The position numbers were made by a program, and so were the translations under genes. Shown piece by piece: positions 1-64,000 of a stretch of 64,000 bases of DNA (its first letter is position 1; each line of letters begins with the position of its first letter). A model generated the notes under the pieces. The model was not told the DNA's origin. It saw only the letters and a program-made list of their open reading frames with translations, and ran no database searches. This DNA comes from Taxawa tesnikishii (nom. ined.) (taxonomy: Eukaryota > Ascomycota > Dothideomycetes > Dothideales), in the NCBI GenBank assembly GCA_030247885.1, contig JAPDRO010000027.1, positions 62,001 through 126,000 on the forward strand, given 5' to 3'.

Positions 1-950
1 ACCTCAGAATATTTTAACATATGTCTTGTATGCTATCATATATCGTCGAAGCAGGTTCCTGGAACGATGCTATATAGTTTGCGTTATTTCAGTGTTTCGT
101 TATAGTCTAGACTGGCTAGACTAGTTATTGAGCCGTTTGATTTGAGGGAGATCGTTTCCAACGTCAGCTGATGGTCATCTGACCGTGGTTGTCAACAATA
201 CGAGATCAATTAGTAGAAGGTCATCATTGCAGTGCAGAGGCTGATTGTAAATGCTAAGCAATTTGGTTCAAAAAATGGACGTTCGCGGTTCGTTGCCAAT
301 CGAATGAGGGTGTCCTGTTAGCATTATCAGTCAGGGCTGCCCATGGTGGAAAGGACGGAGCTGTTGAAGAAGAAGAAGAAGAGGAGGAGGGATAGGCGGT
401 GGTGAACATACACAGGGAAACTAAGCTCGATGCGTTAGCGTGCTGACAGAACCTCACTGCGCTGAATTATACGATGATTGAAATATGAAGACCGGTTGGA
501 TGTATAGGACAGTTGATGAGTATTATATATGGCAATGGTGAGTACTGCACGAGTGGTACTACGAGTTGCATGATTTGAGATTCCGAAAGGGATTGGTTAC
601 CAAAAGGACGTAGCCGGTGGCAGCGTGAGTAGTAAATCTGCAGCGTGAACGATAATGACTGTCGGTCTGCTTTGACGACGACACACGCCAGAACTCTTTT
701 GCCATGCGATGAATAGTTACGATCGTTAACGATATGTTGGAAATGCATTGCTGCAAACCATGCGACTAACGGACCGGTAGCAAGGAGAAGCTCTAGTGGG
801 TGATTCTGAATCAACAAAAAGACTACACCTGCTTTTCCCTGCGCTTAACGCAGTCTCGCAACAAATGCACAACTCTATGGTATCATCTTCCCGTCTCAAC
901 ATCAGCCCCGATCCCATCGTCCCGACCGATCCTATTCTTAGTTTCAATCT
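1..950. other. Gene-free stretch 3' of CSE1
   Basis: No convincing coding region on either strand. The open frames here are short, compositionally poor and lack recognisable domains. A short GAA/GAG run lies at about 365-390. The stretch probably holds the 3' flank of CSE1, whose stop codon is at 951-953, and the flank of a gene outside the window. Confidence 0.6.
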
Positions 951-3900
951 TTATGCTTGCATCACACTCTGCAACGCCGCCTTGGCCTCTGCACTCAGCC
1001 GCTCCTGCACAAACCTTCCTACCCTACCACCAGTCTTCCCGTCCGCTTCCCTGAGATAACTCCCGACCCAAGCACGTGCGTCCTGAACCTCGGGCCACGG
1101 ATCCTTGGACACCGGTCTACAAGTGTTCAGAGCAGTGAAACCCACGCCAAAGCCGACATCCTCAACGTCGCGGTCCTCAATCACCGCGTCATCCGCGGCG
1201 GGCGGCAAAGGTGGGTTGATGAGCAGCTTGAGCAGAGTTTCGCAGGTGAAGCCCCAACCTTCTTGCCGTAGCGGTCAACGAAGGCTTCGCTAGTCGCGAG
1301 CGTGTGCGTTAGGGAGATGACGGCGGTTTTGCGGTCGTAGGGGCGGGAGAGCTTTTGCGTGTCTGGGAGGATTATGCCTGTGTAAATGGGTGTGAAGACA
1401 CTGAGATGGAGTCAGTACCTGTAAGGAATGTGGATACGGTATGAGGCATATTGGGTGTGACTGGGTGACTTACTTGTTTTGAACTTGGTCGGCGACGCTG
1501 ATGAAGAAATCTGCGCCAAGGCCCTTCTCGTCTCTGGCAGAAACCATGTGGTAGAAGCGGACGAAGCGGAGAGCGAAGTTTTCCGTCTTGGAATTGGAAA
1601 GGCGGGTGAGCATGAGTTGGAGGATGGTAGTGAAGTAGGGTTGCAAAGCGGCGACTGGGAAGTTTGAAACAACCGTGTCAATGAGGTCGAATGCATAGCT
1701 TTCGTTCGCCTTGCCCGACACGAGCTTCTGGAAGATGACGAGGATTTGCTCGGTTTGTTGGTTGTTCTGAGCGATCTGGTTCGCAGCGCGCGGAATCATG
1801 GCGTTCAGCAAACGGACCAGAGCTGGAACGTTACCCCGAGTGTTGTACATGTCGAGATTGAGGATTGGTGGTAGAAGACCTTGGTACATGGTCGACAGCG
1901 TGCCAGATGGGTTGGCCTCCAGCAGAGCCGCAAAGAGCTGGAAGACGTATGGCTGAAATTCTTGCACATCGTTGGCCAGGGTCTCGGCAAAGGGCTCATA
2001 GAGTGCTGTCTCAAGCTTCTCGGATTGAGTTGGCGCAGCGAAGCGGATGACCGCACCAACGCTCTCGAAGTGGTAATAGTAGAATCGTGGGTTGCTCGGG
2101 TTGTGACGAATGACCTTTGTGATGTTGATCAAGCTTGTCAAGACCATGTCAAGTACTTGAAGGACACCGTCCCGAACGAAGATGAGAACCCTCATGACGC
2201 ACTTGATGAGGAACTCGTTTTCCTGCACCTTCTCTGGCTTGACCCCCTTGGTGATGAGGACGAAAAGGTGTGACAGAAGATCCCTGGCTAACTGACCCCT
2301 GACGGTCTCTCTGGCAATGATAGGTTGCCTCTTGTCGTCGGTAAGGTACAGCACTCGCTCCACAGCGATAGCGGCGTATGTGTGCACAACATAGTTGTCA
2401 GAGTTGAGCTGTTGAACAAGCAGCGGGAAGGCCTGCTGCCATTGCTGCTGGGTAAGCTGAGTACGGAAAAGGTACAGATACTTGATGGCATCCACTTTCA
2501 GCAACTCGTGCGTGCTGCTGCCCGTCAGATCCTCTGCAATGTTCTTCTGGAAGAAATCCAGCACATCCACATTCGGGTTTGTGCTCTGTACACCTCGAGC
2601 AGCTGTTGGCGCTCCCTTGGCGGCAATGGAAGAGAACAGATACACGGCAGTATCCTTGGCTTTCCAGTTCTCGGACCTGTTGCTTGCGTATTGTGAGAGG
2701 TAATGGTCGATGTATTGAGAGACGACGGAGGTGACCAGTTGCTCAAACTGCTCCATGAGTTGACGCAAGAAGTCCGTGGCTGCTCGTCTCCTGGTATCGC
2801 TGTCGGAGCCTTCCAGATCCCTCCGGATATACTCGATCGGCTCGTCCTCGAAGAGCTCAACATCAGCCTCCCGCAGCGACAGATTTGGGAGCACAACCTT
2901 CTCTACAACTTGTCCCAGAAGCTGTTGGTTGTTGAAGCTCTCCGCATACTGCCTTATCCTTACGACGGATGTCAGAAATTGCAAGGCCTTGCTGACAAGT
3001 ATGTCGTATTTCGTCTCCGGTCCGATAGTCGTGAGAAGACTCCACGAGCTCTCGACAAATTGTCCCAGGTGTTTGCCAAAAGCATCCTCGTACTTCTGCA
3101 CGTATAGAATGAGCACCTCAAAGATTCCTGCTTTTATGTACTCCAGAGGCCCGGATTCCGTCTCGTCTTCGGTGTGTAGCAGAGCGTTGTCGTAGGTGAG
3201 GTACTTCAGCAGGAGCCCGCTGATGTCTCCAAGGTTGTCTTCGAAGACTGGCGGCAGATCTTGGCATGACAAGTCATAGAAGAGCTTCATGCTCAGGTTC
3301 AGTGTGACGAAGTATTGCTGCAAGACGTCCTTGTTTCCTTGGTTCTGGGTTATGACGCTGTCGGTGTTTTGGAGCAGGGTCAGGAAAGGTGCACTGAACT
3401 TGGAAAGGACATGGTTGATCTCGGTGAAGAGTTCATCGGATCTGAACAGCGGCCGCCACCGCCTGAAGATAGAGTGTGCGACCTGGAGAACACCGTTGTT
3501 GACCACGGCGTTGTCTGGTGTGAGGCGTGATACGAGGTCCTGCAGTTGTCGTTAGCTCCGTATCGACGGGTTGAGAGAGGAGTGCCATACGTCGACCAAA
3601 GTGTCCCATCGCTCCCAAAAGTCACTGTCGGCAATGACACTGATGGCTTCGCCCAACTGCGTCTGCATGGACTGGGGCACTGATATCATGAGACCAATGA
3701 GCTCTTGCTTGATGGCGACCACCTCATTCTGGGGCAGTTTGTAGTTCCCATCTTCGTCCTGGTTGGAAGCTGTTTCAGTATGGGTTGTCTTGCATGCTCT
3801 TCGGGTTATCGCATTGTACGTACTGTCCAATTGCGGCGGATGAAGTTCTTGAAGAAAAGGGCACTGGCTAGCCGAGTGGTGTTGGGGAATGAATTCGAGG

Positions 3901-4098
3901 CAACGATCTGTAGCAAAGCAAGGGAGAAGCCGGGGTTGTTCTCCTCCTGCCTGAGTGTCTGTTCCGCTGTAGGATGGAATGTCAGCCGCAACGCTTCTAG
4001 GGGCTGTTCACATGCTTGGTCGACGAACCCTGTTTGTTCTGGCGGGGATCGAGACTGGCTTCCAGCAGCTTCGAGATGTTTGTGAGATCCGCAGCCAT
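951..4098 (-). CDS. CSE1: Exportin-2 / importin-alpha re-exporter Cse1
   Basis: This karyopherin-beta returns importin-alpha from nucleus to cytoplasm as a RanGTP complex. Proposed exons, in reading order, are 4098-4029, 3966-3820, 3769-3591, 3539-1474 and 1400-951, giving about 970 residues against 960 in yeast Cse1. The N-terminal importin-beta segment (AEQTLRQEE...) is followed by the stretch LMISVPQSMQ...IADSDF, then AHSIFRRWRPLFRSDELF and EDEPIEYIRRDLEGSD. These match yeast Cse1 almost block for block. The start is the only Met ahead of the conserved N-terminus. One oddity: near 1256-1264 the conserved C-terminus (WGFTCETLLKLL to the end) continues only if one base is added. As written, the frame hits a stop about 25 codons later, so this is probably an assembly deletion. 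It shares a 1 kb promoter with the divergent gene at 5118. Identification is firm. Confidence 0.95.
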
Positions 4099-4130
4099 GT
4101 TGGTTGTGAGGGAGAGGAGAGGGAGGGAGG

Positions 4131-4152
4131 GAGGGAGGGAGGGAGGGAGGGG
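4131..4152. repeat. (GGGA)n microsatellite
   Basis: Tandem GGGA units just upstream of the CSE1 start codon. On the CSE1 sense strand it is a TCCC pyrimidine tract, probably within the 5' leader. Confidence 0.9.
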
Positions 4153-4514
4153 AAGATGTAGAGAGAGATAGATAGAGAGAGAGGTTTGAAAGCAAGGTGG
4201 GTGGGCTGTTTGGAGTGTCCCGAGCGGGATGTCAAACAAGTGTTGGTAAATACAGATATAAGCCAAATGCTTTCGGTAACTAATTTACACGAACTACGCG
4301 CTACACGAGTATACCGCGGGATTGTTCCTCACCGCCCGGCGCGAACCCTGGATTTTCCCGGATATTGTATCGTTCTTGGCGCATTACGTCGATAATCGGT
4401 AGTCGATACTGGTGTAGCGCCGCAACCGCGCCTGCAAGCACAGCGAACAACAGCAGAGCCTCAATCCCCTTGAGAGGTACGGTGGTACGTACATGTATGT
4501 TCACATGCAGCCAG

Positions 4515-4578
4515 CACTGACTGACTGACTGACTGACTGACTGACTGACTGACTGACTGACTGACTGACTGACTGACT
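4515..4578. repeat. (GACT)n microsatellite, about 16 units
   Basis: An uninterrupted run of the tetranucleotide CTGA/GACT, the longest perfect microsatellite in the window. It lies in the divergent promoter region. Confidence 0.95.
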
Positions 4579-4784
4579 CGTGTATATGTGATTGTTGTTG
4601 TCGCCTAGAAGATTCCACCGTCAGACCTTCTCATCAGCGTTGCCGCTGCCGTCGCCGTCGCCGTCGCCATCGCCGCTGGTGCTGGGGTCTCTTTGCATTT
4701 CCTTGCATTTCCTTGCATTGTCCAGGCGTTGGATCTGTTCAGTACATCAACCGACCCTTTCGGTCTTTATCTCAAGACAGCGTT

Positions 4785-4840
4785 GTCATCATCATCACCA
4801 CCACCACCACCACCACCACCATCATTACCACCACCACCAA
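4785..4840. repeat. CAC/CAT triplet repeat
   Basis: Imperfect ATC/ACC triplet tract upstream of the gene at 5118. It reads as poly-His or poly-Pro in spurious short frames, but I see no reason to call it coding. Confidence 0.85.
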
Positions 4841-5117
4841 CGAGCCTCTGTGCCACCGCTCTACTGACCCGATATCTCACGTTGCACCCACGCCCACGCC
4901 TACACCTTTTGGCGTGAACGGGCAACATCGGTACGGCGCAGTCGCCCAAGTGCCCCGCACATGTCACCACGGATAGCACAGCTGTCATAGTAACCAAGAG
5001 GGATTCCCCATACATCGAGTGGCGCTGGCCGACATCCCCTGCTAGAAGCAAAACTCTTTCCTCGCATAGACACGATCCGACCTTCATTACCTCTGCCACC
5101 GCAAATCACTGTTTAAG

Positions 5118-8100
5118 ATGGCTGGGAACATCGATTACGCCAGGCTGCGCGAGCAGACCATGGGTTCCGGCTTGGACGAAGAGGCCGTCACAGTCAACAC
5201 AAGGGCCCTGATAGACAAGGTTTTGGCTAGATATTCTGGAGAGTGGACAACTCTTCGAGAACTCATACAGAACGCCGCCGACGCATCTGCAACAAAGGTC
5301 ACCATCAGATTCGACACAATACCTTCCTCCACCGTTCCCGCGCCACAGACAGACGATCCTTCAGCACAACTCAAGCACGCGCTGCTGCATCACACCCTCA
5401 GCAGATTGGTGGTTTCCAACAACGGCGAAGCTTTTGGGGAGAACGACTGGTCACGGCTGAAGCGCATCGCAGAAGGAAACCCGGATGAAACAAAGATCGG
5501 TGCGTTTGGCGTTGGCTTCTACAGTGTCTTCGCCGACTGCGAGTCGCCCTTCGTGACATCCGGAGACCAGACTATGGCCTTCTACTGGAAAGGAAACAGC
5601 CTGTTTACAAGACGGGGCCGGCTGCCGAAGGAACATGCCGGTTCGGACACCACCTTCCTGCTGGACTACCGGAACAACACCTCGCCGGTTCCTGGCCTCC
5701 TCTCTCTGTGTCAGTTTCTCAGCACTAGTCTTACGTTTGTCGGTCTGGAATGCATAGATCTCTGGCTGGACCAGTGGAACCTACTACAACTGACGAAGAA
5801 GATGGCACCGGCTGCCAGCGTTAATATCCCTGCAGAAGTCAACCCTAAGACCAAAGAAGGCTTAATGAAGATCGTGGCTGTGGAATACCAAAACGCGCAA
5901 ATAGATGCGAAGTGGATGAATGTCGTGGGCTGGACCCGGACGTCGACCTCTCCCCACGCTGGAACTCAGCAAAGCGAGAGTGCCCCCTACGCAATCGTTG
6001 CGAAGTTTCTTCAGCAGGTTCACCGCTGCTCCGACAAGCACCACGACTGCCGCTAGACGGGCGGCGAAGGAGGAGGAAGCGGTGCAGCGTGCCATTTCCG
6101 AAGATCTTGCCGGAAGTAGCCAGGCAACAGTATTCCTACGCATCAGCACCGTGAACGTGCAAACGTACATAGCAAAAGGCCTGGCAGCCGAGCTTGAGAG
6201 AGCCACCAAGAAGCCGCCGCCGAAACACACGCGGATTGCTATCCTGACGTCTTCTTATGACGAAACCTCCGCTTCTCTTTCTACGCTCTCCGGTTCCGGT
6301 TCTGGAAAGGCCGCAGACATCTTCGCCTCTGTGCTGCCCAGCAAGAACGGACGCATCTTCATCGGATTTCCCACAGCTCAGACCACCGGTCTGCTAGCGC
6401 ACATCTCTGCACCATCTGTCATCCCTACAGTGGAGCGCGAGAACATCGACCTGAACGCACGCTATGTCCGGACTTGGAACGTCGAGATGCTGAGAGTTGC
6501 TGGCATAGCATGTCGTGTGGCGTATACCGGAGAAATGGCGGAGCTCAAAGCAAGACTGTCCCGTCAGTTGGCCTCCTCTGGCAACAAGAAGGTCCAGAAG
6601 GCTGATTTAGCGGCTATCATGCCGGCCTCGATTCATGCCTTCAAGCAGTACACCTACCAAGAATCGACTCCATCTTCTCAGGTCGGCCAAATTATCGAAG
6701 AAGCTTTCTGGACTTGCAACCAGAAGGCTTCCATTGACGTTCTTTCGACCCGTGGTGTTCTGCCGAGCTTTGAAGTGCGTTTGGCCACTGAGGATTTGAG
6801 CTTTGTAGATGGTATTCCCGTCGTGCCCGATGAAATCGTTGAGAAGACTCCTGCTTTCTTGCACAAGCTACGAGAGTATGGACTGCTATCCGAGATTACT
6901 ACGCACGATATTAAGAAAGAGCTGGAGGCGAGGGCTCTTGAAGAGGCTCAATTGACGGAGCTCATCAAATGGGCGGCCCGGAAGCTGCAGACTGAGGAGT
7001 TGGATGCCTCTGCTGTCCATTCGTTGTTCGATGGCACGGTAGCCACCATTTCCGGAGAGCATGCTGGAACGTACGCCGGACCCGTTCTGCTGCTTGGTGG
7101 GATAGATTCCTTCCCGAACGTTACCAAAGTCCCTGCCGATTTGCCTATGCCACCGAGCACGATTCCGTTCAGATTCATCAAGGGCATACCCAAGAATCAA
7201 CTTGAAGCCTTTGGCTGGGATGAGTTGCAGATCGTGCCATGGCTTCGCTACCTGATCGAGAAAGATGGTGCCGGCCTTCTTCCCGATCAGAGCATCACGA
7301 AGAGCTCCGCATTCGCGGCCCAGGTCTTACCAGTCTTGTCAAAGAGTTGGGAATCTCTGAGCCAATCTTCGAAGGCCACTTCCGTCGATTTGCTCAGCAA
7401 CCGGACTGTCATTCCCACCAAGCTCGGCATGCGTAAGCCTCCACAAGCCTACTTTGCATCTGTCAAGCTTTTCGATGATCTCCCCACGGTGACCGGCTTG
7501 CAAGGCGTCAAAGAGAAATTCCTTGCAGCCCTTGGTGTACGCAAGACTGTTGAACTATCAGTCGTGTTTGAGCGGCTGATGACCAAGTCTACGAGCGAAA
7601 AGGGCGCTACCGAGAGCAAATGGAGTCATGTCGATCTCATCAAGTACCTGGTTACTGTTAGGGATGATATCCCTGCTGACGACATCAATAAACTTCGTAA
7701 GACGCCCATCTGTCCTATGGAGCAGCAAGGCACGGACGCCAACGGCTCCGGACGTCTCTACCGGGTTTCTGAGTTGTTTGAACCTAAGCCAGTGTTGAGA
7801 GAACTCAACCTGCCGATTCTGCACTGGCCCGACGCATGGCGACCAACCAGCCCAGAAGCCAAATTTCTCGGCTCCCTAGGTCTGAAGCCTTACCCCTCTG
7901 TTCCTGAGCTTGTTGATATCATGTCAAAGTCCGCGGCTCGCGGCGACGTGAAGCTCTACGAGACAGCTCTCCAGTACTTCCTTGCAAACCACTACCCTAA
8001 CGGCTATCGCAGGTTCAACATGGCGACTATCGACGTCCCCTTCCTTCCTCTTCAGGGATATGGACTCGAGAAACTCGCAATCCCACAGCACTGCTTTGCC

Positions 8101-10368
8101 AACAAGAGGTCGGTACTTCTTGGCTTCAATGTTCTGAGGGAAGACCTTCAACCACACGCATCCAATTTGGGTGTCGAGCTTGATCCACCGATCAATGTCA
8201 GTGCAGAAAGGCTACTGAAGAATCCTCCCAAAACCAGGGCGGAAGCGAAGGACGTCTTTGGCTATTTTGCTGGTCGATTAAACGAGATCGGCCCTTCCGG
8301 AAATGTTGCCGAGAGGCTCGGAACAGCTCTGATCGTTCCGCTTACGAAGGCTGGCGCTGAGAAGACGCGTTTTGTCGCGCCCCGGTCATGTTTCCTCGGT
8401 GATAGTCAGACGTATGGTGACATCTTTGACTTCGTGGACTTCGGCTCTGAAGCCAACTCCTTCCTCCTTAAGGTTGGCTCGAAGCATGAGCCAAGCGCTG
8501 TGGAACTTGCTGCAATGCTCGTCCGTGAGCCTGCCAGGCTTCTGAACACGCTTGGTGCTGAAAAGTATCTGAGTTTGCTGAGACGCATTGCCGACAACGC
8601 AGCCGCTCTGAAGAACGACAAAGGGCTGTGGGCCAACCTCAAGCGCGCCCATTGTCTGCTAGCCTATAGAGAAGTGTCCACCATGCCCGACGGAAGCAAT
8701 GAGGAGGACGATGCAGACCGTCTAGATGAGGAAGAGGCATCAATCAAGGAGTATCTCCTAGCCGCCTCTGGCGGTATGGTGCTTGTGGATGATTTTGCCA
8801 GTTACCGGCTGTTCCGGAACAGCCTACTTTCTGCGCCACAAGAAGAGATACTGGAGACGTTCTATGCTGCTCTCGGGACGCCATGGTTAGGCAGTCTCGT
8901 GGAGGACGACCAACGTATGGGACCCCTGCTGAAGGATCAATCTCCAGCCGACAAGCTGCAAAAGCTGATCTTCGAGCGTTGCCGACTGTTCTTGCATGAC
9001 CATACCACCGATGCCATCCGTCACGACGCCCGATGGCTAGAGAAGACACTCAAGGTCCAGGTCACCAGCTCACTATCGTCTCGCAGGACACTTCGCGGAT
9101 ACAACGTTACCTATACGGAAAAGAAGACTGCCGCTATGCACCGCGAAACCAAGAAAGACGCTACTCTTTACGTGACTGCGCGCCCCGATCTATATGAGGT
9201 CAGCCGTGCTCTGATGAGCCTGTTGCTCAAGCGTCCCAAGCAGCAGGACTTTCTAGCGCTCGAAATGATCATGGAAAGTGATCTGCGACGTTTGAAGACC
9301 AAAGGATACAACGTCGACCGCATCCTCCGTCAGAAGGCAGCAGAGTCACGCATAGCCGAGAATGAACGTCAGAAGCAGCTCGAGGAGGAGCAGAAGCGCG
9401 TTGCCGAGCAAGAACGTGCCTGGAAAGCCTCACAGGCGCAGACGAACGGGATGGCGCAGGACGACAAGACACCCGATCGGCCCAAACCCATCCCTGGTGC
9501 ATTCAATGACTCTCCTGATCAGGCTGGTCCCTCCACCGCGATAGGCCTGCCCACGCGGCCGAAGAAGAACACATTCTTTGGCAACCTGGCTAAGAATTTG
9601 GGATTCGAGATCAATGACCAGGCCGCACAGCAGATGCAGAATCTCCTGCACGACACACCTTCACAGCCTGCAATCACCCAAGCATCGGATCACCCGCCAC
9701 CGTACGCGGTCGACGATCCGCACAAGGAAAAGGTGACGAAGCAGCCAGAGCAAGTAACGGCGCCGCACGACGTGCAGCAAAACCTCATCTCCGCCGTTCA
9801 AGCCTCACGTGCCCACGACTCGTCAACTCTCTTCTCAGCCCCTTCCACGAAAGCGGTCAAAGAAACACCGTCTTACTGTGACAGCAAGCCTGGCCAAGAC
9901 CTCGTCTTCGTCGCCGACTCCAAACCGGGCGTCAAAATCTTCCTCCCCAAATCCGTGCCCGCCGCCGCGCGCACCACCTTCCTATCCAACAACTCCGCTG
10001 CTCTCAACGCCTTCGCCTTTTTGCTGCTCGATTGCGCAAACATCTTCCTGCTCAAGCCCCAGAGCGTGCACGTCTTCTACAACGAAGAGGGTAACAGCAT
10101 CGCTTTCAACAACAACGGTTCTATCTTTTGCAACCTGCGCTATTTCCTGCAGTTGCATTGGAACAAGTGGAACAGGGCGGACGGCGAGGGAAAGGTCGAG
10201 GCTGCGGTTTATTGGTGGGTCACGCTGTGTCATGAGTTGGCGCATAACCTTGTCAGTGATCATGGCAGTCAGCACGAGTATTACACGGAGAGCTTTGTGA
10301 CCATGTATTTTGGGAAGATGGTCGCAAAGGCCGCGCAGTATCAGGTTGAGGGTGCGAAGGTGGCGTAG
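5118..10368 (+). CDS. Sacsin-like HATPase giant protein (DUF3684 type) with C-terminal HExxH
   Basis: About 1750 residues, no introns seen. The N-terminus is a Bergerat (GHKL) ATP-binding fold: LIQNAADAS at residues 49-57, VVSNNGEAF near 100, and GAFGVGFYS near 134, as in sacsin and Hsp90-like domains. A long middle region lacks other known motifs. A charged coiled-coil segment lies near residues 1400-1430. Near residue 1706 the sequence CHELAHNLVSDHG carries an HExxH zinc-protease-like motif with a further His. The family occurs across filamentous fungi and is uncharacterised; a chaperone-like role is inference. The frame breaks between 5930 and 5990. Adding one C at 5935-5937 and one at 5983-5987 gives a continuous protein-like sequence, so two missing bases are likely. 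The upstream frame otherwise ends at 6056. Confidence 0.88.
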
Positions 10369-10616
10369 GGGATGACATTGGGGATTGGTCGGTGTGTATG
10401 ATAGCCTGACGGAGGCTGTGAGAGAATGTTTTGTGTACATTGTTATGATACCCTATCCACATCCAGCATTATGCCCATGTTGTTGTCATGTTCGGAATCA
10501 CGAGGCATATGTCGTAAAAAACCCTTCCCTGAATGTTCGAACAAGATCCAACACCCCAGGCTCAACCTTTTTCTCTTCTTTTCTTTTCATTCATTCATAC
10601 GGCCGGGCCGACGAGA

Positions 10617-11282
10617 TCATTGTGTATCATGGAATTGCTCACTTTCTTCGATCGAATCCCCGCGACTAGCGAGAAGCCGTTTCTGCTCCTCCGTCCGCTG
10701 TACCGCTTCTGTCGTCAACCGTTCCGCCCGCCTCTGCTTCCTGCGTTGATGCACCGCCTTTGCATCGATGGCCACGTGTGCCAGTTCCAATACAAATGTT
10801 AACCAACCCCCGATTAACATGAGGATGAACACAGTGGCGGACGGATCGATACCCCGGCTCAATCGTTCGAAGAACATGCCGTGAGCAGGTCCCCATTTGC
10901 TTGCAGCGCCCCAAGTGTGGTTAATGACTAGGAAAACGAACCACGCCAGAGCGATGGGGATCGACGTCGCTAGTGCGAAGGCAGGCTCCAAGGTCCTCGA
11001 CGCACAAGCATAGATGTTAGCTGCGGCGGACAGCGCCGAGAGTAAGGGGACGAGGGTGCCGAGGAGGTAGAAGATGGCCCTGGCTTCGGCTTCAGTTGGC
11101 GGATTGACTGCTTTGCCGAATGGGTTCTTGTAGTTGGCCGCGCGTTGGTCGGCATCGACGAGGCTGAACTCGAAGGTGAGAAGCGAGCCGCATAGCAGGA
11201 AGATGTCGAGGTGTAAGACGCGCTTGCTCATGCGACTGTATACCTTGGCAGTCGTGTCCGAGGGTGCAACAATGAGAGGCAT
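10617..11282 (-). CDS. Four-helix membrane protein, unknown function
   Basis: A protein of about 221 residues with four predicted membrane helices. These begin at HLDIFLLCGSLLTFEFSL, AIFYLLGTLVPLLSALS, ATSIPIALAWFVFLVI and VFILMLIGGWLTFVLEL. A basic then acidic C-terminal tail (KQRRAERL...EEQKRLLASRG) is probably cytosolic. The topology resembles fungal MARVEL-like or integral plasma-membrane proteins, but I do not recognise the family. The start at 11282 (MPLIVAP) was chosen because the open frame upstream is low-complexity and reads through an AAC/GAC repeat. A Met nearer the first helix (MSKRVLHLD) is also possible. The gene converges with the sacsin-like gene, leaving 248 bases between stop codons. 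Confidence 0.7.
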   Translation of the reverse strand: MPLIVAPSDTTAKVYSRMSKRVLHLDIFLLCGSLLTFEFSLVDADQRAANYKNPFGKAVNPPTEAEARAIFYLLGTLVPLLSALSAAANIYACASRTLEPAFALATSIPIALAWFVFLVINHTWGAASKWGPAHGMFFERLSRGIDPSATVFILMLIGGWLTFVLELAHVAIDAKAVHQRRKQRRAERLTTEAVQRTEEQKRLLASRGDSIEESEQFHDTQ

Positions 11283-11503
11283 TATGGTATCAGTGGTGTA
11301 GGTGTGCATGCAGTGTTGTTTTGGCTCGGATGGGAACGAAACGAAAGGAAGTCGTTCGGACCTGCGTGCAATGATCACATGTGTATAGGAAGGAAGCGGG
11401 GGTACGAGTACGAGCGCTGAATCCCCAGGCAACCACGTTATCATGCATGGATCCTCCCTCGAGTCAGATTCAAGGTACAAGGGTACAGGAAGACCAAAGA
11501 AAC

Positions 11504-11556
11504 AACAACGACAACAACGACAACGACGACAACGACAACAACAACAACAACAACGA
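11504..11556. repeat. AAC/GAC triplet repeat
   Basis: Imperfect ACA-ACG triplet tract upstream of the membrane-protein gene. It is purine-rich on the plus strand. Confidence 0.85.
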
Positions 11557-14500
11557 TGCACGGGTCCTCCGCAGAACCAACTAGCCGGGCGATGCCGTAC
11601 AAAGCATAGAACAGGCGTAGCCTTCTCGCAGGACTTGTTGCTGGTTGCATGAGTTGTGAACTCTGAGACTCGCCATGTGGCGCCGGTTTGCGGAAGACGT
11701 TCTGCGGACAGGTTGAGATCGCAAGTCAAGACGTTCTCGTCGATATCTGGGCCGTGGTTAAGAGAGACAGCATGCACCAGCGTTCATCGGGGGTTACGCG
11801 AGTTACGGGCCCACAAATCCTTCAAGTGTGCTAGTGTCTTGTTCCCTAATTTGAAAAAGTGGTCGCAACACTGGCTTGAGTCACTGCCTCTACCGCCGAA
11901 AGATGGTTTTGACTGCCGGTGTAGGAGGAATGGAATCGTGTTGTCACCGTTGCGGTCGTCTTACAGTCCTGCTGTCTGTATCTCCAGAGATTGCAACGTC
12001 GACCCCCATCTCTCTCTTTTAAGAGTCTGCCTCCAATCGAGCAGAATGTATCCCTACCCACCAGCATCCTGAAAACGTAAAGAAGCAGCCCAGTGAGTTG
12101 GTCGAATACTGACTTTGGCTTCTTCATAACATTTCCGCTCGTGGAGTCCCCCTTCCTCTCCTCACTTGAGTCCAGACTAGACCCTGATCTGATCGTGTCA
12201 GTATCACCATTCAGCTCATCGTCTTGATACGCAAAGACATTCGTGAAAGACACAGCGTCAAGTGTAGCGCAAGATTTGTCGTCCGTGAAATCTGAGGGGA
12301 AATTGGGCTCGGCGTTAGTGATAGAGAACACTTCGCTCCTCCCGGGACCAGGGAGAACGTCAGGAGTAAGGCAGTAAAACACCGCATTCCAACTGAGCCC
12401 TCTATTTCTCCATCCCATGTTACCCAGTTCTACTGTCAGCCAGAAGTGAATTGTTAGGCAAGGCTGAGAAGCCCAAGTGAACCGCGGATAACCCTGGGAC
12501 AAAGGCTTTTGTGAGGTTCGAGAGAAGTTCAGGTGAACTGTTGCCGGCAACTATCCACTTCCGAGAACTGTTTATAGGGAAGTTCAACGTGTTAGGGAAA
12601 TCTGGGCGAAGAGGATCGAGACTCCCGGACTGGCCATTAGACCATGTAAAGTACTTGCAGAAGGTCTACTGTACAATGGCGATCCTAACACAGCGGCAGA
12701 CCAGGTACGACGGTAGTCGTAGGACCATGGCTGGAGTCGCCCCTCCACGGCAACCTGTCCACGAGCTTGGTTGACCTTCGAGATCGCAAAAAACCGAACA
12801 CGTGCAACATCCGAAGATGTGTGGAGTACAGGGGTTTCGAGGGTTCACTACTCTCAAGGCTTCTCCTGTCAAGGGTCAGCGTTGGGACTATCGGCTTGTA
12901 CTCAGGCACCAACGGTCGGTGCGCACGACAAACTCCGCAAGATCCAGGACTTAACTTTCGGAAACAGAGGTCTAGTGTCAGCGTTTCGCAGGGGTTTTTT
13001 TCCGTGTTTGTCAATGCCAGACCGTTGCACGAAGTCAGGTGGTAGCTCCGGGCTCGTGGATGTTCCGTCTCCTCATGCATTGGCGATGCTCGTCCAGTAC
13101 GCGAGAGGAGATGCAAGTTCTAGCAAGTTAACCTACAGGAATCAATTTCCGCACACCATCGCTTAAGGTAGGTGGCCTGCTCGAACTGGGAGCTTTGCTA
13201 CACGTGACATATAAATGTAGCCCTATCCGACCAGTCATGACCTGATACAGCAGGCAGTGGTGTGAAGCAGTTCTCAAAACGGACAAGGATTTGCATGGGG
13301 CCGCACATGCATGCATAACTCTGCATGCTCATGCGTGTTGACCGGTGCGAAGAAACGCGTGCGGTTCGCCAATGCAAGCCGTCTTCACCGAGGCGATAAA
13401 CTTTGACGCCGACGAGAGACACAATCAGCAGACCCGTCCCTATCAGGGCGCACGCAATTGGACTTGCACTGAAGAGAGGATCTGTATGTCTGTACCCGAT
13501 CCCTTGGGCGAGGCCTGCAAAAGGAAAGCGAGATAGATGAAATCTCGGCAGAGTCCGTTACCAGCAGCACAGTTCTGGATCAGCGCCACCCGCGACTGAG
13601 GCGAGCTGAACACGCACGTCAGTTGACATCAACGACTCGACTCCCTATTGGAAGGAGAAGAAGTCAAAGGGAAACGAGACAACGACTCCTGAGAGAAGGC
13701 CCACCTCTACTGCGAGTCGCAAATCACGAGCGGGGCGCATCTTCCCCATACGGCGTTTGTCGCTTTGGCCGGTCAGGGAGATGAAGCACTGCAGCAAATT
13801 TTCTTGGCATCCACAATGGCTTGCAGCTTGCAGAACACCGACGACACGGGAGCGACGAACGGGGTTGGCAGAGCTGCCGGCGAAGGCGTTTGCGTTTAGC
13901 TATCCCTTTCTTCCCACGTGCTTTGTGCGGGGAGCGCTCCTTCGTTCGGGGAGTCGAATCCCACCACCCTACCATACGCATGTAATGCAGTGACATGCCC
14001 CGGTCCCTGTACAGCCAAACCACCTACTCGTCGCCGTGGCGCGGTTTGTTCTGACACGTTGCAAGCACGGAGGTGACGGAGGAGGAGGCAGTTAGTCAGT
14101 CAGCCAGTCGGTGTAGTCGGTGTAGTCGGTGTTGTCAACGACCCGTGGACGAATTAGAGTTCGGACAACCGAGAAAATCATCCGTTGACCAGATCAGCCA
14201 GATCGGGGAAAGCCCTTGCTGCTTGACAGCGACACGACTCAGGAGCCAGGAGCCCTGGCAGGAGCCAAGAGCCAAGTGCTAAACGCAATGCCACGGCGAA
14301 ACCCTCGTTCGTTTGCTTGTTAAGGACACGGAGAGAACTGTTCTCTCTTGCACAGTAGGCAGGCCATGCTGCCCACGCTGCGGTAAGCTGCGGTAAGCTT
14401 TGGACACGTCCGTCGGGACGAGGTGCGAGCGTTAGTACCACAATCTATCAAACTCAGAAATTTGGAGCGCTTCGAACGGTCGAACCGGGATGGGCGTTCT

Positions 14501-14992
14501 CGAGTCCTATTTTCCGCAAGATCTGCCGTCGATCACGGCAGTGCCCAGGGTAGTTTCCAAATCCTTCTACAGTCCAATAACTGGCGACAATTTCATGTGT
14601 ATGATATCGCAGAGGATTACGCCGGCACCAACAGAAGAGGGAAACAAGATGATTTGATGTGAGGCTCGCTAGCCCTACGGAAACCTTGTCATGCTACCCT
14701 GCAAAGCGAGTTGTGTATCTTGCATGCCATAAATAGCAAGAGTAAGCAATGACGACGCCGGCATGCACGTTCGCCCTACCCGCAAGTAAGGATTCACGCT
14801 GCGGGCGCGCGCAATCGCTCCCCTAAGCACTGGGTCGCGTTTGATTGGACTGTAGAGGAAACGGCCTAATTTGAGCCTTCATATCCGTCGGTATCATCGA
14901 CGACAAAGAGAGGAAGTGTTGTGTCAGACAACGCAGTCCGAACCGTAGTACGGACGGGACGGTCAAGCCGCCAAGTATGCCTCGTCGCTTGC

Positions 14993-15011
14993 GCATGCAT
15001 GCATGCATGCA
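14993..15011. repeat. (GCAT)n palindromic run
   Basis: Four to five GCAT units, each self-complementary, so the run can form a hairpin. It lies inside the long gene-free stretch. Confidence 0.85.
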
Positions 15012-15803
15012 GTGCGGCAGCGGTTTGGTGAGGAGGGCGAGTGAAAGCAGAGGCGCAGCATCGACCGTCGTCTGCACTCTCCGCCTCTCTTCTTCCCTCG
15101 TCGAGGTGGAGCAAGGCCGCAAGCCAGAAAACAAAAACAAAAATGGGAAGCGGACCGGTTTTGACGTGGCCGCCGACACACTTTAGCGGTGCTGTCGAAG
15201 GCGACCCCGATCGAACTGTCGCAACATGTTATCTGTGCGTGGTGGACAGCGATCTCGTCTCGCCGTCTCGCCATCTCCCCATCTTCCCATCTCCCCATCT
15301 CCCTTGAACTGGCGGAGAGGATCAAGTCGCGCCATGCCGTTTCGAGTATGGGTCATGCCGTTCTGGGTGCAGCGGGGCTTGCCGAGCCAATCAAAGCACT
15401 GCGCCCCGGCCTAAGAAAGGCTCAGTCACCGCCCAATACACGGTAAACGGCGTCGCGCAAACGCAGCTTAGATGGCCTCGCTCCGACATAGCATGGCACC
15501 GTTTCCCGGACATGAGCGAGCCTAAAGCGTGGTGCAAATCAGTGCGCGCCGATTCACCCGGCTTCACGGATCGTCTGTGGTCTGGTGTCAGGGTGACAGC
15601 GTGTAGGGACCGGGAGTCGCGCACTGGCGTCTCCTGCTGTCCCATCGTCCAAGCCACACCAACCCACACAAGCACTCGAGTCTCTCCAAGCAACCTGTTT
15701 CGGGCGCCAGTGAGCATGCATCAGCACAGACTAGGACTCTTCCGACCCTCGCATCGGGGAAAACGTCCTGCACTCGTTCCGATTTAAATTAGTCTGTGAG
15801 AGA

Positions 15804-15889
15804 GCCGGCACCGGCACCAGCACCAGCACCAGCACCAGCACCAGCACCAGGACGCACCAGGGCAGTAGGGCAGTAGGGCAGTAGGGCAA
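15804..15889. repeat. (CACCAG)n followed by (GGCAGTA)n
   Basis: Hexamer CACCAG tandem at about 15804-15850, followed within a few bases by four copies of a GGCAGTA heptamer at about 15861-15889. Both are non-coding by context. Confidence 0.85.
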
Positions 15890-16700
15890 GGTGCAAGGGC
15901 TCTTGCATGAAGGATGCCAATGCGGTGGCTGCCATGCGCATGGCAAGCGAGAGCAGAGCCACCCACACCGTCTGATTCGCGTCAGACACTTCCACTCCCC
16001 ACGTGAATATGGCGGACAGCGGAGGGCAGGCACCCAAGGCAAACACTACCGGCAGCGCCGAACCCTCACCGTAGTGCGCGCCCTCACGTCGTGCAGTGGT
16101 GAGCACAAACATGGCTTGTCTGGCGGACAGGGAGGACGGCTAGTCACTGCAACAGGCCCAGTCGCCGTCTCCTGTCCCGCGCATCGGCAAGTCCACAAGC
16201 CCAACTGTAAGGCATAACGGGCAGATGCCATAGTCGGGAGCCAGGGTTCTGAGAAGAACGCCGTGGTGGGTTGGTGGTTCGCGTGCGTGCTGCTTGCTGC
16301 GCATCTCATTCTGGGGCCGCCGGATATTCTTATACATACCTCGACTTCGCCCCCCAAAAGCCTCGTTCTATTCCAGACCCTCGTAAGCGTACCTGAACCC
16401 AGCTGTTACGGCCTCTGACCTGCTGCGAAGATTCCAGCTCCCCATAAGGCAGGCCTCGACTCGCATCCCTCACCTGAAAGCGCCTCAGCTTCAGGTACCC
16501 GCACCCTACTCCAGCTGCTCGGTTGCCTATACCTATCCCGGCACCTGGCCTTTGCTTGATCCAGACATCAACACGCAAACACAGCAACTCTTCTGTCGAT
16601 CAACCCATACGGATTGCAAATTCTGGTTTTCGTCTCCTGCTGCCGATCCCCTCGTCATTCCCCGACAACTACCCCTAACACGTCCCTAGCACCTGCATCT

Positions 16701-16868
16701 ACCACAAAGGTATGTGTATATCGATCTCCCCTTCCTCGCCGCTCATCTTCATACATTGATCTGTTGAACGTGTCTTCTTTGCATGTAGCATTGCTCTAAC
16801 AAGTTCACAGCCTCCACATCCTGCAGCTACAGTCCGCTTCGGTGGTCTAGATGCGCTAAGCCCGAAAG
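16701..16868 (+). promoter_or_regulatory. 5' leader with an intron, zinc-finger gene
   Basis: A good splice donor (G|GTATGT) at 16710, a CTAAC branch site and an acceptor ending at 16810 define a likely 101-base intron in the untranslated leader, 58 bases before the start codon at 16869. Confidence 0.6.
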
Positions 16869-19445
16869 ATGGCTTCTTCGTTTGGTGAATACTCTGCCAG
16901 CACCATGTCCACCCAACGCGAGAACGACTTCACACTCTACCCGTACACTCAGGACCAATCCTACCAGTCGCTCTATGGCCTTGGAACCACATTCGATTCC
17001 TACGAGTCACAGCCGGCTTTCTCTTACCCCAATCCGGACTACAGCCTCAACGTGAACAATAATAATAACAACAACAACAACAATAATGCCAAGGCCAAGG
17101 CCAACTACCCTTACTCTCCTGCGAACTCTCTGACTCACTCTTTCGACCTTCAGCCTCCAGTCCTTTCGTCTACTTCTGACTCGGGTGCCTCGGTGCACAG
17201 CGCCATTTCCTCCGCCATCGGATCACCTGCCATGGGTCAGCAGAGCGTCGCCGAATGGACGAGAATCTACTCGACCCAGGCACCGGGCATCGTGCCGCAG
17301 GAGGCCTACTCGAACAACATGTTCGGGACTACCGGCTACGAGTTCGAGAACATCCCCGCCCTGGAGAAGGGTCCGGGTTGTGTTGGTGAGTCGTCAGCGA
17401 TTTCTTCATCTCAGCCATTCTCGCATGCGTCGCCGTCTTCTCTTTCAATGTCTTCTCCCGTTATGTACCTCCTCCGCACGCTGGTCTGGCGAGTGGATCT
17501 ACCCCTCAAACCCGCGGTCATCACAATCGGGACCACTCAAACGCGCTACGACCATAGACGTTCGGCAACAGCAGCCACCGAGCGACATCAGATCCCCGAA
17601 CGCGGGTATGTACGCCAAGACCGAATTCAAATCGCCGGCTACACCACCTTCGATACCGAGGCCGACAGCGCAGCCTCTCTCGCCAGTGCTTGCACGTGTG
17701 AAAGGGGAGCGACGACATTCCAATGCTGTTCCCCAACGATCCCGCATGATCGCGTACTCGCTCAATCAGTCGCTCAATCAGTCTCCATCGCTACTGGACA
17801 AGACTGCCATCTCTCCTGTCTTCCCGTCTTCTTTCTTTTCACAGTCCAGTGGGATGTTCAACGCTCCACTAGATTTCTCTTGTGTGTTTCCTTCTCCACA
17901 GCTCATACATTTTACTTCCTCATGATTTGTCATATCAAGCATTGACGCACCCTTACTGATTATTGCAGATCCACATTTGATCCAGCCGTACTCTCCTACA
18001 CCCTTTACCACCGCATCCTTCCCACAAGTCACAGCTGCGCAATCGCCACACAACTTCTTCCAACCACCCTCCCTGCACCGTCTGACAACTCTGTGAAGCC
18101 AGCCGTGACCGGGTTTGGCTCATCTGGAACACCTCAGCTCCGCCATGCGAACACATGGCAACCATCCAATGACTACCCGGCTTCTCGCCGCCAATCCATC
18201 TCTTCCGCGCACTCTGGCACCTCCCAGAAGAGCCGATCGTCGTTCGATTCCTCCGATGATAGCAATAAGGGCATTTGTCCAATTCCTTCTTGTGGTAGAC
18301 AGATCAAGGACCTGAAGGCTCACATGCTTACCCACCAGGAACAACGTCCCGAGAAATGCCCCATTCCAAGTTGTGAGTTTCACGTTAAGGGCTTCGCTAG
18401 AAAGTACGACAAGAACCGGCACACCCTTACTCACTACAAGGGCACCATGGTGTGCGACTTCTGTCCAGGCAGCGGTAGCGCGGCCGAAAAGTCCTTCAAC
18501 CGCGCCGATGTCTTCAAGAGGCATCTGACTTCTGTCCACGGAGTGGAGCAGACACCGCCGAACGCACGGAGGAAGAGCCCGTCTGGAGGCGTTAAGAGAG
18601 GCTACGTATCGAGGGAAACTTCCGGTACATGTTCTACCTGCCGTGTCGTCTTCGCAAACGCTCAAGAATTCTACGAGCACCTTGACGGCTGTGTTCTTCG
18701 CGTCGTGCAGCAGGCCGACCCTAGCGAGGCCATCAACGAGAAGCTCCTGACCTCTGTATCTCAAGACAAGTCGGTGAAGGAGACGATGGAGCGCCACTCA
18801 CTCAGTAGCGAGATCGATTATACAGCACCAACCAACTTCGACGACGATGAAGAGGAGGAAGATGATGACGTTAACGACGTCACCTACGGCTCGCGGGCAT
18901 CCCGTCCGACCAAGCGCCTCCGCCGCACCACCAGCGCACCCTCGGGCACGGGCCACTCGAGTTTACAACTAACACGCCCCCAGGGCTACCCTGCATCAGG
19001 GTACGTTGAAGGCGATGGCATCAACACCAACATCACCACCGGTGGCGGTGCGCCTTTCTCACCGCACAAGAACCGCGGCCGCCACGGAATGACCTACTCC
19101 AAGGGCGGCGTGCCCCTCAACAATCCTAGCGCGGGCAAAGGCAACAAGCGCCGCAAGAATTATCCCCTAAGCTGGGGCGCCGCACCCGATAAGATGCGCA
19201 TGAAGAAGCGCGTGTTGTGCGTGTACGATGGCCCGCGCCGGCTCTGGAAGGACGACATGATGCTTGATGCCGACAACGAGGTCCGCGTCATGTTGCCAGG
19301 TGTCGACGGAAAGAGCTGGGTCACGGATTTGGATATTCAGACACTGAAGAGGGCGGAGGGCTTGCATGGCGCGACGGAAGAGGAGAAGGGCCCTTGGTTG
19401 GATGAGCAGGGTCAGCCTCTGGACCTGCAACGGTTGATGAATTGA
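16869..19445 (+). CDS. C2H2 zinc-finger transcription regulator
   Basis: Preferred exons are 16869-17385, 17558-17881 and 17969-19445, giving about 772 residues. All joins are phase 1. Skipping the middle exon also keeps frame. The N-terminus is low-complexity with a poly-Asn run (codons 17058-17089). The middle exon gives a Ser/Pro-rich segment containing SPVLARVKGERRHS. The third exon carries clustered fingers: CPIPSC...HMLTH, CPIPSC...HTLTH, CDFC...HLTSVH and a C2HC-like CSTC...HLDGC. An acidic stretch (DDDEEEEDDD) and a basic C-terminal region follow. The fingers point to a nuclear DNA-binding regulator; the target is unknown. The frame shifts near 18067-18073 (C runs) and one added C restores it. 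The middle-exon acceptor at 17557 is the least certain part of the model. Confidence 0.82.
17058..17089 (+). repeat. AAC/AAT run coding poly-Asn
   Basis: In-frame triplet repeat giving eleven consecutive Asn residues in the disordered N-terminus of the zinc-finger protein. Confidence 0.9.
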
Positions 19446-20875
19446 AAACTTGCCTTCCCTTACCTTGGGAGCGGGAGGAGAAGACTTATGCCGTTATGTA
19501 CTTGTACGGGCTCCATGGCTCCATGGCTTTATGACTGCTTGGGTTTTCGAGAGCGCGCGGGATACCACTTTGTTTCTCGATGGGCATTTGGCGTCGATCG
19601 TTTCTAAAACTTGCACTAGGGCGTTCTACTTTTCCACGAAGCAGTGCTGGACACGAATCAAAAGCTCGATTTTCAACTTTACCATAGTATGCCTTGTCGA
19701 GTCCTTCCTTGTGCTGCCAACCGAGTGAAGCTCCTCTCGGGATAAGCGATGGAGAGCCGATATGGCGAATGGAGCCCGCCACGGTTGGTACGCGCGATGC
19801 TCCGCTCTACCTTTATATACTCAAGTCTCACCGAAGCCCTAATTTTGGCCCCATCAGAGCATGGCTCCCACTCGGTAGACCTTTACTTCAGCTTCACTTC
19901 AGCTTCACTTCAGCTTCGTTTCAGCTTTACTTCGGCTTCGCTTCAGCTTTACTTCGGCTTCACTCGAGCCTTTCGTTGAACTGATCGCTTCCAACTCTCA
20001 AATGGACAACAAGCGCAGTACTACGTGATTCGATTGCAAGGTGTTCAAGGTCAAGGGCAATCCAGATAACGCCAAGCGTTGCGTCACGCGTCGGCCGTCT
20101 GTGGCACCGTGCGCCACGCGTACTCATCCCTCTACACGTAGGGACGAACTTCATCCCATCCCTTTTCTGAACACGGATCACCAACGACCCGAATCACATG
20201 TGCCTCTCTGGGGGTTTTCCCTGCTCCGAGCATGTTTGGAGGGCCAGGTCTCGCGACAGCATCGTCTGCATGATGATTGATGGTGGACGATCCGCAAGAG
20301 AGGCTAAACGAGTTTACCCCTCAGAACACCTGCCACCGCCGTGTTAGCGCCTCTTCGATCTTAGCCATGTCTTCTGATGACAGTGGACGCCGGTAAGACT
20401 TGTGTGTTTGCTGCTTTGTCTGTTTTCGAGCCGTTCCGTGAGGTTGTGTTGCCTCTGCAAAACTTCCGCTCTCGCTCTTCGCACCAACTGACATGTCTTG
20501 GCTGCTGGAGCTGAGCAACGTGATCGGACGTGACATGTCTCGAGGAAGGTTGGACTTTTGTCGTTCCTGTACATCGTGAACACGGCGATCACAGGCCATG
20601 GGATCGTTGCGGGGAACACTGGCCCGAGAGCAAATACGGTAATCCGGCCATCGCGATACACCACGATGGGAGGTCATCTAACGTCATGGACATTCACCAA
20701 CCCAGGAACGGCTATTGCAGCATCATGCAGAGTGCTGTGACAGCATGGAGAGCCCGCTTCGATGCGGAGTCCGTGGACGACGGCAAGGAACCCTGTCTGC
20801 AGTAGGTTTTGAGTACAAGTAGCTGGATTCCGCCTTTTGCGGTCACTCCAATCCCATTCTTCTGCCACACTCAAG
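19446..20875. other. Intergenic, zinc-finger gene to carboxylesterase
   Basis: About 1.4 kb. It holds a clean 11-base minisatellite at 19887-19963. A minus-strand open frame at 20321-20677 (118 codons, rich in Ser and Gln) has no recognisable domain and I do not call it. The last 200 bases should hold the carboxylesterase promoter. Confidence 0.5.
19887..19963. repeat. 11-base minisatellite, seven units
   Basis: Seven back-to-back copies of TTCRGCTTYRY with no indels between units. Only transitions separate the copies (A/G at position 4, C/T at positions 9 and 11, A/G at position 10). It lies about 440 bases after the zinc-finger stop codon. Confidence 0.92.
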
Positions 20876-22848
20876 ATGAGGACTTGGGCAGTCTTGCCGT
20901 TTGGCATTGTTGCCACCAGCGCCGCTGTGGTCACTCAGGTCTCTGATGGACAGGTTCAGGCTGCAACAGCCACCGTCACCCAGATCTCAGACGGCCAAGT
21001 TCAGGCCCCAACCGGCAACTACGGCTCTGCCAACTCCTCTCCCACTGGGCAATCCTGCGCCAGCTATGGCACTACTGCTAGTGGTTCACCGTATGGCAGT
21101 TCTTCACAATCCGGCGGCCCAGTTGTTGATCTTGGCTACGCCCAATATCGCGGCGTCGAGAACGCGAGCATAGGGTAAGCTCTTCCTCCCCTGTTTCTAC
21201 TGCGGGACAGCTCACCACACCAGCGTCACCACTTACTTCGGAATCCGCTATGCCCAGTCGCCAACCGGAGAATTGCGTTGGCAACCGCCGCGGGAGATTG
21301 AATATCACAATGACTACGACCCATCCACCATCATGGATGCTACCCAACAGGGCCCAGTCTGCATCCAAGACACACCATACTGGAGCATCACGAACACAAC
21401 GCCTTCAGTGCAACCCGGTGTCGAAGATTGTCTGCTCCTGGACGTCTTAGTGCCCCAGAACCCCACAAGCTCTCGGTTGGCCGTGATGGTCCAGATTCAT
21501 GGCGGAGGATATGCTGGTGGCAACTCGGAGACTTATCCGGGTTATGCACTCGTGAACCAGTCTCACGGAAACCTGATGTACGTCAGCATCCAGTACCGGC
21601 TTGGTGCTTTCGGCTTTCTTTCTGGTGCGGAAATCCGCGAGGATGGCGTTGCAAACGCTGGCCTGCTGGACCAGCGAGCCGCATTGATGTGGGTTCAACG
21701 CAACGTAAGGGCCTTTGGTGGCGATCCGGCCAAAGTCACCATCATTGGTGGCTCAGCTGGAGGCGGTGCCGTCATCAACCAGATGATCCTCTATGGCGGA
21801 GAGACGAATCCGCCGTTCAGGGCGGTGATCTCGGAACGACCTTGGGTAAGTGCCCGAAGTCTACTACCTTGTCCGTTCATTCCTGCTTCGTTTGAGCTTT
21901 GTTTTGGCTTCGCACCGATTGTTTAGTCTCAATTGCCTTCCGGAACAGGGTGCAGCCCTCCGGTTTGAGTCTGCCCGCGTACTGACCTCGAGCAACCTAG
22001 ATGCAACCATATCACAACAACAGTGTCTTGGAGTCACAGTACCGGGAGGTTCTCGCCGCCACGAATTGCACCAACCTTCAGTGCCTCCGCTCGCTCGATA
22101 CACAGTCGTTAAACCTCGGTGCCCAAGCGGCTCTGGTCGCTGCTTATACCACTCGCCCAATGCAGTACGGATATGGAGACTACTATTATGGCCCCACTGT
22201 AGATGGTGAGTACATCCGGGACCTACCGTCACAAGAATTCGCAAGAGGACACTTCTCCAAGGTCCCCCTTCTCCTCGACACGGAAGGCTATGAAGGCTAC
22301 ACTTTCAGCAACATGTCTGTCATGACCATGTCCGAGGAAACCATGGACTTCGAAGCGATCTTCCCTATGCAAAGAACGCCTTCTTCACGCGGCTCTACCA
22401 GCTGTATCCCGCTAGTGACTTCAATTCTACGTTCTTCCAACGCTTGACGATTTTCGGGAATTTCATCATCGATTGCCCGACCTACTACTTCGCAAGCGCA
22501 GTCAGCAGCTGGGGTCTACCGACATACAAGTTGATATTTAACGCCGGCACTCAACTCCACGGGGCCACCCGACCATTCATCCATTCGACCAATGCTTCTG
22601 AGATTAACAATGCCACTCTAGCCCTGATTATGAAGGACTGGTACACATCATTTGCCGTCAATCTGGATCCGAATATGGAGTCGTATAGCGGAACACCAAA
22701 GCCGTTTTGGCCTCAGTACAACTTGGTCGAGGTCAGCAATTTCACGATTATGGATGTCAACTACACGATGATGGGCGCGATAGAGGACTTTGACGCGGCG
22801 CCGAGATGCGATTTCTTCCATGGGCAGAGCTATGTGGTCAGGAATTGA
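20876..22848 (+). CDS. Secreted type-B carboxylesterase with N-terminal PIR-like repeats
   Basis: Exons 20876-21174, 21224-21845 and 22001-22848 give about 589 residues. A signal peptide (about residues 1-17) is followed by two repeats, TQVSDGQVQA (20-29) and TQISDGQVQA (35-44). These fit the PIR consensus Q-[IV]-x-D-G-Q-x-Q, which in yeast wall proteins links to beta-1,3-glucan. The catalytic part shows HGGGY (oxyanion hole), EDCLLLDV, and FGGDPAKVTIIGGSAGG. The nucleophile Ser is near residue 276, with Gly where Glu usually precedes it (GESAG). A catalytic-type His sits in QLHGA near 494. Many N-glycosylation sequons support secretion. One missing base near 22351-22358 breaks the frame: DLPYAKNAFFTRLYQLYP continues one frame over. 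The substrate is unknown. Confidence 0.88.
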
Positions 22849-23367
22849 TCCTCTTTGAGGCGTGAGAAGAGACGAGGGTCCGCTAAGCTGCTGTCAGTCT
22901 GTGTACATACTGATGAAACCACGAAATGCCGAACGTTCTCCACATACAGATACACGTATGTCTGTACAAGCGTTTGCTTCTTGCTTGGCCCACGTTTCTT
23001 GGAGAGACATTCCCCGCACGGTTAAAACCCCGCACCACCCCCACTTGGCTTTCAACCCCACCGGGCATCCTGTCGAGCGTTCCGCTCTGGGGCAGATTCG
23101 TGACAACCCGCCTGCCATACCGCAGCCACGGCAGTTCGGCATTCTACGCGGGCCCTCTCGCGTTTGATGTGTGGCATCGGTAGGTGATGGTTCGGTAGGT
23201 CTTCAGCAGTGGTGTTGATCCTTCAACTTCCCTCTCTCGCTTCCGAGCCCTTGCAATCTCAATCCTTCAATCTGTTCACTTCGAACACCTGTTTTTTGTC
23301 GCCCCAGGAAACAGGTAATCTGCTTTTACTCACCCTCCAGAGAGACGAGACCGGCAGTGCCACCACA
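22849..23367. other. Intergenic, carboxylesterase to FAD monooxygenase
   Basis: About 520 bases between two genes on the same strand. It should hold the terminator of the first and the promoter of the second. No distinct motif seen. Confidence 0.5.
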
Positions 23368-25038
23368 ATGGCTGCACAAGGCTCAGAGGAAGAACCAGGC
23401 TTCTCGAAGGTTAGCCTCCATCGCCAGGGCCTCAGGAAATGGTTTGACTGAACACTCCCTCAGATCATAATCGTAGGCGCCGGCCCCTCTGGTACCGTTT
23501 ACTCTTCCTTTCTCTCTCTCTCTCTCTTGTCTTCATTCCGTTAATCCTTACAGGCCTGCTCCTTGCGCTCCTTCTCACAACTCTTAACCCCTCCCCAACC
23601 ATCACCCTCCTCGACGCTGCGCGAACCCTTAACACCGCTCCTCGCGCGACCCACTATGGACCTCCGGCCGTCTCCGTCCTTCGCCGCGCCGGCATCCTTG
23701 ACACCGTCCGTGAACGCGGGTTTCTGCCCAAGACTCTCTGTTGGCGGAAACTTGACGGCACGCGGATTGCGGGATTCGATAGGAGTCTGTTGCACACCGA
23801 CCTTGACGGAACAACGACGTTGAATTTGGGAGAGCTTGGACAGTTGATGGTTGATAAACTGAAGGAAAGGGGAGTTGAGATTCTGTGGGGAAGGAAAGTT
23901 GTTGGGGTTGGTGGGCAGGAAGAGGACAGCAACGAGGCGTGGGTTGACGTCGAGGCTGAAGGCGACGAGACGAATGAAAAAAGGAGGGAGAGGCTCGAGG
24001 CTGATTTTGTGGTTGGGTGCGACGGTGGCAACAGTGGTGTGCGCAAGTGTTTGTTTCCTGGCAGGGCAAACTTCCCGGGATTTACGTGGGAGGAGCAGAT
24101 TGTGGCTACCAACGTAGGTTCCTAGCTCTGCTTGCTGTTTGCCGCCTATGGCAGCTGGATGGTGCAGAATGGAGTCATAGTGGAAGATGGTGACTGTGGT
24201 GTGATAGCGGGCTAACGGAGATGCATGCGAACAGACATACTACGATTTCGACCAATTCGGATGGGAGGATACCAACTTCATCATCGATCCCGAACACTGG
24301 TACATGGCCGCGCGGATCAATACCAAGGGTCTGTGGCGTATCAGCTACGGCGAACTACCGGGCTTGTCGGACGACGAACTGCTTGCGCGGCAGCCGATAA
24401 AGTTTGAGAAGATGCTTCCAGGCCATCCCACGCCTGATCAATACAAAGTAGTGAACATAAGCCCATATAAGGTGCATCAGCGCTGCGTGGAAAAGATGGC
24501 GATGGGTAGAGTGGCGTTGGCGGCTGACGCAGCGCACTTGTGTAACCCGTTGTAAGTGGCATTCCTGATATCAAAGGGAAAGGGAACAACTGACAGATTG
24601 CATAGCGGTGGTCTGGGTCTCACAGGCGGCATAGTCGACATCGAAGGTCTTTTCGATTGTCTGCGCGGGATCCATACTCACGTCGCTTCCCCTTCCATCT
24701 TGTCTACCTACTCTTCGGTCAGAATCCAGCGCTGGCGGGACATCATCAACCCCATCTCGAGCTCCAACATTCGTCGCATGTTCGCCTTGGATCCGGACAA
24801 AGCGCTTGAGGAAGACGAGTTCCTGAAGACGGTGAAGAAGGCGGAGGAAGATCGGGAACTGTCAGTCAAGATGCAGACTGCGAGTACCGGGTTGAAATAC
24901 GATTTCACACAGCATTACGAAAGACAAAGCAATGGGGTTGAAGCGAAGGATGAACAAGAGGGAGGAGAAAAGGCCAACGAGCCGGGAAGAATAGATGCAG
25001 AGCAGGCGGTTGGTGTGGTTGCGGCTACGGTCACGTAA
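23368..25038 (+). CDS. FAD-dependent monooxygenase (PHBH/UbiH-type)
   Basis: Exons 23368-23409, 23464-23491 (only 28 bases), 23554-24113, 24235-24551 and 24606-25038 give 459 residues, with all joins in phase. The Rossmann motif IIIVGAGPSGLLLALLL lies near residues 15-31, the DG-type motif FVVGCDGGNSGVRK in the middle, and the second FAD motif GRVALAADAAHLCNPFGGLGL near the join of exons 4 and 5. That makes it a group A aromatic-hydroxylase-like enzyme using FAD and NAD(P)H. In the usual GDAAH motif Ala replaces the first Gly. No signal peptide or membrane anchor is visible. No frame break is needed. Neighbouring genes do not suggest a biosynthetic cluster, so the substrate stays open. Confidence 0.9.
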
Positions 25039-25545
25039 AAGAAAGAGCGCTTGATCTCTGAAGGAGCCATCCGCTGAGGTGTTATGGCGCTACTCGGTAG
25101 AATCCGCTTCTGTCTTCAGAACGCTTCGTGCTACAGATGCACGTACTATGCCTTGCGTGGGATCTTTTGCTTTACTCGCGTTACACAAGCGTACCAAGCA
25201 CGAGCTCCACAGCCCAGTGTTACGCAGGCTGGCCTACGCTCGAGATCTCAGATACGCTCGTGCTCGCGCTGCAGCCCCATATACGATCCTGCTACGGGCA
25301 CTCGCCTGCAGTTGTTAAACAATTAATGCGACGGCATCTTCATTCCTTGGTCTCCTTCAGATAGAACGCTACATAGTTCGTGACTAGTGAGCAACGGCAG
25401 CACACAAGAAACGCCGCATCCCAGTCTCTTACCCTATTCCTGGTCCCGTTCATCCTGCGCATCCCACGCGCACCGTTCTCCGAATAATCTACACAGTCAC
25501 CCTTTGCCTCTCGTTGCTCAACATACTTTCATGAAAAGACAGACC
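25039..25545. other. Intergenic between convergent genes
   Basis: About 500 bases between the stop codons of the FAD monooxygenase (+) and SMC1 (-). It holds two 3' flanks. No repeat or RNA gene recognised. Confidence 0.5.
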
Positions 25546-28500
25546 TTACACAGCCTGATACTTGCGCAGATCCAACGTCAACGCCCTACTGCTGTTGATG
25601 CCTTGATCGCGCATGACACCGACTAGCGTCTCGCTGTTTTGGAAGAGACCCGTCTTCAAACTGATGACGATGAATTGCATCCCCGGTCCAGCGTGCTCCC
25701 GGACATAGTTCGCCAGACGGACCGTATTGGCATGATCGAGCGCGGCATCAACCTCGTCGAGCACAAAGAATGGCGAAGGCTTGTACGTATGAATGGCGAA
25801 GAGCAGAGCCAGCGCCGCCATGGTCTTCTCGCCACCGGAAAGGTGCTCCATGTCACGGAAGCGCTTGAGCGGCGGCATGGCGTGGTACTTGACGCCCGAG
25901 AGGTAAGGCTCATCATCGTCCTCCGTGTGGAGAGCGCTGTGAATGCACGTGTTAGCGTACGTACCTAAATGGCTGTCCCAATCGTCGGGAGCGGACGGGT
26001 GGAGGAGGACTTACGCAACACCACCTAGCGGGAAACTCGCCGTCTTCGTCAGATCCTTGTACACGCGGTCGATGTTGTCCCTGATATACTCGAACGCTTC
26101 CTTGAACGTATCCTCCCTCTTCTGGCGCACGTCCTCAAAAGCCTTCTTCGCGCGATTCGCCGCCCTCATTGCCGTCTGGTAATCCTTCTCCAGTGTGCGG
26201 AGACGGTTCTCAACGCCTTCTAGTCTCTCCACCGCGCGTGTGTTGGGTGCCATCTTGTCCAGTTCGGACTGCAGCTCGCTGATGGCTTCTAGGAGCTGCG
26301 ACTCGCGGCTCGGTGCGTTGTCCTCCTTGAGATCGTCGTCCAGCTCGTCGAAGTCGGGCTTGATGCCGAAATCTTGGACCTCGACACCGCGCTGTGTGCT
26401 GTCTTCGTCAACGTCCATGGTGTCTGGGTCCGCCTCTTCGCCGGTCAAGACGCCTTCGAGAGGAATGCTGTCGATATTGTTGCTCCCTTCGGTAAGTGGG
26501 ATGCTGATCTCCTCAATGCGGCAGCGGCGCAGCAATTGGTATCGCTCTCCACCGGCCTTTTGGACTTCAGTCTCGAGAGCCGTTATAGCTTTGGTAGTCG
26601 CCTCCACATTTTTCGAGCGCTTGGACATCTCGCGGCGCTGTTCAGCCACTCGTTCTGCACGCTCATCGTATTTGGCCTTCTGAGCCGACAGCTGTTCGTT
26701 CAGCTGCTCGAGCTCGGCGTTCAGGGTGTCGAGTTCGCTGTTGAGAGACTCCCTTTCAGCCTCAAGCTCCTCAATTGTCTGTTGGGCGCTGCGTGCGTCA
26801 TTCTCCAGTCTAGTGATGCGGTCTTCGGTGGCTTGCAGACGTTGAGTCTCGAAGGCGAGCTGGTTGTCCAGTCTACTGATTTGCGTAGTAAATTCCAGTT
26901 TTTCTGCGATGCCTCCTGTTGTGCGCTTCCTTGCTGCGCCTCGTACGCCCTAATGTTGGGATATCCAAGTCGTTGGCAGAAAGCAGCAAAGACTGCGTCT
27001 TCCGCTTCTGAGATGGAAGCGGTGAAGGTCTCGAGCTCGGCTCGCAAGTTGGCAAGCCCTTGAGATTGCTCATTATACTTCGGCGTCGCCTCAGCCAACT
27101 GACCTTGTGCAAACTCCAGTTCTCTGCGCTTGCTGGCAATGTTGCGATCCAATGTCTGGAGCTCGTCTTCGGCATACGAGCGACGAGCCTCAAGACCAGA
27201 CAACTCGCCTTGCAAGGTTTCCTCTTCAGCTTGTCGCTGGTGATTGATTGGCAAGGCACGAAGTTCAGCCTCAAGCCTATCCTTGAGCGCCTCAGAGTTC
27301 CTGAGCTCTGCATCGTCCCATCTGCGCGCGCTCCTTGCATCGTTAGGGCCTTGACCACCGGTCATCAAGTCGGCCTTGTGGATGATGGTGCCGTCAAGAG
27401 TGACAGCTTTTGCATCAACACGGCGTTCGTATCGAAGGTGGCGTGCAATGTCCAGATCATCACAGACAATACTGTTACCCAGCGCGTAAAAGATGGCACG
27501 CTCCACGGAGTTGTCGTACTCCACCGTGTCAACAGCCAGGCGCATACCTCTGTGCATTCCCTTTAGATTAGAGTCCGGAGCCTTATGAATGATAGTATCC
27601 AAGGGGATGAAGGTAGCTTGGCCAGCGCGCTTGTCACGAAGATAGTCGATGCAGTCCTTTGCCGTCTTTTCCGTATCCACGACAATGGAATCGTGGTGAC
27701 GACCAAGAACTGTGCTGACAGCGACAGCGTACTTCTTCTGCTTCGGCCGGCACAAACTCCAAAGCTGACCCTTGACGCCTGGATAGATTCGCTTCATCTC
27801 CGCAACAGTCTCCCTGGCACGAGCCTCCTTTTCCGACTCCTGACGCGCACCGCGCGCGTCCGCGATTTGATAAAGAACCTCCCTCAACTTCTCGTCGAGC
27901 TCGGTACGTTTCTGGTTGGTGCGGAGCCGCTCTGAGGTCAGCGCGTTGAAATCCCTCTTCTTGGCATCAATTTCCTGTTTTGTTGATCGGATACCTGAGT
28001 TGACTTCGCTGCGTCGTGACTCCAGCTCAGATATCTCGTTCTCCAATCTTTCGATCTGGGTTTGAGTGAAGTCCACCTTGCTCTTCAGACTGTTCACGGT
28101 CTCCTCATCCGTTCGCAACTGACGGGTGATGTTGTCGGCCCTGATCTGGTCGCCCGCAACCTGCCGAGTCACTTCGCCACGGAGGCGGTTGTACTCCTGA
28201 AGATCCGCGTCACTCAACTCACGTCCGGCTTGCTGTTGCTGCGCACGCCACTGTTCTTCCCACCGGGTCTGGGCTCGCTGCACCGTCGATAAATCTTTTC
28301 TGAAAGCATCGACCTGTCGTGACTGAGCATCTCTTTCTTTTGGATGTCTGCAACACGCTTCCGGGAGGTTTCAGCTTTCTTGTTTGAGATGGAGATCTTC
28401 TCGTCGATCGGAACAAGACCGTTCTCTTTCTCTTCGACATCCTTCTCTTTGCGCTTGATGTCGCGCTCAATCTTGCTGACTGCGCGTCCGGTCTTAGCCT

Positions 28501-29537
28501 GGTCTCGCATAGCCTCTTCAAGCCTAGTTTGGTAGGATTCGACATTGCGCCTGTGCTCTTTCAACTCCTCATTGTGCCTCTCTATCTCGGCGCCCGACTG
28601 TTCGATCACGCGCTGGAAATGATAGAGCTTCCAGAGTACGTGTGTGACAACGGCTCGATCCTTCTCATCCGCTTTGCGGTTGTAGTCGTCCGCTTCGCGC
28701 TTCTGCTCCTGGTACTGTTTGACTTCCGAGTTGATGCTTCTGCGCTGGTCCAGCTTGAAGCGCTGTTCCTCATCCGCCTTTTCCGCCTCTTCCTTGAGGC
28801 GATCGTAGTCGGCCTTGTATTCCAGAGAGCCACTGATCTGCTCGATCAGGCGTGTAAGATCCCTTGCGCTTTGCGACGCGACCGCTTCCACATCACCTTG
28901 GAAGACGAGGAAGTTGCGCGCCTTGATCAGGATGTTCTCGTTCTCCAGGGCGTCGTTGTACTGCTTTGCAGTGACAACGCGATCGTTGATGCGATACTCG
29001 GATTGACCCGAAGAAGTGATGCTGCGCTTCCAAGCCTGTTCATCTCCTGCGTCATCTTCGTATACCGCCATCACCCAGGCTGTGGTAGGATCGTTGCGCT
29101 GAGTGCTTTCCTGCGTTTCCACATCGTCGCCGTTCTCGTCGTCTCCTTCCTCTGCTTGACCGTCGTCGCCATCCTGTGCGCCTTCGGTAGCTGTTCCGTC
29201 TGCAGCAATTCGAGAGTGTTTCAGGACGCGGCCACGATAAACCAGGTCGCGTAGGTGTGTGGATCGGAGATGCGACGACTTGATTCCCAACACGAAGGAA
29301 ATGGCGTCCATGCTGTGAAGCATGTGAGCAGCTTGCCGCGACGCGTGTTATTTGATACGTACGAATTTGACTTTCCAGAGCCATTTGGACCAATGACGGA
29401 GGTGAAGTAGGAGTCACCAAACAGCATAACATGGTGGCCCTTGTAGGACTTGAAGTCTGTGGCGCGTCAGAGTGAGCGGGTAATTGTATGCGCCGGTGGC
29501 ACTTGCTGTAGAGCTCAAGGCGCACGAGTTTTCCCAT
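25546..29537 (-). CDS. SMC1: Cohesin subunit Smc1
   Basis: Exons 29537-29507, 29456-29363, 29312-26015 and 25936-25546 give about 1271 residues, close to yeast Smc1 (1225). Walker A is GPNGSGKS at residues 33-40. Next come MDAISFVLG, a long coiled coil, and a hinge (KQKKYAVAVSTVLG...SIVVDTEKTAKDCI, near 530-680). A second coiled coil leads to the ABC signature LSGGEKT and Walker B FFVLDEVDAALDHAN. It pairs with Smc3 in the ring that holds sister chromatids. The first intron is GC-AG: the donor GCAAGT at 29506 is the only one giving the conserved LELYNFKSY. Two one-base losses interrupt the frame, at 28333-28340 and 26899-26903, both in A runs on the coding strand. Adding one base at each restores the coiled-coil sequence. 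It is divergent from GPC1. Confidence 0.95.
29457..29506 (-). other. GC-AG intron in SMC1
   Basis: A 50-base intron whose donor reads GCAAGT and whose acceptor reads CCACAG. Splicing here splits the Asn codon (A|AC) of the conserved NFKSY motif. No GT donor nearby gives a conserved junction. Confidence 0.75.
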
Positions 29538-30194
29538 GTTGGCCTGGCTTGTGTAGCGGTCGGTGTGCAACGTCGAAGAACCAACGCTTCAGTATGCAGT
29601 GCAATGGAACAATATGGTCAGTGGTGGTATTGAGGTGGGAGGAGGGCTCGTTGGTGGGTAAGCGTGAGTGAGTGGTACAGGACTTTGGGGCGTGTCGAAT
29701 GTCCCGCGTGCGCGTCTGGGTCCGTGTCCGACGCGTTTGCGGAAGCGTGGAAGCGGAAAGTGGACCGGAAAGTGAACCGGAAAGTGAACCGGAACGCGTT
29801 CGCGCCTTTTGCAATTGATAAGCGAGCACCGAGGCACGAAGGCACAGAGGGCACAGAGGGGCACAGAGGGCGCTCATGCATATGACGTGCCTGGTCGAAT
29901 CGTTCACGCACGCTGGCTGCTGGCCACTTTCTCTCTTGCGTACAACACGGCAGACATCTCGTACCTCTGTATACCGCAGTAGCACGCTTTCATGGGGAAT
30001 GCCCAAGCGCTTACAACAACCTCTTACCTGTCATCGACCCGAACCTGCCTCTGAAAGATCAGCAGAACACATCGTTTCGAAAAGCCGAGGAGCTCCATCA
30101 CATGCAACTTCAAGCTCTCTGACCCTGACCTGCCCTCTACAGTACCTCCTCTTCTCGTCATTCTGATTCTACAAAACTCCGCAGTACCACCAAC
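29538..30194. promoter_or_regulatory. Divergent intergenic region SMC1 / GPC1
   Basis: About 650 bases holding both promoters. A 12-base tandem of the form GGAAAGTGAACC (about three copies, 29755-29795) and a GGGCACAGA tandem (about 29836-29872) lie near the middle. No other motif stands out. Confidence 0.6.
29755..29872. repeat. Two short tandem repeats
   Basis: About three copies of GGAAAGTGAACC (29755-29795) and, 40 bases on, three copies of a GGCACAGAG unit (29836-29872). Confidence 0.75.
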
Positions 30195-31774
30195 ATGTCC
30201 GAACCGATCGCAATACCCAATCCAAAATCTGTACCTGAAACAGCTTCCTCTGCGTCTACAGGTAGTTCACCTCCCAGCTCCGACTACCTCTCCGCTGGCT
30301 ACAGCTACGGATCGTCAGGATACCCAATGACCCCCTCGACGCCAGGACTGCTGTCCAGGACCTCGTCTCAACTGAGCCTCAATGAGCAGGACGACGAGGC
30401 ATACCCGCCGCTCGACCGCCTCACCATGTTCGACATTCTGGAGAACTTGGCCCTCCCACAGCGGCTTGATCGCATCCAAGCATCCCTATCTGCCCAGGCA
30501 GAAAAGGTCCGGAGGCAACAGCAAAAGATCAAATCGACGGGACTCACCGCGAAAGACAAGGTTGTCGAGGAGTGGAGGAGACGGATACCACCAACAGCAG
30601 ACGAACAGCTGGACAAGTACAAGAAGCGCATGCGTGAAAACGTCGAGCGGATAAATAAGAGATGGTCCGACGCCAAAGCCGTCACAGTGCGGGAGAAGGT
30701 CTCGTTCATCGCTGGCGTTCTGAACATCTTCATCTCTGGCTACTTGGTGGGAGCCTTCCCGGAGTGGTTCCACTACTGGTATACCTTGCAACTCTGCTAC
30801 TTTATGCCCATACGATGGTATACTTATCACAAGATTGGCTACCACTACTTCTTGGCGGATCTGTGCTACTTCGTCAACCTTCTCATGCTCGTCTCGATCT
30901 GGTTCTTCCCCAACAGCAAACGCTTGTTCATCAGCACTTACTGCCTGGCTTTCGGAAACAACGCGGTGGCGATAGCGATGTGGAGGAACTCGCTGGTATT
31001 CCACTCTTTGGACAAAGTCACCAGGTACGAGAAAGTGAGGAAATCCGTCGGGCGCATTGCTAATTTCGCTCCCGCTCCAGTCTCTTCATCCACATCATGC
31101 CATGCGTGACCCTCCACTGCCTCGTCCATCTTATCTCTCCTGAGATGCAGAAGGCAAACTTCCCGGCGATTTACAACATCATCTATTCTAAGCCTGGGTC
31201 TCCTGAACACTACACTCTCGGAGCCATGGTTGTGTGGGCTACCTGCCCTTATGCCTTGTGGCAACTGAGTTACCATTTCTTAATTACCGTCCGCCGTCGT
31301 GACAAGATTGCCGCCGGTGAGCATCTTCCATCTTTCTGCATGTTTTCTTCCCACACTAATCCACCTTCAGGTCGCCCAACCTCCTTTACCTGGCTCCGCA
31401 AATCTTACGCCAAAAACTTTCTCGGAAAACTCGTGCTCTCTCTACCCGACCCGCTTCAAGAGCCTGCATTCATGATGATCCAGTACCTTTACGCCCTCCT
31501 CACCATGCTGCCATGTCCGATCTGGTTCTGGTACCGGTGGGCTTCCGCTTCGTTCCTGATGACTGTCTTCACATGGGCCACGTATAACGGCGCGACTTAC
31601 TATATCGACGTCTTCGGTAAGCGCATGGAGAAGGAGCTCGAGAAACTCAAGAAGGACGTCCAGAAGTGGCAAAACACCCCAGAGGGCAGGATAGTTATTG
31701 ACGATAAGGGGATTACGAGCAACATTGATCGAGGCGTTAAAGTTGAAGGCAGAGCAAAGAGGATGAAGGTCTGA
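30195..31774 (+). CDS. GPC1: Glycerophosphocholine acyltransferase Gpc1 (DUF2838)
   Basis: Exons 30195-31024, 31081-31316 and 31371-31774 give 489 residues in an unbroken frame. It matches the DUF2838 family, of which yeast YGR149W/Gpc1 acylates glycerophosphocholine with acyl-CoA to make lyso-phosphatidylcholine in the ER, recycling choline head groups. The N-terminal 120 residues are Ser/Pro-rich and disordered. Multiple membrane segments follow from about residue 175, including FIAGVLNIFISGYLVGAF, FVNLLMLVSIWFF and YALLTMLPCPIWFWYRWASA. Conserved family features visible include PEWFHYWYT, the motif MPIRWYTYHKIGYHYFLADLCYF, and the segment LVHLISPEMQKANFPAIYN. The C-terminus is a charged cytosolic tail. 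Both introns are short with standard GT-AG ends. Confidence 0.92.
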
Positions 31775-33100
31775 AGAGTCAGAGCACGGATGATATTCCT
31801 CTTTTGGACCAGAAGGAGGGGACAACGGCGAGGGGGAGAATGAGATGAACGCGCAAGGCGTGAGGCAGAGGTAATAATGTAAGGGCTGCGCATTCCCGTG
31901 ACGGGCGGGGAACGGTTGTTGTATGGGAATCACGAAGAAAATCGTTTTGGTTTGACGAGAACGCTGGCTTGGCGCTGGATTGGACCCCGGTACCGGTTGT
32001 TATACCCTCTTCGCAATTCGTTCTTCGTCATTTGGCACTTTGTTGCTCGGCGGGGATATGCGGCCAGTAGATGAAGCAAAGCATGTTCGTCCTTGAGGGA
32101 CTTACGAGACCAAGAACAAGGCACCGTTCTACATCAACTAAAACCTGCATATTTGTTGACACCCTCGTTCAAGAGTAGGGCGGACGAGCTGCTGTCGCCC
32201 TCTATCCAGACCGGACGAGCATCTAGCAAGGATTTTCACGCAAAGGCACCAACATAACTCAAGGAGTCACCCATCTCGCATCTGGATAGAGATCCAAAGC
32301 AACAATCAAGATCCCGAGAACGGTCCACCAACGGGGGCACAGACGGGCCTCTTCACGAAGGAGGCACGCAAGACCCAGTCGCAATCCTTCTGATGTAGGA
32401 CGACGTCCTCTGCAAAAAGTTCTGCATTCGTATGAGCATTTTCGGAGAAAAGTGAAACGAAAGCCCGAGAGCGATTGCTACATGGCCACTCTGACGAGCC
32501 TCTCTACTCCCTGGCACGCAACATGCGGTGAGACTTCTTTCGCACAACCAGATACCACCCTAGTACGAGTTTGAGTTGTGATAGTCTACTACACGTCCGT
32601 GCCGTATAGAACAAGAGAGATGATCATGCTTCCACTTAGCTGTCTATCCAAGGCCGCGGGCCAGGTAGCGCTCTCTCCTCTGGCCATGCGGCAATTATGT
32701 AACGAAGTTTAGTGAAGCTCAAGAAGGAGGTAGTTATGGTCTTAGAGAGCAAAACAAGAAATGACGGCAGTTTTGGGTTGTGTAACGTTTGCTCGGAGAA
32801 CTCGTGCAAGGGCAAGGCAAGCTCGTGCCAACAACGCTTACGCTCACGCTCAGCCATGTACATGCTCGTGCCACACACGCTCATACTCCAATCATTTTGA
32901 GCCCAAAACGTTTCATCATATGTGCATGAGGTGGAGGACCTGTCTACATCCTGAAGCCAGAAAACATCGCTCAGCAAAAACCACAATCGTATACCGCTAC
33001 ACATCAACCATATCCGTAACACATGGCCTTGACAAGCCACGCCGAATCAGTACAGCCGAACCGGCCACACTGCCATTCCGAATCCGGGCAAGGTCAGGTA
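31775..33100. other. Intergenic between convergent genes
   Basis: About 1.3 kb between the GPC1 stop codon and the stop codon of the isoprenoid-synthase-like gene. Open frames are short with no domain. No repeat seen. Confidence 0.5.
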
Positions 33101-34593
33101 TCAGAGGATCTCCAACTGGCGCATCAGGTCCAGAGGCAGAACGCTGTGCCGCTCCAGCCCCTCGACCATCTGCGGCGACAACTTCTCCGCGTTGCGCGCC
33201 ACACCAACCAGAAACTCAAACGTCAGTCTTCCACGGATCAAGTGTACGAGCCCTTCCCTGGCCGTGGCACCAGGGTCACCGCCACCACTGCCCGTCTTCT
33301 TCAGCGTCTCCGTGTGGCCGTCGCGTTCAAATGCCTCCTGGAAGTACCACAGCAGCCACTCGACAACCGCGTCCAGGCTCTCGCCCCTCTCGTGCAACAA
33401 GTTGAACGCCGTGTACTGACCGACCGCCAGATCCTCATCTACTGTTCTCGCATCATTTACGAACTGCACTACGGCGCCGAAATGGCTTGCGAAGACGTCC
33501 TCGTCGTGGCTGACTGGGACGCCACTGCCCGGGTTGGCGAGATGTGCGTCACAGAGCAGCTGCAGCGCGCCCTTTGCACTGTCACGTCCCAGACTGCCCC
33601 AAAACCGGGAACTGGACGGCCGTGAATGGGTCCGCCAAGCTGGAGTCCCGAAGCGATCTGCGCGTGGAGCAGCGCGGACATGAGCGCGTAGACCTTCGGG
33701 TGCTCTGCACGCGGCCATTCGTCCTCGATGAGTTGAAACATATGCCAAACTCGAGACTCATGAAGGGTACCGTTGGGCTGGCTGTCGCCGTGCGAGACCA
33801 GACGACTGAAGCGAGCCGCGAAGTCCTTGCGTACCGACTTGGGAATCGAGGTGTCGTCCAGAACGTCATCGGTGAGTGGATATAAAAGACTGAACCCGAG
33901 CATGGTATTGGTGAGTCGGGCGGGGTGACCACGCAGTTGCTGGAAGTACAGCATGGGCCAGACATTGCTGGCTGCACGTTGGATATCGCGGTGGCACATA
34001 TCTGGCACGTGCCGGAGCGCGAGGGAGATAAAGGTTGCAAGTTCCGTTCTCATTTCCTTGTGGAGTTGTTGCACGGCCGGAGAGAAGTCCGTGCTTCGAG
34101 AGACTATCATATCCCAGACATCTTCGACAAAGACCGCGCCTGGTCTGGAGTTTCGGAGTGCTTCGATGTCTCCAATGACTTGGAGGCGCTGTTGAGGATT
34201 CAATGGGTTGGCCAAAAGAGATGCCGAGAGAGAGATAGATGCGGCGAGCCCGCTGAGCACCGGCATCTTGCAAACATCGAGGCATATCTCATCGCCTCCG
34301 GCACCGCATGTCACGCGCTGGCTGTCTTTTGGTCCAGGTCTGCTGGTGTGTGTGGCCTGCAACCGTGATACAGACTTCTCCGCTTTGTGGAATTGTTCCG
34401 GTTCAGGATCGACGCTATGGAACCACGGGTCGACTATCTTGGACCGGAATGCCACTACCAATGGTATAGTGCAGAGCAATGCTACAAACAGCAGCAGTAT
34501 AAGAATCCTGGCGAAGAGATACGGAAAGCCATGGCTTAGATCCAGAACCAGGATACCTCCCAGAAGGTTGCTGACGGGGTACAGTAGACTCAT
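33101..34593 (-). CDS. Class I isoprenoid-synthase-like protein with N-terminal membrane anchor
   Basis: About 497 residues from the start at 34593 (MSLLYPVSNLL), chosen because it directly precedes a strong membrane helix (FARILILLLFVALLCTIPLVVAF). The rest is alpha-helical. LYPLTDDVLDD at 33836-33880 resembles the first Asp-rich motif of class I isoprenoid synthases. QFVNDARTVDEDLAVGQYTAF, downstream at about 33410-33465, resembles the second metal-binding motif of the same fold. The family is inferred from these two motifs and their spacing; I do not recognise a named enzyme. The frame breaks at 33597-33600 (C4 on the plus strand). One added base joins GFG to GSLGRDSAKGALQLLCDAHL. Convergent with GPC1. 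Confidence 0.65.
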
Positions 34594-36500
34594 AGTACTG
34601 TTGAGCGGTTGTGAAATGAACGATGTCTTGTTGGTACGGTTCTGGAGATTCCTATAGACGGCTAGACGGCTTACGATGTGGTTTGTATTTGAATTGGAGA
34701 TGGAGAATGTACGTAACTCTAAAGGAAGCCATTCCTTTGGTCGGACGTGATATATAACCAAACCTTGTGAGGCTCAGGGGAAGCTTTTTCCTTGCTAGCC
34801 ACCTCTCCCCAGAAGCTGTTGCTACATTGTGGCTAGGAGACGTGCTGAAGCCTCGAGGTCTGCGCTAGCAGGGCAGGAGGAAAGCGAACAACAACGGTTT
34901 GGTGACACCCGACGAAATGGAAGCGAAGCTCACTGCCGATAGGTGTGTGTTCTTCATGACCGTTGACACGTGCTGTGGCTAGCCGTTGGCGATGTTGCTA
35001 GAACGGCATTTCCCGAAATGAACCGGTGGCAGGAACCTTGGTTTTATTCTTCGACGTTGGGTAGAACACAGCAACACATGCTGTGGTTTGCTTGTAGGCA
35101 GAGGAGATTGCTTGTTTCCTGGCCAGCCAGCCAGACGTAGTGCTTTACCAACCTTGTCGACGACGGAACCTGTGATGTTGTGGTGGCTCAATGGCTTAAC
35201 ATCTGCCGAGGCCACTTCTGTCATGGACAACTGCGACGGACCGTCGAAGAATTCCGAACCATACAGTGCCGAAGGTTCGTCCGACAATGTCTGCATGCGT
35301 GTGAACGTACGCAGGGGCTCGACGGCACAGTGGTCAGATCTTGGCGAGGCTGGTCCTTCCTTTGGCGATAGTGATGGTCGTTGTTGAGCTGCATAACCGG
35401 TGCGGCGCATGGACGATCATGGCGCCCCGCTCGTGATATCGTGCGTTCCGTCATGGTACGCGCAATGGATGGCGATATATGCCAGCCGCTTCCCGGCGCG
35501 GATATCGAGCAGCTCGCGATGCCGTGGCTGAGTGCTCCTGTTTTTGGAAGCTTCGACGAGGGGTTGGATACGCAGATGGCAGGATCGCTACCAGAAACAG
35601 CTTCTCACCTCCGCAGACGTCTAGCGTAGAGGCTAGGCTAGTCAAGGCTCAGATGCTCGAACATCGAGCCTGATAGGCAGGGTCTGGAGCGGATCGTCCA
35701 AAGGCTCTCCCCACAGCGAAGGGCGAAGACAACTGAGCCGCATCATCGTTTGTCAAGAGGGCTGTCACTGTCACATCACGAGGCCAGTCCCGGCGGAGCT
35801 GATCGTGTAGCTTGGGAGAAAAGAGGAAGGGAAGGTGGGAAACTGGGAGTGCCGGTCAGTGTGCGGTAGTTCATCGTCTTGGCGCGTCCGGCCGACCGTC
35901 CGGCGCGCTGCGGCTCGACCCGACCCTGTCGGCAAACCCTCTTCTCTCTGGCCTCCTCTCGTTCAGTCGCATTCCTAACTTTCCGGGAGTCACGATACCG
36001 AACGAGCTCGGTATCGTAGAGGGAAAAGTCATCACGACACAAAACATAAACAGGCAGCAGATATGTCAGGTACCTTATGCATCCATTCCTTCTTTCTCGG
36101 GCTTGCATGCAAGTCTTCACTTCCACGCAAGACGGTTGCATTTCTCCGAATCAGTTGACTTTCTCCAATCTATAGCAACTATGGATCTTGCGTCTCTCGG
36201 AGCTCGATCGTAAGTGGTATGAGGTTGGATGGATACACAGGTTCAACGCGAGATTGCTTTCTTTTTGATACAAGAAAAGGCATATGTACAACCTAACATA
36301 AAGGAAAAAAAAAAGAGGAATTCCAGATAGCTCCCAGATGAAAACGATTCATATTCCCGCGCGCGCCTCCACCTCCCTGCCCATAGTGTGGCAGGTCCTC
36401 GTTACGATTAGGGAGGGTGTTGTCCCATGGCTCTCCCTCTCCGGCTTTTGCTGAGGGTGATAATCGAGCCGTCCGGCAGCCTGCGTCGTTGCGAGCATAC
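34594..36500. other. Gene-free stretch
   Basis: About 1.9 kb. Candidate frames on both strands (the longest about 140 codons, minus strand, 34979-35410) have no domain and poor composition, so none is called. The left end should hold the promoter of the gene at 33101-34593. Confidence 0.5.
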
Positions 36501-37583
36501 TTACAGCTTCTTGGCCGCGACCCTCTTGCGGGCAGCAATAGTCATGTCGTACAACACGTCTTTGAACGCGAACAGGAACGCGGCAGTGAGAACGCTCTGG
36601 GTGACCTTTGGTCCAATACCTAGCGCGAAAGACGATCAGCAAAGGCATCCTCCCTTTCTTCCCTGAAAAGCAAAGCTATACTCACCTCCATAAAGTCCGC
36701 TCCATCCCTCCTCCCTCCTGATCCTGTTGAAGCTGCTGATCATGCCCTCCTTGGACCCGGCGCCACTGGCGACATGTGCACGGCTCTTGACGGTGATGTA
36801 TGGATAGGTGATGCTGGTTGCCAACAGCTTGCCAAGCGCGCCGAGGTAGAAACTGTCCTTGGGCGTGACCCTACCCTTCCTCCTCTCCAGAACGTTCTTC
36901 AACTGCTCGAAAATGGTGTACTGCAAGATGGGGTTGATGACCAGCACCAACGCGGGCAGCACACCCGCGAACAAGCGTCCCACACCCTCATCCCTGATGA
37001 TGGCCAGGAGGGTACCGATGGTGCTGGAGCTCTTCTTTCGCTGCGCCTTCTCGCTCTCAGAAGTCGGCAACACACCCTCATCGCTCTCGTTCTTGCGCGC
37101 GGTCATGCGTGTGTTGACGACCCAGATCGGGTTCGTGATCAACACGGTCGCGCTGCCCGCGATGGCACCGGCCGCCATGCTCTCTGCCGTGGTCAGCTTC
37201 CCGCCCAGTCTTCCGGCCTTCAGGGCGGCAGCCAGGAACCACGCGCGGGTCCATTCGTACCAGTAGTAGTATACGAAGTTGGTGACGGAGATGCCGAACA
37301 GAGCGGACTCGAGGCCGGCGTAGAGGCCGCGAATGCCCTCGCGTGCGATGATGCGCTGGGCGGCTTGGAGGGTGGAGGTGGAGGCTTTGCGTGATTCGAC
37401 TTGGGCGCGCGTGGAGAGGGTTATGAGAGGATAGGTGAGCGCCATGGAGAGCAGGCCTCCACCTGCACCGGCGAGGGCGTGAGCGACATTGTCTGATTGC
37501 TGAGCGGTGGTGGTAGAGGGGACGGAGGCGGTGGAGTTGACGAGCTCTTCCTTTGTTGTTGTGGTGGTGGAAGAGGTAGACAT
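36501..37583 (-). CDS. Peroxisomal adenine-nucleotide carrier (ANT1/PMP47 type)
   Basis: Exons 37583-36686 and 36619-36501 give 338 residues. It is a mitochondrial-carrier-family protein with three tandem repeats, each opening with a Px[ILV]-type signature: TYPLITLSTRAQVES, TNPIWVVNTRMTARK and TYPYITVKSRAHVAS. The combination LTYPLITLSTRAQ plus NPIWVVNTRMT is typical of PMP47/Ant1/PMP34 carriers, which bring ATP into peroxisomes for acyl-CoA activation. The closest relatives by memory are peroxisomal, not mitochondrial. The Thr/Ser-rich N-terminal 30 residues are probably disordered. Reading frame intact. The C-terminus is basic (AARKRVAAKKL). A role in fatty-acid beta-oxidation is inferred from the family. 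Confidence 0.85.
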
Positions 37584-37724
37584 GGTGCGAATCTGGGTTC
37601 TTCGTGAGGTGGAGGTGGAGGTGGAGGTGGAAGTGGAGATGATTGCGAAGCGGTTGAGTCTAGAGATTGCAATGAAGCTAGCTGCAGTTCTTTTCGGTGA
37701 TGATGGTCAAGTGTAGGGGTAGGC

Positions 37725-37725
37725 A

Positions 37726-37756
<31 letters not shown>
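37725..37756. repeat. (GGTCAA)n hexamer repeat
   Basis: Five to six perfect hexamer copies upstream of the carrier gene. On the carrier sense strand it reads TTGACC. Confidence 0.9.
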
Positions 37757-38284
37757 AGATGAAGGGAGAAGAAAGAGGAGTTGGGAGGTACGCGGTGAGG
37801 ATTCAAGGCTTGTTATTCGTTTCACGCTCTCCATCCCTCGCTCCCTCTCCTCGTTTCCGTCATACCGAGGCTTCACAAGCTGGCAGCTCGGCTTGCGGAG
37901 AAAGAAAGGAGGAAAGAGCAAATGGTGGGGTTACGGAAGGAGCCGGGAGCCGGGAGCCGGAATCTCCTTTTCTTGTCGCCCCAAGCTTTTCGAGTGCAAA
38001 CGCAGACGCAAACGCGCGCCATGGAGCATGGAGCGTGGAGCGTGGAGCATGGAGACGGTTAATTAACACGCTTTACACACAAAGTAACAGCAAATTCACG
38101 CCGCTGGACACGCCCTTAACTCTGATCGAGAATATCTTGTTCACTTTCACACGACGCTCTTCCATCTCTTGCTCGATGCGGCAACACGTCGCCGGTCGCC
38201 TCTGCTGACACCTGGGCTGGTCCTAGCTTGTCGCACTGTCGCGAATGCTCTACTGTCCCCTCCCCTACCCTACAGCTCGTCCTT

Positions 38285-38330
38285 TCACCTTTCGCCCTTC
38301 ACCCTTCACCCTTCACCCTCCACCCTTCAC
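38285..38330. repeat. (TTCACCC)n heptamer repeat
   Basis: About six copies of a heptamer with one variant, in the likely leader of the ARS-binding gene. Confidence 0.85.
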
Positions 38331-38472
38331 CGGCCCCTTGTGCATACGCGACCTGCCATATGTACATAGCTTCCAACCACTGTCCATAGCCGCATTACCC
38401 GTCTACCACCTTCTGTACAAGCATTCTTCCCCGTCGTTTTTGCCACACATTGCCCCAGACAGACGGCAGCAG

Positions 38473-41059
38473 ATGGAGGGCGCGGGCGGCTCTCCCAGCG
38501 CGTCCAACGCGCAATCCACCCTTCACCCAACTCCTTTTTGCACGAGCACCATCCGGGCACGCCAGCTCAACCCCAGGAACCCTTCACACACCGGCGCAGT
38601 GCATCCAGTGCCTCGCGTAGGCACATGTCGCAGAGCCCCATGCCGCCGCCTGCCACTACAGCGGGCCCGTCGGCGTCGCCCCGATGCTCTAGTCCGCTCC
38701 TTGCACAGTCAGCACAACCATCCGCTTCTGCTGCACCCGAGCCGCGCCGGGAACTTCCTTCAAAGGACGTTACCGACGACAATATCGACGACATATATGC
38801 CCATTTCATCCTCTACTGCAATCCTCACTTTCCCTCCAATGTGGACACTACCGAGCTGAAGCGCATCTTCAGAAAACCGCCCACGAGTGATGGCAAAGAC
38901 TTCAAAATCTTCACTTTGTGGCAGCTGATCCAGAAGTTTGACAGTAAAGAGATCAAGACATGGACCCAGCTCGCCCTCGATTTAGGCGTCGAGCCTGCAT
39001 CTGCTGAAAAGGGTGGGAGCGTGCAGAAGGTGCAGCAGTATTCCGTTCGGCTCAAGGTAGCGCCCTCCATATCTTCAGTCTGGTCGTGTCACTGAACTGT
39101 ACTTAGCGATGGATGCGTGCCATGCATGTCGATGCCTTCTTCGAGTATCTGTTAGGCAAGAAACACACATACTTCACTGACCTGCCACCACCCAACGACC
39201 CACATCCGGAACAGGGAAGGGATGGAGTTCAGGCAGAGGAGGACTTGGCTATCCGCGCCCTCGACCCTTCATTTAGGCCTAAGAGAGGTCGAAAGAGAAA
39301 CGAATCGCCAGACCCAAACCCGCCACCTCCCAAGAGACCGCTCCTCACCACTGCATTCACGTACGAAGGACAGACGCTATACGCTCAACCTCAGTCTGCG
39401 TATCCGTCTAGCGCGATACCACTGAGTGCTCGGCCGGACTCTTTCGTGGCCGATCCTTGGGCGGCTGCATCTGCCGTCACGCCAGATAGTCTGGCAGCAA
39501 GAAACCTCACACCGCATTCTGCCGTCGCTACAGCCGCACCTCAGCACCTACGTTGGCAGCTGCACGCCAGCACACCACTCACACCGCACCCGCTCTCCGC
39601 ACTCACTCCATCCTACGCACATCCAGATTCGGCATTCGACGAGCCCAGATCAGCAATCACGCCGTCCTCACGCTCCCGTTCAAAGCGCAAACACGGTCCA
39701 GCCGTGTCGTCCGCATGGCCCAGCAGCAACAACGCAAGTGCGAAAGTACGCGGCCGACCACCAGGAAACCGCTCTGTACAAGACGGGCCATTTTCCACCT
39801 TCCCTGCCGACCCGAACGCAGAGAGGACACCATCGAGCCAACGCAGCACGCCATCCGTCTCCCTCGTTCCAGCACCGGAGACGAGAGCACCTCTGCTCCA
39901 TCCCGATACCTACGCCGCCCCCGTGCCCACACACGCACCCACACCTCCAGCTTCAGCAACTCATGCGGGTGTCGCACAGCCAGCGCAGGGGAAACAACGC
40001 CTGCAGCTGCAAGTTCCGGAACACGTTGGTGGACCCGTGCACCTCGTTACGCATCAGACCACACCCACACTGCTTGTCAACGGTCAATCCAACAACCTGA
40101 CCACCAGCAGCAACGACTCAGCCACCTCATCCGCGGGCCCATCGTCTCAAGCGCTTCCTCACTCTACCCAAAAGGTCCACCGGCTCATCGCCCGCAGCTT
40201 GCTGCTCCAACTCCACCTGTACCAGCGCCACAGTCTCGTCCTCACAATCCCTGGCCCGAACAACAACCCCGCCTGTTCCGCCACCCAAGCCCGGACGCCC
40301 CCGACTTTGCCTTTGAAGCTCTACGGCGCGCTCTAGCGGCCGACCTCCTGCGTGGCGAGCTCAGCGATCCAGATGGCGTGCTCACGGTCTCCGACGGCAG
40401 CGGTGGCGTGCTGACGCGGCCTAGACTGACGGGTGACGAGGCGAGAAGGCTTGCTGGGGCCATGGTGGTGAGATTGGGTGTCCCGACTCAGGATACGGAG
40501 AGTAAGAAGGACGATGCGCAGAGGATTGCGGCGGCGAGCTGGTTGGGGGTCAGTGAGCAGTTGGGCTTCTCTGCGGGCAGTAGGATGGGACTGGGAGCCA
40601 TGGTGGTAAGTGTCAGGAGGATGGAAAAGGGCGATCGTTCCGATACGGATGACGACGACGAAGAAGAAGAAGAAGAAGGAGGAGGAGGAGGAGGAGGAGG
40701 AGGAGGAGGAGGAGGAGGAGGAGGAGGGGAGGGGAGAGGACGAAAATGTCGAGACTGGTGCGGGCGTGGAAGAGCACCGAGAGGAGGAAAAATTGGTCTT
40801 CGATGTCGGTTGGAAGATCCGCTTCGGACCTATCGAGGCACAGATGGAGGTCAAAGATCTTGTCATGCCTGCGAAGGCGGAGACCCTGAGATTCCCGGCG
40901 GAAGAAGACGTGGGTAGGATCATCGCGAGTACGAGGGCGGCCGTTGGGGGTGAGGAGGTCGATTGGAAGGCCAAGTTTGGCATGCTAGCAATGGCGAGCT
41001 TGATGATGAGGGGTCAGTTGGAGAGGGTGCAAGAGAGGGTTATTGATGCGTTACTTTGA
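38473..41059 (+). CDS. abp2: ARS-binding protein 2 (Abp2 family)
   Basis: Exons 38473-39056 and 39107-41059 give about 846 residues. The ARS_binding_2 domain runs across the intron from DDIYAHFILYCNPHFP through ELKRIFRKPP, FTLWQLIQKFDSKEIKTW, VQKVQQYSVRLKRWMRAMH and FFEYLLGKKHTYFT. In S. pombe Abp2 binds AT-rich replication origins. A long Pro/Ser/Thr-rich linker follows, with an AT-hook-like VRGRPPGNR. An acidic poly-Glu tract (from about 40660) precedes a C-terminal domain (VFDVGWKIRFGPIEAQMEVK...). The start at 38473 opens the frame that continues after repair. Frame losses occur at 38535-38539 (T run), 40170-40173 (A run) and within the GAA/GGA tract 40660-40735, where two bases are missing or the repeat length is wrong. 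Convergent with lamA, 174 bases apart. Confidence 0.87.
40660..40735 (+). repeat. GAA/GGA triplet tract coding poly-Glu
   Basis: A purine tract that changes from GAA to GGA units. In one frame it gives Glu then Gly; in the frame of the C-terminal domain it gives poly-Glu. The frame needed before the tract and the one needed after it differ. Confidence 0.85.
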
Positions 41060-41233
41060 GGGGGTTCCCTGCACAAGCGCGGATGAGCCTGGGTTGCGTA
41101 ACACAACTGGCCGCCGAGCAAATCGTGCCCGTCTTCACGTTCCGACTGCGTGAAACCTTCCTCAAGAGCACTAACGGGAGTCAAGGGCGACGTCAAGAGA
41201 GATGTCGTAGATTCCATTCGGTACGCGACCCGC

Positions 41234-44200
41234 TCACAAGCTCTTCAGCAGCGCAATTCGGCCACCGGCCTTGACCATTTCTCCCGGCTGCACCAACAGC
41301 TTCTCGACCTTGGCCTTCCTCTGGTCTTCAGGAGTCTTGACCGCGATCTCAAGCTTCATGGCCTCGAGGATCGCAATGGTCTGGTCCGGTCCTACTTCCT
41401 TGCCCTCCTCGACCTCGACCTTCCACACGTTCGCATCGACGGGAGCTTCTATGCTCGAGATAGCCGGATCTGGAACCAGGGTCAGCCAACGGCTTTGGAA
41501 TGGTGTCGCACATACCGTTAAGCAAATCTTCAACCGTCGATTCATCGACCTTGTTCTTACTCTTCTCCTCCCTCCACCTGGCCAAACTCTCATTCTCCGC
41601 CTTCGTCATCTCCTCTTGCGCCTTCGCCTGCCTTTCCCTAATACTCTTGACCTCCTCACTCGTCTCCCCAGCAGCCTGTTATGCTCCGACATATCGAACT
41701 CCGCCTCTTCGAACTCGAATTCATACCTTCCACTCCTGAACAGCGCCAGCAACCTATCCAATTCCTCCTCACTCACCTCCTTATACGTCAGTAAATCGAA
41801 GTCTTGGAACAGCCACGGCCTGCTGGCCTTGAAATCATTCTTCCACCCAAGCATATCGAAGCAAGGGACGGTGCGACCGGTCATCTGGTACCCGCCCGGC
41901 GAGTCCACGGGGTAGATGGACATGCAGCTGCCGCCCCAAGAAACCGAGCCCTCGGGTGTGAAAACACGAGAAGGGTTCTGTTTCGGACATGACATACGTT
42001 GGCGCGGATCGACGGGTAGGGATACCGTGTTGCCGCAGAAGAAGCCGACCACAACGGCCATGAAAGTACCGTTGAGGTAGATCTCTTTCAGTTGCTCGGG
42101 CGTGAAGGCGTTGTTACGCGCCACGAAGGAGAGGTTGTCGGGAAGATAGGGCGCGTGCGGGCGTTGCGTTTCCATGTAGCGCTTGGTGGCCGCCTCCTGT
42201 TCTCTACTCTTGAAGGAGATGGGGAGGCGGAAGCGTCGACATGGCACTTTGGTGTTGCTTAGATCGCCTAGTTGTGCTTCGAGGTGTTGCAAGTGCGCAA
42301 CGAGCTTCTCGCGCGAGAGGTAGGCACCGTTGTAGAAGAGTGTGATGGACGTGCAGCACCCGACCGTGTTGATTAGATCGGCCTTGAGGAAGTCAGGTGC
42401 ATCGGGCGCGTGCAGAGCTTTCTCGAGCGCGGTGACCCGGCACCGGTGGTTCAGATCGAACTGTTCGTTGCCGTACTCGACAATCAGGTGGTCGTCGCCG
42501 CCTTGTCGGTACCGCACTTGAGGCTGATTGCCCTGCGCGGCTTGCTCCCAGACGACGGCCTTGCCGAAGTCGCCGGAGGGCTTGTAGTGCGCTTCCAGAG
42601 GCTCGATGTCGTTGAAGTCTCCATCGGTCTGGCATGCCTTGCCAACCGCATCCAGGAACGCGTCGACTTGTTTTCGTAGCAGTAGCGCTTCCTCCAGCGA
42701 CACACGCTTGTATTGCATCGTGTCCCCCGCCTTTATCTGGCCCATCTTCCACCACTCGGCTCGCACGATCGTCGTGCTCGAAACGAAACCGCCAAAGTTT
42801 GGGCAGTCAAGCGGGAAGATACAAGGGTCGTCGCCTGTCCAGTTGAGCGCGCCGAGCGGGTAACCGTATTCCACAAGGTTACTTGGATGCGCGCCACCCT
42901 CGCCGCCGTCCTTGCGAGCCCACTTTGGCACGGGTCCCACCAACCGTATGCCGCTGCGGCTTGCATTGTGCGAAATCTTCCACTCGGTACTGTATATCAT
43001 CTCGATATCCTCTGGAAGAAGGTAACCCTCGTCATGGGGACCTACCATGGCCATGATCTCCCATTTATTTGCGTATACAGGTCTCAGGTTTTCTGGCAAG
43101 CTCAAAGGCTTCGACAGAGCTTCCGGAATGTCATGTGTGATGGCAAGAAGATCGCCCGGCGCAAGTTGACGGCCTTGGTAGCCACCGATGCTGACGAGCG
43201 GCGAGGTACTCTTTGAGCCGAAATAATCCGCCACCGCTGGCAGACCGCCGTAGATTGCAAGATATGACCTGCAGCCTCCTCCCGTGGTCTTTCCTATCTT
43301 GAGCCTTTGCCCTGCCTTGATCGAGCAGCGAGTCCACATCGGAAATGCTTCTCCATCCAATGTGGCCTCCATCGAAGCTCCGGTAAGAGCAACCACGGCG
43401 GGTCCGACGAAGCGCAGTTCGGGACCGCTGAGCGTGATTTCCAGCCCTTCTTTGTTCCGGTGGTTTCCTACAAGCATGTTTGCGATCTGGAAAGCTACAG
43501 GATCCATAGGCCCGGCGTGTGGGATGCCTTTACCCACGGCTGGTCTGCCAGGTAAGTCTTGCACGAGGGTGTAAGCTCCCGCACTTACGACGTCGATGGC
43601 AGAAGGAGAGAAGCGGAATGCTTGCAGGAAGCTTGTCAATGTGTGCCCGGACACGAACGTGTCGTCGGCGATGACTGCGGACAAAAACTCGAGGTTCGTC
43701 GGCGGTCCGCAGATCTGCGATTGTGAGAGAAGCGATCGCATGCCTTCGATTGCCTTCTCACGGGTATCGGCGTGGTACATTGCTTTAGCAATCAAAGGAT
43801 CTAATTTTGTTAGCCGAGAAGTTGTGATTGACTTTCATTATGAGATCCGTACCGTAGTTAGGTGTGATTGTAGAACCTGTGAAAACCCACGTATCTATTC
43901 TGCTCCCGGGCAACTCAGCCCATGCCACTTTCTGCAGCAGTCCAGGCGAAGGCGCGTAATCCCGCAACGGGTTCTCTGCATATATTCTCGCCTCGATCGC
44001 GGATCCCTTAGGCTTCGAGGGCTGCAGTGCTTTGAGATGATCGCGATCCAGACCCCCGTGTCCCGCCAACTGAAGATCGGCCTGCTTCAGCATCAACTCG
44101 ACCAGATCGATATCGTAGCACAACTCGGTGATGCCGTGTTCGACCTGCAAGCGCGTGTTCATTTCGAGGAAGAAGAAGTCGCCGGTCTTGTCGTCGACCA

Positions 44201-45149
44201 GGTACTCGACAGTGCCAGCAGAGCCGTACTTGATCGACTCGGCCAAGCTGACGGCCGCTTTGCCCAGTTTCTCGCGCAGTCCCGGGTGCTTCTCAACGAA
44301 CGGACTCGGACATTCTTCGATGACTTTCTGGTGGCGGCGCTGGATAGAGCATTCCCTCTCACCGAAGTGAATGGCGTCTCCCTTGCCGTTACCGAACACC
44401 TGTACTTCGACGTGATGGCTGGCAGGGTAGTACCTCTCGATGAACAAACCCGGGTTTTTGAACAGCGTCTGTCCTCTTGAGCGCACCGTGTTGAAGCCTC
44501 GCTTGACCTCATCCGGCGTGTTGCAGGTAACCAAGCCCATGCCGCCGCCGCCACCGGTGGCCTTGAGCATGACGGGGTAGCCCAGTCCGTCGGCGGCTTT
44601 GACGGCTTCTTCTTCGCTCTCTACAAGACCTTTGGTACCCGGCACAATGGGTACGCCTGCCTTCTCTGCCAGGTCTCGCGCGACATGCTTGACGCCGAAG
44701 GCCTCTATTGCCTCGGGAGAAGGGCCAACCCAGGCAATGCCAGCGTCGCTCACGAGCCTTGCGAAGTCGGCATTCTCAGACAAGAAGCCGTAGCCTGGAA
44801 CGATGGCGTCGGCACGCTTCTCTTTGCGATGTTGACAATGTTCTCGCCGTCGGTGTAGACGGTTGAGTTATTGCCGGACAGCAGGACCGCCTCGTCGGCG
44901 GCGGAAACGTGTCGAGACGCAGCATCGGCAGCAGAGTAGACGGAAATGGTCTTTATGCCCAGTTGTTTCGCGGTCCGGATGGTTCGCACCTGCAAGGGAC
45001 TGTAGTGTCAGCGCGGGGGCGTGGGGGTCTGTCTGTTTGATCGGAGAAACGTGGAGCCGAGCCAATGGTTAGTTAGCGGGGCGGGGGCAGACCAGGCGTA
45101 CCGCGATCTCTCCTCGATTTGCGATCAAGATGGTCTTCAGCTTCTCCAT
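41234..45149 (-). CDS. lamA: LamA: biotin carboxylase / PxpC-PxpB / biotin-carrier fusion (lactam utilisation, urea-carboxylase-like)
   Basis: Exons 45149-45102, 44989-43853, 43800-41516 and 41469-41234 give about 1235 residues. Domain order: biotin carboxylase (ILIANRGEIA at 7-16, ATP-grasp loop GGGGGMGL, to about 450); AHS2/KipA/PxpC domain (AGAYTLVQDLPGR...HAGPMDPVAFQIAN, about 490-800); AHS1/KipI/PxpB domain (VRYRQGGDDHLIVEYG, about 800-1080); linker; biotinyl domain with AILEAMKLEI carrying the modified Lys. This is the urea carboxylase layout without the allophanate-hydrolase amidase of yeast Dur1,2. The divergent partner is a LamB/YcsF protein, as at the A. nidulans lam locus needed for 2-pyrrolidinone use. 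One missing base each at 44823-44825 (restores NIAKEKRADAIVPGYGFLSEN) and 41666-41669 (restores the linker). The exact reaction is not proven by sequence. Confidence 0.9.
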
Positions 45150-45646
45150 CTTCGCTCTTCCCTACTCTGAGTTCTGTACGGCAGAAGGATGTGACACAGG
45201 ATCAGGCACGCGCAGGAGATTTAAAGACGACTGGGCCGAGTGCTCTTAGCGAGTAGGAGCGATCGATCGGCGCCGCCATGGCCGCACCTGCATCTTCGGC
45301 GAACTGATAACCTCCACCTTTGATGGGGTAATGAGGGGCAGCAGCTCAGAGCTCCATCTCCATCCATATCACGCTATCAAGTCCGTCGATAGGCGCGACG
45401 ACAAGACGGCAACAACGACACGACGCCGAAACCGGTAGGTCCAACCGCCTCAGTTCCCAATCTGTTGCGTAAGATATATTCACCTCCACGTCCTCTTCGC
45501 GCTACTCCACTCCTCCGGCACATCGTTGCTCGCTCTTCTGCCTCTGCTCTACCTCTGTTTCAAAGACCAAAAGAAGAAAGAAAAGAAAGAAAGAAACAAC
45601 ACCTCTTCCGTCCATCCGAAATCGTCATTCTCAATCCCACATAACC
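45150..45646. promoter_or_regulatory. Divergent lamA/lamB promoter
   Basis: About 500 bases shared by both genes. GATA-type sites fit nitrogen control: TGATAA at 45305-45310, CTATC at 45374-45378 and GATAG at 45388-45392. A CCAAT box lies at 45457-45461. In A. nidulans the lam locus is controlled by AmdR together with nitrogen-metabolite control. I did not identify an AmdR site here. Confidence 0.55.
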
Positions 45647-46477
45647 ATGCCCGCCCTCAAGCATCCGGTGAAGATGAACGTCGACCTCGGCGAAGGCTAC
45701 GGAAACTTCAAATGTGGCCCCGACGACGAGTTGATCCCGCTCATCGACCACGCCAACGTTGCCTGCGGTTTCCACGCCGGCGATCCTCTGATCATGTCCG
45801 AGACGGTCAAAGCTTGCAAAGCCCACAACATCAGAGTCGGCGCACACCCGGGCCTGCCAGACATCCAAGGCTTCGGCCGGCGGGAGATGAAGCTAAGTTC
45901 CGAGGAGCTCACCGCGCTCGTTCGCTACCAAGTCGGCGCGCTCAAGGCGTTTCTGGATGCTGAGGGCGTGCCGCTGCACCACGTCAAGCCGCACGGCGTG
46001 CTGTACGGCATGATGTACCGCGATGTCGAAGTGTGCCGGGCAGTGTACGCAGGTGTGCCGCCTGGAACGCCGGTTTTCGGGCTCGCGGGCACCTACCACG
46101 AGCAAGTGGCCAAGGAGCTGGGTTTGCCTTTCGTGGCCGAACTGTACGGGGACGTCAAGTACAACAAGGATAAGACGCTCGTTATCGATCGGAAAAAGAA
46201 GTGAGTTGCCCGTTGTCCCCTCCCGTCCTTTCTCGCTCTCTCGATGGCATACTGATCTTCCCGCTCTAGGCCATGGACGCCCGAGGAGACGCAGAAGCAC
46301 ATCCGCTCTCAAGTCGAGAATTCATCCGTGACAGCCGTGACTGGAGAAGAGATTGAACTGCCCATCGGTGACCACGAGGTCTCGCTGTGCTGTCACTCGG
46401 ACTCGCCGGGCGCGGTTGAAATTGTGAAGGCAGCGAGGCAGATCATAGACGAGTTCAACAAGAAGCATTTTTCTTAG
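45647..46477 (+). CDS. lamB: LamB: LamB/YcsF (PxpA) family protein
   Basis: Exons 45647-46200 and 46270-46477 give 253 residues, the usual length of the family. It opens with the signature MNVDLGEGYGNFKCGPDDEL, then HANVACGFHAGDP, VGAHPGLPDIQGFGRR, HHVKPHGVLYGMM and near the C-terminus SLCCHSDSPGAVEI. These match PxpA (YbgL/YcsF), the subunit that with PxpB and PxpC makes the bacterial ATP-dependent 5-oxoprolinase. PxpB and PxpC homologues are fused inside the divergent lamA product. The His- and Asp-rich motifs suggest a metal-dependent hydrolase-like fold; the catalytic residues are not settled by what I can see. Reading frame intact. The likely substrate is a lactam such as 2-pyrrolidinone or 5-oxoproline. 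Confidence 0.93.
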
Positions 46478-47002
46478 ACAGGAAGACGTACTAAAGAACA
46501 TTCATTTGGATCGAGATATGATACCAACCCCATTAGCACGTGGAATTGGAATTGAACAGTTGCCGGTACTTCACTCGAGCTCCACTCAAGCCTTGCTTTC
46601 AAAGCCTCGTTTCAGCACATGTTCGGCTTCACCCGGACCACCTGGACCATCTGGACCATCTGGACCGACTGGACCTTGCCCAAACTTCACGTGAAAGGCT
46701 TGGCATTCTAGTCGTTTTTGTCAGTTCCTCTCATCACTGCATTCCGCAGCCGTCTAGACATCAACGCCGCTCCTGCCGCGGCATGCTTTCCGCATCATTC
46801 ATCTTGTTGCCTTGACCGTACCTGGACTCCTCGTCCGCCAACATAACGTCCTCATCGGTTTCCGCCCTTCGCGACCACGTACACAGCAGCCAGCGTCCAC
46901 CAGGCTCATGATGGCCACGTCCCCCAAAATCGATCTGTTGCACTAAATGGGGATTAGCTCCACGCAAACAAAGCCCTCGCCAGAAGTCTTGTCAATTCGT
47001 GC
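46478..47002. other. Intergenic between convergent genes
   Basis: About 525 bases between lamB and the cyclin gene. Contains four degenerate copies of the 9-mer TGGACCATC at about 46642-46677. Nothing else recognised. Confidence 0.5.
46642..46677. repeat. TGGACCATC minisatellite
   Basis: Four degenerate nine-base units. In one spurious frame it would read as collagen-like Gly-Pro repeats, but I do not think it is coding. Confidence 0.75.
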
Positions 47003-48181
47003 TCAAGGCGGCTCATCTTGCATGCTCCTATCGCAGTCCACCTGATCCCCTTCTCTTCCCTCGAGTTCGTACCCTTCACTCCTCGAGACCAGGCTAACGT
47101 AGTAATCGACCAGGACCTCTGGTTTGGGGACGATGCGCCATTGCACGCGCTGCAGGAATTCGAGTTCCAGTGTGGCCAGCTCGGATGTACTAATGCCTCC
47201 TATACGCGCGTATGTCGGGTTGGTCCAGAAACTATCCGATAGTCCTTTGGCAGCGACGGTCGCAGCCGTGATCAGAAAGCGGTGAACGGTCAAAGAGCTG
47301 ATGGTGAAGGCGGGGTAGAGAGCGCAGAGTCGGTCGATGTAGTAGACCATGGAGAGCAATATTGGGGGTGAGAGAGTTGCGTGTTGGATTAACCGGAGGA
47401 GATAGTCGTGACAGGATATACCAGGCGGTGCTCTACACAACCGTGAGTAATGAGGGACGAGATGAGCGGAATGGGTCGGGGCAAGACGTGGGGTGAAGGG
47501 AGGGGTATGGAGAGATGTCACTGACCTCGAGTGAAATCGAGTCAATCGCCCATCTCGTAATGGTATAGGATCGTTAAGTCGTATGAGTTCCATGAGCATA
47601 TTTGCTATCAAGACGCCGAGTTCTTTGACGTTGCAGTCTTCGTATTTCAAGGGCATGACCTTGACGTTGGGTGGTGCGGTTCGCGGCTTTTTCGACGGCG
47701 ACCCGATTTCCTCCTGCTGGCTGGAGGCATCGTTGTCAGTACGTGCTGGCGTTGTCCGGGGTTGTGGCTCCAATGGCGGAGCAGGCGCCGGCGTCTCTGT
47801 TGCGGCGGGCATGGAAGAGGTGGTGGTGGTGGTGATGGTGGTGGATGTTCCCTTGCGCTTGTTTGTCATTGAAGGCTCGTTCGATGCTACGCGAGCGGTT
47901 GGAGGGAGCCCTTCTGGAGTGTATTGCGTGCCAGCATCAGCGTACTGCGACTTGACAGGCGGTGTGATCAATGTGATGCGGGGTGATCGTTGTGTTGTGG
48001 GGGTTCGTGAGGAAGGTGCTGTTGCTGGTGCCGGCGCTGGCGCTGGCGCTGGCGCATTCGGGCGTACGCGAGGTGAGGCAAGTGCGGGCGAGCGTTGGGC
48101 TGTAGTCGTCCGTTGCGGCGCTACATAGAAGTGAGCGCACGGAGATGGTGCCGGAGAGGGTGACGAAGTCAGAGTAGACAT
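47003..48181 (-). CDS. PHO80-type cyclin (phosphate-signalling cyclin)
   Basis: Exons 48181-47526 and 47432-47003 give 361 residues. The N-terminal 190 residues are disordered and rich in Pro, Ala, Thr and Ser, with an Ala-Pro run. A PHO80/PREG/Pcl cyclin box follows: LGVLIANMLMELIRLND, then after the intron APPGISCHDYLLRLIQHA, ILLSMVYYIDRL, FTISSLTVHRFLITAATVAAKGLSDSFW and YARIGGISTSELATLELEFLQRVQWRI. Such cyclins partner a Pho85-type kinase; Neurospora PREG and yeast Pho80 restrain the phosphate-starvation response. The start at 48181 was chosen over an upstream Met that adds a Leu/Arg-rich low-complexity lead. The 93-base intron has no in-frame stop, so unspliced message would still be translatable. 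Reading frame intact. Confidence 0.85.
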   Translation of the reverse strand: MSTLTSSPSPAPSPCAHFYVAPQRTTTAQRSPALASPRVRPNAPAPAPAPAPATAPSSRTPTTQRSPRITLITPPVKSQYADAGTQYTPEGLPPTARVASNEPSMTNKRKGTSTTITTTTTSSMPAATETPAPAPPLEPQPRTTPARTDNDASSQQEEIGSPSKKPRTAPPNVKVMPLKYEDCNVKELGVLIANMLMELIRLNDPIPLRDGRLTRFHSRSVTSLHTPPFTPRLAPTHSAHLVPHYSRLCRAPPGISCHDYLLRLIQHATLSPPILLSMVYYIDRLCALYPAFTISSLTVHRFLITAATVAAKGLSDSFWTNPTYARIGGISTSELATLELEFLQRVQWRIVPKPEVLVDYYVSLVSRSEGYELEGREGDQVDCDRSMQDEPP

Positions 48182-48708
48182 GTGGTGGGTAGAGTTTGGC
48201 GGCGGTGGATAGCGGCGGTGTCTGAACAAAAGAAGAAGAAGAAGCAGAAGTCGTCGCACAGGCTAGTCGATGCAAGGAAACCGGACACGGACACGCGAGA
48301 TTGGCGCATAGTTGTCACTCGCGCCGTAGAGGAGAGGAGTTTGTAGTCGGCGGCGGGTAGTGGTGACGGGGGTACCTGCTTTCTTGTGCAAGCCCACTAC
48401 GCCAGACATGCGAGGGATAGCAGGACGGCAGGGCAGCAGGGTGCGGCCGACGCCACGGTATGTGTACGGATACTCTGCGGATGCTGGTTGTAGCGCCTCC
48501 TGTGACGTGGAAGGGCGTTGTGTCGTTGTTTTGATGCGGTGGTTGTCGATGTCCGACGTACAGTACGAAGACGAACCAGGTCTTGTCTTCGAGGCACGTT
48601 GTTCGTACACCCTGCCGGCTCGACGCCAAGCTTTCCGCAAAACTGGCTCCCGAGCTCGCGTGCTCCCGTTGCGCCTTCCGTTCCCCGGACGAGTCGCGCA
48701 TTTGCCCA

Positions 48709-48735
48709 GTACGGGTACGGGTACGGGTACGGGCA
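48709..48735. repeat. (GGGTAC)n hexamer repeat
   Basis: Four copies of ACGGGT with a degenerate fifth, in the divergent promoter region. Confidence 0.85.
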
Positions 48736-48856
48736 CGAGTACGTTACACACAGGACGAGCTGCAGCTGCGGCAACTCACCATCAACTACGGCAGCTACTG
48801 TACCTCCTGCGTTTCTTCGACACGGTCACGCGACAAGCACAACACATCCTTTTGTT

Positions 48857-48909
<53 letters not shown>
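48857..48909. repeat. (CTCAGG)n hexamer repeat
   Basis: About eight perfect copies, 220 bases upstream of the GID5 start. Confidence 0.92.
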
Positions 48910-49128
48910 CGACCAGAACCCATCGGTTACCGTCTTAATTCACACCCCGACGTCACTCGTTCGCGACCCGATTGCACGCCCGCAAGTCTGCCTGAATAGA
49001 GCGGGGAAGCATCCGCAGAGCACCGCTACCAATCCATAGTTGAAGATATCGCCGGGCGCATCCAGTTGTTGGGCCGGTGCTGCCTTGTTCTGATACACTG
49101 TTCTGCGGCGACCATACCTACCGGGAAA

Positions 49129-52100
49129 ATGGTCCAGCCTCCATGGCTTACCGTCCTGCAGGAGCTCAAATCACTACCTTCACCAGACATTCAACTTCAG
49201 TGTCTGCGACAGATAAAAAACGACATTATCGGGCATGAACAACGGAAAGAGCTGCTGGTCAGACACGGTGTGCTTGAGCCTCTGGCCCAGATACTGGCGT
49301 CGTCGGCCAAGGCGAGCGGCAAGAGAGCTACCCAGCAGACAAACGGAGGCACACACACTACACAGGTTCTCGAAGCATCTTGGACTATCGATGATGAGGT
49401 ACGGTTGCAGGTAACATCAATAGCTGGAAGTCTAGCAAGTGGTGAGTGACGGTACAGTGAGCCAAGCTCAATCATATGCCGATTGCACGGAGTCGCCCGT
49501 AAGATTGGGGAGCGAGAGAGCAGACACCGATCTGGAGAGCCCGTTCTCAAAACAGCACTGTCGGCACCGTTTCCGTCCCTATGGCAATGCAAGGCCCTTA
49601 CAGCTCCGCGTGGGCTGTCGCAAACACTTCTCGACCAAATCTTCAATACGCTGACCTTTGATCTCTCAGGGGACCTGCCTTCGTCAGCCCACTACTCCTC
49701 AGCAATGTCGTGCAATACCTTCTCCTGGCCTTGTCGCCAGACGAAGCACCTGAGAAGCTGGTCACAGCCACTCTGCGATCTCTCCATAACATCGCCGTAG
49801 CTTGGGCTGCTCTTCACGAGGACCAGCCACCATTTCTCAATCAGCTGTACAACCGGACTAGTGTTGACAACCTCAACAACATAATCCGCAGGCAAATACC
49901 TTCTTCAGTGGGTCAGCAACAACTACCTATTGCGGCAGAGCTTGTAGCTTTGACGTGCCGTGATGATAGCACTGGGGAGACCTTGGTGAAAGCGGGCGTT
50001 CTCGATAGCCTTGCCGCTCATCTGGTTGAGCCTAACTTCAAATCGCGCACACTTCGCGACGTTCTCAATGCACTGACCGCTATCGTTGGCAATTCCGTGT
50101 ATCGGACGTGCAGGCTGATGTTAACACCAAGCCTACGAAATCTGTCGCTTACCACACCGATCGACCAACTTCTCCCGAAAGTGCTTGCTCCAGATCAAAA
50201 GTCTGTATCGTTTGGCTCGCAGTCTTTCCCAGCTCTCTCGGGATTCACTACATCTCGTTTCACCGTTGAGCAATCTGTTGGTGACGTCCAGGTTACTTCG
50301 CCCTTCTTTGCTTGGCTACTGTACGCCGCACGCGTCCATCGCGGTACAGCGCGACTTGCTGCACTTCGCTTGCTCGCGCGCGTAAACGCCGCTCTGGGTG
50401 CAAACCCCGGCGTGCCAACAACGGATGCGATTAACAGGATGCGTGAAAAGGAGCGTCAAATCGCACTCCTTGCTATTCCATTAGCCGTACAACTGGTCCA
50501 AGACGCTGCCAACGGCGTGGCGGACCCTGATCTGAACCGCGAAGAACTCGCTCAGGTCAAGGAACAAGCATGTCTTGTACTGGCCGAGTTGGTGAACAGC
50601 TCACCTGATTTGCAAAAAGCTGCAGTCGAAGCTAGCGCTATCAAACACGTCTCCCAGATCTTGAAAAGATCCTTTGATTCAATCACCCTTGCTAGGCCCA
50701 TGTGGACCGCTCAAGCGAACGCGTGGGATCAATTTATCTCACCATCACCGAGCTCAACTCTTGGCAGTAGCGGGCTGCCGCCAGAGATCAGGCACGCTAT
50801 GAAGTGCAGACAGGGTGCTCTTGAGGCATTAGGCAGTCTTGCTAACAAAGAAGACAGCCATCGAAAGTCTGTAATCGACAATGGTGTCATCCAGAACATC
50901 ATCGACTCATTGGCGCCTTTACCGGATCCGTCTGCTATGGACACTACGGGCACGACTACGTCGAACATGAGTGCAAAGGACGGAAACACCATTGCTTGCT
51001 TGGTGTCTGCGTGCCATGCAGCAAAGTCGATGTCCCGCTCGGTTAGTTTGCTCAGGACGAGCTTGATCGATGCAGGCGTGGCAAAACCAATCTTCAAGCT
51101 CCTACACCATTCCAACAACGCTGTGCAAGTCGCTGCTACAGACGTTACGATCAATCTCGTACTGGAGTTCAGTCCAATGCGCCAGGTAATGCTTGCCAGG
51201 GTAGATTCACGGGACGTACATCGTTGCTAATCAGCTGCAGGACCTCATCGATGCTGGCGTCATGCAAACTCTCTGCGATCATGCCAGAAGATCGAACCCA
51301 GAGCTCCGGCGTGCTTCTCTCTGGGCACTGAAGCACATGGTTCTGAACGCTCCCAAGGAGATTAAGATTGCCTGCCTGGACGAGCTTGGTACCGGGTGGC
51401 TAATCCAGGCGATCCAGGGTGAGCAGCGCACGGAGGCTCCAGCGACACATTCTTTCGGCATGGGAACATCGAATGCAGCAGGCGAGCAAGTCGATCTTCT
51501 CAACACACCCGAATCGTTGGAGATGGACCTCGATCTATCAGACTCCGACGGCGTCTCCGAAGACGACGGCGAGATCATGTACGACCACAACGGCACGCGC
51601 TATCAATCGAGCGGCATCCGCTCAACCCTCAAAATTACGAGCACGAAGTCCCAGCTCCGCCTCCTCCGCGCAAACGAGCAAAGTCCGCTTTTGCGGGCCC
51701 AGCGCGATGATATCTACATCCAAGAACAGGCGCTCGATTTCGTACGCAATCTAATCAACGGCGAAGAAAGCACGGCCATGATCCAGCACCTCAACATGGT
51801 CATTGGCAGCAACCGCCTCTTCGACCTTCTGTACTCGAAGCTCAAGCCGCTGCAGTACTCGCCCGGTCATACGCCCTCGCGTCACAGCCTGTCGACTACG
51901 CAGTCCACAAGGTTGTCGCCCGGCAATGGGGAGCGCAAAATATACCAGCCGCCGGAAATTCTGCACGCGGCCATCATGGTCATAGTGCACCTATCCGCCG
52001 GCTCTGCACCTCAGAAGCAGATGCTGATTGCACAGAAACAGTTGCTAGGCACCCTGCTTCCGCACTTCAATAGCCCAGAGCGCAGGATCCGTGTCGCTTG

Positions 52101-52332
52101 CGTGTGGGCGGTCAACAATCTGACCTGGCGCGAGGATTCGGGGGACAATGAGGGCGCAAGGGCAAGGGCGTTGGATCTGAGGTTGGCGGGTGTTGAGGAG
52201 AAGGTCAGGCAGTTGGCGAATGATGGCGATTTGGACGTTAGGGAGAGAACCAAGACAGCGATCAAGCAGATCGACGACCTGCTTGAGGGGCCCAGGCAGG
52301 CGCTGGGCAGCAGATTGGGGTTGCAGACGTAG
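49129..52332 (+). CDS. GID5: GID/CTLH ubiquitin-ligase armadillo subunit Gid5/Vid28 (ARMC8 homologue)
   Basis: Exons 49129-49441, 49670-51185 and 51241-52332 give about 973 residues, close to yeast Vid28 (921). The protein is an array of armadillo helices throughout. Examples are QCLRQIKNDIIGHEQRKELLVRHGVLEPLAQIL, TATLRSLHNIAVAW, MKCRQGALEALGSLAN and, at the C-terminus, ERRIRVACVWAVNNLTW. An acidic insert (MDLDLSDSDGVSEDDGE) interrupts the array near residue 695. In yeast, Gid5 holds the substrate receptor Gid4 in the E3 complex that degrades gluconeogenic enzymes. At the second exon the frame fits (SLASGGPAFVSPLLL) only if the G run at 49669-49672 has one more base, another probable loss. 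The first intron (228 bases) contains an open frame I take as chance. Confidence 0.88.
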
Positions 52333-52776
52333 GGTACCTTCTTCTACTCTGACCTGTACTACTCTTTCTTTCCATCAGTGATCCTGTACCTACTTTGGAT
52401 GCTAACACATGAGTCACGAGTATTCGTTTGACCGCACCGCTCCGCTGCCCCCGCACGTCACTTCCATATCGCCACTCCCAATACCCGCTGCATCCTTCTC
52501 GTTGTCACGTACGATGGTACTGTAGCGATGTTGTTGCCCTGCGATAGCAATTGTTCGGCTAACGTCGCTTTGAAAGCACAAGTTACGATTGTTCGGCACA
52601 GGCCCCCGAGAAACGGAGCGTCAGTTGCACTCATGCTGGATACTATTTCCTTAGCCAAACCCCAGGGGAATACTTTCTCGTATCTCAATAGAACGCCATT
52701 CGTCACCCCTTACTGAAAACGCCACGCCCAACTCCAAGCAACTCGCTAGCCCGTTCCGTGTGAGTCCTCTCTCTCC
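52333..52776. other. Intergenic between convergent genes
   Basis: About 445 bases between the stop codons of GID5 and POB3. Nothing recognised beyond 3' flanks. Confidence 0.5.
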
Positions 52777-54628
52777 TCACTTCCCAGTCTTGGCCTTCTT
52801 CTTGGGCCGCTCGACCGTCTCTTCGCGATCATCATCATCACCATCCGCATCTGCCATCTCCTCATCACTCTCGCCCGAATCGGTCTCGTGCGCGCTGTCA
52901 TACTCCTCAGCAACATCGGAATCCGAATCGGCTTGAAATCCTCATCCACGGACTCGTCGTCCTCGTCCGCGGAGCCCCGAGCTGCAGCCACGACTTCGTC
53001 CTCCGAGGAAGCGAGATCTTCGTCGTTGAGGGCGGCGGCAAGCATGGCGTTCTGGGAAAGAATTAGTTATACGCGTCATTGAGGGAAGCTCAGGATGGGA
53101 AAAACTTGCATCCTCGTCCATCTCATTCTTAGTTTTCAGGCCCTTGAGGCGGAAGAAATCTTCCAATGGCTTCTGCTCTTCGCGGTTGATATTCGAGAAC
53201 TGGTGTTCTCCGCCCGCCTTCAAGCTGACCGTGATATCGAAGGTGCGACTGGCACTAACAGCCCCACCGACTCTGCTCATGGTGATGACGGCGATGTTGT
53301 CGAAAGCGATGAATGTCGCCGGCTTGGGTACGAACAGGAACGCGCGCTCAAGACAGAAGAGGTGGCCTTCGTTCGCTTTGATGGAGCACTTGACACCCGA
53401 TTGCGAGTGGTGCGAGTTGAAGTCCTTGGCCGGTTGCGTTACCTTCTTGCCCGTGAGACCCTGGAAGATTTTGGAGATCACGGTCGCGATAGGAGATTCG
53501 TAGCGCGCTTGCAATTTGCCTGCGTATTTGGTTTGGAGATCTTCTTCTGTCATGTTCAGGTCGATGGTGACTTCTTCTTCGCGCTTGAACTGCATGACCA
53601 GGAACGGGTAGCGCGTTTGACCTTGGCGGAGAGGCGGGTCCAGGCCGATGGTGATGAGAGAGTGTAGGTCGTCCGGCTTCGGTAACAGGAAGTACTTCTT
53701 GATCGAATCGTACTGGATCTTGTAGTCGTACGTCTTACCGCGAAGACGGAACGATTTCTCGTATAAATCGATGTCGAAACGTCCACGAGGTGTGAGATGC
53801 AGGATGTCCAGGAACGTAGCAAATGTGTCTCCTGCGACCTCTCCGATCTCCGCCTTGTCCATCAGTGTCTCGTAGAAAACGTTGGCCGCGTTTTGCTCCT
53901 CGTCTTCGCCGTCCGTCACCTCTTCACCGTCCTCCTTCTTCTCTTTTCTGGTCGCTGTGCCCGGAATGTAGAAGCGCATCTCAACCAACTGATCCACCGC
54001 AGCGCCCGCTTTTCTTCCTCTCGCTCTTGCGCCGCCCAGATGGCCGTTCGTTCCAGTATCTTCCCCATCAGCCGGAAGCGAAAATTCCACCGCGACCTCG
54101 TTCTTGCCAGCCAAGTTGGTGTTGGATATCTCGGAGTACGGAATTTCGAACGCAGGCTGATTGCGAACGTTGAAAACGAGCTCACCCTTGCTGAGATCGC
54201 CTTTTCCCCAGTTCCACCCGCGCAAAGCGTGCTCTTTCTGCTCCAGGTTGACGCTGTACCACAGCTTGAAACACTTGGCCAGGCGGTCGTAGTCGTCCTG
54301 TTGGAACCCGTCTAATTGCACCACGCCGCTGTTCTTCCCCAGAATCTTCAGTTCGTAGCCCTTCGCCGCGCGGCTGAATTGCGACGAGATAATCTCATCC
54401 TTGTCCAATGTGAAGGTGTCGCCGCCGCCGGAGGGCTTCCATCCTAGACCGGAATCTGCGAGACGGCACTTGCCAGGTTGTTTTGAAAGGTCCAGGTAGA
54501 TGTTGTCAAAGGTCTCCCTAAAAGAGCTGTTAGCGCCTGTGGACGTCGTGCTTGCCCGCAGGGAGCTTGATGCGTGGAGAGAGTCGCTGTGACTTCTTGG
54601 AGCCATTTGCTGCAGGAAAAACTTACAT
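52777..54628 (-). CDS. POB3: FACT histone-chaperone subunit Pob3 (SSRP1 homologue)
   Basis: Proposed exons 54628-54627, 54517-53110 and 53051-52777 give about 561 residues (yeast Pob3 has 552). The POB3 N-terminal domain (TFDNIYLDLSKQPGKCRLADSGLGWKP) is followed by the structure-specific-recognition PH domain (AAVIEFSLP-like strand, then FLDILHLTPRGRFDIDLYEKSFRLRGKTYDYKIQYDSI). Then come the Rtt106-like PH domain (HSQSGVKCSIKANEGHLFCLERAFLFVPKP) and an acidic tail ending in a basic KKKAKTGK. There is no HMG box, as usual for fungi. The start codon appears split AT|G by a 109-base intron. A Met inside that intron (54606) would add an atypical Ser-rich leader. The second intron (53109-53052) uses a GC donor. 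One base is missing near 52930-52932; the acidic tail continues one frame over. Confidence 0.92.
53052..53109 (-). other. GC-AG intron in POB3
   Basis: A 58-base intron with donor GCAAGT and acceptor CCCAG. Only this donor keeps phase (DED|NAML). The nearest GT, four bases on, does not. Confidence 0.7.
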
Positions 54629-56921
54629 AGTGAAGACTGTGGGAGTTACGGTATTTTGGTGGAGGATGCTGCAGGCACCCGCTTTAAAGAGGCAAACGGC
54701 CCTTCACCGGAGAGCGAGAAGCTGAAGGTAGTAGGTGAACCGGAGATATAAGTCGTGTGTAACGGTTGTGTCGGTTCTCGGCGACTTGAGCACAGTATGA
54801 TTGTAGTATTGGAGATGGAAAGACAGGTAAGTAGTGCGCCAAAGCGAGATGTTGCGTCCAAAGATCAACCGAGCGTTGCGGCTTTGCGGGAGACGCGCTA
54901 GCACTTTCGCGTGTTACAGTATGACTAAGCAGCCGCGGGTCAATTTACGCGTGGATCGCGTCTTGCTTTCATTTCTTCCAACTAGACTTTGTCAATTGAG
55001 TCCTGTTCGCCCCCAATCGCCTCCCCAACAGCCCCTGTCGTTATCGAATCAAAAGATAGAACGCGTCGTGGACCAACATACATGCTTCGCGAGAACTGTT
55101 GCCTCAGTAAGGAGTGGACTTCCGAAATGAGTATCTCAAGTGTTCCGTCGTCGAGCGGTTCCTCAACCTACAAGATAGGTTTCAGTATTGTCAGGGCGTC
55201 TACCTGAAACACCATATGTAACAGCGACACATGCACAGTCCTTGTGACAGCCTGTTCAAGACACAGTTAATTAGTCTGCCGGCGGCTGCTGCTGCTGCAG
55301 CAAATGTGCCGCTCTTCTGTCTCAAGCGTTGTGTATAAGGATGAGACGTTCGCCCATGAGGATTTCTCTTCCGTGATGTCTGATTGCTTGCACCAGTAAT
55401 GGCTGCTACTACTTCGGAGGAAGACAGAGAGGCGGAAAGAGATCAGGCAAGCAAACACCGTCATCATCTGTTGACTACAGCCCTACGTGAGAGGAGTGGG
55501 CACGGCCTACTACTTGATTTGTATCAACAAGAAAACGCATTCAGGCCGGAAGTCATGACGATGATGCACGAGAATGGGCTGCCTCTCTTGACAAACACTG
55601 GAGATCTTTAACAAAGGGCAAGCAGATTGGCCGCCAAAGCAGCACGCTTTGCAACAAGGGGATCTGTCGAATCCGCTTGGTGGATAGAAACCGAACAAGT
55701 CATCTTTGATGGCTTCACTTGCGAGGTTCCCGTGGTGGGAACAGTCTAATAGACTATGACAGTACGCCCACTCTGGAGAAATAAGATCGGTAAATGCAAG
55801 GTCGGTTCCGGATAGTGTATAGGTCAACTGAGCTCCAGCGCCTTCCACCGCTTCGAATCCCTCAAGGGGCCATCATGCGAACTCTACGCTCTCTAAGCGT
55901 CTCTTTCTACCCAACACTACTTCTCCGAGAAGAGTGAAACAGCGCGCTTCCCGTTTGCTCATTTCCCCTACCGGTGTAGAAGAATCGACGTGAAAAGAGG
56001 ACACTCAGAGAGAAGGTGAAGGATGTGAACCAGGAGGACATGTTCGTCAACAATGCGGTGCTGAGCTGAACCACGACGCTAACTGATCAGAATCTTCTCC
56101 CGCTACACAATGCAGCTGCCCCATGCTGCTTTCCCTTAAGCCGATTCTTGCAGATATCTGCAGGGTCTTGCAGGGGCTTATAAGGCCTTGCAGTAAAAGG
56201 ATTGGGCCCGGGGTCCGAAGGATGTACCAGCAAATCTACAACAACCGTTCTGAAAGACGTATGCCTTGGTCTTCGCCACGTGCAAGCAGGCAGCACTCCG
56301 GAGCCCACACGTAGATTTGAGTCGACAAAGCCAAGCTTGTCGTACCGCCAAAACTGCTTCACTAGGGTTAGCCTTCACGTTTGTCTCGAACTGCATAGGA
56401 CGACATTCTTCACCATCCGGGGCGTAGTTCGCAAGCAGGTTAACCTCTCCGGGATCTGGCTGCAGCCCTTTGACAATTTTGCCGACGGTGGCTCCTCCAG
56501 TCGTGTTCGGTCTTTTCGGATTGCGTCGAACACTACTGCTACACAAGAGCGCTGCAGAAGCTTCGCGCAAGTTCGGGGTTGCAATACCATATCGTGCGAC
56601 CCAATCTTGGGCTAGGCGGTCTGGCTTAGCTTGGCACTACACACAACAGCGAGAGATGTGAATCAATCAATCTTTCTGAGGAAAATGTTCGGTGGCAGCT
56701 TCTACACTCGTGGACACCGCAGTCCAAGCTTGAGCACACAGTGGGAAAGATGCTGCAAGATGTTGTCTCGTGACTCTTTTGCAACACTTCGTAACCACAC
56801 ACTTTCAGTGATGAACATCGCTCTAACGAGTATAAAGATGCTCCCCCGTCAAGTCTTCGTTCTCCAGTACTTCTCAATCACCTTCCAACTTTGTTTGTTA
56901 CATCTTCCAGAGATACCGAGA
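54629..56921. other. Gene-free stretch between POB3 and the three-module protein
   Basis: About 2.3 kb. The left end holds the POB3 promoter. Short frames on both strands (for example 75 codons at 55384-55611 and 130 codons at 56178-56570, minus) carry no domain. I see no transposon signature such as terminal repeats or a transposase. Confidence 0.5.
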
Positions 56922-59015
56922 ATGTTGGGCATCTATGTCCTCGCTACGGCGGCTATAGCAATCGCCGCCCCGACTGTTGAAGTGGGACCTCCAGTGTCAA
57001 AGCGAATGAACCCATCCTGCTACACTCCCTACATGGATGATGTATGGTTTTCTCAACGTTTTGGATGTTCGTCGCTGACATGACTACTAGTTTGAAGACC
57101 TGCCAGCCGTGCCTGCAGTTCCCGCTACAGACATCGGTATTTACAAAGGATTGGACTTCAAATCCCTCTATGCGATTGGTGCGCCCACGGCAAAGGTCTT
57201 CTCCATAGCTCCACCCCTTCATCGGGCGACAATTATATAGGCGTTGGAGTCAGAGGCCAAATTACGACTGGCCAGCCCATGCTCTCGACTATGTACGACG
57301 GTAGCACCACTCAAAGCTTCACGATGGAGGAATTCAGTTTCGGGTTCGCGCTGGACCTCGAAACAGGAGTCCTCAGTGTGCCTTTCTTCGGAACACTTAT
57401 AATCGAGGGTTACCGAGGCTCAACACTGCAAGACAAAAAGAAGGCCTGCACCCAAGTTTTTGAATACAAGCTGTCTAGTCTGCCCGCCAAGCTGCAGTCT
57501 ACCGGACTCATCAGCCCTGATTGCGCGGACATCAACTTCCTGACCTTCACTTACGCATCCACGGGGCTTGCATCGCCCTTGAGCGGCTTGATGGCGCTTC
57601 TGGTTGATGATATGAGATACAATACGACCAGTTCATGCAGTCCTACAACCATCCTCAAGCGAACCGACCCAGTCTGTTCAAGTCCCTCGCCCGAAAAGAC
57701 TGCCACCGTACGTTTTCCTTATCGCAGAATTACCGAGCATGCGGATCATGGGCAACCTTGTCTGTCCACACGTGTACGTTACTGACTATTGCTGTTAGTT
57801 CGATGATTTGGAGGTACCGCCTGCCACCGATGTCTTGCCAGTGCCTGACGGCTACCAAGACTTGACTTGGACTGCGTTCAGTCAGGACAACGCTCTAACG
57901 CCAGTGTTCGGAGTCCCAGGCGTTAGGCCGGCATCTGGACAGAACTATGCCTCTTCGGGACTCAGAGGAGAAGTGACAAGCGGAACGGCCATGATACAAC
58001 CATCGGACAGCAATACTAAACTCACGTTGAAGAGCTTCTCCTATGCTATCATCACCAATGGAGTCGTGGAGAATGCTGCTACAGTCCCTCTTATTGGTGA
58101 CGTGACCATCGTCGGCTACCGGGGCTTGCCAGACAGTATCCAGCACTCTGAGCAAATCTGCTCTTACACCTTCACTTACGAGGGAAACTCCCTAATGCCC
58201 ACATGGCATCGACAGGAAATCTGATTCCTGAGAGCTGTAAAGATCTGGATTACGTGCAATTTCTCTACTCGACCAACGGGATTCTCAAACCTGTGAGCGG
58301 ATTCGTCGCACTCCTAATCGATAGCTTAGTTTTCACTCTTACCGAGTGCCCAAGTGTGTCGAGACGAAGCAGCTCGGTTTGTTCCGGTCCTTCGTCTACA
58401 GAGACTATCACGGTATGTTACCTCTCTCTGCATCCGCTCTATGCTAACCGCCGTCTGTAGTTTGATGATAAGTTTGTGCTGCCCGGGACGGCGATCCAGA
58501 TGGTACCCGACGGCTACAAGGGACTGAACTGGCCAGCCTTCGGCTTTGTCAACGCCATTGCGCAGAAGCTTGGCCTGCCGAGCGTCAAGCCTGAGTCCGG
58601 TACCAACTATATCGCCACTGGTTTCAAGGGCGAATTTCTCGATGGAAAAGCTTTGATCCAGACTGCGGATAGCAAGACCAGACTTACGCTGAAGGGATTC
58701 TCGTACGGATTAGCCCTTGATACGGTAGTTGAGGCTGCTGCTAGCCTTCCTCAATCAGCGGTGCTTGTCATCACTGGCTACGTTGGATCTCCGAACAACA
58801 AGGATGGCTCCATGCAGCGCTGTTCCCAAACCTTTCCTTTCAAGCCTTCCGGTATTAACTCTGAAATGGCGTCTACTGGAGATGTCGACCCCAAATGTTC
58901 GAATCTGGATTATGTAACATTCACCTACTCCACTACCGGAGCGGAAAAAGTCCTCAGTGGATTGGTTGCGTTGTTGATCGACAGTATTGTAGTTACCTTC
59001 ACCAACTGTGAGTGA
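56922..59015 (+). CDS. Secreted protein of three tandem modules, unknown function
   Basis: Exons 56922-57041, 57091-57707, 57799-58412 and 58461-59015 give about 635 residues. Exon 1 encodes a signal peptide (LGIYVLATAAIAIAAP). Each later exon encodes one module of roughly 185-206 residues starting F[ED]D and sharing the order P-D-G-Y-x-G-L-x-W/F, a Gly-rich Y-[AI]-x-[STV]-G-[FLV]-[KR]-G strand, L-x-x-F-S-[FY]-[AG], G-Y-x-G, C-[ST]-x-x-F, C-x-[ND]-[IL]-[DN]-[FY]-[LV]-x-F-x-Y-[AS], and L-S-G-[LF]-[MV]-A-L-L. All introns are phase 0, so modules could duplicate as whole exons. Two Cys positions recur in every module, suggesting a disulphide. Module 3 ends the protein. One C is missing at 57214-57217 and another at 58198-58200. 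I do not recognise the family; an extracellular beta-rich role is a guess. Confidence 0.8.
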
Positions 59016-59651
59016 TTGAGACGGATTGGTAAGGCGGAGGAGGTAGTACGAGGTGGGTTTATGTCACGACGAGTTGGGATTTTCTGCAACACACTGGAAC
59101 GACCTTTCGTGTCTGAATCCAGGACGTCATGTCCGCTGCCGCTTTCTACTTCTGTTACTACATTCCTTAGTTTAGTATACGAACACTTGCCTTCTTATGC
59201 CCACTGCGCACGACTTTCATCAAAGCACGTAGTGGAAACTCTTGTTCTCCATACCTGTCTTATTGAAGAAGCCCTGCAGCTCACTATCGATGTCCTGCAG
59301 CTTGCCTGATGCCACCATATCATCGTGGCTTTTGTTCTGGAACGCCATATGAAAGCAGAGCGTGAGAGTTGGGATCATCTGTGTACGGTAAGGATTTGGG
59401 CAGGCTTGGGAAGTATCCAGCTAGGTTCGTGCAGATAGGCGGGAAAGGATACGTGCATGTATGGTGCTGATGGTTGATCAAGTGTTAACTCCTTAATGGT
59501 CGGATTAGTGGTGTTCTTGTTTCTGACTAGGACGAAAAGGATAGTCAAAAGGAAAAAGAAAGAGAAGGATGGTTTTCATTAGAGGTACTTATATTCGCCG
59601 CGTCAACCACATGCTGACCTCCCATGGCCCATCACTCCAACGCCAGTGTAC
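59016..59651. other. Intergenic between convergent genes
   Basis: About 635 bases between the three-module gene and the PSD-like gene. No gene or repeat seen. Confidence 0.5.
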
Positions 59652-61050
59652 CTAAGACTTCTTCACAACGGCGACTTGGCTCCGGACGGGAACGTTCTTC
59701 TGGCGTGATGGCTCCGGGAATCCCTCCACCTTGACACCCTTGCGGAACAGTAAGCAGTGGGTTGAACCACCGAAGTGGAACATGCCGATCTGCTGGCCCT
59801 TCTTGACATGCTCGCCCTCTTTGACAGTGATCTCGCAAGTCGAGACCTCGGACATGCCGATGCCCAAGAAGGCCATGAGGCCGATGTCTGGGCTGTCCGC
59901 TTCGAAGAACATGATTGCTCTGGCGGCAGTCTGTGCAAGATAGCCTTGAGAAGTTGTCTCACCAGATTCATCAATGTCGCCCTTTCCAGGTTCACCAAGG
60001 CCCTCGAACAAGGGTTCTGAGTAGTACGTGCCGTCAACAACATAACCCTTTACAAACTTGCCGCTCACGGGAGCATGCCAGCGGTGATAGCTGAGCGCTG
60101 ATAAGAAAGCCTGGTATACTGTGCCACCTTCGAATTTTGGCGCGAGTTCATCCTGAGCAAGCATGTCTATGACCGAATAGGGTTGTTCTTTGATCCAGAA
60201 CTTGTCGCGAAGCTTGACGTCGTAAGCGTAGTTGTACGGCTGGGACTCGCATGCATTGGCGATGACATTGTCGTCTTCCGGGCTGGCGACGGGTCGTACC
60301 TCCTCTTTGAAGACACGAGTGAAGAAGTCGTCCCATGACTTGAAGCCACGATGCTTTGCGTTCATGTCGCACTGGAACATATCCTCAAACTTGTGCTGGG
60401 TTTCAGCTGCGTTGTTGGCAACAGCAGCCAAGTCGTTGCAGCCTGATTCTCCAAACCAACACCAATCCTCGTCACCGAGAACGTTGGCCGACTCTGGCGA
60501 TTGCAAATACTCTCCCCATACATTCAGTATCTTCTTGAACATCTTGTTCACCTCCGGATCCAGGAAGAAAGCGAAGCCGGATGGTGTGCCCATTGGCCAA
60601 TCCAGGACTGCATTGATGGGCAGACCGACCATTCCGACCTTCTCTTCCTTGGTGCTCCAGTGAGGGGCAGTTGTGAGGAGGTGGTTAAGCACCTGCAGCA
60701 TGTGTTGATAGTCACGAATTTGCTTGTTACCGGTTGGGTCGTTGGAGTAGGGCTTCTTCTTCGGAATCTCGTCGAACATGCCATTGCAGAGGAGGTAGAT
60801 GCGGGTGCTGCCTTCAATCAGGTCCTTGAACTCTTTCATGACCGGATGGAGCTCCTTTGATTCTGGTCGACGAAGTCGATGGTGTCATTGAGCCATTGCT
60901 TGTGCACTCGCTGATCACCGGGCATCCAATGACCAGTCCTGGATACATCGTCAGCTTTGGCCAAGTCGGTGGGATGGTTGTAGAATACCTATGGACATGG
61001 TGCTCCTTGGGGATCTTGTCTTTGTGGTGGACGCTGTGAAGCTGCGTCAT
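59652..61050 (-). CDS. Phosphatidylserine-decarboxylase-family enzyme (PsiD-like branch)
   Basis: Exons 61050-60989 and 60938-59652 give about 449 residues. The N-terminus (GHWMPGDQRVHKQWL, LHPVMKEFKDLIEG) and middle (MVGLPINAVLDWPMGTPSGFAFF, LNVWGEYLQSPESANVL, FKSWDDFFTRVFKEEVRPV) match the soluble fungal branch of the PSD family that includes the tryptophan decarboxylase PsiD. The C-terminal part has SYHRWHAPVSGKF and HFGGSTHCLLF. The GGST at 59757-59771 sits where PSD enzymes have the LGST self-cleavage site whose Ser becomes the pyruvoyl cofactor. No membrane segment or mitochondrial leader is evident, unlike phospholipid PSDs. The substrate could be an aromatic amino acid; this is inference. 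One base is missing at 60856-60858 (restores QNQKELHPV). Confidence 0.85.
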
Positions 61051-61867
61051 GTTGACGAAAGAAAAGATGATAGATCAGACAGGGGAGGGTCAAATCTTGA
61101 AGAGGAAGAAGAAGAAGAAGAAGAAGAAGAAGAAGAAGACAAGGAGTTAATATCACAGGCTATGCAGAGAGAAAGAACTGGTTTTAGGGACTGGTCAAGA
61201 AGACGCGGCTGCCAAGTATGCCAAAACATTTCCCCACGTACCCCGCGGCGACGTCAGAGTGAGGGAGTATCCGAGCGGAACAAGTAAGCTTGATGTTCCC
61301 GGATTACTCGTTCACCACGAAAGCTTGTTTTTGAGCTAGAACAATCTGCTGAAGCAAAGTATGTCCTTCTTCATGCAGACAGATATCGGGCTGGATTGAG
61401 TATAGGCTCAGCAGAGGGCTTGTATCGTCGCGAGTATAAATGAGGAACTGGGTTTGGCATCGTTAATACGCTAGCCTTCTGCCGAAGCACGCCGCTTGTT
61501 GGTGGTTGTGGTTGGATGGATATCTTGCCCGTGTTTGCTGTTCGCATAGATGCACGCTTCAGCGCACCAGAACATCTGCTAACCTTGGGTACGCGCCTCC
61601 CTCAACGTGTCGGCCAACTGTGGTGATGTTCGTACGAATTTGTCCTCACAAGCAATCAAGGCTGGATGACCGGCACGTTTCAATAGCTCACGAGGTAAGT
61701 ATACGTACGGTTTTATACCCTTGAGTTGTACAACCCGAAAGTCGCAGGTCACTGGGCTCGAGCGTCCTTCTCACATGCCCAGCAGTATTATCCGCCGCTT
61801 GCCACGATTCGATCAGAATGGACAGACTTGGCGCGCATGTGGATAATGCCTCCATCTTGATACTCAA
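61051..61867. other. Intergenic, PSD-like gene to crotonase gene
   Basis: About 815 bases upstream of the PSD-like gene and downstream of the crotonase gene (both minus strand). A GAA/GAG run at 61100-61140 lies 50 bases before the PSD-like start codon, on its sense strand a TTC pyrimidine tract. Confidence 0.55.
61100..61140. repeat. (GAA)n microsatellite
   Basis: About twelve GAA/GAG units in the likely leader or core promoter of the PSD-like gene. Confidence 0.9.
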
Positions 61868-62698
61868 TTAGATCTTCGCCCTAGCCGGCAAATCCGTCCT
61901 CTTTCCATGCACATAGCTGATTCTCCTCAACCGCTCACTAGCGTCACCATACAGTTCGTCCCTTAACATCCCATAAACACCCATCTTCGCCTTCGGCGCC
62001 CACATCCTCGCCATCTCCATCGCAGTCTCAAACATCTCCTCCGGCTTGGCTACAGCATCCACGATCCCGTCCTCAAGCGCTTGCTCGCCCGTCCACCTAT
62101 GCGCCTCCAACAGCATTTTGCGTGCAATCTGAGGGCGCAGCTTGAGTCTGGGCAAGGCGCCGATACCGGGGAAGTGCAGGCCTAGGTTTACGGGCGGCAT
62201 GGAGAGAAAACCGCGGGATGAGTTCATAACACGATAGTCGTGCGCGAGTGCGAACGGGCAAGCGCCGCCAAAGGTGTGGCCGGTCAGCAGCGCGATGGTC
62301 GGGTAGGGAAAGTCGAGGATTGTGGCTAACAGAGGGTAGAAACCGTCGCTATTTGCGAACGGATTTGTGTCTGATTCATCTAGCTCGAGGCCCTGCGTAC
62401 GGACAATGTCAGTTGCTATGTGACTTGTCCGGTGCTGAAGGTGATCATGGCGGTCCGAACAAAGGTGTTCATGAGCTTACAGTACACCAGAATTTAGCAT
62501 CGTTGCCTTTTGTAATCACAGCCCCTCGGCATTGGGACCGAGCAGCTTCTGGATTGAGTGAAAGGCCTTGATCAGTTTTTGGCAGTAGGCAGAGTTGAGT
62601 CTGTTCTCTGGCGCTTTCCGCATGGTGATGACGAAGATCTGGCCATAACGATCGATGGCGAGGTCGTTGTCGGCAAGGATTGAAGCAGGATTGGCCAT
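61868..62698 (-). CDS. Enoyl-CoA hydratase/isomerase family protein with a possible AKI peroxisomal signal
   Basis: Exons 62698-62481 and 62392-61868 give about 247 residues, a normal crotonase length. Visible family parts are IFVITMRKAPENRLN (first strand and turn), AVITKGNDAKFWCTGLEL (oxyanion-hole strand), ALLTGHTFGGACPFALAHDYRVM (second oxyanion-hole element, GG) and MPPVNLGLHFPGIGAL, then RWTGEQALEDGIVDAV. Where many delta3,delta2-enoyl-CoA isomerases carry a Glu before the VxLG motif this protein has Pro, so hydratase or isomerase activity should not be assumed. The C-terminus is AKI, a known PTS1 variant (it ends the Candida tropicalis multifunctional enzyme), so a peroxisomal site is plausible. 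One base is missing in the G run at 62522-62525; adding it restores EGGAVITKG. Confidence 0.88.
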
Positions 62699-64000
62699 TG
62701 TTGGCTGTCTTCGGAAGCGAGCTCAGCCCATAGTGGGAGGTCGTCAATGTCCACAACAGAGAGGATATAACAACAACAACAGCAAGGCTGAGTGCAGAGG
62801 GGTTCGGGGAAGAGATGCGGGGAAGAGGAGGAACCTCGGGATTGGGGCGTACGATTCGTCAAAATGGAAACGTGATACTGATGCATTTAATATGAAATTT
62901 TTGGCCTTGTCTGTTCCAGTGGCATGGCACTTGACTACGAATTTACTGAAATCAAGAGATTGCAGGTTCGATCATTGCCGCGGTCATATTTTCGTTTGTA
63001 GAACTCGTCTCATGGAACCGGCATCAAGCCGAAATCGTGGGATGAATCGATTGCTAGGTAGCGATGCGCTTAGGTACTCATCGGGCATCATCGTATATAT
63101 AACATAAAATATTCCATCTTGGAATAGAGTACTTATACTTGTCTAAGTCAAACTTGCGTTAGACTCTCGCAAGCTGTTATATAGTCGCATACAGCGCGTG
63201 TAAACACAATAAACAGCGTTCTACAGGCCGCAAAGAACTTCCATCTATGGCCTAGGTGGCCTCGGCTTTCGATGAATCTGTAATGTGGTTCGTCATGCTG
63301 CTTCCATGTATCAGCGACAGTGTCTTATTCTTCCGTCTGTAAGCATGAGAGCTGGCTTCAAAACGCCGATCGGTCTGCTCCTGCTCTCTTGCGAGCACCT
63401 GGTCAGGATGAGCTGGAAGTCCAAGAAGAAGGCCCCTGCCTGCCACAAGAGTTGAATATGCACAACGCCGTGGTTGCTTTCCTGTTTTTGTACCGCGAAA
63501 CCCACAACACAACGCTCAGCCCAACGATAAGAGCCCAAGCGACCCGCATCTGAAAACAAGTGCGTAATCTTCTGTCAATGGCGGTTTCTGTTGATCGGGC
63601 ATGTGATTTGTCCTCGAGGAACCAGAGAGACATGCGGCGTGCAATAGCCCTATGTGGGTGCACGTGAGGTAGCTCGTGACAAAAACCACGATTTGTACGC
63701 TAGACAGCTTCACGAATGATTAGAACTGACTCGCATGGCTAGACAAAGGGTTCTCAACGAATAGCATGGATCACCTAACGTTCAGACAAGAGCAAGCGCT
63801 AGCAGCTTAGGTCATGGAAGAACCAAAATCGTTACGCGTGAAAGACTAGCGTACTATGTGGCAAGATAGGAGCAATCTATTGCATCTGTGTAGATACGGT
63901 AGCTTTAACGTCCAAGGCGCAAGCGATTTGCCCCTCGTGACGAGCTGTAACGAAGGAGCGACAAGAAATCTAATGCGATCGATCTAGAGGAACTAGGACA
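62699..64000. other. Gene-free right end
   Basis: About 1.3 kb. The left end should hold the crotonase promoter. Remaining frames are short. A minus-strand frame near 63403-63663 includes one hydrophobic stretch (VAWALIVGLSVVLWV) but has no supporting context and is not called. Confidence 0.5.

Follow-up and report, generated by a model that had tools for sequence, protein, structure and literature searches.

The divergent genes lamA and lamB of Taxawa tesnikishii, which lie in the window analyzed here (64,000 nucleotides of contig JAPDRO010000027.1), are likely to encode a biotin-dependent enzyme that opens lactams, in its fused, fungal form. On our best reading of the sequences, LamA would N-carboxylate 2-pyrrolidinone with the help of ATP and biotin, and LamB would hydrolyze the activated ring to give GABA. 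The pair appears to belong to a family common to bacteria and salt-loving archaea, rather than to the urea or 5-oxoproline enzymes after which it is usually named. The fungal lam locus has already been described by genetics; what is new here is the chemistry and the family.

Organization of the lamA/lamB Locus

The features of the locus are as follows.

41234..45149, minus strand: lamA, fused biotin-dependent carboxylase, four exons, about 1236 codons (Pfam and gene model)
45102-45149, 43853-44989, 41516-43800 and 41234-41469, minus strand: the lamA exons, in order (gene model from sequence)
43857..44989, minus strand: most of the biotin carboxylase (BC) domain (Biotin_carb_N, CPSase_L_D2, start of Biotin_carb_C), ATP-grasp (Pfam)
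43801..43852, minus strand: lamA intron 2, within the biotin carboxylase C-terminal domain (gene model)
42707..43528, minus strand: CT_A_B domain of lamA, homologue of PxpC/KipA and of the urea carboxylase transferase half
41852..42514, minus strand: CT_C_D domain of lamA, homologue of PxpB/KipI
41234..41469, minus strand: last lamA exon, biotin carrier domain (BCCP) with an EAMKLE motif
45647..46477, plus strand: lamB, two exons (45647-46200, 46270-46477), 253 aa, LamB_YcsF/PxpA superfamily
45150..45646, no strand: shared intergenic region, 497 bp from start codon to start codon

Along the minus strand, the Pfam order is Biotin_carb_N, CPSase_L_D2, Biotin_carb_C, CT_A_B (E = 6e-83), CT_C_D (E = 1.6e-29) and Biotin_lipoyl, with the remainder of Biotin_carb_C at the beginning of exon 3; we take EAMKLE in the last exon to be the biotinylation motif. 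The lamB product matches LamB_YcsF (PF03746, E = 7.5e-84, 281.6 bits). BC, BCCP, CT_A_B, CT_C_D and a LamB protein are thus all encoded together (Pfam). An earlier note, made from the sequence alone, had described lamA as one chain of biotin carboxylase, PxpC- and PxpB-homologous halves and biotin carrier, and Pfam agrees. It had also named the divergent lamB as PxpA, which is right for the superfamily, yet the protein falls in a biotin-linked branch (see below). The shared promoter, put at about 500 bases, was likewise measured correctly, and the clustering of the five functions in bacteria, also asserted there, is real: five-gene clusters exist. As for the amidase of Dur1,2, said to be missing, a Pfam scan covering four pieces of lamA gave no such domain.

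The intergenic region holds three HGATAR sites, presumably of the AreA type, and one CCAAT; the count of GATA sites in this promoter is not above chance (P = 0.11). In the whole genome (29.4 Mb search) there is one CT_A_B, one CT_C_D and one LamB_YcsF gene, and hence no Dur1,2 was found. The same genome encodes a urease and a Hydantoinase_B protein, the family of eukaryotic 5-oxoprolinase.

By resemblance, the two genes are the putative counterparts of the lam genes of Aspergillus nidulans, whose lamA/lamB locus is said to go back to Katz and Hynes in 1989. We take that locus to be a divergent pair serving lactam use, with a LamA of about 1241 aa bearing the same domains and a LamB of the PxpA family. 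It belongs to a different fungus; architecture and layout agree.

In this assembly, the reading frame of lamA is broken by one base at two points, near 44820 and 41666; the earlier note had missed both. They could mark lamA as a pseudogene of this fungus. However, one-base offsets with no room for an intron also occur elsewhere in the assembly, in ACC_central, in a second urease copy and in a GABA transaminase-like gene, making an assembly error likelier than a dead lamA; moreover, two further genes of this window, SMC-hinge and CSE1, shift frame too (judged by eye), and the lamA splice sites, the frame outside the two breaks and the domains are all conserved. The breaks are probably sequencing errors, and we regard a pseudogene as improbable.

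Transferase Half of LamA

The closest solved relative of LamA is the K. lactis urea carboxylase, and sequence similarity to 3va7 is enough to establish the fold of LamA. The carboxyltransferase (CT) part of LamA matches that enzyme with E = 3e-133, as against 3e-33 for E. coli PxpC, and the two CT halves score only 147.3 bits with the PxpC model (cut-off 500) and 49.1 bits with the PxpB model (cut-off 145.55). The best bacterial urea carboxylases (UCs) are 46-51% identical to LamA in CT_A_B and 35-40% in CT_C_D.

In CT_C_D, LamA has a Lys aligned with K1605 of K. lactis, the likely general base of the urea carboxylase. According to PMC5770610, the K1605A replacement lowers the kcat of the K. 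lactis urea amidolyase to 0.095 of wild type. The Lys is found in 80/80 bacterial UC-type proteins and in 19 of 23 biotin-linked LamB operons, versus 1 of 49 biotin-free loci (Fisher p = 1.4e-12 for biotin-linked vs biotin-free, the loci not being independent). The single biotin-free exception, L160, lies on a contig with accB, where no accC was found. Arg occupies the position in 47 of the 49 biotin-free PxpB homologues, and also in 4 of the 23 biotin-linked operons; furthermore, the chain list of PDB entry 9yx5 shows AccA3 of mycobacteria together with two allophanate hydrolase subunits of the Arg type. Consequently, the Lys is not required for biotin linkage.

These data bear on the idea that lamA and lamB encode a PxpABC-type 5-oxoprolinase, in which the CT half would phosphorylate the lactam oxygen, LamB would hydrolyze the product and the biotin part would be accessory. 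Homologues of PxpA, PxpB and PxpC are indeed all there, and LamB exceeds the cut-off of the PxpA subfamily model NF003814 (240.2 vs 226), while falling under those of four other PxpA models. However, Lys replaces the Arg of PxpB, the CT sequence is far nearer UC than PxpC and falls with the carboxyltransferases in the tree, outside PxpB/PxpC, BC and BCCP are well conserved, and the genome has its Hydantoinase_B protein besides. We deem this reading quite improbable. For the first three of these reasons, the earlier note's view that the locus holds all the PxpABC parts is not supported; of that note's interpretation, the biotin- and ATP-dependent lactam opening stands as the best-supported mechanism, whereas the equation of the LamA transferase half with PxpBC does not.

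Is LamA a Urea Carboxylase?

One could also suppose that LamA acts as a carboxylase of urea (or guanidine), with an allophanate hydrolase encoded elsewhere and a divergent lamB that is unrelated. The domain order is the same, and urea carboxylase is the top NCBIfam model for LamA (TIGR02712), although the score of 1281.6 bits, obtained by reading the sequence through with X at the two frame breaks, is under the cut-off of 1303.85 and well below the 1971.6 and 1870.2 bits of two bacterial urea/guanidine carboxylases. Since LamA is narrowly below the cut-off, the score by itself leaves room for urea activity. At the Asn/Asp position of CT_A_B, LamA carries Asn (NWTGD), as in urea-type enzymes, and not the Asp of guanidine carboxylase. 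LamA lacks the Asp of the GDVYLG motif, which is present in 80/80 bacterial urea/guanidine carboxylases and which we take to be a urea ligand (D1584 of KlUA). PMC12186494 gives the Asn/Asp site as a specificity position, with Asp in guanidine carboxylase, and we infer that it corresponds to the [DN]FTGD column. In a 2011 survey (PMC3073912), A. nidulans P38095 served as the urea carboxylase query, and P38095-like proteins occurred in many, not all, Pezizomycotina and Basidiomycota.

In a BC+CT tree (four rows omitted), LamA stands beside, not within, the UC/Dur1,2 clade (100/99), and placements inside it are rejected (p = 0.009 with Dur1,2, and 0.003). For that tree, an amidase-less Dur1,2 is thereby rejected. 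Of the two outcomes that the earlier note had named as contrary to its proposal, such a phylogeny and a linked amidase, neither was observed, the amidase scan covering lamA. The CT-only tree used for topology tests, which omitted 3 biotin-linked and most of the biotin-free rows, also puts LamA outside UC/Dur1,2 (100/99), but there the alternatives are not rejected (p = 0.10 and 0.098), nor is a LamA+Dur1,2 grouping in a larger CT set (p = 0.072); the BC-only tree gives no resolution on this point. For the first CT tree, bacterial UCs were thinned from 80 to 12 by dropping those at least 66% identical to one kept, and the truncated L180 was left out as well. In a tree of 49 chosen rows, LamB-linked carboxylases form successive branches below LamA and UC. 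Grouping LamA with the L154/L209 operon type was rejected (p = 0.0004 and 5e-5), and grouping it with the Thermomicrobium row was rejected barely (p = 0.048). LamB was within the fetched stretch in just 7 of the 14 rows of the L154/L209-type clade.

An initial genome search that used only LamA as the query gave no match. The idea of a bacterial donor with a fused UC beside PxpA found no support: of the 80 bacterial UC loci nearest to LamA, none has LamB within the fetched flanks, some of which end at contig ends; allophanate hydrolase was present in the flanks of 68 of the 80. These neighbors, the missing Asp, the score, the BC+CT tree, the urease encoded in the genome and the presence of lamB on a shared promoter all speak against a urea carboxylase, and we hold that assignment to be unlikely.

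Position of LamB

LamB groups with PxpA proteins of biotin-linked operons (99/95) in a tree that used 62 of 100 LamB rows. In AU tests, placing LamB just outside the biotin-linked clade gave p = 0.23, and placing it beside an orphan Thermus PxpA gave p = 0.21. The biotin-free and Arg-type LamB rows do not form one clade. LamB has F102, R182 and a 2-residue gap in common with 20/20 biotin-linked PxpA proteins; the fungal protein is without three of the seven group-specific columns.

Unfused Counterparts and Their Neighbors

In bacteria and haloarchaea, the same system occurs as four or five separate genes. Operons of the order lamB-accB-accC-AHS1-AHS2 are found in Aureimonas, Thioclava, Methylobacterium, Rhizobium and Ruegeria, other orders in Haladaptatus and Natrinema, and a version without accC at the locus in Thermomicrobium. 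Their annotations read acetyl-CoA carboxylase, allophanate hydrolase or carboxyltransferase, and LamB or PxpA.

In all, 113 loci entered the neighbor survey. The comparison was confined to 31 biotin-linked and 49 biotin-free loci; the remainder comprised 4 biotin-linked loci of the Arg type (L183, L214, L216 and L230, set apart), 12 with LamB alone, 1 with accC but without CT, and 16 of other kinds. L160 and L252 (accB, no accC) were put by hand into the biotin-linked group, and the biotin-free group includes L272, which has the Lys and no accC in view. The 31 loci are not a random sample, because 12 came from plasmid hits and 4 through the match to L154 AHS1. Among alpha-class matches, 56 of 58 were fetched, G120 and G189 (contig ends) being left out.

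GABA transaminase and succinate-semialdehyde dehydrogenase (SSADH) genes adjoin the operon in Ruegeria TM1040 and in L209 (2 of 31), those of L209 being over the NCBIfam cut-offs, and a GabT-like gene lies near the L270 operon. GABA genes are thus found at 3/31 biotin-linked vs 0/49 biotin-free loci (p = 0.055, not significant on its own; 2/30 and p = 0.14 without the query source). BioY/BioB lie near 6/31 biotin-linked vs 0/49 biotin-free loci (p = 0.002, or p = 0.017 when the two loci used as query sources are removed).

The same carboxylation chemistry might serve a physiological substrate other than 2-pyrrolidinone, such as a lactam of another kind, a cyclic imide or a ring resembling hydantoin. 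Transporters vary among the bacterial operons, hydantoinase-like genes adjoin 3 of the 31 biotin-linked loci and GABA genes are close to few operons only. On the other hand, GabT and SSADH adjoin two operons and, according to PMC8016842, amdS, gatA and gabA of A. nidulans are under the control of AmdR jointly with the lactam genes lamA and lamB, i.e., lactam genes are co-regulated with GABA catabolism. On balance, we rather doubt a different substrate.

Proposed Reaction and Comparison with Known Systems

The greater similarity of the LamA CT part to UC, the UC-type Lys, the side of the tree on which it falls and the LamB branch argue for an N-carboxylase plus a ring hydrolase, and not for a PxpBC kinase plus a carboxylase. 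In such a scheme, the BC domain of LamA would carboxylate biotin on the LamA BCCP with ATP and bicarbonate. The CT domain, its conserved Lys serving as base, would then pass the carboxyl group on to a small lactam (2-pyrrolidinone), at the nitrogen of the ring, in the way that urea and guanidine receive it from their own carboxylases. The N-carboxy-lactam, an activated amide, would be hydrolyzed by LamB, the presumed partner, and the N-carboxy-GABA formed would release CO2 to give GABA, whose carbon could reach succinate through GABA transaminase and then SSADH. In 5-oxoproline the closed ring is strongly favored (Keq about 0.035, PMC13274462), so an input of ATP makes sense.

With urea carboxylase and urea amidolyase Dur1,2 (PDB 3va7, 5i8i), LamA shares the BC-CT_A_B-CT_C_D-BCCP architecture and the Lys general base, but it has neither the GDVYLG Asp nor the amidase, occupies its own branch in the BC+CT tree and has a LamB partner. 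Prokaryotic PxpABC 5-oxoprolinase has homologues of LamB (PxpA) and of the LamA CT halves (PxpC, PxpB); lamA/lamB differ from it in the biotin-dependent parts, in having Lys for Arg and in the branches of both proteins. The unfused operons have the same parts, the Lys, no Asp and the same LamB branch, and differ in consisting of four or five separate genes. The mycobacterial entry 9yx5 also unites, by its chain list, a biotin carboxylase/carrier protein with PxpBC-like subunits, but with an Arg-type CT and no fused chain.

Implications

We lean, if only somewhat, toward a broader proposal: that biotin-dependent N-carboxylation followed by LamB hydrolysis is a third way of opening stable lactams, unrecognized in bacteria, haloarchaea and fungi, and ancestral to the urea and guanidine carboxylases, which would have arisen by loss of LamB and gain of the GDVYLG Asp. 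LamA would be a surviving fused member of the lactam type, labeled "urea carboxylase" in fungi. Among the CC-licensed papers listed, no title or abstract opening describes a biotin-linked LamB operon or LamA chemistry, which is no proof of absence.

If this is true, the current names are wrong for the whole family, both in fungi (urea carboxylase, as used in PMC3073912) and in prokaryotes (acetyl-CoA carboxylase, allophanate hydrolase/carboxyltransferase, 5-oxoprolinase). A plausible enzyme would be named for 2-pyrrolidinone catabolism, the biotin parts of LamA would have a reason, and the urea and guanidine carboxylases would gain a concrete ancestor.

The lamA–lamB Locus

The divergent gene pair that the earlier note had described was borne out by exon models, with the domains on opposite strands:

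41234–45149, minus strand: lamA, four exons (biotin carboxylase, BC; the carboxyltransferase, CT, domains CT_A_B and CT_C_D; biotin carrier)
45647–46477, plus strand: lamB, two exons, 253-aa LamB_YcsF protein

The two start codons are separated by 497 bp. At a distance of 0.5 kb downstream of lamA there is a stretch of GAA/GGA repeats, ~70–80 bases long (window ~40650–40730). The window is taken to be fungal from its introns and the genes it carries. Searches of the genome (29.4 Mb, 34 contigs) returned one CT_A_B, one CT_C_D and one LamB_YcsF, as well as urease and a Hydantoinase_B protein, a member of the family to which eukaryotic 5-oxoprolinase belongs. A second urease alpha copy (contig C32, 27967–28325) shares ~51–83% protein identity with the copy on C23 over the matched stretches.

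The lamA frame is broken at two points by single-base offsets. Coordinate arithmetic gave −1 offsets, with no space for an intron, in three further genes, and frame changes were seen by eye in two genes of the window.

Single-base frame offsets in conserved genes
Window ~28300: SMC-hinge gene, by eye
Window ~1300: CSE1 gene, by eye
C33:191151: ACC_central, by arithmetic
C32:28101: second urease copy, by arithmetic
C7:156107: GABA transaminase-like gene, by arithmetic (additional 5-base offset computed)

Many small indels seem to be present across the assembly, and the lamA breaks are probably assembly errors.

LamA Compared with PxpBC and Urea Carboxylases

The earlier note had assigned the transferase half of LamA to PxpB and PxpC of prokaryotic 5-oxoprolinase, an identity that did not hold. 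The CT exon matched K. lactis urea carboxylase (3va7) with an E-value of 3e-133, versus 3e-33 for E. coli PxpC (5dud); the BC exon likewise had 3va7 as its top match, and the transferase halves scored far under the PxpC and PxpB cut-offs. Furthermore, LamA carries a Lys aligned, in CT_C_D, with K1605 of the K. lactis enzyme, a likely general base whose replacement (K1605A) brings kcat down to 0.095 of wild type (PMC5770610). The equivalent Lys occurs in 80 of 80 bacterial urea carboxylase (UC)-type proteins and in 19 of 23 biotin-linked LamB operons (those with biotin carboxylase parts), while the 49 biotin-free loci have Arg (47), a gap (1) or Lys (1; L160, a short contig with accB, in which accC was not found). 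Judged from these comparisons, LamA is not PxpBC.

Arg at this position is also found in four biotin-linked operons (L183, L214, L216 and L230), whose CT proteins are PxpB-like and, in the last three, fused (CT_C_D with CT_A_B). PDB entry 9yx5 lists AccA3 together with an Arg-type pair, which suggests that an Arg-type CT can also partner a biotin carboxylase. Given these operons and this entry, Lys therefore marks the UC side, and not every biotin linkage. L214, L216 and L230 all encode LamB; the first two also have a fused BC–BCCP protein, and L230 has an accC match of 573 aa. The three form a separate biotin-linked branch close to PxpBC, resembling the mycobacterial pair of 9yx5.

Trees were rooted on LamB-linked carboxylases and PxpBC; the fungal rows were those of the window and K. 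lactis, a single LamA row representing the fungal family, and LamA was flagged as a long branch in the CT, BC and BC+CT trees. LamA was sister to UC plus Dur1,2 (urea amidolyase) with CT only (100/99) and outside them with BC+CT (100/99); its position among UCs was unresolved with BC only. A LamA lying inside the urea amidolyases, the alternative raised in the earlier note, was rejected by BC+CT (LamA with Dur1,2, p = 0.009) but not by CT alone (AU test, p = 0.10; larger CT set, p = 0.072). Placement within bacterial UCs was similarly rejected by BC+CT (p = 0.003) but not by CT (p = 0.098). All 80 bacterial UC-type proteins, as well as the K. lactis enzyme, have the GDVYLG Asp, which we take to be the urea ligand D1584; it is absent from LamA and from every LamB-linked CT aligned. 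With X put at both frame breaks, LamA scored 1281.6 bits against the urea carboxylase model (cut-off 1303.85); two bacterial enzymes, labeled from their gene neighbors as urea-type and guanidine-type, scored 1971.6 and 1870.2. LamA thus probably did not arise from a Dur1,2 by loss of the amidase.

Successive branches of the rooted CT tree were the alpha/haloarchaeal type, the L154/L209 type (a LamB-linked carboxylase operon, with LamB in the fetched stretch for 7 of the 14 rows of the clade), Thermomicrobium and LamA, with urea and guanidine carboxylases as the last group. Joining LamA to L154/L209 was rejected (BC+CT, p = 5e-5). On the simplest reading, the link to LamB would have disappeared in the last group and the GDVYLG Asp would have been acquired there.

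Placement of LamB

PxpA was searched for in 240 genomes of the class of Pseudogemmobacter and 229 of that of Achromobacter (inferred to be alpha- and gammaproteobacteria), and 79 regions around matches were fetched (56 of 58 alpha, 21 of 21 gamma, 2 from other genomes). The alpha set comprised 33 biotin-free loci with CT, 14 biotin-linked, 8 with LamB alone and 1 with accC but without CT; the gamma set comprised 15, 3, 3 and none, respectively.

Fungal LamB fell inside a clade of Lys-type biotin-linked LamBs (SH-aLRT 97 in one tree; 99/95 with 39 rows in another). The clade also contains 8 rows in which the stretch fetched around LamB does not have the full CT/accC set. Grouping fungal LamB with either of two mostly biotin-free PxpA groups was rejected (p = 0.0006 and 0.0009); positions with an orphan Thermus PxpA (p = 0.21) or just beyond the biotin-linked clade (p = 0.23) were not. 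F102, R182 and a two-residue gap are common to fungal LamB and 20 of 20 biotin-linked LamBs, from which it departs at three other group-specific columns. By its sequence, LamB is on the biotin-linked branch.

Unfused Prokaryotic Relatives

Plasmids of Aureimonas, Thioclava, Methylobacterium, Rhizobium, Aestuarium, Acidiphilium, Ruegeria, Ensifer and Shinella carry operons of the form lamB-accB-accC-AHS1-AHS2, each adjoined by a LysR gene. Two haloarchaea, Haladaptatus and Natrinema, have the parts together in varied order and strand, and Thermomicrobium has them together at a locus without accC.

Near 31 biotin-linked loci, a non-random sample, we found BioY five times and BioB once, versus none near 49 biotin-free loci (Fisher p = 0.002; 0.017 minus two query-source loci). 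Both adjoin LamB-linked carboxylase genes on Thermomicrobium (L252) and Acidiphilium (L256) plasmids. GABA transaminase and succinate-semialdehyde dehydrogenase genes adjoin the operon in Ruegeria TM1040 and in L209, where both exceed NCBIfam cut-offs and stand with a PuuR-like regulator and a TorT-type binding protein. Together with a GabT-like gene in L270, this link on its own amounts to 3/31 biotin-linked versus 0/49 biotin-free loci (p = 0.055; 0.14 minus the query source), and 4 of the biotin-free loci have weaker class-III aminotransferase matches (≤36% identity) nearby.

In one alphaproteobacterial order, that of genome G092, the L154 CT_C_D protein had matches (E up to 1e-12) in 21 of 22 genomes. 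A single genome had as many as 8 of them, counting fragments and distant types; many are 44–62% identical and several adjacent. Seven such loci (L265–L268, L271, L278, L279) have no LamB within the fetched stretches. These matches look like an expanded, unnamed carboxyltransferase family.

Relation to the Known Lactam Locus and Proposed Chemistry

The lam genes of A. nidulans and their lactam phenotype are already known, and the present locus resembles that fungal lactam locus. P38095 is presumably LamA (LAMA_EMENI). A 2011 study used A. nidulans P38095 as its urea carboxylase query and found similar proteins, which it placed separately from urea amidolyase, in a large number, though not all, of the Pezizomycotina and Basidiomycota; its text contains neither "lactam" nor any word starting with "lam" (PMC3073912). 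There, fungal urea carboxylases grouped with a broad bacterial group (PMC3073912), whereas our trees set LamA below the bacterial UCs sampled. Overall, the earlier note was right in its observation and half right in its interpretation. The chemistry of lamA/lamB most likely belongs to a biotin-dependent class, not to PxpABC or urea carboxylase, and in the literature searched we found no description of that class.

2-Pyrrolidinone is similar in stability to 5-oxoproline. The latter is favored over glutamate (Keq ~0.035; PMC13274462), so that energy input is required. The anatomy of the locus suggests that LamA would carry out an ATP- and biotin-dependent N-carboxylation and LamB would hydrolyze the activated ring, after which CO2 would be lost to leave GABA as the product. 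The proposed route to GABA agrees with regulation in A. nidulans, where the lactam genes lamA and lamB are under the control of AmdR along with amdS, gatA and gabA (PMC8016842).
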